The position numbers and the translations under genes are program-made. From the NCBI GenBank assembly GCA_016935095.1, contig JAFGRO010000079.1, positions 1-35,397 on the forward strand: a stretch of DNA of 35,397 nt. The letters run 5' to 3'. The DNA is from Candidatus Woesearchaeota archaeon (lineage in GTDB: Archaea > Nanobdellota > Nanobdellia > Woesearchaeales > GW2011-AR15). The notes beneath the pieces were generated by a model, which searched no databases, was not told where the DNA came from, and saw only the letters and a program-made list of their open reading frames with translations. This document shows, piece by piece, positions 1 through 35,397 of the stretch (its first letter is position 1; each line of letters opens with the position of its first letter).

Positions 1-2392
1 CACAGGCTTCTGGTGGGCAAACGAATCCATCACCACATCCTGTCTCAACAGCTGAACAATCTCTACGACAACCATCACAATCATCTGGATTACCATCATC
101 ACAGGCTTCTCCATCTTGCACAATCCCATCGCCGCATATTCTAGGTTTACAATATTGATATTCTGTACAATCATTATCTTCACAATCCACTAATCCATCA
201 ACATCGTTATCAATATTATCATTGCATATTTTCTCAACAGTATTGTCCTTATGATTAATAATCAGCCTTAACAGAACATCTTCATAATTACCGGCAAGTA
301 TTGCATCTTTTAATTGCTCTGGCAAAGTGCATTGTTCTGTAAAAACGTCTTGTGAAGAAAAGGGTCCGCAGTCAAGTACAGGTTTCCATGAATTCTCATT
401 AAAATCAAACCATTGGACATGTATTACAGTATTTTCAGTTCTGTATTTTATTGAAAAGTCAATAGAATCAACAAACTCTGTATCTGGCTCGCCCTCGTTT
501 ACAAAGATCTGAGCTTTAAGGTCTTCCCAGTTAAGATAAATATATTCAGGATATCCTGTTATGATTACATTATTTGCAGTACAGTCTTTTAGTTTTTCTG
601 TTACATCTTCACCTGTAGGAACATTGCCTGTTCCCGGGCTCCATAAATCATCAAGTATGCCCCAGGTTAATTCAGGATCTCCATACATATATTTCCATGC
701 AAATCCATCATCAACCCCGTCATCACATATATAGCTTTTCCCGGTGATTAAACATTCCTGGATTAAGGATGGTTTGCAATACTTATTGCCGTCAATTCCG
801 CTCTGGCATAAACAGCAATCGCATGGTATTTGATTATCATTGAAATCTATGTCAAGATCCCACCCTGCTATATTTCTCAATGCATTGAAATAATTTACAT
901 GCTGCTCATGAAGCATCAGATGCTCGCAGTTGCCGTCTGTATCTTCTTTGTCGCATATTTCACTTTTTATCTTGCATTCATTATCATCATCTGAAAGGTA
1001 TTCAGGAGGTATGCACGCACCCGGATAATGATTATAATAAATATAGGGATAATTCAGCCTTATGTTTATATTCTCCGGCTCAAGCAGGTACTCAAGTTCA
1101 GGAGAATATGTCTGGTCATCAAAAGACCTTGTATCATCACATAATTCAAGTATATTTCCATCTGCATCAAATTTCTGTAAAATACCATCACCGCATGCTG
1201 TGCAGTCATCCCTACAGCCAGGATGATATCCATCCCATTGATTAATGTTTGAAGAATCACAGGTTCCTACAGGACAAGGTTTTGCATAATCACAGAATTC
1301 TTCTTCTTCCTGCCAAATACCATCTCCGCAATATGTGCAGTCTTTCCTGCAGGCAGGATGATATCCTGGATCATTTGGATCTGTTATTCCGGGGTCACAT
1401 ATTTCATAAGCTTGCTGCCAAACACCATCACCACAATATGTGCATGCATCATCTCTATAATCTTTATTCCTGCATGTCCACCATGGCTGATCAGGACACA
1501 TAATAACTCCTGGTTCAACTTCAAAACACTCATAGCTCATAGCAAAATCACAGGTTTCTCCTTTCTGAACAATTCCGTCACCGCATGCTGTGCAGTCATC
1601 CCTGCACTGTTTAAGATGCTCATTACCATTATTGGAAGGGTCAAATGCATCATCACAATATTCAATACTCTGATTAACACCATCTCCGCAATATGTACAA
1701 GCATTTTCTACAAAAGTCTTATCCCTGCAGTTGCCGTATGGATTCGCAGTTGTTCCTGCAGCTGCAGCAAAATCACAAGTCTCATCATAAGCTGATTGTT
1801 TTTTTGCATCTCCGCATGCTGTGCAGTCTTTCCTGCATTGATCATAATCCCAGTTCGGCTCATTATCTGTATCTCCGTCATCACAGAACTCACCGCCATT
1901 TATCTGGCTGTCTCCGCAACATGTGCATTTATCCCCTATGCTTCTGCAAGACTGACCATTGGCTTTGCATATCAAACCGGTATATTGACTATTATTATTA
2001 TATATTGGTCCGACATATTCACATGCTTTGTCCTTATCTGACTGCCATTCGCCATCTCCGCATTTATCAGGTTCTTCGCAAGTTCTGCAACAAGGTTTTT
2101 CATTTCCACAGCCTGGACAAACATCAGTCTGACAACAATCATTGCAAGGAATATTTCCTGTAATGCACACAGGAGTACAATGTCCACAACTTCCACAAAA
2201 AGAATTGCATGTTCCTGGAGCACAAAAACGATCTCCACACCATTCACAAGAGGGCTCTCTAGGTTTGGGCTCATATGTTGCCTCACTACCACTACACGTC
2301 CTAAGACCTAAAACAACATAAGAAGACATTATAAAAACAACTAGTAAAAGAATTATCCGAGTTATTTTAATTTTATTTAATTTTTGATTCAT
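1..2392 (-). CDS. Large secreted cysteine-rich repeat protein, 3' end beyond the window
   Basis: One uninterrupted minus-strand frame runs from an ATG at 2392 to the left edge, about 797 codons with no stop. Residues 1-30 are a signal peptide or membrane anchor (basic start, then IILLLVVFIMSSYVVLG). The rest is extremely Cys-rich. From about residue 155 it repeats a unit of the form CGDGxxQxxExCD ... CRxDCTA, at least seven times, and again near the left edge (CGDGIVQDGEACDDGN). This matches the myxococcal Cys-rich/DUF4215 disulfide repeat, known from secreted and surface proteins. A Cys-poorer segment of about 250 residues, rich in Asp, Asn and aromatics, separates the last repeats from the main block. 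The start lies one base after the stop of the upstream gene (AATTAATATG), so the two are co-transcribed. Function is unknown; an extracellular, disulfide-stabilised surface or adhesion role is inferred. Many spurious open frames on both strands here are shadows of this Cys-codon pattern. Confidence 0.85.
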   Translation of the reverse strand, partial: MNQKLNKIKITRIILLLVVFIMSSYVVLGLRTCSGSEATYEPKPREPSCEWCGDRFCAPGTCNSFCGSCGHCTPVCITGNIPCNDCCQTDVCPGCGNEKPCCRTCEEPDKCGDGEWQSDKDKACEYVGPIYNNNSQYTGLICKANGQSCRSIGDKCTCCGDSQINGGEFCDDGDTDNEPNWDYDQCRKDCTACGDAKKQSAYDETCDFAAAAGTTANPYGNCRDKTFVENACTYCGDGVNQSIEYCDDAFDPSNNGNEHLKQCRDDCTACGDGIVQKGETCDFAMSYECFEVEPGVIMCPDQPWWTCRNKDYRDDACTYCGDGVWQQAYEICDPGITDPNDPGYHPACRKDCTYCGDGIWQEEEEFCDYAKPCPVGTCDSSNINQWDGYHPGCRDDCTACGDGILQKFDADGNILELCDDTRSFDDQTYSPELEYLLEPENINIRLNYPYIYYNHYPGACIPPEYLSDDDNECKIKSEICDKEDTDGNCEHLMLHEQHVNYFNALRNIAGWDLDIDFNDNQIPCDCCLCQSGIDGNKYCKPSLIQECLITGKSYICDDGVDDGFAWKYMYGDPELTWGILDDLWSPGTGNVPTGEDVTEKLKDCTANNVIITGYPEYIYLNWEDLKAQIFVNEGEPDTEFVDSIDFSIKYRTENTVIHVQWFDFNENSWKPVLDCGPFSSQDVFTEQCTLPEQLKDAILAGNYEDVLLRLIINHKDNTVEKICNDNIDNDVDGLVDCEDNDCTEYQYCKPRICGDGIVQDGEACDDGNPDDCDGCRRDCSAVETGCGDGFVCPPEAC

Positions 2393-2393
2393 A

Positions 2394-3593
2394 TTAATTT
2401 GCCTTTTTAATTCTGAATCTATTATTTGAATTCATAAGCAGTAAGGATATCTGAATATTTTCATATGTTTCTTTTTTTGAATGATCCTTATATATTGTCT
2501 GAAATGCGCCATCTCCCTCAATATATCCTTTCAAATTAGGATAGTCAAATGAATTTTCAAGATAATATGTAATTGCCTTGCCATATTCAGGCTTATCCAT
2601 TAACTCAAATGCTTTGATACATGGAATCATACTATATAAGTCATTAATGTATTCTGGATTATCAATAAAATTCAAGGAATAGACATTATTAAAATCCACT
2701 TCTTCAAAAAACATACTTGGAAATTCCAAATAAGCTTCGTTCCCGGTTAGTTTATATAGCTTAACATGATCCAAAATCAAAAAACAAGATTCCTGTTTAA
2801 AGACTCCTTTAGCATCTGCTTTTACTTCCTGATTAATATTTGCATACCATTTATTTGCATATGTCATAACACTTCTTGCAGCATATTCATATTTAGTATC
2901 TCCGGTTAACTCAAATGCTCCAATATAGGCAAGTGCTCTTCTCCCATATTGGTCTAGTTTAGATTTTTTTAAAGCTTCATCATAATTCATATCATTAATA
3001 GTTCCCTGCATGGCTGGCAAAGGCGGTTTTTCATCATAATAATATTCTATTTCTTTCTCTTCAAAAGAAATTGGAACATATTGGTCTCCATCCTCAGTAC
3101 CTTCAATATAAAGAAGTGTTCTTTTATCAAGAATCTCAATAACCACATTTTTTAATTCAATATAAATATCATCGTTTCCATTATAATTAATTAGTATCTC
3201 AATTAATGGCGCCAAAACAAACTCATTAACATCCTGTGGAGAACTTTTATATAATTCATTTATTTCTATGAGTTTATTTTTCAATTCATTTTTATATCCT
3301 GAATCTTTCAAGGATTTAACATAAAGAATAAATGCATCATTTCTTAATTGAATAAAGTGTTTTTCAGAATTAGCTTTTTTGTTAACACATTCTTTATTTA
3401 CACACTCTCTAAATGAATAATAATTTCCTCCAGTATCCTTCATACTCTCAATAAACTCAAGATTCTTCTCTGCAATCTCAAGCCCTGTCATTTCAATATA
3501 ATCTTCTTTACCAGTTATTGCCTGATCTGTTTTTGAAGAAGAAAGTGAAAATAGAGCATAGATAATGCCTGCTATTATTACAACAGCAATCAC
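2394..3593 (-). CDS. Membrane-anchored extracytoplasmic alpha-helical (toroid-like) protein, start uncertain
   Basis: The only standard start is a GTG at 3593, which opens directly inside a hydrophobic segment (IAVVIIAGIIYALFSL). The open frame continues upstream to 3713 and encodes a typical cytoplasmic lead-in (KKGAFLANLKGSTIFFA) with no ATG, GTG or TTG. The true start may therefore be upstream, for example an ATA at 3662 (see findings). After the anchor comes an acidic linker with a CVNKECVNK pair of cysteines. From about residue 200 there are repeated helical hairpins of the type ALAYIGAFELTGDTKYEYAA, LYKLTGNEAYLEF and AFELMDKPEYGKAI. These resemble alpha/alpha-toroid proteins (glycoside hydrolase/lyase-like six-hairpin folds), but no catalytic motif is recognised. 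It sits 1 bp upstream of the giant Cys-rich gene and 154 bp downstream of the pilin-like operon, with its own TATA-like box. Function is unknown. Confidence 0.8.
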   Translation of the reverse strand: MIAVVIIAGIIYALFSLSSSKTDQAITGKEDYIEMTGLEIAEKNLEFIESMKDTGGNYYSFRECVNKECVNKKANSEKHFIQLRNDAFILYVKSLKDSGYKNELKNKLIEINELYKSSPQDVNEFVLAPLIEILINYNGNDDIYIELKNVVIEILDKRTLLYIEGTEDGDQYVPISFEEKEIEYYYDEKPPLPAMQGTINDMNYDEALKKSKLDQYGRRALAYIGAFELTGDTKYEYAARSVMTYANKWYANINQEVKADAKGVFKQESCFLILDHVKLYKLTGNEAYLEFPSMFFEEVDFNNVYSLNFIDNPEYINDLYSMIPCIKAFELMDKPEYGKAITYYLENSFDYPNLKGYIEGDGAFQTIYKDHSKKETYENIQISLLLMNSNNRFRIKKAN

Positions 3594-3706
3594 AGCAAAG
3601 AAGATAGTGGAACCTTTTAAATTAGCTAAAAATGCTCCTTTTTTGTCAGTCCCCTTTTTTATTTTTACCCCTTCCCTGGATTAATATTATCTTTTATTTT
3701 AGTTCT

Positions 3707-3718
3707 AGTTTAAATATT
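3707..3718 (-). promoter_or_regulatory. TATA-like box for the 2394-3593 gene
   Basis: On the minus strand this reads approximately aaatatttaaac, a good archaeal TATA box. A transcription start about 25 nt downstream falls near 3685. That leaves a short leader before the G-rich stretch GGGAAGGGG (about 3668-3677) and the ATA at 3662, and a leader of about 90 nt before the GTG at 3593. Confidence 0.45.
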
Positions 3719-3747
3719 TTTCGGCTAACAGTATATTTTTTTCCATA

Positions 3748-4845
3748 TCAGATGATTCTTAGTTTTGCATTGACTTTTGTGTCAGGCAAAGCCTCAATAT
3801 TTTTTTCAAGGGTTTTGCAATCATAAACCAAAAGATTATCTTCAAGAAGGACCTGGTCTGGTATTTCTGGATTTATTAAACTATATAAATCAGGGTTAAA
3901 TTCAGGATCAAATTGTATTAATGTATTGCCTTCTTCAGCATCTGATTTTACCTGGAATTTAATCTTTGCTATATTTCCAACTCCTGTTCCGCAGTCCCTG
4001 GCAATAAACCCGATTGTGATTCTTGCAAGGTCATCTCCTTTCTCAGGATAAGCTAATTCCCCACTCATATAAAAAAGAGGATATGGTTCTGCATTGTCCT
4101 CTGCACTATTTTCAGGGTCCATATAAGCAATTGCAGTCACTGGAGGTTTAAAATTTGAAAAATCAAGTCCTTCCGGCTTATTTCCAGAACCTATAATCTC
4201 ACCAAAAAGAGGATTTTCTTCTCCGGTTGTCCTGTCAATAACAGAATGCCCAATATGTTTGATTTTGTTCTCATCAAAGCTTATAGTGAACTGCACACCC
4301 CTTATATCTTCTACACAGCTCATTCTTGCATATACATAAAAGGTCTTTCCTTTACTCAAAGATGTAAATTCCTCTTCACTTTGAATAGGTAACCCGTTCA
4401 GGTCATACAGTTCAAGTGAAACCTGGTTCCTTGCTATGCGTACACCGTCAAAATTATTTTTTGTAATGCAATGATCCGTCAGATTTTGAGTTTTATCTTC
4501 AATAAATCCTCCTTTTACCTCAACAGGAAGAGCAGTAGTATAAGTCTTCGTAATTTCATAACTCTCTTTTAATTCAATATCTAAAATATCCCCCCTGAGA
4601 TATGCATTGTATTCTTTACCATTCAAATCAGCTGGGACATGAAATCTCCTGAGATAATTGTCATGAACCTGTGTTGCCAGTATTACCTCGTTTTTAATGT
4701 TTTCAGCAAAGTTCCTCATTGCTGCATAATCTTCTTCTTCTGTTATATCCGTGATTGTTGAATTGATCATAACCAAAAAGCCAAGAAAAGCTATAAAAAT
4801 CAATGTGAATATTACAATCATTTCAAATGATACCTGTGATTTCAT
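3748..4845 (-). CDS. Type IV pilin-like protein with cohesin-like domain
   Basis: The N-terminus MKSQVSFEMIVIF followed by a hydrophobic stretch is a class III signal peptide: Gln at the expected +1 of prepilin cleavage, Glu at +5, then the pilin helix. The mature protein would be inserted in or assembled at the cell surface. After a pilin-like helix with acidic residues (residues 30-60), residues about 170-340 look like a beta-sandwich. The segments VQFTISFDENKIKHIG and IAKIKFQVKSDAEEGNTLIQF are spaced as in cohesin domains (strand, 'YDP/FDENK' turn, then 'la.i.F.v...a..g.s'). Two Cys residues (SCVED, RDCGTG) could form a disulfide. The start overlaps the preceding stop as ATGA (4842-4845), so translation is coupled to the upstream pilin-like gene. 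The cohesin assignment is from pattern only; another Ig-like beta-sandwich is possible. Confidence 0.8.
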   Translation of the reverse strand: MKSQVSFEMIVIFTLIFIAFLGFLVMINSTITDITEEEDYAAMRNFAENIKNEVILATQVHDNYLRRFHVPADLNGKEYNAYLRGDILDIELKESYEITKTYTTALPVEVKGGFIEDKTQNLTDHCITKNNFDGVRIARNQVSLELYDLNGLPIQSEEEFTSLSKGKTFYVYARMSCVEDIRGVQFTISFDENKIKHIGHSVIDRTTGEENPLFGEIIGSGNKPEGLDFSNFKPPVTAIAYMDPENSAEDNAEPYPLFYMSGELAYPEKGDDLARITIGFIARDCGTGVGNIAKIKFQVKSDAEEGNTLIQFDPEFNPDLYSLINPEIPDQVLLEDNLLVYDCKTLEKNIEALPDTKVNAKLRII

Positions 4846-5735
4846 ATTGGTGTTTCGCAGTTAGGTGTTTCAGGAATTCCATCCTCAAAACAGATTCCTA
4901 ATCCTTTATCTTTTTCTGTCGGAGAACCAGGAGCAATTAATTTGTTCAGGAAACTTTGCTCGTGAATACAATTGCAGCCATTAACAGGAGAACTAAGTCC
5001 GCAATCAGGATCAGCAAGAATATCTCCCCCGCATGCAGGTAGACCAGAATCAGAAAAATCATCATATAAAAATGTTGTGCCAAAATCTCTTATCCTTTTT
5101 TTATGTTTGGGGTCATACATCCCTAAAATATTTATTTCAATTTCTTTATGGGTTTCACCTTTCCATGAAGCGATTTTATTCTTGTCTTTAAAATAATAAT
5201 TAATATCTGCTCCAATATCAAGAGTTAAAGGGTCTGTTTGTTTTAGTGAAATTATTTTTATTTCAAAAGTATCTATATCAATCCCGATTGCATCAAATTT
5301 ATTTTTTAAATGCTCTGTCATCCATATAAGATTATTTTTATTAAGGGAAAATTCAGTATTGATTAATGGATCTTCTTTTAAATTGACCCCGTGGATTAAT
5401 TCACCTTCTGTCATTGTCTTGTTCAGTTCGTTTTTTAAATCCTTATATCCTTTAAACTTCCCTGACACCCAGTATAGCCCATCATCAGTTCCCGAATAAA
5501 CCGAAGCATACCTGCTCATTGCGCCAAGAGCGCTCTTGGCTGAAACATACAGTAATCTTTCAATGTATCTTTCATCCAGATCATTAATTATTGAATTAAG
5601 GACTTCTACTCTTGTCCTTGTAGAAGCCATTTCTGATTCCAGGATAGCATATTGGGCAGTAATCCTGAAACTCAGGTAAAATATCAGGACTATAAATACA
5701 GAAAGCAATGAAAAAAATAAGCTTTTTTTATTCAT
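4842..5735 (-). CDS. Pilin-operon membrane-anchored protein
   Basis: The frame is open from an ATG at 5753, but the ATG at 5735 (MNKKSLFF) forms an ATGA overlap with the preceding stop, exactly as at the neighbouring gene junctions, and is preferred (297 residues). Residues 2-25 are a single membrane helix (SLFFSLLSVFIVLIFYLSF) without the Glu or Asp seen at +5 in its neighbours. It is therefore an anchored accessory protein or minor pseudopilin rather than a classical pilin. A helical region follows (ESEMASTRTRVEVLNSIIND), then a mixed alpha/beta domain, then a Cys-rich C-terminal tail with seven Cys (ACGGD, DCGLSS, GCNC, ICFED, NCETP), probably extracytoplasmic disulfides. No family was recognised. 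Its place in the middle of the pilin-like operon suggests a structural part of the same surface assembly. Confidence 0.8.
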   Translation of the reverse strand: MNKKSLFFSLLSVFIVLIFYLSFRITAQYAILESEMASTRTRVEVLNSIINDLDERYIERLLYVSAKSALGAMSRYASVYSGTDDGLYWVSGKFKGYKDLKNELNKTMTEGELIHGVNLKEDPLINTEFSLNKNNLIWMTEHLKNKFDAIGIDIDTFEIKIISLKQTDPLTLDIGADINYYFKDKNKIASWKGETHKEIEINILGMYDPKHKKRIRDFGTTFLYDDFSDSGLPACGGDILADPDCGLSSPVNGCNCIHEQSFLNKLIAPGSPTEKDKGLGICFEDGIPETPNCETPI

Positions 5736-6379
5736 TTTCTCTGCCATGTCCATATCTCAACTGTATATGGCCCCCAAAATTTAATATCTCCTGTATTTTC
5801 ATTTTCCCAGTATCCCATAATCACCTTTTTTGTTGAAAGAAGTATTTTTATTTTATTCCTGTCAATATCTGAATTAAATTCCTGGACATCTTCCTCATTA
5901 TTCAAATCATAAGTACCTACAGGAAAATTATGCATATTATTGCCCATTGAATTATAGATAACTTCATCTTCAATAATAAAAGCAAAGCCGTATAAATCCT
6001 TGTAGAATAATTTATTCTGATAAATCAATTCCTCTATTAAATCCCGTGCCCATTCATTTCCTTTTTTACCATGTATATCTTCATCTTCAATTTTTCTTGT
6101 ATATAATTCACCAATAACTTCCAGCATAGTATTGTCCTTGTTATTTATATAAGGGCATAATTCATTTAAAACAGTATAAGAAGGGCAATCACAGTCTTCG
6201 CATAACTCATTAATTTTTGTATTTGAAAAGATATTGATCAAATCCTGGGACAAATGCTTATTATGTATCAATACAGGCTTATTAGGGTTTGTTGCGGAGA
6301 TAAGTATAAACCCCACAAACAATATAATCACAGCTATTAATCCGTCCATTAAAAAAAAATATGCCTTTTTGTATTTCAT
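5732..6379 (-). CDS. Pilin-like membrane protein
   Basis: The start at ATG 6379 makes an ATGA overlap with the stop of the upstream gene; a longer frame from 6391 is open but less likely. The N-terminus MKYKKAYFFLMDGLIAVIIL has a short basic leader, then a pilin-type hydrophobic helix with Asp at about the +5 position, resembling archaeal type IV pilin or pseudopilin N-termini. The mature part (about 185 residues) carries a CEDCDCPSYTVLNELC cluster near residue 60, which could bind metal or form disulfides, and a C-terminal beta-rich segment ending TVEIWTWQRK. No named family was recognised. The operon position and tight coupling on both sides imply stoichiometric expression with its neighbours. 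Confidence 0.8.
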   Translation of the reverse strand: MKYKKAYFFLMDGLIAVIILFVGFILISATNPNKPVLIHNKHLSQDLINIFSNTKINELCEDCDCPSYTVLNELCPYINNKDNTMLEVIGELYTRKIEDEDIHGKKGNEWARDLIEELIYQNKLFYKDLYGFAFIIEDEVIYNSMGNNMHNFPVGTYDLNNEEDVQEFNSDIDRNKIKILLSTKKVIMGYWENENTGDIKFWGPYTVEIWTWQRK

Positions 6380-7902
6380 TGTTTTGCACATATCAATATT
6401 CTCATGTTTAATAATTCAGCTCCCAAATCAGTTTTATATAAAACCGGTTTTGACATTACAATAGTCTCAACATAAGGAGAGGTAAGGCATTCTGGTTTTG
6501 CATTAATCACTTGAAAAGACTCCTGGCCGCATTTCTGCTCTTCCTTTATATAAATCATATTGTCATCAACATCTCCTTCCCCGACATGATATTTTATATC
6601 TCCGTTTTTATCCTCAAAATAAATGCATACATCAATTTCCTTGAAATTATGTGTGTCTATATCCCCTAATATTAAAGATTGCAAATCAATTTGTAAGGGT
6701 TTGATTGGCTCATAAAAATCATTTATGCCGTTGCCGTTTGTATCAGGATTCATGGGGTCTGTACCGTATTTCAGCTCTTCCCAGTTTGACAGGTAGTCAT
6801 CATCAGGATCTCCATACTTGCATGAATCACCAAAAGGAGTCACAGCACATTCAATCGAATCAACGTTTAAATCATATTCTTCTTCCCATTTATCAGGAAG
6901 ATAATCTGAATCATCATCAGAAAAAGAAATGCCTAGTATATCCATTGTAAGCTGTGCCCCTTTTGAAAATCCATAATTGTCAGGCTCTGGCTCAAATGGA
7001 TTTGTTGTGTAAATGTTAATCTCATTTATATCATTTAATCCATCATTGTCAAAATCCCCTTTTTTTAAATCCCTTGAATAAGCCCATATATTCGGAATGC
7101 ATTTCTGGCAGCACCTTTTATAATCTCCTGAATCATCTGAACAATAATAATCAGGGTAAAAACCAAGAGGAGTGCATTTTTTTAATTTTGTATTGTCAAG
7201 CCAAAAGCCTGTAAATATTGTATTTATTGTTCCATCAAATAAATCATTTGAATTATAATCTTCATTATAATGTCCCATTCTATACTCATAAGGCAGGTTA
7301 CACTCTGTATCAGAAGGAGAATATGGAGGACCCCAATCATTCGGATTATCAAAAAAGGAATCACCATCTATATCTTCATAAGCATAGTCCAATGTATCCG
7401 GGCTGTCATAATCATCAATCCCGTGTTTTTCTTCCCAGTAGTCATCTAAACTATCCCCTATTATATTGCCTGCCCAGACATCATTATCCCTTGGCTTAAT
7501 TAATGAATTATTAGGGAGGGTGCCTCTTCTTAATTCCTCAAAATCAGTAAAATTATCAAAATCTGAATCCGGGCTGTTAATCTCAACAGATATTCCTTTT
7601 GATATCAAGGCTTCTTCTCCATAATCACTTAATCCGTCAGAATCAGTATCTTTGATTTTATAGGATATATTTGCAAATAATTTCAGTTTATTTTCATTCA
7701 CTTCATAATTTTCCAGGAAATTAATCCTGTTATTCTGGATATTTTCTATATTGCTGAAAACAAAATCTGCTTCTATGTTAAGTGTTTTTCTCTGTTTTAA
7801 AAAAGGAATCCCTCCAAGCGCATAGAAAAAGACAGATAAAGCAATCATATATATTATAAATCCAAGGACCAGGTCCATGCTGATTATCTGGGATTTTTTC
7901 AT
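6376..7902 (-). CDS. Pilin-like protein with thrombospondin type 3-like calcium repeats
   Basis: The N-terminus MKKSQIISMDLVLGFIIYMI resembles a class III signal peptide with Asp replacing the usual Glu, followed by a membrane helix. The long acidic ectodomain contains at least four Asp-rich repeats of the form DxDxDGLxDxxE: DTDSDGLSDYGEEAL near residue 85, DFDNDGLNDINEI near 290, DDDSDYLPDKWEEEY near 335 and DPDDDYLSNWEELKYGTDP near 365, followed by DTNGNGINDFYE. These are thrombospondin type 3-like calcium-binding repeats, common in stiff extracellular stalks. A Cys cluster (RCCQKC) lies near residue 265. It is the first gene of the four ATGA-coupled pilin-like genes and starts 33 bp after the HEPN gene. 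A calcium-stiffened tip or stalk subunit is inferred. Confidence 0.85.
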   Translation of the reverse strand: MKKSQIISMDLVLGFIIYMIALSVFFYALGGIPFLKQRKTLNIEADFVFSNIENIQNNRINFLENYEVNENKLKLFANISYKIKDTDSDGLSDYGEEALISKGISVEINSPDSDFDNFTDFEELRRGTLPNNSLIKPRDNDVWAGNIIGDSLDDYWEEKHGIDDYDSPDTLDYAYEDIDGDSFFDNPNDWGPPYSPSDTECNLPYEYRMGHYNEDYNSNDLFDGTINTIFTGFWLDNTKLKKCTPLGFYPDYYCSDDSGDYKRCCQKCIPNIWAYSRDLKKGDFDNDGLNDINEINIYTTNPFEPEPDNYGFSKGAQLTMDILGISFSDDDSDYLPDKWEEEYDLNVDSIECAVTPFGDSCKYGDPDDDYLSNWEELKYGTDPMNPDTNGNGINDFYEPIKPLQIDLQSLILGDIDTHNFKEIDVCIYFEDKNGDIKYHVGEGDVDDNMIYIKEEQKCGQESFQVINAKPECLTSPYVETIVMSKPVLYKTDLGAELLNMRILICAKQ

Positions 7903-7935
7903 TCTGCCTCTTTTTTATAACCTTTATTTTTATTT

Positions 7936-8400
7936 CTAAAAAAATTTCGAAACTTTTTCTAAATAATAGTTTATCTCTTTCTGGGTTGAATTGCATAAAT
8001 TATATAATTCAATATAAAAATCTTTAAGGTCTGTATAATTCTTATTAATTTCCTCTTTTTTTGATAATATCAAATAATACTGGCTGTCAATTCTCGCATC
8101 TCTGAATTTTTTTATGTTTTTTGTTAATTCTTCTTCTCCTGTCAAATAATTAAAAATTTCAATAGAACAACTATGATTTTCAGATTTTATTCCAATCTTC
8201 TGCAAAAATGCATATATTGCATAGTAAGCCGAGTAATAAGTCATTACTGACGCCCATAAATGACCTTCTTCATCAATAAGCTGTTTCACTCTTTTTAAAG
8301 TATTTTCTGACTGTTTGAGATAACGATTAGAAATTTCAGTATTAGGATTAATGTTTTTAAGACCGTTTTTTATTTTTTTGCATTTAATTATCCATTTCAT
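7936..8400 (-). CDS. HEPN-domain protein (putative toxin of a MNT/HEPN pair)
   Basis: This 154-residue all-helical protein follows the HEPN pattern. There is a central helix with VMTYYSAYYAIYAFLQKIGIK (residues about 51-72), a conserved NH after it (ENHSCSIEIF), and a later helix FRDARIDSQYYLIL at the place where HEPN proteins carry 'R..ADY'. The usual ribonuclease motif Rx4-6H is not visible: the Arg in RDARIDSQYY is not followed by His. It may therefore be an NTase-modified substrate or a non-canonical HEPN. The start overlaps the nucleotidyltransferase stop as ATGA (8397-8400), the standard order for a MNT/HEPN module. The pair sits between pilin genes. Family membership is fairly certain; toxin activity is inference. 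Confidence 0.8.
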   Translation of the reverse strand: MKWIIKCKKIKNGLKNINPNTEISNRYLKQSENTLKRVKQLIDEEGHLWASVMTYYSAYYAIYAFLQKIGIKSENHSCSIEIFNYLTGEEELTKNIKKFRDARIDSQYYLILSKKEEINKNYTDLKDFYIELYNLCNSTQKEINYYLEKVSKFF

Positions 8401-8939
8401 TCAAAAACCTCTTTTAAAAAAAAATCAAAATAAGATATAATTATATGATTATTCTTGATTTCAGTATATAAAGTTTCTTTTTTAAAATTATTAATCTGTT
8501 TTTTGGATATATATATTGAATGTATTTTATTTTTAAAAAGATACAAGGGAAGTTTTATTTTTTTATTTGATATTATTAATAGATCAATATCTGAATTTTT
8601 AGTATTTTTATTCTGGGCATAACTGCCAAATATTAATATGGGTCTTTTTAACTGAGAAATTCCAGCTAAAAATGGTTTTAACTTAAGATTCTTTTTTATA
8701 AATTGAGCTGTATTTTCAATCTCAATCTGCTTAAACAGATACCTATTTTCAATAGAATCAGCAAAACTAAAGTATTTGTTTTTTCCACTTATTTTTGAAT
8801 TAAATAAATCAATGTTTCTGTTTACGATATTCTGGACAGTGCCATATGGAAGCCTGGTTTTTTTTACTATTTCCCTTAAGTATAGCGGTTCTCTGCTTTT
8901 ATATATTTCAAACAAGACTTTGAATGTTTTTTCATTCAT
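8397..8939 (-). CDS. Minimal nucleotidyltransferase (MNT) with N-terminal winged helix, antitoxin-like
   Basis: Residues 1-60 form a winged helix (EIYKSREPLYLREIVKKT, then LPYGTVQNIVNR as recognition helix). Residues about 98-180 are a polymerase-beta-type nucleotidyltransferase: FGSYAQNKNTKNSDIDL (G105, S106, D117, D119) gives the Gly-Ser and Asp-x-Asp metal-binding signature. In MNT/HEPN systems the nucleotidyltransferase neutralises the HEPN partner, often by nucleotidylating it, and an attached HTH allows autoregulation. An inverted repeat sits directly upstream of this start codon (8941-8958), a plausible operator for the winged helix. Translation of the HEPN gene is coupled by a 4-bp overlap. 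Confidence in the domains is high. Confidence 0.88.
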   Translation of the reverse strand: MNEKTFKVLFEIYKSREPLYLREIVKKTRLPYGTVQNIVNRNIDLFNSKISGKNKYFSFADSIENRYLFKQIEIENTAQFIKKNLKLKPFLAGISQLKRPILIFGSYAQNKNTKNSDIDLLIISNKKIKLPLYLFKNKIHSIYISKKQINNFKKETLYTEIKNNHIIISYFDFFLKEVFE

Positions 8940-8940
8940 A

Positions 8941-8958
8941 TGAACTAAAAATAGTTCA
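8941..8958 (-). promoter_or_regulatory. Operator-like inverted repeat upstream of the MNT/HEPN operon
   Basis: TGAACTA (8941-8947), four A, then TAGTTCA (8952-8958) is a perfect 7-bp inverted repeat lying 1-19 nt upstream of the ATG at 8939 and just downstream of the TATA box. A protein bound here would cover the transcription start. The winged-helix domain of the first gene product is the obvious candidate ligand (inference). Confidence 0.6.
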
Positions 8959-8971
8959 ATATTTATAAATT
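8959..8971 (-). promoter_or_regulatory. TATA box of the MNT/HEPN operon
   Basis: On the minus strand it reads about aatttataaatat, centred some 26 nt upstream of the ATG at 8939. It predicts a leaderless or nearly leaderless transcript starting inside the inverted repeat. Confidence 0.6.
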
Positions 8972-8981
8972 TAATTATAAA

Positions 8982-9626
8982 TCAGCCGCAGCTCAACTCA
9001 TTTGAAACTTCATCTATGATAACACATGCTCCTGAAGCATAGCACTCATCTTCAGCTGCCTCCAGCTTGAAGAATTTTTTTCCTGAAGAATAATCTTTCA
9101 CAGGAAAACATTCACACTCTCCCATTTCACATTCAGGCTCAAAATTATCCTCATTACAATGATCGTCTCCATAACTATAAAGTTCATCATTATCCAGAAA
9201 GGAAGAACAAATTCCAATATCAGGGAACCATGAACTATCTTCATAAGCTTTTATAGGGATATCTGACTGGAAATAATATTTTACTCTTCCTTCATTTGTC
9301 TCTGCAACAAAAATAAGCTGGTATTCATCATTTTCCGGATCCCCGTCACCCCCGTCTCCACCATCATAAAAAAAAACACCCATATTTGCAATCTCATCAG
9401 GCATATCAATCTCAATAACCCTTTTTGAAGGCACACCAACATAATACATTTCACGGGCTGTATTCAGGATTTCATTTGCAATCAGATTAATCCTCTGCTC
9501 GATTATCTGGTCATTTGATGAGGCAACATAATTCCTGAAGAGATACATCCCGGGGATAAGAATCATAAATGCAACCCCTGTAATAACTATATACTCCATT
9601 GCTATCTGGGCAAGCCTCTTTTTCAT
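8982..9626 (-). CDS. Class III signal-peptide pilin
   Basis: The N-terminus MKKRLAQIAMEYIVITGVAF is a canonical class III signal peptide: basic leader, Gln at +1 and Glu at +5 (QIAMEY), then a hydrophobic helix, as in archaeal pilins cleaved by an EppA/PibD-type peptidase. The mature domain contains a Gly/Asp loop (YDGGDGGDGDPENDEY) and a C-terminal half with nine or more Cys (CSSF, CNED, CEMGECECF, CYASGACVI, SCG), probably disulfide-bonded outside the cell. It has its own TATA box and is followed by the MNT/HEPN pair before the four coupled pilin-like genes. It is likely a major structural subunit of the surface filament, although no assembly ATPase or membrane platform gene is in this window. 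Confidence 0.88.
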   Translation of the reverse strand: MKKRLAQIAMEYIVITGVAFMILIPGMYLFRNYVASSNDQIIEQRINLIANEILNTAREMYYVGVPSKRVIEIDMPDEIANMGVFFYDGGDGGDGDPENDEYQLIFVAETNEGRVKYYFQSDIPIKAYEDSSWFPDIGICSSFLDNDELYSYGDDHCNEDNFEPECEMGECECFPVKDYSSGKKFFKLEAAEDECYASGACVIIDEVSNELSCG

Positions 9627-9647
9627 GATAAAAAATATTAAGAAGAC

Positions 9648-9660
9648 TTTTTAAATAATT
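9648..9660 (-). promoter_or_regulatory. TATA box of the class III pilin gene
   Basis: On the minus strand it reads aattatttaaaaa, centred about 28 nt upstream of the ATG at 9626, implying a very short leader. It lies in the 45-bp gap after the prenyl synthase stop, so the pilin is transcribed separately from the mevalonate operon. Confidence 0.6.
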
Positions 9661-9671
9661 TTTGGTATTGC

Positions 9672-10751
9672 CTAACTTATTCTCTTTATCATCAGTTCAG
9701 CAAAACCATTGAAAAAATCCTTTCCCTGTGCAGATAAGTTCATAGTGTCTAATATCTTTTTTGCATTATTGATCTTTTCAAGAGCAAGTTTTCTGCAATA
9801 ATCAAAAGCACCTGTTTTTTTGAAAATTTCAATTACTAACCTAATTTCTTCTTCTGCGGCATCATCTTTCCCGAGGATACTATTCAAGATTTCTTTTTGC
9901 TTTTCATCTGCTCTTTCCACAGCTTTAATCACAAGCAGCGTCCTCTTGCCTTTTTTAATATCACTGCCAAGATCATGGCCTTTTTTTAAATTTGCAGAGA
10001 TATCCATTATATCATCCTGGATCTGAAATGCAACTGCAATATTTTTGCCGTATTCTTTAAGTTTTAAAGCCATATTGCCCTGTGCATTTCCAAATATTGC
10101 TCCTACCTCAATCGCAGCTATAAATAGAGAGGCTGTTTTTTTTTCAATCATGTCCATATATTCCTGTCCAGTTATTTCACTTTGTAATTCCATCTCCAAG
10201 TCTAGCAACTGGCCTTCGGCTAATATCTTGGTCAGGTTATTGAAAACTTCCAGAACGCTTTTTTTCTTATTATTGTCAAATGCAGAATCAATAATAATCT
10301 TTCTGCTTAACATATCGCATAGCAGCCCGATCAGCATAGTGCAGGAAGCTGAATACCTTTTGGAAGTCTGAGAAAAGATTGCGCCGTCATATCTGCTTTC
10401 TTTATTTTTTTCAAGGTAGCGTTCTTTAAGTTTTTTTTGTATTCCTTTTTTTCCTCTTCTGTAATCATCCTCGTCCATAATATCATCAAAAATCAATGTA
10501 AAAGTATGAAAAAGTTCAATTGACAAACTCGGCTTAATGATTTTTGTTTCATCATCTGAAAAAGAATTATACGCCATGATTAATGCTGTTGGCCTGAGCC
10601 TTTTTCCTCCGCACATGACATATTCTTTTAATAAAAGAATTTTTTGTTTAAGAGTATCATTATTATAGCTGTCTAATTCCTGATCCAAAAAAGATTCCAG
10701 CTCTTTGTTTATCAGTCCTTTATATTTTTCCAGTGTTTGTTGAAAATTCAT
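9672..10751 (-). CDS. Polyprenyl (geranylgeranyl-type) diphosphate synthase
   Basis: This enzyme condenses isopentenyl diphosphate with allylic diphosphates to make the C20 or longer prenyl chains of archaeal ether lipids. The first Asp-rich motif DDIMDEDDYRRG is at residues 89-100 and is followed by a family-typical basic stretch. The second motif FQIQDDIMDIS with GSDIKKGKRT lies near residues 230-255. GGKRLRP at 48-54 is the conserved IPP-binding N-terminal motif. The 359-residue length is slightly long; an extra segment (KERYLEKNKESRYDGAIFSQTSK) follows the first motif. Aromatic and hydrophobic residues before the first DDxxD (FHTFTLIF) set product length, but I cannot fix it from sequence. 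It is the last gene of the mevalonate operon and starts in an ATGA overlap with mevalonate kinase. Confidence 0.93.
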   Translation of the reverse strand: MNFQQTLEKYKGLINKELESFLDQELDSYNNDTLKQKILLLKEYVMCGGKRLRPTALIMAYNSFSDDETKIIKPSLSIELFHTFTLIFDDIMDEDDYRRGKKGIQKKLKERYLEKNKESRYDGAIFSQTSKRYSASCTMLIGLLCDMLSRKIIIDSAFDNNKKKSVLEVFNNLTKILAEGQLLDLEMELQSEITGQEYMDMIEKKTASLFIAAIEVGAIFGNAQGNMALKLKEYGKNIAVAFQIQDDIMDISANLKKGHDLGSDIKKGKRTLLVIKAVERADEKQKEILNSILGKDDAAEEEIRLVIEIFKKTGAFDYCRKLALEKINNAKKILDTMNLSAQGKDFFNGFAELMIKRIS

Positions 10752-11638
10752 TCTATTAATTCTTCAATAACATCAGCTGCTCCTGCTTTTAATAATTCAT
10801 TCCTGATTTTATTTTTATTGTTTTCAGCCAGAACAGCAATATTGCCGCCCCTGCCTGCTCCGACTAATTTGGCTCCTGAAGCGCCGTTAGTTAATGCTGT
10901 TTCAACTAAATTATCCAGTTCAGAAGATGAGACTTTTATTTTTTGCAGGACCCTGTGATTCTCAGTCATTAATTTTCCTATTAACTTAATATTACCCTCT
11001 TTAATAGCTATTCTTGCCTGTTCAGCAATATCAGCCATTCCATTAAAATACTTTTCATATAACCCTTTGTTCTTTTCATATTCTTTTTTCACATCCAGAA
11101 CTATCTCTTTTGTAGAACTAACTATGCCTGTATCTGCAATTAATAATGTAAATGGTTTCCCGATTTTTACTGTTTCAGTCTTTTTTCCTTTAACAAAATA
11201 AACTGGCTTTTCATAAGCAATAACAGTATTGTCTATTCCCGAAGGCATTCCGTGAAATATTTTTTCGCATTTATATGCAGTCATAGAAATCTCTTCAGGA
11301 GATAATTCCTTATGAAAATAATCTGAAACAGATTTGGCTAATGCGACTGACAAAGAAGCACTGCTGCCCATGCCGGATGCAACAGGAATATTTGAATTAA
11401 TATTTACTGAGATATTTTTATTTTTTATATCTAAATAATTTAAGATCAGATTAATTATGTTTTTAAGATTGTTTTGCTCATTAATATTTAATTCATAATC
11501 AGAATTAATTTCAATATTTTCTGAATTTTCGATCCGGACTTCTGTAAATAAACTCTTTAAAGGTATTGCAATTGCCGGCTTTCCGTAAACAACAGAATGC
11601 TCCCCAAACAATATTATTTTTGAACATGCAACACTCAT
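10748..11638 (-). CDS. mvk: Mevalonate kinase
   Basis: GHMP-family kinase that phosphorylates mevalonate at the expense of ATP. The N-terminal motif KIILFGEHSVVYGKPAIAIP (residues 7-26) is diagnostic for mevalonate kinase. The ATP-binding GHMP loop PVASGMGSSAS is at 85-95. FHGMPSGIDNTVIAYEKP carries the catalytic Asp, and the C-terminal motif GASGAKLVGAGRGGNIAVLA is intact. The 296-residue length is normal for archaeal enzymes. It starts one base after the HMG-CoA reductase stop and overlaps the prenyl synthase start by 4 bp. No phosphomevalonate decarboxylase, dehydratase or isopentenyl phosphate kinase lies nearby, so the later route to IPP is encoded elsewhere. Confidence 0.95.
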   Translation of the reverse strand: MSVACSKIILFGEHSVVYGKPAIAIPLKSLFTEVRIENSENIEINSDYELNINEQNNLKNIINLILNYLDIKNKNISVNINSNIPVASGMGSSASLSVALAKSVSDYFHKELSPEEISMTAYKCEKIFHGMPSGIDNTVIAYEKPVYFVKGKKTETVKIGKPFTLLIADTGIVSSTKEIVLDVKKEYEKNKGLYEKYFNGMADIAEQARIAIKEGNIKLIGKLMTENHRVLQKIKVSSSELDNLVETALTNGASGAKLVGAGRGGNIAVLAENNKNKIRNELLKAGAADVIEELIE

Positions 11639-11639
11639 T

Positions 11640-12872
11640 TTACCTGTTTAATTCCATATGCGCTTTTACAAGATGTTTTGCAGCTAAAGCTCCAATAAGT
11701 GAAATTTCCCCGGCAAGCACTGCCGCAGCAACAATTTCTGCAAATTTAGAGGCATTGGCTCCAGGAGGGTCTCCTGAACCATGGACACCCAGTAATTCCA
11801 GACACTCTTTTTGTGTTTCCAAATTTGTACCGCCGCCAATGGTGCCAAGCTGAAGGGAACTCAGGGTAACAATCGCATGCAGCTTATCATCCACTAATTC
11901 CATTGTTGTAAATCCATGGGAGCCATCAACTATATGGCCAAGGTCCTGGCCTGTAGCCAGGAATATTGCTGCTGCAATGTTTGCAAAATTTGCATTGAAA
12001 CCATATGAGCCTGCCAATGCCGAACCGAGAAGATTTTTCCTGTAATTAACGTCAACCATTTTTTCAGGTGTTGTTTTTAAATATTTTTCAACAACTGAAT
12101 TCGGAATAAATACCTCTGCCAGCAAGGATTTCCCTCTTCCCTCTGCCAGATTCAGTGCAGAAGGCTTTTTGTCCATGCATATGTTGCCTGAAGTTGAAAC
12201 AAATTCTGCTCCAGTAAAATTAGATTCAATATATTCTCCTAAAGTCTTTGCAGCAAGGGTTATCATATTCATTCCCATTGCATCTTTTGTATCTGCAGTC
12301 AGCCTTAACCAGACTGAATTACCCACAACAAATTTATTTATTGAGATTAATTCAAGGAAATTGCTTTTGCTTTCTGAAACTTTTTTTAATTTAGAAAAAT
12401 TATGATCTATCCACTGAAAAAAAGTTTTAATTTTTTCAATATTTTTAAATTTAAATAGTATTGATCTTGTCTGGCCGGATTTATTTATACAGACGCTTGC
12501 TCCTTCAGAATTATTTATAACAGAGCATCCCCTGTTAACAGAGGCAGTCAGTGCCCCTTCAGTTGTTGCAATCGGCAAAAAAAAATCTCCTTTTGCATAT
12601 TCTCCACAGACTTGAACAGGACCCGCTATTCCCAGAGGAACCTGGATTGATCCGATCATGTTTTCAATATTAGGGCGGGCATTTTTTGGAGAAATTGTGA
12701 ATTTATTTATATGAATAAACTTTTTTTTTGATATTTTTTCAACAGCTTTCAATCTTAGTAAAGTTGCTTTTTTCTCATCTCCTAATAACTCATCTAATCT
12801 GTAGAATTTAATCTCCTTGTTAATTAATTTATCAATAATCTCCTCATCAGATAAGCTTGAATTTACAGCCAT
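11640..12872 (-). CDS. hmgA: Hydroxymethylglutaryl-CoA reductase (class I)
   Basis: Reduces HMG-CoA to mevalonate with two NADPH, the committed step of archaeal isoprenoid synthesis. Class I signatures are all present: ENMIGSIQVPLGIAGPV, then TTEGALTASVNRGC with the catalytic Glu near residue 105, DAMGMNM, the catalytic Lys in NYRKNLLGSALAGS, the Asp in ATGQDLGHIVDGSHG, and the C-terminal AAKHLVKAHMELNR with the catalytic His. The 410-residue length matches archaeal enzymes without membrane segments. The start overlaps the 3' end of the DUF35 gene by 26 bp in another frame, so translation is coupled. Confidence 0.97.
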   Translation of the reverse strand: MAVNSSLSDEEIIDKLINKEIKFYRLDELLGDEKKATLLRLKAVEKISKKKFIHINKFTISPKNARPNIENMIGSIQVPLGIAGPVQVCGEYAKGDFFLPIATTEGALTASVNRGCSVINNSEGASVCINKSGQTRSILFKFKNIEKIKTFFQWIDHNFSKLKKVSESKSNFLELISINKFVVGNSVWLRLTADTKDAMGMNMITLAAKTLGEYIESNFTGAEFVSTSGNICMDKKPSALNLAEGRGKSLLAEVFIPNSVVEKYLKTTPEKMVDVNYRKNLLGSALAGSYGFNANFANIAAAIFLATGQDLGHIVDGSHGFTTMELVDDKLHAIVTLSSLQLGTIGGGTNLETQKECLELLGVHGSGDPPGANASKFAEIVAAAVLAGEISLIGALAAKHLVKAHMELNR

Positions 12873-13260
12873 ATTGTATTACTCCGCGAGGCCCTTTTTC
12901 AACAATTTTTCTAAATACAGATTTTACTTTTTTTCCGATTTTAACTTCACCTGGACTGCAGTCAACAATCTCCGAAGTCAAACATGGGCCCTGGTCTAAT
13001 TTAATGATTGCAATAATATAAGGTATTTGTCTTCCGGGAATATCTATTATTTCACCTTCAGGATCAGGCATTGGTGTCCTGATTACTGTAAAAGTTATTA
13101 TTTCGCCATTGCCTTCAAGTTTATAATTCTGAAGATTTATCTCGCCGCAATGAGTGCATACATCTCTCGGAGGGAAATATAGACTATTGCATTTCTGGCA
13201 TTTTTTGCCAATCAGATTATAATATTGGGGAATTTTTCTCCATATTCTTGGTACAGTCAT
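12847..13260 (-). CDS. DUF35 OB-fold/Zn-ribbon acyl-CoA-binding scaffold protein
   Basis: The 137-residue protein begins VPRIWRKIPQYYNLIGKKC and carries a rubredoxin-like zinc ribbon CQKCNSLYFPPRDVCTHCG (residues about 20-40), followed by an OB fold (GEIITFTVIRTPM ... ISSEIVDCSP-type strands). In archaea this DUF35 protein bridges thiolase and HMG-CoA synthase in one complex and channels acetoacetyl-CoA, which makes the unfavourable thiolase step productive. Here it sits 6 bp after the thiolase gene, two genes after HMG-CoA synthase, which fits that complex exactly. Assignment is strong; the complex itself is known from other archaea and inferred here. Confidence 0.92.
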   Translation of the reverse strand: MTVPRIWRKIPQYYNLIGKKCQKCNSLYFPPRDVCTHCGEINLQNYKLEGNGEIITFTVIRTPMPDPEGEIIDIPGRQIPYIIAIIKLDQGPCLTSEIVDCSPGEVKIGKKVKSVFRKIVEKGPRGVIQYGCKFKLI

Positions 13261-13266
13261 TTATTT

Positions 13267-14421
13267 TCATCTCCCTAATATGTGGACTACAGCAGTACCG
13301 CCTGTACCGCCAACATTATGAGTCATTGCAATTTTAGCATCAACCTGGCGGCCTTTTGCCTCTCCTCTCAACTGCAGAACCGCTTCAATTACCTGTGCAA
13401 TGCCTGAAGCACCTATCGGGTGCCCTTTTGCCTTTAAGCCGCCGGAAGTATTTACAGGTATGCTTCCTCCAATCTGTGTATGCCCTGATTCAATAAATTT
13501 TCCGCTTTCTCCTTTTTTACAAAAGCCAAGGTCTTCAACAGCACAAAGCTCTGCTATAGTAAAACAATCATGAACTTCTACACAGTCAATGTCTTTTGGT
13601 GAGAGCTTAGCCTGTTTATAAGCCTGTTTTGCAGCTTCAACAGTTGCTTTTAATGTAGTTATATCTTCCCTGTCATGCAAAGATATTGTATCAATTGCAT
13701 GCCCGCTTCCTAAAATCCAAATAGGTTTTTTACATAATTTTTTTGCTTTTTTCTCAGATGCAAGTATAACAGAAGCAGCACCGTCTGTAATAGGAGAGCA
13801 GTCAAGCAGATTTAAAGGGTCTGCAACTTTCTGTGAATTCAAGACATCTTGCACAGATATTTCTCTCCTGAACTGTGCAAATGGATTATAAACCGCATTT
13901 TTATGATTTTTGACAGCACACATTGCAAGCTGTTTTTCTGTTGTTCCGTATTTATGCATATGAAGCTTTGCAACCATGGCATATAATCCCGGAAAAGTTG
14001 CTCCGTAGACAGCTTCCCATTCCTGTGAAGCTGCTGTTGCAAGGGTTTTAGTTACAGCTGCCCCTCCTATGTCCGTCATCTTTTCAACTCCGCCAGCAAC
14101 AACAATATCATGCATTCCAGACGCCACATCAATATAAGCCTGCCTTAGTGCAAGTCCTCCTGAAGCGCATGCAGCTTCAACTCTTGTACACGGAATATTC
14201 TTTAAGCCTGAAAAATCACCCAGAAGAGCAGCAACATGCTCCTGGTTAACAAATAAACCGCCTGACATTGTGCCGCCATATAATGCCTCTACCTCTTCCT
14301 GAGAGATATTTGCATCATGGCATGCTTTCATCCCTGCTTCAACTGAGAGACTTACAAGATCACGGTCCCATAAATTACCGAATTTAGTCATTCCGATTCC
14401 GATAATCGCAACTTTTCTCAT
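13267..14421 (-). CDS. Acetyl-CoA C-acetyltransferase (archaeal thiolase)
   Basis: Condenses two acetyl-CoA to acetoacetyl-CoA. The acylated cysteine is in [15 protein letters not shown] (Cys near residue 85). The catalytic His motif [20 protein letters not shown] and the C-terminal [18 protein letters not shown] are intact. The central part contains the SCP-x-like [18 protein letters not shown]. The 384-residue length and the C-terminus fit the archaeal thiolase group that partners DUF35 and HMG-CoA synthase. It starts 3 bp after the HMG-CoA synthase stop. Confidence 0.95.
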
Positions 14422-14424
14422 TTT

Positions 14425-15468
14425 TTAATGTAAAAGATAATGTTTTGTAAATTTTGAGTATTCAGCATAATCAAGATATTTTTTATCTTTAATATAATCA
14501 TTTACAGGAGGAACTTTTTTTCTGATCTCATTGATATTATCTGTGATTGTGATATCAAAACAATCTGAGCCTGCGCCGCTGCCATACGACGTAACAAGGA
14601 CTCTTTGTGCGGGTTTTGCAATATCAAGAACAGCAGCAAGCCCAAGCATAGAAGACCCCGAATAAGTATTTCCTATTTTATCTACCAGAAACCCGGGTTT
14701 TATTTGCTCTTCTGTAAACCCTAGTTTTTTTGAGGCTCTACTTGGGAATTTGCCATTTGGCTGATGAAAAACCGCAAAATCATAATCTTTTGGGCTTGTC
14801 CCAAGAATTTTCATCATCCTTTTTGTTGCGGAAATAATATGATTGAAATAAGCCGGCTCTCCTGTAAAACCTCCGCCATGAGAAGGATAGTGCTGATGTT
14901 CCCTCCTCCAGAAATCTGGTGTATCAGATGTAAAAGATAAAGTGTGATTAATTTTTGCAACAATATTTTTTTTACCTATAATAAAAACCGCCCCGCCTGC
15001 CGCAGCACTATATTCCAAAGCATCCCCGGGAGCACCCTGGGCAGTATCCACTCCGCCTGCCAATCCATAATTTATCATACCGGATTTCACTAATCCCATG
15101 CAAATCTGTATAGCTGCTGTTCCTGCTTTACATGCGAATTCCATATCAACTGTTGTATAATTTGGCCCTGCCTGGATTGCCTCTGCCACAATTGTTCCGG
15201 TAGGCTTAACAGCATAGGGATGACTTTCGCTTCCAAAATAAACAGCTCCGATTTCCATTGGGTCTACAGAAGACCTTTTCATGGCATTTCTTGAAGCTTC
15301 AACAGCAATAGTAACCGAGTCCTCATCTATTGCAGGCACAGACTTTTCCTTAATCCCAAGGCCAGCTTCTATTGCAGCCGGATCAGCACCCCATATCTTT
15401 GCAATTTCCTCTACCTTGATTCTGTAAACAGGAACATAAGCTCCCCATGAAACAATTCCAACAGTCAT
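14425..15468 (-). CDS. Hydroxymethylglutaryl-CoA synthase (archaeal type)
   Basis: Adds acetyl-CoA to acetoacetyl-CoA to give HMG-CoA. From the chosen start the protein begins [20 protein letters not shown], the standard archaeal N-terminus, and is 347 residues, the family length. Upstream ATGs at 15474 and 15504 are in frame. The TATA box at 15507-15516 places the transcription start near 15486, which excludes the 15504 start. The catalytic Cys is in [13 protein letters not shown] (near residue 113) and the His in [31 protein letters not shown] and [12 protein letters not shown] are also conserved. It is the first gene of the six-gene mevalonate and prenyl synthase operon. Confidence 0.93.
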
Positions 15469-15506
15469 TGACATCCCCGGTTTATTTACTTCAGTATAAG
15501 ACAATC

Positions 15507-15516
15507 ATATTTAAAT
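15507..15516 (-). promoter_or_regulatory. TATA box of the mevalonate operon
   Basis: On the minus strand it reads atttaaatat. It is centred 44 nt upstream of the preferred HMG-CoA synthase ATG (15468), leaving a leader of about 18 nt that holds the G-run CCGGGG. No other convincing promoter was seen inside the operon, where gaps are 1-6 bp or overlaps. Confidence 0.6.
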
Positions 15517-15606
15517 CTTATGAATGAAAGATTTTTTGCATTGTTTTTTGTTTTGTTCATCTTTAATCAGTACCTTTAAAACAGATTAACAGGAAACCAG
15601 AAAATC

Positions 15607-15654
15607 ATGGAAAAAACACTGAATACTCTTACAACAGGAGAAGCAATAAAGTGA
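15607..15654 (+). other. 15-codon open frame behind a good TATA box (leader peptide or gene remnant)
   Basis: An ATG at 15607 begins MEKTLNTLTTGEAIK and stops at TGA 15652-15654. A TATA-like box ctttaaaaca at 15574-15583 lies 24-33 nt upstream, the leaderless spacing used by several genes here. The next 60 bp hold no continuation that I recognise, although a one-base frame change at the stop would extend it to about 15875, into the antisense of the LUD gene. It could be a decayed gene start, a small peptide, or chance. The stretch 15517-15710 holds nothing else I can name. Confidence 0.2.
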
Positions 15655-15710
15655 GTATTCGTTTCATGATTCAAATGGAGAAATACAATTTATATTTAAA
15701 TATTTCTGAA

Positions 15711-16340
15711 TTACAAGCCAAGTTCTTCATCAACAATAATCACATGCAGCCTTTCCTTATCGTAAGAACCATGAATTATTGTTGTAAAATTACAGATTCT
15801 TTGTTCGCTATTGCAATCCATGCAGTATCCTGTCTTTACACAGGGAGTATCTTTATTCAATCTCTTTGCATTTAAAGGGGCTGCAATTGTTCTGATTCTT
15901 TTAATAGCTGCATCATAATCTTTCACAATCTTATTTTTTCCGGAAATTATAATTACTTTCTTAGGGCCGCATATCTGTGCAGCTACCCTGTTGCCGTAGC
16001 CATCTAGATTGACAAGCTCCCCTTTTTCAGTTACTGCATTTGTTCCTGTAACATAAACATCTGCAGCCATGCCCTTATGTCTCAATTCCAATGATTCCTG
16101 CCTGGAAAGCTCTTTTAAATAAGGATAATACAAGCTGCATTTTTGATTTTTATGCCGTGCAAATAATTCCCGGACAAGGCCAATCTGCTCAACACTCATT
16201 GAGCCGCCGAAACCGATTGAAGAATTTTCCGGAATCAAGCTCAGAGCAAGTTTCAATGCCTCTTCTTTTATTTCAGCAAAATATGCATTGATCTTGTTTT
16301 TTTTCAAAGATTCAATTGTTTTTTCAATTGCAGGATTCAT
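15711..16340 (-). CDS. LUD-domain protein (LutC/DUF162 family)
   Basis: The 209-residue protein has the LUD-fold signatures: SSIGFGGSMSVEQIGL in the N-terminal half, VYVTGTNAVTEKGELVNLDG, then GNRVAAQICGPKKVIIISGKNKIV and RIRTIAAPLNAKRL. A C-terminal cluster CVKTGYCMDCNSEQRIC (four Cys) could hold a metal or Fe-S centre and occurs in the stand-alone LUD subfamily. Relatives include LutC/YkgG lactate-utilisation proteins, but no LutA or LutB partner is present, so lactate oxidation should not be assumed. It is divergently transcribed from the transporter gene, with its own TATA box. Confidence 0.88.
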   Translation of the reverse strand: MNPAIEKTIESLKKNKINAYFAEIKEEALKLALSLIPENSSIGFGGSMSVEQIGLVRELFARHKNQKCSLYYPYLKELSRQESLELRHKGMAADVYVTGTNAVTEKGELVNLDGYGNRVAAQICGPKKVIIISGKNKIVKDYDAAIKRIRTIAAPLNAKRLNKDTPCVKTGYCMDCNSEQRICNFTTIIHGSYDKERLHVIIVDEELGL

Positions 16341-16364
16341 TTTAGTTTTAAGAAAATAGCAGCA

Positions 16365-16400
16365 GTTTAATAAAACTTATCATAAAAATTTTTATATCAC
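16365..16400. promoter_or_regulatory. Divergent TATA boxes between the LUD and transporter genes
   Basis: A minus-strand box ttttattaaac (16365-16375) is centred about 30 nt from the LUD ATG at 16340. A plus-strand box ttttatatcac (16390-16400) is centred about 26 nt from the transporter ATG at 16421. Both imply short or absent leaders, and the two promoters are only about 15 bp apart. Confidence 0.55.
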
Positions 16401-16420
16401 TCATCATTTAATTTCTAATT

Positions 16421-17284
16421 ATGCTCTCAACTGGAATTACCACTGGATTAATTGCAATGTTCTGCTGGGGTATTGCAGATTTTATCCAGGCTATTCCCCT
16501 TAAGAAAATAGGCAGCATAAAGACTATTTTAATCAGAAGCTCATTGATTTTTTTATTTACATTTCCATTAGGGATTTTCCTTTATTTTAAAGGGATAATT
16601 GACATATCCTTATCAGGTTTTTTTTTAATAATATTAACTTCACTAATATTTGTTTTTGCGTCATATACCTTAGTCAGGGGATTTGAAATAGGGGAATTAT
16701 CTCTTGTCTCACCTATATCTTCCTCATTTACAATAATAACGGTTTTATTAGCTGTTGTTTTTTTAAAAGAATCGCTCTCTTCATTAAAATTGCTATCAAT
16801 TTTCATAATCATCATAGGAATTATTCTTACTTCAACAGATATCAAAAAAGTAATGCATGTGCATAAAACAAAAGGCATTAAAGAAGCTTTAATTTCAATG
16901 CTTCTTTACGGCATATATTTCTTTATTCTCGGATTTATCTCAAAATCTGTTGATGCATTGAACATGTATTTGTTTACAAGTGTTTTCCAGTCTTTTTTCT
17001 TTATCCTATTCTGCACTTTTAAGAAAGATAAAAAAAGTAAGTTTAGCATAGCAAAAAAACACATCTTCCTGTTAGTATTAAACACTATATTGCTTACAGC
17101 AGCATGGGCGGTTTTTAATTATGGGCTTTCAAAAAGCCTTACCTCAATTGTCACTTCAATCAGCTCATTATATCCTGCTGTAACAGTAATTTTAGCAGTG
17201 ATTTTTTTTAAAGAAAAGCTTGTTTTAAATCAGAAGTTTGGGATTTTGTTGATATTGGTTGGGTTGTTTTTGATAAGTATTTAA
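16421..17284 (+). CDS. EamA/DMT-superfamily transporter
   Basis: The 287-residue hydrophobic protein has ten predicted membrane helices in two related halves of five. The N-terminal helix GITTGLIAMFCWGIADFIQA and the end of each half (residues about 90-135, SPISSSFTIITVLLAVVFLKESLS, and the C-terminal SISSLYPAVTVILAVIFFKEKL) show the EamA pattern 'P....(l/v)...(f)..E.l'. EamA proteins export or import small metabolites such as amino acids or nucleotide sugars; substrate cannot be read from the sequence. The gene stands alone, converging with AMMECR1. Confidence 0.9.
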   Translation: MLSTGITTGLIAMFCWGIADFIQAIPLKKIGSIKTILIRSSLIFLFTFPLGIFLYFKGIIDISLSGFFLIILTSLIFVFASYTLVRGFEIGELSLVSPISSSFTIITVLLAVVFLKESLSSLKLLSIFIIIIGIILTSTDIKKVMHVHKTKGIKEALISMLLYGIYFFILGFISKSVDALNMYLFTSVFQSFFFILFCTFKKDKKSKFSIAKKHIFLLVLNTILLTAAWAVFNYGLSKSLTSIVTSISSLYPAVTVILAVIFFKEKLVLNQKFGILLILVGLFLISI

Positions 17285-17288
17285 AGGA

Positions 17289-17879
17289 TTATTTTTCTCT
17301 CTCTTCAACTTCTCCATTCGGCTTAATTTCACCAAATATCTGTGCCTGGAATTTATAGATTTTAGCTTCTTTAATTTTTTTCCAGTAATTAGAAGGGAGA
17401 CCTGCCTTCTGGCATGTCATCTCAAGAGCTTGCTTTGGTGTCGCATTATATTCCGGAAAAACCTGCGGAAGCAAAAGACCGGAACCAAATCCAGTTCTGA
17501 TAATCAAACCATCCTCTCCAATTTTAATTTTACCTAAATAGTCTTCTGATTTATCTACTTCAATCAGTTGCGGCACTGTGAGAACAGATATCTCAATATC
17601 AATTTCATTTAATTCATTTTCCTGTAAAGGAGGGAATCTCGGGTCCTGGAAAGCAGCAGCCCTTGCCGCCTGCATAATTGCCCTGTTAAGAGGAAAAACA
17701 GGCTCAGGATAGCCAATGCATCCCCTCAAATTTCCATGTTTATGCAATGTTACAAAAACACCCTGATTCTTAGAGAATTTTTTTATTGTCTCTGTTTCAG
17801 GTGATTTATCAGAAAAAGATGTTTTAATAGACTCTCTGGCAAATTTAACTAAAATTTTTCCCTCTTCTGGAGAAAGCAT
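17289..17879 (-). CDS. AMMECR1-domain protein
   Basis: The signature LRGCIGYPEPVFPL is followed by AIMQAARAAAFQDPRFPPLQENEL and IDIEISVLT, all typical of the AMMECR1 family, and by FGSGLLLPQVFPEY. The domain is widespread in archaea and eukaryotes and of uncertain biochemical role; links to radical SAM and MEMO proteins are known from other genomes. The frame is open from 17909, but the ATG at 17879 (MLSPEEGKILVK) lies one base after the rpoL stop and is preferred, giving 196 residues. It is co-transcribed with rpoL. Confidence 0.9.
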   Translation of the reverse strand: MLSPEEGKILVKFARESIKTSFSDKSPETETIKKFSKNQGVFVTLHKHGNLRGCIGYPEPVFPLNRAIMQAARAAAFQDPRFPPLQENELNEIDIEISVLTVPQLIEVDKSEDYLGKIKIGEDGLIIRTGFGSGLLLPQVFPEYNATPKQALEMTCQKAGLPSNYWKKIKEAKIYKFQAQIFGEIKPNGEVEEREK

Positions 17880-17880
17880 T

Positions 17881-18156
17881 TTATTTTTCTTTTTTAACCT
17901 CTTTTTCAAGGTCGTTATTTTTCTTTTTTAATCTTGCAACAGCATCTTTCAATGCTTTTTTGGGTGATTTTTTTGAATCTGTCTCAACAATAAATTTGGG
18001 AATACCAATCAACGGATGGCTTATATTATAAGCAGCAACCTTAACTGACTTATCATTCCATAGCTCTTCTCTCAGTATATTGCAGAAAGTGTGGTCCTCT
18101 CCTTTTAATTCAAACACAAATCTCCTTTTTTTATCCTCAATAACATTAATGTCCAT
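17881..18156 (-). CDS. rpoL: DNA-directed RNA polymerase subunit L (Rpo11)
   Basis: Small alpha-like subunit that dimerises with Rpo3 in the archaeal RNA polymerase assembly platform. The 91-residue protein carries the conserved core GEDHTFCNILREELWND, YNISHPLIGIPKFIVET and a Lys-rich helix at the C-terminus (ALKDAVARLKKKNNDLEKEV). The length is normal for archaeal RpoL. It heads a two-gene unit with AMMECR1, separated from it by one base. Confidence 0.93.
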   Translation of the reverse strand: MDINVIEDKKRRFVFELKGEDHTFCNILREELWNDKSVKVAAYNISHPLIGIPKFIVETDSKKSPKKALKDAVARLKKKNNDLEKEVKKEK

Positions 18157-18180
18157 TTTATGCTGAAGAAAAGAGGAAGT

Positions 18181-18190
18181 ATTTAAATTG
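18181..18190 (-). promoter_or_regulatory. TATA box of rpoL
   Basis: On the minus strand it reads caatttaaat, centred about 29 nt upstream of the rpoL ATG at 18156, giving a near-leaderless transcript. Confidence 0.5.
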
Positions 18191-18321
18191 TTTTCTGTTT
18201 ATAAGAGGACAGCAACTAAAAATCAAAACATAATAAATCCAGTAATATCCAGCAGAAAAATATAAAATATATATAGTTTAAAAAAAATAAAAATCCTGTC
18301 TAATTTTAAAAAGGTGAAAAA

Positions 18322-18762
18322 ATGAAAAAAGAAATGATTTTGTTTGTTATTGCAATTATATCTTTGAGTGTGGTTTTGGGTGGGTGTTTGCCAGGTACTC
18401 AAGTTGAGCCTGTTAAGGAGGAAATAGAAGCTATAAAGGAGAAGGATTGGACAGCACAACATGATTGGATTTGCTGCTGCCCTGCTGAACAGGATTGTAG
18501 TGTAGGCAATGAAAAGTGTGATGTTTACAATGCACAAAAATGCCCTGCTGCTGATCCATATCCCTGTGGAGATGGTGAAAATCCAGGAGCATGCCAAGTA
18601 TGTTGCAAAAATACTATTTCTGGAAATTGTGAGCTTAGACCTGAAGGAAAAGAAAAAAAACAAATTGGTACAACATTTACACGTTGTAAAGGAATATATG
18701 AACCCTGTCCTGGAGGATGTTCAACAAGTGCTAACGCAGGAGTAAAAACAGCTACTGCATAG
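18322..18762 (+). CDS. Cysteine-rich lipoprotein
   Basis: Residues 1-22 are a lipoprotein signal: MKKEMILFVIAIISLSVVLG followed by the lipobox LGGC. The mature 125 residues carry 14 further Cys, including ICCCPAEQDC, PCGDGENPGACQVCC and PCPGGC, so a compact disulfide- or metal-stabilised domain is likely outside the membrane. The ribosome-binding site AAAGGTGA is six bases before the ATG, and a TATA-like stretch lies near 18266-18282. A competing minus-strand frame over the same bases is the antisense shadow. No family was recognised; the CGDG motif is also in the Cys-rich repeats of the protein at the left edge. Confidence 0.82.
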   Translation: MKKEMILFVIAIISLSVVLGGCLPGTQVEPVKEEIEAIKEKDWTAQHDWICCCPAEQDCSVGNEKCDVYNAQKCPAADPYPCGDGENPGACQVCCKNTISGNCELRPEGKEKKQIGTTFTRCKGIYEPCPGGCSTSANAGVKTATA

Positions 18763-18775
18763 GTTTTTCAACAAA

Positions 18776-18787
18776 CTTTTTAAATTC
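18776..18787 (+). promoter_or_regulatory. TATA box of the paralogue pair operon
   Basis: ctttttaaattc is centred about 27 nt upstream of the ATG at 18808, the usual spacing for a leaderless transcript. It separates this operon from the lipoprotein gene just upstream. Confidence 0.55.
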
Positions 18788-18807
18788 TTTCTTTTTCATT
18801 CTATTGA

Positions 18808-19410
18808 ATGAAAAGAAAATCCGAAATCAGGAAAGAGAAAAGGAGAAAAATACTTATTGCAGTCATAAGCGCAATCTTTCTGATTTCAAGCGTAGCTACT
18901 GTTGTGCTTTACAGGGGGGATGATACCCAGGACACGATTATTCTGAATCTTTCTGATAAAGACTATAAATTCACAAGGAATGAAAATTTCTATACAGTTG
19001 AAATTAATAACCAGGATGTTAAAGTATATAATCTGCCGTATGAGCTTAATTACATAAATATCTCTCCGGAGATAATAGATAAAATCAAAAATTCATATCT
19101 GATTTATTTTACATTTGACCCTGAGCAGGAAGACCTGACATATATTGATTTTTTAAGGTTTGATTTAAAGGAAAGTCTTTCTCCATTAAATAAATTTATT
19201 TATGAAGGCACTACCAAAGAATCCAGTATATATAACCTGCCAATCGTAACTTGTGAGAATGCAAGTGCATTCAGCCCTGTTTTAAAGTTTAGTAATTCCA
19301 ATACAACAAAAGTCCATGAAAAAGACAGCTGCATTTTCATTGAATCAAGAGCACTTGGTTTTGTAAAGATAAGGGACAAGATAATTTATAATTTGTATGG
19401 TGTTGTGTAA
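18808..19410 (+). CDS. Membrane-anchored protein, paralogue of the next gene
   Basis: A strongly basic start (MKRKSEIRKEKRRK) precedes one membrane helix (ILIAVISAIFLISSVATVVLY); the rest should be outside the membrane. The C-terminal 60 residues, with NLPIVTCENASAF and KDSCIFIESRALGFVKIRDK, align with DFPVITCEDISNN and TDGCIFVEGPDEDELIRAAD of the next gene: same Cys pair, same strand order. The two genes are therefore tandem paralogues. No named family was recognised. The pair of conserved Cys is a likely disulfide. It heads a three-gene operon ending in a methyltransferase. Confidence 0.82.
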   Translation: MKRKSEIRKEKRRKILIAVISAIFLISSVATVVLYRGDDTQDTIILNLSDKDYKFTRNENFYTVEINNQDVKVYNLPYELNYINISPEIIDKIKNSYLIYFTFDPEQEDLTYIDFLRFDLKESLSPLNKFIYEGTTKESSIYNLPIVTCENASAFSPVLKFSNSNTTKVHEKDSCIFIESRALGFVKIRDKIIYNLYGVV

Positions 19411-19412
19411 AT

Positions 19413-20123
19413 ATGGCAAAAAAAAATAAAGAGAAAACCAGCTCCAAAGATGATTTCTTAATGCTGGCAGCTTTAATATGCATTGTCATGGTTTTTATAG
19501 GCGGATTCCTGGCTATAAAATATTTCAGCAATTTAAAAGAACTTCTTTTTCCTGAAAAGGAAGATAATGAAACAGATGTTATAATCGAAGATACACTTGT
19601 ATATAATGGTTTCACATTTGAAAAGGTAAACGGGATATGGTACACAAACATAGTATTAGGATGGTTAGATAAAAAAATACCTTACAGTGCAGGCTTCTAT
19701 TATCCTCCAAATGAAGTTGAGAATGTTTCATTTGAAAAGAACACGGGAATAATTTTAAAACTAAAGGCAAAGCATACTGTTTATATCAGTGTTGATCCTG
19801 ATCTAGATGCCAAAGCAGTTCTTGCAGGCACTGAAATCTCAAAGATACTTGGCAAGGTGTTTTTCATTGATGTCAAAGCAGGATTAACCAAGCCAAGCAA
19901 TAATCCTGATTTCCCTGTGATTACCTGTGAAGATATTTCCAACAATTCAAAAGTGGTTATTATCCAGAAAGCAAATGAAACCAGGGTAAGGCGCACTACT
20001 GACGGCTGTATCTTTGTAGAAGGACCTGATGAAGATGAATTAATAAGAGCTGCAGACAGGTTAGCTTATAATCTACTGGATATTGACAAAAGGGTTATTA
20101 AGGCTGAAGTTATAAAACAATGA
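19413..20123 (+). CDS. Membrane-anchored protein, paralogue of the preceding gene
   Basis: A Lys-rich start (MAKKNKEKTSSKDD) is followed by a membrane helix (FLMLAALICIVMVFIGGFLAI) and an extracytoplasmic domain of about 190 residues. The domain contains FTFEKVNGIWYTNI, SAGFYYPPNEVENV, VYISVDPDLDAKAVLAGTEIS and the C-terminal Cys pair TCEDISNN ... DGCIFVEG shared with the preceding gene. The alternation of a 'D.D....V..A..EI.K.LG' helix and strands suggests an alpha/beta domain. Start is two bases after the preceding stop; the stop overlaps the methyltransferase start (ATGA, 20120-20123). Function is unknown. Confidence 0.83.
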   Translation: MAKKNKEKTSSKDDFLMLAALICIVMVFIGGFLAIKYFSNLKELLFPEKEDNETDVIIEDTLVYNGFTFEKVNGIWYTNIVLGWLDKKIPYSAGFYYPPNEVENVSFEKNTGIILKLKAKHTVYISVDPDLDAKAVLAGTEISKILGKVFFIDVKAGLTKPSNNPDFPVITCEDISNNSKVVIIQKANETRVRRTTDGCIFVEGPDEDELIRAADRLAYNLLDIDKRVIKAEVIKQ

Positions 20124-20707
20124 CTCATTATTATTCTGAAAAGCAAAATTCTGAGTTAAGATTAAAAAAAATCAGTATGAAACTTAATGGAGCCGTTCTT
20201 GAATTTTATTCAGGAAGCGGTGTCTTTTCAAAAGACAGGCTTGACACCGGAAGCAGGATATTAATTGAAAACTGCATTATTAAAAAAAACTGGAATGTCC
20301 TTGACCTTGGCTGCGGCACTGGCGTGGTTGGAATTGCCATTAAAAAAATTCATCCTTCTGCTGAAGTTATGATGTCTGATATTAATGAAAGGGCAGTCGA
20401 GCTTGCTAAAAAGAATATTAAGCTGCATAAGCTTGATATCATGGTAAAGAAAAGCAATTTATTTGAAAATATCAATGAAAAGTTCAATGCAATTCTGGTT
20501 AATCCGCCGCAGACAGCCGGAAAAGATTTGTGCTTTGAAATGATTGAGCAGAGCTATGAGCATTTAGAAAAAAAAGGATTACTGCAATTAGTTGCAAGGC
20601 ATAAAAAAGGCGGCAGGGCTCTTTCTGAAAAAATGAGAGAAGTTTTCGGCAATGTAAAAGAAATTGCAAAGAAATCAGGGTATAGAATTTATGTTAGTGA
20701 GAAATAA
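20120..20707 (+). CDS. Class I SAM-dependent methyltransferase (MTS/HemK-like)
   Basis: Rossmann methyltransferase with motif I VLDLGCGTGVVGI (residues about 61-72), an acidic residue after strand 2 (MMSDINERAVELAKKN, Asp near 87), and motif IV AILVNPPQTAGKD (NPP at 128-130). The NPP motif is typical of enzymes that methylate planar exocyclic amino groups, such as HemK/PrmC and RsmC-type enzymes. The 195-residue length is a bare catalytic domain, like archaeal HemK homologues. I cannot choose between release-factor, rRNA and tRNA substrates. It is translationally coupled to the membrane protein before it. Confidence 0.85.
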   Translation: MTHYYSEKQNSELRLKKISMKLNGAVLEFYSGSGVFSKDRLDTGSRILIENCIIKKNWNVLDLGCGTGVVGIAIKKIHPSAEVMMSDINERAVELAKKNIKLHKLDIMVKKSNLFENINEKFNAILVNPPQTAGKDLCFEMIEQSYEHLEKKGLLQLVARHKKGGRALSEKMREVFGNVKEIAKKSGYRIYVSEK

Positions 20708-21586
20708 TTAAATGAATCTAGTAGTGTTAAAGAATTTTTTTGCTCCTTTAGGACTGATTGTATATTGATTATAGCCAGAATCATGCTCTACTTGAAATTT
20801 TCCATGGCTAGCAAAAAATTCATACATTCTTTTTGCAGCTCTTGATAAAGAGATAGTACTATCTTCTGAGCTTCCAACCCAGTAAAGAATTCTCCCTTTG
20901 TCAAAAAGTAAAAGAATTGCTCTTCTAACATAACCCTGATGCCGAATAAATGCCTCCATACTAAATTGTACTTGGAAAATAAAACAATTGTAGTGTGAAT
21001 GATGCCTATAGATTCCATTCACAGAAGCAACTAAAAAATCATTATCATAGATAAGAAGATAGGGTTTTCCCTTTTTGGCCAATGTTGCTCCAGGATGGTC
21101 CAATGTTTTAACATCTGGATGATATTGGACACAAAAATTACCATCTTTTACTTCCCATTTCATACCTGTTGAAATCCCAAATTCTTCTTGTATTAGCCTC
21201 ATTATCTTTTCATCTGATTGGCGAATTGATTCAATTAATATTTTAAGCTTATTTTTTATTTTTGATATTGGAAAAAAAACACCGTGATCTCTATCCAATG
21301 GATCTTTTAAATTCTCCTCTTCTTCCAATAAAAGCATATCTTGTTGTAATCCCTTTAACAACTTATACAATTCATTTGCATTCCTTGTTTGTGAACTTTC
21401 TTTAAATATTAAACTCTTTTTCTGTAGAAAATGCAATAATAGATGAAGAAGCTCTTCTTCAACTCCCAGCAAGAAATCCTCACTCTCAGCCCATTGATCA
21501 ATATGATTTCCTAACTTAAGACTATCATTCACTAGTTCTCTAATAAGATCAACAAATCTTTTTCTTTTATCACCAATTAAAAACAT
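20708..21586 (-). CDS. Unrecognised 292-residue protein
   Basis: I do not recognise this protein. The N-terminal 120 residues are helical and very rich in Leu and Glu (EELLHLLLHFLQKK, LLKGLQQDMLLLEEEE), coiled-coil-like. The C-terminal 130 residues form an alpha/beta domain with many aromatics and His (YLLIYDNDFLVASV, YRHHSHYNCFIFQVQF, RAILLLFDKGRILYWVGSS). No membrane segment or signal peptide is visible. It converges on the methyltransferase gene with no gap (stop at 20708-20710). A TATA box (21604-21615) lies about 24 nt upstream of the start, so it is an independent transcript. Confidence 0.75.
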   Translation of the reverse strand: MFLIGDKRKRFVDLIRELVNDSLKLGNHIDQWAESEDFLLGVEEELLHLLLHFLQKKSLIFKESSQTRNANELYKLLKGLQQDMLLLEEEENLKDPLDRDHGVFFPISKIKNKLKILIESIRQSDEKIMRLIQEEFGISTGMKWEVKDGNFCVQYHPDVKTLDHPGATLAKKGKPYLLIYDNDFLVASVNGIYRHHSHYNCFIFQVQFSMEAFIRHQGYVRRAILLLFDKGRILYWVGSSEDSTISLSRAAKRMYEFFASHGKFQVEHDSGYNQYTISPKGAKKFFNTTRFI

Positions 21587-21603
21587 AAATAATTATATTA
21601 TAA

Positions 21604-21615
21604 GTTTATATAAAT
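21604..21615 (-). promoter_or_regulatory. TATA box of the 292-residue protein gene
   Basis: On the minus strand it reads atttatataaac, centred about 24 nt upstream of the ATG at 21586. Confidence 0.5.
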
Positions 21616-21629
21616 AGTTTTCTTTAGAA

Positions 21630-21986
21630 TCAAACCTCAATGCACTTCTCTTCATCACAATATACAAATCTTAAAGCAAGACCTAACTGCAGTAATGCAG
21701 AGATAACTGCCATGTGCTCTTTTCCTGTGCCGGATATAAAATTAACTGCAACCTGTGTATCTGCAATCTGGTTTTCAAGCTGTGATTTAATCCCATTTAC
21801 AATATCATTTATATGCATCCTGTCCGAAATCAAGATAAAACTGGTCTTTTCATCCGCAGTGAATTTTTCCCTGCCGAACTCGTTAGTTATAAGAAATACC
21901 TTTTCCCAGTCTTCTGCTTTAATTAATTTAGAAACATGTGCCCATGATCCTTTTCCAGAAGACAGGCATGCTATTAAAGAAGTCAT
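21630..21986 (-). CDS. Small CARF-like Rossmann-fold protein
   Basis: The 118-residue protein alternates strands and helices: TSLIACLSSGKGSWAHVSKL, EKVFLITNEFGREKF, SFILISDRMHINDI, then AVNFISGTGKEHMAVISALL and LRFVYC. The strand ending in SGTGKEHM and followed by a hydrophobic helix resembles the 'GGTK.M' loop of CARF (CRISPR-associated Rossmann fold) domains, which bind cyclic oligoadenylates or other nucleotides. The N-terminal LSSGKGSW loop faces a similar site. No effector domain is attached and no CRISPR array is in the window. It has its own TATA box (22007-22018). Being CARF-like is an inference from pattern; a generic nucleotide-binding Rossmann protein is the alternative. Confidence 0.7.
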   Translation of the reverse strand: MTSLIACLSSGKGSWAHVSKLIKAEDWEKVFLITNEFGREKFTADEKTSFILISDRMHINDIVNGIKSQLENQIADTQVAVNFISGTGKEHMAVISALLQLGLALRFVYCDEEKCIEV

Positions 21987-22006
21987 AGACGTTTAAAAAT
22001 AAAATA

Positions 22007-22018
22007 GATTTATATAGG
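22007..22018 (-). promoter_or_regulatory. TATA box of the CARF-like gene
   Basis: On the minus strand it reads about cctatataaatc, centred 26-27 nt upstream of the ATG at 21986. It overlaps the last codons of the radical SAM gene, so the small gene has its own start of transcription despite the 23-bp gap. Confidence 0.55.
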
Positions 22019-23674
22019 TTTTTGTTTGAAATATCTGTCCTTAAAATCAATTATTTTTTTGAACTCATTAATTAGTTCATCTACTGCTTTACTTGGCAGA
22101 TTAAAAAAGATTAAATGAGAATATCTCATTAGTTCTAATTTGTTTTTCTTATTAATTTCATACAGTCTGTCTTTTTCGATTATTCTCTCAAATTCAGTTA
22201 ATTTAGTTTTCAATAAACTTAATTCATCAGGAATCTTTTCAGATATTTTTTCTATTGTTTTATTATTGTATTTTTTAAAATAAATCTCCTTAATTAATTC
22301 AATCATTGAAATATTATAATAAGAGAAATAAAGGTCTCTTGCATCAAAGTCAATCCTTGCTTTCATTGCAAAGCACAAATCCAAAAAATCATTATTCCAG
22401 TAATTTATTCCGCCAAGATTAAAGTATTTCAAGTTAATATCAAGTTCATCAGGAGGAACATATTGTCCCTTGTATTTCTCGCTCACATATGTTCCTGGCA
22501 AAGGCCATAAATAATTTGATCTTATTATAACTCTTTTTAGTTTAGAGAATTCTTTGACTTCATTTATCAGTTTGGCTAGTGTTTCATATGTCTCAAAAGG
22601 CGTTAAAATATAGTTTATTACAAATGTAAAATTATTGTTTAATCCATTGATTATTTTCAAAAGAATTTCTTTTTCCTTATCAAGCCTATCCTGGTCTCGT
22701 ATTTCATTGCAGTATGTTCTCTTGATCTTTTTTGAGATAATTCCATCAACAGTTTCCCTGCCAAAAAACAGATTATTGTTAAAAGATGTAAAGTATTTTT
22801 TTAAAATTGCAGTGAGATTGTCATAATCTTCAAGAAAAAAACCAGGGTCTCCGTATAAAACAGTGTTAGGTATATATCCATATCCTTTTTTAATTGAATC
22901 AAAAAAAGCCAATGTTCTTTTTCTATTAGGTTTCCACAAAGGGTTATTGTCATATAGTGTAATCCTCATTATTTTAGAGTTTCCTATTGTCGAGTTGATT
23001 TTAGTCAGATAGTTTTCTATAGGTACATTAATCTTATTTTTCGGGCTGTTGCAGTAGCCGCAGTTATTCTGGCAGAGGTTATTCAAGAGGAGCTCAGTTT
23101 CATAAAAATCATTTATCTGTTTACATAATAAAAAAGGAATTTCCTTGTTACGGAATTTACTTATCCCTTTGCCGGAAAGCTCAAGTTTGCTATTTCTAAA
23201 GTATATCCCTTCTGGGATTTCTTCATCTAAATCAGGAAAAAATTTATTATTTATTTTCTTAAAATCATATTTTGAAATATCCTGTATAAAAATAATAAAA
23301 GAATCTATCGAGCCTGAAATAGCCAGATCTGCAATGTTTTTTTCAATAATTTTTTTTATTGTTTCTTTCTGAACATGCGGTCCCCCTAATATAATCGGCA
23401 GTTCAGAATAATTCTTTCTTATAAAATCAGATAATTTTTTTACATAGGGATATGAAAAAGTCGGTGCGGATACAGCAATTAAAGAATACTTTTCTAATTT
23501 CAGTTTTTTTAAATAATCATCAAATCCAAAACAGGAAATGTTCTTTTCCGGAAGATAATCAATTTCAAAGCCATTTAAATTTTCTTTTATAAAATTTACA
23601 GTAATGGAATCTTTAACAGAAAGAATCTCCATGCCTATTGTCGAAAGGCTGATAAAGCAGATGTTTTTATTCAT
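22010..23674 (-). CDS. Radical SAM protein with B12-binding-type N-terminal domain
   Basis: Residues 60-130 resemble a cobalamin-binding Rossmann domain (SLIAVSAPTFSYPYVKKLSD, then LPIILGGPHVQKET), but the cobalt-ligating DxHxxG motif is not seen. The radical SAM cluster motif CQNNCGYC supplies C201, C205 and C208 for a [4Fe-4S] cluster, preceded by ELLLNNL. The barrel continues through residues 230-420 (MRITLYDNNPLW, FTFVINYILTPFETYETL, PLPGTY). The C-terminal 130 residues are helical and Lys-rich. This architecture is shared by B12-dependent and B12-free radical SAM methylases and other group transfer enzymes; the substrate cannot be inferred. It stands alone, divergent from the site-2 protease gene. 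Confidence 0.88.
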   Translation of the reverse strand: MNKNICFISLSTIGMEILSVKDSITVNFIKENLNGFEIDYLPEKNISCFGFDDYLKKLKLEKYSLIAVSAPTFSYPYVKKLSDFIRKNYSELPIILGGPHVQKETIKKIIEKNIADLAISGSIDSFIIFIQDISKYDFKKINNKFFPDLDEEIPEGIYFRNSKLELSGKGISKFRNKEIPFLLCKQINDFYETELLLNNLCQNNCGYCNSPKNKINVPIENYLTKINSTIGNSKIMRITLYDNNPLWKPNRKRTLAFFDSIKKGYGYIPNTVLYGDPGFFLEDYDNLTAILKKYFTSFNNNLFFGRETVDGIISKKIKRTYCNEIRDQDRLDKEKEILLKIINGLNNNFTFVINYILTPFETYETLAKLINEVKEFSKLKRVIIRSNYLWPLPGTYVSEKYKGQYVPPDELDINLKYFNLGGINYWNNDFLDLCFAMKARIDFDARDLYFSYYNISMIELIKEIYFKKYNNKTIEKISEKIPDELSLLKTKLTEFERIIEKDRLYEINKKNKLELMRYSHLIFFNLPSKAVDELINEFKKIIDFKDRYFKQKPI

Positions 23675-23685
23675 AAATAATCAAT

Positions 23686-23700
23686 AATCTTTTTAAGATT
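23686..23700. promoter_or_regulatory. Palindromic TATA region between divergent radical SAM and M50 genes
   Basis: AATCTT (23686-23691), TTT, AAGATT (23695-23700) is a perfect 6-bp inverted repeat whose centre, ctttttaag, can serve as TATA box on both strands. It is about 20 nt from the radical SAM ATG (23674) and about 27 nt from the M50 ATG (23720). It may be a bidirectional promoter or an operator overlapping two promoters. Confidence 0.4.
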
Positions 23701-23719
23701 AATATTTTTTCTTATTATC

Positions 23720-24301
23720 ATGTTCACACTTAAAGAAATAATTGATATTTTGGCAATGACGTTTTTTGTAGGGTTTATTTTTTCAGATGTTTTCAGAAAA
23801 CCGCGCGTGATAAAAGATATTGTTGATTATTATAAGCCTAAGAACAGATTTAATTTTGAAGACATTAAATTTGCAGCGCTTGTCACAGCTCCTGCAATCA
23901 TACTCCATGAGCTTGGCCATAAGTTTGTTGCAATGGGCTTTGGAATGCAGGCTACATTTAATGCAGCTTATACATGGCTTTTTGTAGGCGCAGTATTAAA
24001 GCTGATGAATTTCGGATTAATCTTTTTTGTTCCTGCATATGTTGCCTGGGTCCCGACTGATTTTTCATTAAATAATCCCTGGGTCGGCTCAGTTATTGCA
24101 TTTGCAGGCCCTGCTGTTAACCTGGTTTTGTGGCTGGGCACATCATTAATCTTAAAATCAAAAAAATTAAACAGGAAATACATCCATTTCCTGATATTAA
24201 CCTCAAGGATAAATATGTTCTTGTTTATATTTAATATGATCCCTATTCCCGGGTTTGACGGTTTTCATGTTTTAAAGGGATTAATTGAAACAATTATATA
24301 A
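23720..24301 (+). CDS. Site-2 protease-type M50 metallopeptidase
   Basis: Integral membrane zinc protease homologue. The HExxH motif is in APAIILHELGHKFVAMGFG (residues about 54-72), where His, Glu and His act as zinc ligands and catalytic base. The second ligand motif IPIPGFDGFHVLKG near residue 178 matches the NPxPxxDG region with its Asp. Four to five membrane helices surround these motifs. The short 193-residue form without a PDZ domain is common in archaea (FtsH-like or Rip-type small M50 proteins). It is followed after 4 bp by the patatin gene, so the two are co-transcribed. Substrate is unknown. Confidence 0.9.
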   Translation: MFTLKEIIDILAMTFFVGFIFSDVFRKPRVIKDIVDYYKPKNRFNFEDIKFAALVTAPAIILHELGHKFVAMGFGMQATFNAAYTWLFVGAVLKLMNFGLIFFVPAYVAWVPTDFSLNNPWVGSVIAFAGPAVNLVLWLGTSLILKSKKLNRKYIHFLILTSRINMFLFIFNMIPIPGFDGFHVLKGLIETII

Positions 24302-24305
24302 TAAA

Positions 24306-25109
24306 ATGAGTCCAAAAATCGGCCTGGTTTTAAGCGGAGGAGGTGTAAGGGGATTTGCACATGCAGGAGTTCTTAAAGTCCTGGAAAAGCACAGGATAAA
24401 GGTCACCGCAATTGCAGGCACAAGCATGGGCTCAATTATCGGCGCGATGTATGCTTCAGGATTAACCGCTGCAAAAATTGAAGAGCTGATACTGAATTTC
24501 AGGCTGCAGGATTTATTCAGGGTAATTGATCTGTCTTTTTCTAACAAAGGCTTTGTCAGGGGAGAAAAAATCCTAAAATATTTTATGACATTGATTAAAG
24601 CAAAAAGATTTGAGGAATTGAAAATCCCGCTTGTGGTTAATGCAGTTGACATAATAAGTGAAAAAGAGATAATATTCAGGAAAGGGGATTTGTCTGAAGC
24701 GCTTTCTGCCAGCACATGCTTTCCGGGGGTTTTTGAGCCAAAAATAATAAAAGATAAGCTAATGATGGATGGCGGGCTCCAGAACCCTCTTGCCCTGGGG
24801 TTATTAAAGAAATACAATCTTGATTTCTCAATCCTGGTAAATGTCACAACAGGATTCAGCAAGGAAATAAACTGGGAAAAGCCAAGCGTAATAGATATAT
24901 TCAAGCAAAGCATAAACATCATGCAGGACGAGTTAATCAAGCTTAGATTAAATACAACAAAAGAAGATTACATTCTCATACAGCCTGATGTCGGAAAAAC
25001 AAGATTATGGGATATCAGAAACTCCAGGAAAATAATCAATATGGGAGAAAAGGCAGCTCTTAACCATATCAAAGAAGTAAAACAAAAAATTAAGCATTAT
25101 TCAGATTAA
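24306..25109 (+). CDS. Patatin-like phospholipase (RssA-type)
   Basis: Serine acyl hydrolase of the patatin family. The oxyanion loop GLVLSGGGVRGFAHAGVLKV is near residues 5-24. The nucleophile elbow GTSMGSIIGAMYASG carries the active Ser near residue 45. The dyad Asp is in MMDGGLQNPLALG near residue 160. The start at ATG 24306 (MSPKIGL) follows the M50 stop by 4 bp; an in-frame ATG at 24285 would overlap the M50 gene and add MKQLYNK. The 267-residue length fits the single-domain RssA/YchK group. Role may be lipid turnover; the neighbouring membrane protease suggests a shared membrane-homeostasis unit (inference). Confidence 0.92.
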   Translation: MSPKIGLVLSGGGVRGFAHAGVLKVLEKHRIKVTAIAGTSMGSIIGAMYASGLTAAKIEELILNFRLQDLFRVIDLSFSNKGFVRGEKILKYFMTLIKAKRFEELKIPLVVNAVDIISEKEIIFRKGDLSEALSASTCFPGVFEPKIIKDKLMMDGGLQNPLALGLLKKYNLDFSILVNVTTGFSKEINWEKPSVIDIFKQSINIMQDELIKLRLNTTKEDYILIQPDVGKTRLWDIRNSRKIINMGEKAALNHIKEVKQKIKHYSD

Positions 25110-25128
25110 TATTCTTCATCATGAAAAT

Positions 25129-25141
25129 CTTTAAATATAAG
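25129..25141 (+). promoter_or_regulatory. TATA box of pyrG
   Basis: ctttaaatataag is about 80-90 nt upstream of the pyrG ATG (25222), so transcription should start near 25160 and leave a leader of about 60 nt. That is longer than most leaders in this window. I see no strong hairpin in it. Confidence 0.45.
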
Positions 25142-25221
25142 TTAAGAGCTTCTTATTAAATGCTAAGAATAATTTGTTCTAAAAACTTGTTAATTTTATT
25201 TGAAATTAAGCTGTGTGAAAA

Positions 25222-26853
25222 ATGAAAACAAGATATATTGCCGTTACAGGAGGTGTTATTTCAGGATTAGGCAAAGGCGTTGTAACTTCTTCTTTGGGAT
25301 ACCTGTTAAAAGCCCAGGGCTATTCAGTTACCTCTATCAAGATTGACCCCTATATCAATGTGGATGCAGGCACTATGCGGCCGACCGAGCACGGGGAGGT
25401 GTTTGTCACGTATGACGGCGGGGAAACTGACCAGGACATGGGAACTTATGAAAGGTTCCTTGATGTTGAATTATCAAAGAAAAACAATATCACCACAGGC
25501 CAGATCTACAGGACTGTAATTGAAAAAGAGAGAAACCTTGAATACGGCGGCAAGACTGTTGAGGTTATTCCCCATATCCCCCAGGAAATCAAAAGAAGGA
25601 TAAGGGAAGCTGCAAATATTTCAAAAGCAGATTTTGTTCTTATTGAAATAGGCGGGACAGTAGGAGATTACCAGAGCGTCCTGTTCCTTGAGGCTGTAAG
25701 GGAGATGAGGCTTGAGGGAGATGATATTATTTATGTCCATGTGGCGTATCTTCCCATACCTGATAACCTTGGAGAGATGAAAACAAAGCCTGCCCAGCAT
25801 TCTATCCGGGAGTTAAATGAAATCGGCCTGCAGCCTGATATTTTTATAGGTCGTTCAGAAAAACCAATGGACGATGCAAGAAAAGAAAAGATCTCTTTTA
25901 TCTGCAACATGAAAAAAGACTGTATTTTATCAGCTCCTGATTTAAATAATATTTATGAAGAGCCAATTGTGCTGGATGATGAAGGTTTAACAAGAACACT
26001 GCTAAAAAAATTCAGTCTCACTTACAAAGAAAATACACTTAAAGAGTGGAAAAGGTTCATCTCAAAGATAAAGAACCTGAATAAAAAGATAAAGATCGGC
26101 ATTGTAGGCAAATATTTTGACATTGGTGATTTTTCATTAGAAGATTCCTATGTTTCTGTTATTGAATCCATAAAGCATGCTGCATGGCACAATGACCATA
26201 TTCCTGTTATTAAATGGATTGATTCAAAAATATTTGAAAACAATCCTGGAAAATTAAATTCTCTAGATGAGTTTAACGGGCTGATTGTTCCCGGAGGATT
26301 CGGTAAATCCGGTGTTGAAGGCAAGATCCTTGCTATTAAATATGCCCGTGAAAATAATATTCCCTATCTGGGATTATGCTATGGCATGCAGCTGGCAATT
26401 GTTGAGTATGCAAGAAATATATGCGGCTTAAAAGACGCCCACACTACTGAGATAAACCCAAAAACAAAACATCCTGTTATTGATATTCTTCCTGAGCAGA
26501 AAAAGAACATTGAAAATTCAAATTACGGCGCAACAATGAGATTAGGAGACTATAAGGCCAAGCTAAAGAAAAACACGAAAATCTGGGAACTTTACGGCAA
26601 AAAAGAAGATGTAAGTGAGAGGCACAGGCACAGGTATGAGGTAAATCCAAAATATATTAATATCCTTGAAGAAAAAGGAATGGTCTTTTCAGGAAGCTCC
26701 CCTGACAGGAGATTAATGGAGTTCATGGAACTTCCCGGGCAGAAGTATTTTGTCGGGACACAGGGCCATCCTGAATTCAAGTCAAGAGTTTTAAAGCCGC
26801 ATCCGATGTTTAATGGGCTTGTTAAGGCTGCAATTAATAAAAAAGCAAGATAA
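25222..26853 (+). CDS. pyrG: CTP synthase
   Basis: Amidates UTP to CTP using glutamine and ATP. The N-terminal synthetase domain opens with TGGVISGLGKGVVTSSLGYL (P-loop at residues 14-22) and contains IKIDPYINVDAGTM, HGEVFVTYDGGETDQDMG and IGGTVGDYQS. The C-terminal class I glutamine amidotransferase domain has the nucleophile Cys in LGLCYGMQLAIVEYAR and the His-Glu pair in GTQGHPEFKSR. The 543-residue length is full. The gene shows the same base composition as its neighbours apart from more G+C in conserved motifs. It is monocistronic, with about 290 bp to the next gene. Confidence 0.98.
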   Translation: MKTRYIAVTGGVISGLGKGVVTSSLGYLLKAQGYSVTSIKIDPYINVDAGTMRPTEHGEVFVTYDGGETDQDMGTYERFLDVELSKKNNITTGQIYRTVIEKERNLEYGGKTVEVIPHIPQEIKRRIREAANISKADFVLIEIGGTVGDYQSVLFLEAVREMRLEGDDIIYVHVAYLPIPDNLGEMKTKPAQHSIRELNEIGLQPDIFIGRSEKPMDDARKEKISFICNMKKDCILSAPDLNNIYEEPIVLDDEGLTRTLLKKFSLTYKENTLKEWKRFISKIKNLNKKIKIGIVGKYFDIGDFSLEDSYVSVIESIKHAAWHNDHIPVIKWIDSKIFENNPGKLNSLDEFNGLIVPGGFGKSGVEGKILAIKYARENNIPYLGLCYGMQLAIVEYARNICGLKDAHTTEINPKTKHPVIDILPEQKKNIENSNYGATMRLGDYKAKLKKNTKIWELYGKKEDVSERHRHRYEVNPKYINILEEKGMVFSGSSPDRRLMEFMELPGQKYFVGTQGHPEFKSRVLKPHPMFNGLVKAAINKKAR

Positions 26854-26922
26854 TTAAATCAAATTAGTTCTTTTTTAATAATTTTCTTTTACTTTTTTCA
26901 TTAATATTTTTTTATTTTAGTA

Positions 26923-27060
26923 ATTGAGAGAGAACACAAGTTGCCCTTGCCGTGATTAAAGACGTCCCTCAATCAGCTCCCTTTGATTATTTTAATCAGA
27001 AGGGGCGCTTGGGGAACTTCTCGTTAAAAATTAGGGAGCAACTATCAAATCTCCCCAAGC
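26923..27060 (+). ncRNA. Candidate structured RNA with three hairpins (family unknown)
   Basis: This G+C-rich island in an otherwise very AT-rich gap folds well. Hairpin A pairs ATTGAG (26923-26928) with CTCAAT (26968-26973) and encloses a small CAAG/CTTG hairpin and a cgTGAttaaaGAcg segment shaped like a kink-loop. Hairpin B pairs TCCCTTTGATTA (26978-26989) with TAATCAGAAGGGG (26993-27005), 12 pairs with one bulged G and a 3-nt loop. Hairpin C pairs GCTTGGGGA (27007-27015) with TCCCCAAGC (27052-27060), 9 pairs, and has an inner CTTCT/GGGAG stem. The strand is a guess; no open frame or protein match runs through it. The downstream gene has its own TATA box after this element, so it is not that gene's leader. 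Confidence 0.5.
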
Positions 27061-27103
27061 CTGAAAATTAAAAAGAGATATCTAATTCCAATTTTTTCCG
27101 CAA

Positions 27104-27141
27104 CTTTTATAAATAATTTTTTAATTCTGTGAATAAGGTGA
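27104..27141 (+). promoter_or_regulatory. TATA box and ribosome-binding site of the Zn-ribbon/EF-1 beta operon
   Basis: cttttataaata (27104-27115) is a clear TATA box, and GGTGA (27137-27141) lies five bases before the ATG at 27147. The ribosome-binding site decides this start over the in-frame GTG at 27129. Confidence 0.6.
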
Positions 27142-27146
27142 ACTCA

Positions 27147-27320
27147 ATGGAAAAACAATTAGTATGCTCTTCATGTAAACAAAGAATAACCAATGCAAAA
27201 GGCACAGCTGTCTTCATGTGCCCTAACTGCGGCAAGCAGCAGATAATAAGATGCATTGACTGCAGGAAGACTGTTGTAAAGTATAAATGCCCTGAATGCG
27301 GGTTTGAAGGGCCTAATTAA
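27147..27320 (+). CDS. Small double zinc-ribbon protein (HVO_2753-like)
   Basis: The 57-residue protein has four CxxC motifs: CSSCKQ, CPNCGK, CIDCRK and CPECGF, enough for two zinc sites. It fits the archaeal small zinc-finger family of which Haloferax HVO_2753 is the studied member (DUF1610-related), often encoded directly before EF-1 beta, as here (gap 10 bp). The start at ATG 27147 is fixed by GGTGA upstream. The family's role is not settled; a link to translation is suggested by the conserved neighbour. Confidence 0.9.
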   Translation: MEKQLVCSSCKQRITNAKGTAVFMCPNCGKQQIIRCIDCRKTVVKYKCPECGFEGPN

Positions 27321-27330
27321 CTGGTTAAAA

Positions 27331-27609
27331 ATGGCTGATGTTATAATTACATTAAGGATCATGCCCAGTTCTGTGGATGTTAACCTTGACCAACTGTTTG
27401 AAAAGGTAAAAGGAAAGATTGTTTCATTTTCTGGAATGGACAATATGAAACATGAAGTTCAGCCAGTCGCTTTTGGCCTAAATGCCCTTCAGGTAATGTT
27501 TGTCATGCCTGAATCAAAAGGAGCAACAGACTCACTTGAAGAAGATATTTCTAATATGGCAGAGGTTGAATCAGTTGAAGTTACTGATGTCAGGAGAAGC
27601 ATAGGGTAA
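27331..27609 (+). CDS. ef1b: Translation elongation factor 1 beta (aEF-1B)
   Basis: Guanine nucleotide exchange factor that recycles EF-1 alpha. The 92-residue ferredoxin-like domain starts MADVIITLRIMPSSVDVNLD, contains QPVAFGLNALQVMFVMPE and ends EVESVEVTDVRRSIG, all as in archaeal EF-1 beta. The start at 27331 is preferred over an in-frame ATG at 27304 that overlaps the Zn-ribbon gene. Co-transcribed with the Zn-ribbon gene. Confidence 0.95.
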   Translation: MADVIITLRIMPSSVDVNLDQLFEKVKGKIVSFSGMDNMKHEVQPVAFGLNALQVMFVMPESKGATDSLEEDISNMAEVESVEVTDVRRSIG

Positions 27610-27624
27610 TTATTAACTCCAAAA

Positions 27625-28917
27625 TCAGCATTTCTTTGCCCAGCCTATCTGGCTGATCCAGACATTCATTGTCCCATAAGAGCACCCGTGTTTATATTCT
27701 CCCTTATTTAATCCAGGTTTGCATTCCAGTATATCTATACATGAGCAGCCATATGTATCTTCCATTGTAAATTCACTGTCAACAATTGATTGGTTGAACT
27801 TAGTCTCAAATATTGAATCGCTGTCTACATCTGCATAATGGTTAGGGTTAAGGTCAGGTATATTATCAGGCAGGATTGTGCCCGGGCAAAGGTCATCATA
27901 ACAATCATTCACTCCGTCACAGTCTGCATCTGTTTCTTCCCCGCATATTGTCTCATCAATCAGAGTATCGCAGTTGTTGTCTTTACTGTCACAGATTTCC
28001 GGCTCAGGAATGCATGTATTATTTGTTAAAGGATAATAATCAACAAGCAGATCTTCAACTCTCACATAAATTTCATCACAGATTCCGTCATAATCTGTGT
28101 CATTGCATGTTTCTGAGAATCCCGGGCCATCATACTTTGTCCAGAAATTCCCTCCAAGATAAGGGCCTCCCACGATGTTCGTTCCGGGTGTTTTTTCTAT
28201 ATTCAGATAATTCAGTGTGCAAGGACCAAGACAGATTATACCAGTTGAGGCTGAGATGATATTGTTGTATATTAAATTTTCATTGCCTCCCTCAAGAATA
28301 ACATAGCTGACGAGTGTATTCCCTGTTATTGTGTTTAAATCTGATTCATAAAGACGTATATTTTCATACATGCCTCCAAGATTATTTCCTTTTATTAGGT
28401 TATTATCTGAATAATAGAGGCCGATTCCCCCCAATACTGGATTTACTAAAGGAAGACACGTATTGTTGATTATCATATTGTTGTGCGAGTAACTGGCAAT
28501 CATAAAATATGTGCCCTGCCCAACAATCTCATTATTCAAGAATTTGCTGTTCTCTACATCAGTAATATCAATACTGTTAGAATATCCCCCTTCCATAATG
28601 CAGTTTGCCACAGTTACATTGTTCAGTTCAGCTAAGATAATTCCAGCTGTGGAAGCGTATCCTGAAAATACCAATCCTGAACCGTCGCAGTCAAAAGTTA
28701 TGTCTGAAGAACTGATGATTATGGATTCTTCAATGTTATACGTGCCAAGACAAAGGATAGTATTATCAGTTATATAGAAGTTCCCATCTTCATAAACTAC
28801 TTTGTCCTCATATGTATCTGGGTCGTCAAAATCAACACATGTAAAAGGCTGTGCATATGATACCTTAAAAAACAAAACAAATAACACAAACAGGAATAAT
28901 AGATTGTATTTTTTCAT
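27625..28917 (-). CDS. Secreted parallel beta-helix protein with MopE-type metal-binding motif
   Basis: A signal peptide (MKKYNLLFLFVLFVLFFKVSYA) leads a 430-residue exported protein. Residues about 60-255 form repeated right-handed beta-helix turns typical of NosD/PbH1 repeats: ITFDCDGSGLVFSG, VTVANCIMEGGYS, SKFLNNEIVGQG, NLIKGNNLGGM, NTITGNTLVSY and NLIYNNIISAS. GGNFWTKYDGPGF then resembles the NosD-type 'G NYW  DY G' end. From about residue 300 comes EICDSKDNNCDTLIDE, a MopE-type putative metal-binding motif, then a Cys- and Asp-rich tail ending WISQIGWAKKC. It is likely a surface or carbohydrate-interacting protein. Upstream there is a TATA-like stretch (about 28952-28964) and a strong GAGGGGGTG ribosome site. 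Confidence 0.85.
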   Translation of the reverse strand: MKKYNLLFLFVLFVLFFKVSYAQPFTCVDFDDPDTYEDKVVYEDGNFYITDNTILCLGTYNIEESIIISSSDITFDCDGSGLVFSGYASTAGIILAELNNVTVANCIMEGGYSNSIDITDVENSKFLNNEIVGQGTYFMIASYSHNNMIINNTCLPLVNPVLGGIGLYYSDNNLIKGNNLGGMYENIRLYESDLNTITGNTLVSYVILEGGNENLIYNNIISASTGIICLGPCTLNYLNIEKTPGTNIVGGPYLGGNFWTKYDGPGFSETCNDTDYDGICDEIYVRVEDLLVDYYPLTNNTCIPEPEICDSKDNNCDTLIDETICGEETDADCDGVNDCYDDLCPGTILPDNIPDLNPNHYADVDSDSIFETKFNQSIVDSEFTMEDTYGCSCIDILECKPGLNKGEYKHGCSYGTMNVWISQIGWAKKC

Positions 28918-29026
28918 TGAAACACCCCCTCTATTATCAGTACGGCATTATAAATATAAAAATATTGTGTTTCTGCCTGGCAGCCTTTTAAGAATTATTC
29001 TTATCGGAATTTTTTTATCAATAATA

Positions 29027-29037
29027 GTTATAAAACA
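29027..29037 (+). promoter_or_regulatory. TATA box upstream of a possible microprotein
   Basis: gttataaaaca is centred about 28 nt upstream of the ATG at 29060, the leaderless spacing seen at confirmed genes in this window. The gap 28918-29210 otherwise holds only promoter-like AT stretches. Confidence 0.35.
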
Positions 29038-29059
29038 TTTATTTCTTTTTCTCTGAATT

Positions 29060-29140
29060 ATGCACAAAACAGGAATAGTAAAATATGTTATGAATTGTTC
29101 TGATATGATGTATTCTATGATGTGCATGATGATGCGATAA
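29060..29140 (+). CDS. Possible 26-residue Met-rich microprotein
   Basis: ATG 29060 to TAA 29140 encodes 26 residues, nine of them Met and two Cys (ending MMYSMMCMMMR). A TATA box lies at leaderless distance. Met/Cys-rich short peptides can bind copper or sit at membranes, but this one has no visible ribosome site, and the ATGATG repeats that create the Met residues could belong to a non-coding element instead. Low confidence. Confidence 0.25.
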   Translation: MHKTGIVKYVMNCSDMMYSMMCMMMR

Positions 29141-29176
29141 TCATTTCAGCGGCTTTTTTTAAAAATTTCTTAAGTT

Positions 29177-29188
29177 AAATTATAAAAA
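29177..29188 (+). promoter_or_regulatory. TATA box of the MetK-like/cupin operon
   Basis: aaattataaaaa is centred about 28 nt upstream of the ATG at 29211, and GAGG (29201-29204) is a weak ribosome-binding site six bases before it. Confidence 0.55.
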
Positions 29189-29210
29189 AATAATCAACAA
29201 GAGGAAAAAG

Positions 29211-30527
29211 ATGAGTAATTATCAATCACAAAGAAACATCAGACAGGAGATAATAGAAAAATATCCTTCTCATAATAGTGCAAGAGAAGCAATCGCCCAG
29301 GCAAGACAAGTATACCATGATTCAAGAGTGTTATACCAAGAAGTGGGTTTTCCTTGCAAGCCGGATACTTTAGATGATACTCTTACAGATATTGTTGTAG
29401 AAGCATTACAGGATGAATTCGGTCCGAACCATAATTATGACATCCGCGGAATTTCAATCCCTGTAGTTAAAAGAGAACCTGAAGAAAAAGAAAAAAGTCT
29501 CTCAGATAAACCCTATCTGTTTTTATTCTTCGGAGAGGCAAATGTTTCATTAAAGGGATATGAAGATTATCTTAGAGAGAGAGTATTGGGATATCTTGAA
29601 CAACAGGGATATGAAACTGGCTTAGATGGTAATTTAAGCGATATTGATATTGCTTTCAATATAATCGGTCAAAACGGAATATTGGAAAAGATTAAGGATA
29701 ATGGCGGCGAAGCAAAAGCAGGAGACATGACCGGTGGGATAGGTGTTGCATACAGGAATAACGGCACAGATGATCCTTGTTTCAGATATTTGCCGCCACA
29801 GTTCTGGATTGCAACTCATTTAGCTAATTATTTGAATTCCTGTCGTTTGTCAGGAGAATTAGAAGAGGCACTGCCTGACGGTAAAATTGCAGTATTATAT
29901 AATGTAGTAAATTTCATACCTAATGGATTACTGGCAGTTGATGTTGCCTGCCAGCATCAAGGGAATGTAACAACAATAAGACAAAATGTATCTGATCTGA
30001 TAAGAGATGAAGCAAGGAGATTAGGTATTCCAATCAAAGGATATATAATTGTTAATAATTCAAATGGATTTAATGAAGGATTAATAGATAGTGACGGCGG
30101 CATATCAGGGAATAAAACACATACACAGTTTCCAGGGGATGAAGGTATAAGGATTGATTCTTTTCCAGGTGAAGGATTTTCAAAACCAGGAATCCTTTTA
30201 ACTATTGGTTTAACTTATCTTGCAAGACATGTAGTTGCAGCAGGGTTGGCTGATTATGCAAGAATTGGCGGAAAGATAGTGATAAACCAGGAAAGAATCA
30301 CTCATCTAGATCTTGAAACAAGACACTCCTGCATTGCCCCTGAAGACAAAGTAATTGAAGCATTGGAACAGGTCTGGGAGCCTACTCTTGAAAATATTAT
30401 AGGAACCTTTGATTTGGAAAATCCACAGACTTTTCAGGATTATGTTGAACATGGCTGGTATTGGCAGGGGCATCCATGGATGCAGATTGATGAAACCCTT
30501 GTTGAAGAATTATTGGCAAATATATAA
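29211..30527 (+). CDS. Divergent S-adenosylmethionine synthetase (MetK) homologue
   Basis: The whole 438-residue protein follows the bacterial/eukaryotic-type MetK chain in order. KPDTLDDTLTDIVVEAL (50-66) matches the N-terminal GHPDKIADQISDAVLDA block. FFGEANVS (106-113) matches the VGGEITTS strand. KAGDMTGGIGVAY (169-181) matches GAGDQGLMFGYA. LLAVDVACQHQ matches IVGIDAVVLSTQH. DGGISGNK (295-302) matches DCGLTGRK. TYLARHVVAAGLAD matches ARYVAKNIVAAGLAD, and the C-terminal YVEHGWYWQGHPW matches AAYGHFGREHFPW. Key residues differ: the conserved His of GHPDK is Lys50 and the Lys is Thr53, and the Arg of GRK is Asn301. Asp52, Asp172, Asp295, Lys302 and one Lys (325) in the later loop appear kept. 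Archaea normally use an unrelated-looking archaeal MAT family. It may be an active variant, use another substrate, or be non-catalytic. A cupin gene follows after one base. Confidence 0.75.
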   Translation: MSNYQSQRNIRQEIIEKYPSHNSAREAIAQARQVYHDSRVLYQEVGFPCKPDTLDDTLTDIVVEALQDEFGPNHNYDIRGISIPVVKREPEEKEKSLSDKPYLFLFFGEANVSLKGYEDYLRERVLGYLEQQGYETGLDGNLSDIDIAFNIIGQNGILEKIKDNGGEAKAGDMTGGIGVAYRNNGTDDPCFRYLPPQFWIATHLANYLNSCRLSGELEEALPDGKIAVLYNVVNFIPNGLLAVDVACQHQGNVTTIRQNVSDLIRDEARRLGIPIKGYIIVNNSNGFNEGLIDSDGGISGNKTHTQFPGDEGIRIDSFPGEGFSKPGILLTIGLTYLARHVVAAGLADYARIGGKIVINQERITHLDLETRHSCIAPEDKVIEALEQVWEPTLENIIGTFDLENPQTFQDYVEHGWYWQGHPWMQIDETLVEELLANI

Positions 30528-30528
30528 A

Positions 30529-30855
30529 ATGAACAAAATCACTTTATCTGAAAAAATATCTGAATTGAATGAAAAACCCTGGTCTCCAGTTGATATTGCC
30601 AGAGTTAATGACCAAATCATTAGATTAGCTTATTTTAAAGGAGAATATCACTGGCACAAACATGATAATGAAGATGAATTGTTCTTTGTTTACAAAGGAA
30701 GTATTGTTATTCAAATTAAAGATAAACAAGATATAGTTCTTAATCAAGGAGAAATCGCAGTTATTGAAAAAGGGACTGAACATTGCCCGAAAAGTGATGA
30801 AGGCGCATATGTCTTAATGTTTGAGCCTTGTGAATTAAACTCAAGAGGAGATTAA
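30529..30855 (+). CDS. Small cupin-domain protein
   Basis: The 108-residue protein is a single cupin barrel. Motif 1 is GEYHWHKHDNEDELFFVYKG, with two His and a Glu as metal ligands, and motif 2 is GEIAVIEKGTEHCPKS, with the third His. All four expected metal ligands are present. The start at ATG 30529, one base after the MetK-like stop, is preferred to a longer frame from 30409 that overlaps that gene. Single-domain cupins include isomerases, dioxygenases and ligand-binding regulators; coupling to the MetK-like gene suggests work on the same small molecule (inference). It overlaps the convergent trm1 3' end by 15 bp. Confidence 0.9.
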   Translation: MNKITLSEKISELNEKPWSPVDIARVNDQIIRLAYFKGEYHWHKHDNEDELFFVYKGSIVIQIKDKQDIVLNQGEIAVIEKGTEHCPKSDEGAYVLMFEPCELNSRGD

Positions 30856-31938
30856 TTTCAACAGTTCTTTTATTTTTAATGTTGTCCTTGTTCCCTCTCC
30901 CTTGAAATGAGTCCTTGATATATCTTTATTTATTAAATCATTTATTTTAGGGATGTTTTTTATCCTGTATTTTTTGCATATTTCATGTATGTCATAGAAT
31001 GAGACTGCATTAATCTCAGATTCCTGTTTTATAAGATTAATCAGATCATATAACTCCTTGTTGTTTTTTATAGTGTTGAACATTTTTTTGACTAGATTAT
31101 TATCCCATAATTTTCCTAACCAAAGCTCTCCTGCATAATCCAGTTCATTACCGCAGTTTTCGCATTGATTTTTATTGAAAATATCTTTAGAGGTTTTTCT
31201 AAAAAGACAGCTGCTGCAGTAAAGGATATATCCTTGCTGTTTTAGAATATCATCAACCTTTGTCTTTCCTTTTTCGCATCTGAAGAAAATCCTGTAATAA
31301 TGGTCTTTGCTGTAAGAGAATATTGGTATTAATGCCTTATCATTTTCTGCTCCGGTTAATTGTATCTTTCTGATTAATATCCTTATTCCGGTTTCGTGCA
31401 TGAACTCGTTTTTTAATGAAGCTGAAAAGTATTTTCTTTTTGTTGCTCCGGGATATGTTCCGGTTAATGCGGATGTGTCTGTGGCTGTTACTGCAAGGAT
31501 TCCATTCCTGGATAGTCTTGTTATAGCGGTTAAGAGGAAGGGATTCGGGCTGCCGAAGGGATCAATGTCAATATAATCAAAGCCGCTGCTCTCTAATAAG
31601 AAAAGATTTGCATCCTTGTTTTCAATATCTGCCTTTAGATTATTTAATTTCAGATTCTGTTTTATCAGGTCAACTGCTTCTTCGGAATAATCATTAAAGG
31701 TTATGTTCTTTATCTTGTTTTTTTTTAATTCCAAAAGAAATCTGATCCCTCTGATGCCTGAAGCAGCCAAAGGCAGTGCTATCTGCAAATCATTATTAGT
31801 TATTGAGTTTAATAATAAAACAGAGACATCCCTGTTAAGCTTCATCACAGGATTGTAAAATACAGGAAGCTTTTTAGAGATCTTTTTATCTTCTGCAATA
31901 TATATTTTAGCTGAGCCTTCCTCTGTTATTTTATACAT
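30841..31938 (-). CDS. trm1: tRNA (guanine26-N2)-dimethyltransferase Trm1
   Basis: Methylates G26 of tRNA to N2,N2-dimethylguanosine using SAM. The N-terminal part has KIYIAEDKKISKKLPVFYNP-type substrate-binding sequence. The methyltransferase core includes ALPLAASGIRGIRFLLE and the catalytic FDYIDIDPFGSPNPFLL. The family marker LAVTATDTSALTGTYP and the C-terminal zinc motif CSSCLFRKTSKDIFNKNQCENCG also fit Trm1, as does SRTHFKGEGTRT near the end. Start is ATG 31938 (MYKITEEG); the frame is open to a TTG at 31947. The 365-residue length is normal. Confidence 0.95.
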   Translation of the reverse strand: MYKITEEGSAKIYIAEDKKISKKLPVFYNPVMKLNRDVSVLLLNSITNNDLQIALPLAASGIRGIRFLLELKKNKIKNITFNDYSEEAVDLIKQNLKLNNLKADIENKDANLFLLESSGFDYIDIDPFGSPNPFLLTAITRLSRNGILAVTATDTSALTGTYPGATKRKYFSASLKNEFMHETGIRILIRKIQLTGAENDKALIPIFSYSKDHYYRIFFRCEKGKTKVDDILKQQGYILYCSSCLFRKTSKDIFNKNQCENCGNELDYAGELWLGKLWDNNLVKKMFNTIKNNKELYDLINLIKQESEINAVSFYDIHEICKKYRIKNIPKINDLINKDISRTHFKGEGTRTTLKIKELLKLISS

Positions 31939-31970
31939 AAAAAACAAGAAATAAGAAAGAAATTAAAAAT

Positions 31971-32321
31971 TTAATTAATGCACAGCCATGTCCATTTGAC
32001 TTTCCTTACATCATCTCCCATAAGAGCTACTCTTACAGGATAGCATCCTGACTCTACATTTGTGTCTAAAAAATATCTCACAGTATATGCCTCGTGGTCA
32101 TCAACATCAAATGTCGGGCTAGGCAGGTAATAATCCATATCAGGAATATATAGAGAAGTCTGCACCTCATCAAGGTCATCTTCTGAATTAATATTATTGA
32201 TTTTAACAAATAACTCTTCCTCTGATTCCTGTGATGCGCTTCCCGGCCTCACTACAATAAAACCAGCGCTTACACTTGAAATAAGCAATAAAGCCATTAA
32301 CAGATAAAAACTCTTTTTCAT
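31971..32321 (-). CDS. Small secreted protein of unknown function
   Basis: The open frame extends to 32465, but the ATG at 32321 (MKKSFYLLMALLLISSVSAG) gives a clean signal peptide and follows a G-rich stretch (GGGGTGGGGGTT) that can pair with 16S rRNA; it is preferred. The mature part is about 95 residues: an acidic linker and a beta-rich domain with a Cys pair (ESGCYPVRVALMGDD and TWLCIN). TATA-like ttttaaatag lies about 25-35 nt upstream. This protein type (short exported, ending in ...W.C.N) was not matched to a named family. Confidence 0.78.
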   Translation of the reverse strand: MKKSFYLLMALLLISSVSAGFIVVRPGSASQESEEELFVKINNINSEDDLDEVQTSLYIPDMDYYLPSPTFDVDDHEAYTVRYFLDTNVESGCYPVRVALMGDDVRKVKWTWLCIN

Positions 32322-32522
32322 AACCCCCACCCCATTAATTAATAGACTATTTAAAAGTAGTGATGGTATATAAATGTTACGAAATTGAATGGTGAAGAGA
32401 GGTTTGAGTAGGGTTGGTTTGAAAAGGTTAGGGGTGTGGTTTATTCTTGAAAAACCTATAAACATTGAAGGAATTGACTCAAATATTCGATTCTACTTCT
32501 CATCAGAAAGAAATGTTAAAAA

Positions 32523-33422
32523 TTAGAAACCTATGTCTGCTTTTAAACAATTTAATATATCATCAGCCCAAATAAAATAATCTACAGATTTATTACTAAA
32601 TAAACTTTTTAACTTATTTGAAGTAACTTCAAAATTTACATAAAAACCTATTGTTTCATATTTTTTTTCAGTTTCATCTGAAAAGGGGAGATCTTCAATT
32701 GGAATTCGAAGTCCAGCAGTCCATGATGAAAATTTAAGGATTATGTTAATCTCCATAAATTCGTTACTTAAAATAATTTTTCTCTCATTCTTATTTTTTT
32801 TTAATGTTAATTCAGTATCCGGAGGCACAACAAGTTTTTTCATAGGAGTATCTTTAAAATAATCATAAAGATAATATTTCTTTAAAAATGGTTCAAGAGA
32901 TTTGTATTTGATTTCCTTTTTTTTAACTTTTTGCTTGAATTTAGTAGATTTATATCCATATTTTTTTATTTCATATTCTGGAACCCATGATATAAAATAT
33001 CTCCAACTCAGTAATTGAATTATTGTTAAAATTAAAATATCTAAAAAAAATTCTTTCTTGAAATCTACATTTGGTTCTTTAAATTTCTGTTTTAGAGAAT
33101 TATTCTTTTTTGCATATTGAAGTAAAGTGTAAATCATACTATTTCCATAAGTTGAAGGTTTTTCGGGAATTAAAAGTTGCTCTTTTTCAAGTACAATAAA
33201 TAATAAAAAATTTTCTTCAATGTCAAGAGAATTAATATATAACTTCAAAATAAGAATAATTGAAATAATTAGGATTATTATTGAAATAATTATCCAAATC
33301 CTATAATTAAATATATTTAATAAACTATCTGATAATATATTTACACCAAAAGAGATTAAAATAATTATAATAAAAAATTCAAATAATTTCTTTTTTTCTG
33401 TTTTAAGTATATCCGATAACAT
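32523..33422 (-). CDS. Unrecognised membrane protein with two N-terminal helices
   Basis: Residues 14-35 (FFIIIILISFGVNILSDSL) and 42-65 (IWIIISIIILIISIILILKL) form a two-helix membrane hairpin. The remaining 230 residues are probably on the cytoplasmic side and are rich in Lys, with a helical middle (LDILILTIIQLLSWRYFISW) that may be a further membrane segment and a beta-rich end. No motif was recognised. Codon use is strongly A/T, as in the two genes that follow to the right, unlike the mevalonate operon. Confidence 0.72.
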   Translation of the reverse strand: MLSDILKTEKKKLFEFFIIIILISFGVNILSDSLLNIFNYRIWIIISIIILIISIILILKLYINSLDIEENFLLFIVLEKEQLLIPEKPSTYGNSMIYTLLQYAKKNNSLKQKFKEPNVDFKKEFFLDILILTIIQLLSWRYFISWVPEYEIKKYGYKSTKFKQKVKKKEIKYKSLEPFLKKYYLYDYFKDTPMKKLVVPPDTELTLKKNKNERKIILSNEFMEINIILKFSSWTAGLRIPIEDLPFSDETEKKYETIGFYVNFEVTSNKLKSLFSNKSVDYFIWADDILNCLKADIGF

Positions 33423-33621
33423 TAATTATAAAATAAATAAATTAATATAAAAATATAGTGTAATTTTTCAATGCAATTCTTATTTTATCTTTTCTTCTCT
33501 AATTTGTTTTCTGGTTATATTATTATTAAAAAAGAAAATCATTAAAACTAACAGATAACGTTAATTCTTTTTTTCAAATAATAATTTAAAGAATAAAAAA
33601 ATTATTTCCACTTAATAGGGT

Positions 33622-34293
33622 TTATTTCCACTTCATTATCAAATTTTTTTTAATTTTCTCTTTCTTAATCTCTTTTAAGTATCTTTTCCCTTTCTCATAA
33701 CCAAGATACTGATAAAATATTACTTTTTCAAGCTTAATCTTTTTTTTTCTGATTAGTTTTTCTGGATGGAATGTGAAGTAGTGTAACTTTTCCAAACTGA
33801 ATTCTTCAAAGTTGTCAGAGAAGTGGATTTGAACTACAAAGACCTTGAATTTACTCTGAATAAGGCAATTAAATGTTTCAAATTGGTGCTTCAATTGACT
33901 TGATTTTGGCTGCACTGACTTCACTTCAAAAAAGAGTCTCTTTCCAGGATCACAGAAGTCTGGAGCACCACAATAATCCCCCTGAAGATGACCTCTGCCT
34001 ATTGTTATAAACTCCTCGCCGAACTTATTCTTTGTTTTCTTGACATAATCAGGCATATGCTTGAACCAGTATTCTCTACCTTTTCCATTAGGTTGCACAA
34101 TTAAGATTTTTTCTTTCTTTTTAATATCATCGAAAAGCCAATAATTCCTGATAAGATTCAAGCTTTTGAAGTGCTTCTTCATATACATATCAAAGAGATA
34201 TTCACCTACTTTGCCCATTACAATGCTCTCAAGCCTGACCCTTGCAAGTAGCTTCCCAGATTTGGTTTTTTTATTTGAGTAATAATCTTCCAT
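33622..34293 (-). CDS. PD-(D/E)XK nuclease-like protein
   Basis: The 223-residue protein contains the nuclease signature APDFCDPGKRLFFEVKSVQP near residue 110: Asp after Pro, then Glu and Lys in an EVK strand, followed by a Gln-containing helix (QLKHQFETFNCLI). This is the PD-(D/E)XK arrangement, closest in pattern to VRR-NUC or Holliday-resolvase-like enzymes. An N-terminal helix GKVGEYLFDMYM provides the additional Glu often found. The C-terminal 60 residues are very basic. It could act in DNA repair or in defence. Flanked by two unrecognised membrane proteins, with AT-rich gaps of about 200 bp and 26 bp. Confidence 0.75.
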   Translation of the reverse strand: MEDYYSNKKTKSGKLLARVRLESIVMGKVGEYLFDMYMKKHFKSLNLIRNYWLFDDIKKKEKILIVQPNGKGREYWFKHMPDYVKKTKNKFGEEFITIGRGHLQGDYCGAPDFCDPGKRLFFEVKSVQPKSSQLKHQFETFNCLIQSKFKVFVVQIHFSDNFEEFSLEKLHYFTFHPEKLIRKKKIKLEKVIFYQYLGYEKGKRYLKEIKKEKIKKNLIMKWK

Positions 34294-34319
34294 CCATATA
34301 TACCCATATGTGCAAAAAT

Positions 34320-35192
34320 CTATTTTTTAAATATTTTAATTACCGCTCTTTTATAATCTTTAAATTCTTTTAAATCAATATTGCCAAAAATCTTGTCTCT
34401 TTTCTTGTGTTTTTCCCAAAAAATCTGTAGTACTAAACCAAGAAGAGCTCCTAGAACAAGGAATAATATATTAATTATTAGATTTCTATTTTTTTCTTGT
34501 ATTTCTAGTGACTTTTTCTCATTTCTATCCTCAAATGTAAAATGAATTGTTTTATCAAGTTCATTTTTATCTACGTGAAATGTTTGGTACAAGGAACCAT
34601 ATTTCCATTCTCCATCTACTGTTTTTGATTTGATCTCATAATTATGTAGAAATACAAAATAAAGAAAGTGATTTTCTGATTTAATCATGTTAATATAAAA
34701 GAAAGCGTAATGATATTCTCCTGTTTTCCACACTCTATTTCTGAAGGTATAATTTGCATTAAAGATAATCTCATCCCCTGATTCTAATGAAACTATACTT
34801 ACATTAAATGTAAGTAGGTTATCTGATTTTTTGACTATTTCATATTCAGCTTTTTTACTTGGTATAAATACACTTGACTTTGCTTTTTTCCTTTCTCTAA
34901 TGTATACCTCATAATTCGATTCATCAATTATATCGTTTGGATTAAATATTGGTGAAAAATCAAATGTTATCCATTCCGTAAGATTGTACACTTCAGGATC
35001 AATTGAAATTAACACTTCTAATTGTACTTTTTGAAAATTTTTATTTACAACTATTTTTTCTCGGACATATTGAATTTTTTGATGGGTATGATAATACATA
35101 GGCATTAAATAGGTTCCAATTACATTGGGGAGGATAACGAAAATAATACCAATAAGAGTAATAATAAAAAAGATTTTTTTATATTTTATCAT
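34320..35192 (-). CDS. Unrecognised protein with terminal membrane helices
   Basis: One N-terminal helix (FFIITLIGIIFVILPNVIGTYL, residues 7-28) and one near the C-terminus (LIINILFLVLGALLGLVLQIF, around 240-260) bracket an extracytoplasmic domain of about 210 residues that is beta-rich (VQLEVLISIDPEVYNL, FNVSIVSLESGDEIIFNANY). The tail after the second helix is short and basic. No family was recognised. Two-helix, domain-outside topology suggests a sensor or anchoring protein. Confidence 0.72.
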   Translation of the reverse strand: MIKYKKIFFIITLIGIIFVILPNVIGTYLMPMYYHTHQKIQYVREKIVVNKNFQKVQLEVLISIDPEVYNLTEWITFDFSPIFNPNDIIDESNYEVYIRERKKAKSSVFIPSKKAEYEIVKKSDNLLTFNVSIVSLESGDEIIFNANYTFRNRVWKTGEYHYAFFYINMIKSENHFLYFVFLHNYEIKSKTVDGEWKYGSLYQTFHVDKNELDKTIHFTFEDRNEKKSLEIQEKNRNLIINILFLVLGALLGLVLQIFWEKHKKRDKIFGNIDLKEFKDYKRAVIKIFKK

Positions 35193-35267
35193 ATTGAGTT
35201 ATTCTTAGAAATATCCTTATATGTAAATATTTTTTGTTAAACAATCCTGTTTTTCCCTTTCCACAAC

Positions 35268-35277
35268 CTTTTTAAAC
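35268..35277 (+). promoter_or_regulatory. TATA box of the last gene
   Basis: cctttttaaac (35267-35277) is centred about 27 nt upstream of the ATG at 35299, predicting a leaderless transcript. The rest of the 35193-35298 gap has no other feature. Confidence 0.55.
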
Positions 35278-35298
35278 TTCACCTTCTTTAATTAATTC

Positions 35299-35397
35299 AT
35301 GGCCAGATGTCCTTTCTGCAAAGGCGAAGTTTCTTTGGATAAAACTGAGAAAGAAGTTAAAGGAGCAGGTTTCTTCAAGCAGGAAATCATGTATTCA
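35299..35397 (+). CDS. Zinc-ribbon protein, 5' part only
   Basis: Thirty-three codons are visible before the window ends. They begin MARCPFCKGEVSLDK, with one CPxC zinc knuckle, then KEVKGAGFFKQEIMYS, which in small archaeal zinc-ribbon proteins runs into the second CPxC pair. The right edge cuts the gene, so length and function cannot be given. Confidence 0.75.
   Translation, partial: MARCPFCKGEVSLDKTEKEVKGAGFFKQEIMYS

Follow-up and report, generated by a model that had tools for sequence, protein, structure and literature searches.

The G+C-rich island downstream of pyrG in the window (the whole 35,397-nt contig analysed here, from a Candidatus Woesearchaeota archaeon) is quite probably one copy of a species-specific, non-coding, non-autonomous mobile-element-like repeat, which spread in trans and whose copies exchanged segments with one another. 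The repeat is dispersed through the host genome, it forms extra DNA at three loci compared with a congener, its copies are mosaics, and neighbouring copies mostly share a common orientation. It probably belongs with the MITE/BOX/REP-like repeats and was spread in trans via hairpin DNA.

A hairpin island with about fifty copies

The sequence-only reading had described a G+C-rich three-hairpin island at 26923-27060, and it is indeed found there, with hairpins of 9, 13 and 9 pairs. At 44%, the G+C content of the island exceeds both that of the left flank (26854-26919), which is 9%, and the 34% of the window as a whole. RNA folding of the region 26900-27090 gave z = -3.8 on the plus strand, where none of 200 shuffles was as good, and z = -3.2 on the minus strand, where one of 200 was. 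The neighbouring genes encode CTP synthase (pyrG), a small HVO_2753-like zinc-ribbon protein and an EF-1 guanine-exchange protein. In agreement with the earlier statement that the island matches no standard RNA family, Rfam 15 returned nothing at the gathering cut-off and nothing sensible up to E = 10. The proposal of a structured RNA therefore stands only in part: the island is really structured and falls in no Rfam family, but it is not an RNA gene of a single locus, for about fifty more copies exist. The suggested TGA...GA kink-loop was not confirmed: its sequence falls within one of the family's most variable stretches, for which several unrelated haplotypes occur among the copies.

A blast search of the host genome with the island returned 41 further matches. 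A covariance model based on 32 of the copies located 55 distinct places (opposite-strand matches to the same place set aside), about 40 of them intact; some of the 55 may be halves of one copy, because about 15 are interrupted by contig ends. About fifty copies are thus spread over the 1.77-Mb genome; their core measures about 160 nt, or about 175-250 nt when the AT-rich arms are counted in. Intact cores have a mean pairwise identity of about 73%, and the closest pair reaches 91%; near-identical recent whole copies are absent, which counts against a mobile element. The copies lie in intergenic gaps, none of those examined falling in a convincing gene, with a spacing that varies from less than 1 kb to tens of kb. 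The way they point does not depend on the flanking genes (11 on the same strand, 10 opposite, 6 between convergent and 4 between divergent genes). Truncated copies were also observed: only the left half is present at C43:2264-2323 and C69:10374-10514, while the copy at C54:2004-2133 lacks its left end and adjoins a stop codon.

Table 1. Parts of the repeat copy in the window and of its immediate surroundings
Feature	Positions	Strand	Basis and remarks
Inserted DNA, approximate extent (core and AT-rich arms)	26854-27100	+	Comparison with congener G002; ends approximate
T-rich left arm, 70% T	26867-26919	+	Composition; T-rich in 32 of 34 copies
Repeat core, conserved	26913-27071	+	Alignments A1 and A2 and covariance model R1; 55 genomic places
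Hairpin I	26923-26973	+	Arms 26923-26931 and 26965-26973; 9 positions, one A.C; variable loop
Inner block 1, family consensus GTCCCTCAATnGCTCCCT	26964-26982	+	96% conserved
Hairpin II	26976-27006	+	13 pairs; tip differs among copies, with paired changes; ~125-nt module instead in a sub-family
Inner block 2, AAGGGGCGCTTGGGGAAC	27000-27017	+	97% conserved
Hairpin III	27007-27060	+	Arms 27007-27015 and 27052-27060; 9 pairs; variable loop
Right-end motif CCCCAAGCCTGAAAA	27053-27067	+	Second occurrence 20-50 nt outward in ~40% of copies
TATA box of the zinc-ribbon/EF-1 beta operon	27105-27116	+	Outside the insert; identical sequence directly after pyrG in G002

Mosaic copies and the test of structure

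Alignment of the copies reveals two 18-nt inner blocks that are 96-97% conserved, compared with 71-78% for the three loop segments (Table 1). The extra right-end motif, CCAAGCCTGAAAA, occurs in about 40% of the copies, mostly 20-50 nt outward, and an extra left-end motif in about 20%. The left TTTTAGTAATTGAGGGA and the right TTTTCAGGCTTGGGGA (minus strand) are alike; no terminal inverted repeats were identified for the repeat, the ends of which are approximate, and this may count against a mobile element. An apparent A-richness of the right arm is not a real bias (0.45 A vs 0.40 T). In one sub-family a module of about 125 nt stands in for the tip of hairpin II, at the start of contig C5 (L070:1-150), at the ends of C14, C64, C69, C71 and C81 and, in a shortened form, at C14:59-268 (L036:59-268). 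The left part of this module is 100% identical in every contig end carrying it and the right part 93-97%, yet the copies that bear it differ in their outer hairpins. The module has two hairpins of its own, and contigs break at modules. Tandem middle modules were not seen among the copies.

Pairwise distances between copies show no correlation from one to another of five adjacent segments (mean r 0.03), whereas simulated families of the same diversity on ordinary trees gave r of 0.55-0.77. A simulated star tree reproduced r of 0, but it also lacked the short-range linkage seen among the real variants, where r2 is 0.111 at distances up to 7 nt against 0.032 past 20 nt and linkage is gone beyond about 12 nt. 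Neither a star-like burst nor tree-like transposon descent thus fits in the simulations. Discrete haplotypes, such as AAAAACATGATG, ATTGTAAAAG and TTAGAATATATATTTAC, recur across many copies in free combination. We infer from these sequence patterns that copies traded segments with one another, probably at the invariant blocks, where gene conversion or template switching may have been at work.

With the hairpins drawn as on the window, 23 doubly changed cells were counted among the copies, against 11.1 in shuffles, of which none of 500 scored as high; this is moderate evidence of covariation, because haplotypes common to related copies can inflate such counts. Nearly all of these cells lie at the tip of hairpin II, and hairpins I and III have almost none. 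Of the compensatory changes in hairpins B and C that would have supported the sequence-only reading, those in B (II) were accordingly seen at its tip, but those in C (III) hardly at all. The ratio of A.C to G.T wobbles is 25:1 in hairpin I, 23:29 in II and 5:7 in III, so that only hairpin I indicates the minus strand, and the case for a one-strand RNA from wobble asymmetry was dropped. A central plus-strand hairpin proposed by RNAalifold consists of invariant or one-side pairs and hence has no covariation support. Hairpin formation is supported for hairpin II, while a strand-fixed RNA is not supported because the wobble pairs indicate conflicting strands. The pattern expected of a stand-alone RNA gene, covariation throughout the structure together with a fixed strand, was not found.

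Empty sites, distribution and orientation

Comparison with congener G002, whose PyrG is 80% identical, shows the locus without the repeat. There pyrG adjoins the zinc-ribbon gene, and the TATA box TTTTATAAATAA begins a few bases past the pyrG stop; the window carries about 249 nt extra, with the TATA box beyond the insert at 27105. The earlier remark that the next gene has its own downstream TATA box, and that the island is not its leader, is borne out: the box does exist, and it is conserved in G002 as well. Besides this locus, three copies were comparable within the half of the G002 genome examined. Two of them also have empty sites in G002, the extra DNA measuring 204 nt (C75) and 176 nt (C65), which makes three of four comparable loci; the fourth differs from G002 in other ways and was uninformative. 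Gain in the host is a simpler reading of these alignments than loss in G002, because the entire repeat family is absent from G002, although loss is formally possible. No target-site duplication was identified, which we counted against a mobile element, and G002 is too diverged to display one.

The family seems to be confined to this species. A blast search of 39 relatives gave no match, and copies were found neither in nine family members, both congeners included, nor in 377 other genomes of the class, nor in viruses or viral contigs, phages or plasmids. Among 287 other genomes of the order, the only match was contig JAFGLI010000009.1 (15167 nt; G193:C16, L105), which carries two repeat copies and is binned as Woesearchaeote Zod_Metabat.396; the same contig was the single one matched when an exact-pattern scan covered one genome from each of 84,980 species. 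The opening 87 nt of this contig coincide perfectly with the end of host contig C14. It encodes a MetRS that shares 76% identity with the G002 enzyme; another, different MetRS is present in the genome to which the contig is assigned (G193), and the host genome yielded no full-length match for the one on the contig. On these sequence grounds the contig appears to be a mis-binned piece of the window's species, and a related family in another genus was rejected. As the sole outside match belongs to that mis-binned contig, the family is limited to one species as far as sampled.

Adjacent copies on one contig are co-oriented in 18 of 20 pairs (one-sided P = 2e-4), one of the 20 lying on the mis-binned contig. 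Two or more copies occur on C13, C14, C18, C24, C35, C39, C43, C62, C65, C67, C69, C79 and C81 as well as on G193:C16. IS200/IS605-type elements are known to target the lagging-strand template (PMC6006769). The GC skew of the copy flanks has no replication polarity, which counts against a replication-coupled mobile element, and because of this we can only infer a link between orientation and replication.

The host genome has four Y1 transposase matches, and none of these genes carries the repeat's ends. At C76 (L023:2440-3170) a Y1 transposase gene of IS200-like type, preceded by hairpins, lies about 345 nt from a repeat copy, and one of those hairpins contains TCAGGCTTTGGG, a 12-nt match to right-end variants. 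That one of the four Y1 matches lies near a copy is not clearly above chance (estimated chance about 8%). A resident Y1 transposase was rejected as the mobiliser, since common ends are lacking and the 12-nt match is too little; naming Y1/HUH transposases in general would be a guess. No parent element was identified when the Y1 genes were screened, and this too counts against a mobile element. Two tandem tyrosine recombinase genes are present on a 3-kb host contig (C61:882-2253; L065, L067). An integron-type array was rejected despite these recombinases, because the copies lie between ordinary genes such as pyrG.

Taken as a mobile-element-like repeat, the family may owe its mobility to a hairpin-recognising protein that works in trans and plausibly acts on single-stranded DNA at replication forks; such action would account for both the hairpins and the polarity. 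In the window, the repeat would have inserted after the pyrG stop codon and ahead of the zinc-ribbon/EF-1 beta operon promoter, whose TATA box was spared, and the T-rich arm may help to terminate the pyrG transcript.

Competing readings and known repeat families

All copies are old and the inner blocks are invariant in every one of them, which could reflect selection in place rather than mobility. The copies might thus be domesticated sites, selected as a chromosome-wide polar signal, with inner blocks that bind a nucleoid, replication or segregation protein. The strong conservation of these blocks relative to the rest of the repeat, the co-orientation of neighbours and the age of all copies would suit such a role; however, both congeners live without copies, which is hard to square with a basic chromosome function, the spacing is uneven, the loops reassort freely, modules are swapped, and the GC skew is without polarity. 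We therefore consider domestication unlikely. Some more weight, still well short of an even chance, goes to a wording that covers a one-direction repeat with loops reassorted around invariant blocks, be it a domesticated, polar signal of the chromosome or a replication-coupled single-stranded DNA element whose copies were shuffled through template switching.

It is more doubtful still that the family consists of about fifty RNA genes, each yielding a structured RNA of about 150 nt. The stable folds and the paired changes in hairpin II would agree with it, but the flanks showed no conserved promoter, the wobble pairs conflict on the strand, hairpins I and III lack compensatory changes, and Rfam has no match. 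We give little credit to selected transcription terminators or insulators between genes: the left arm is T-rich in nearly all copies and the copies are intergenic, yet their direction does not follow the flanking genes, and a scan of this copy found no terminator-like hairpin-plus-T site. The idea that a new structured RNA gene stands alone at this locus, which only local folding would favour, can hardly be maintained given about fifty other copies and the absence of the repeat from the corresponding congener locus; the copy number refutes it. The dispersed mobile-element-like repeat is thus the reading we prefer.

Woesearchaeal archaea belong to the DPANN lineage and have small genomes. The present archaeon has its own BOX/ERIC-like dispersed repeat family, and the literature searched, which covered few subscription papers, gave us no previous description of one for this group or for DPANN archaea. 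With about fifty copies in 1.77 Mb and none in a sister species, the family lends itself to tracing recent genome remodelling. The near-complete decay of linkage over 160 nt and the co-orientation of neighbours open the copying and recombination of such repeats at replication forks to testing. For hairpin islands in such genomes, copy number should be checked before RNA genes are named.

We found no sequence evidence for membership in BOX, ERIC or BIME/REP, and the likenesses concern organisation. BOX elements of Streptococcus pneumoniae have terminal inverted repeats, target duplications and tandem boxB copies (PMC3049150). Compared by description, they share with the archaeal family a dispersed, intergenic hairpin repeat nearly limited to one species or its close kin, and a modular, exchangeable middle between conserved outer parts (boxA-boxB-boxC); in contrast, loop reassortment in the archaeal repeat operates over about 12 nt, and none of its middle modules was seen in tandem. 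ERIC elements, some copies of which carry internal insertions, come from another domain of life, and the archaeal repeat differs from them in its strong mosaicism. The two are alike in being palindromic and intergenic, with some tens of copies of about 130-160 nt (PMC10969869). REP, REPIN and BIME sequences share hairpins, a mosaic organisation and intergenic dispersal with it (PMC3116915, PMC6006769), and a mobiliser of single-stranded DNA, as in the REP/RAYT/Y1 system, would account for the polarity. However, REPs are 21-65 nt long with a tagged tetranucleotide, and the surveyed archaeal Y1 proteins are of the IS200 type only (PMC3116915, PMC6006769). The archaeal core, with about 160 nt and three hairpins, the lack of an identified RAYT partner and Y1 genes without the element's ends place it outside the REPs and REPINs. 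The archaeal MITEs SM1-SM4 of Sulfolobus number 25-44 copies in S. solfataricus P2 (PMC10969869). They resemble the present family in copy number, in being non-coding and in being archaeal. SM1-SM4 copies are near-identical and have terminal repeats in common with resident IS; neither property was found for the repeat described here. Like MITEs in general, it is short, non-coding, multi-copy and intergenic, and it has empty sites at most of the comparable loci.
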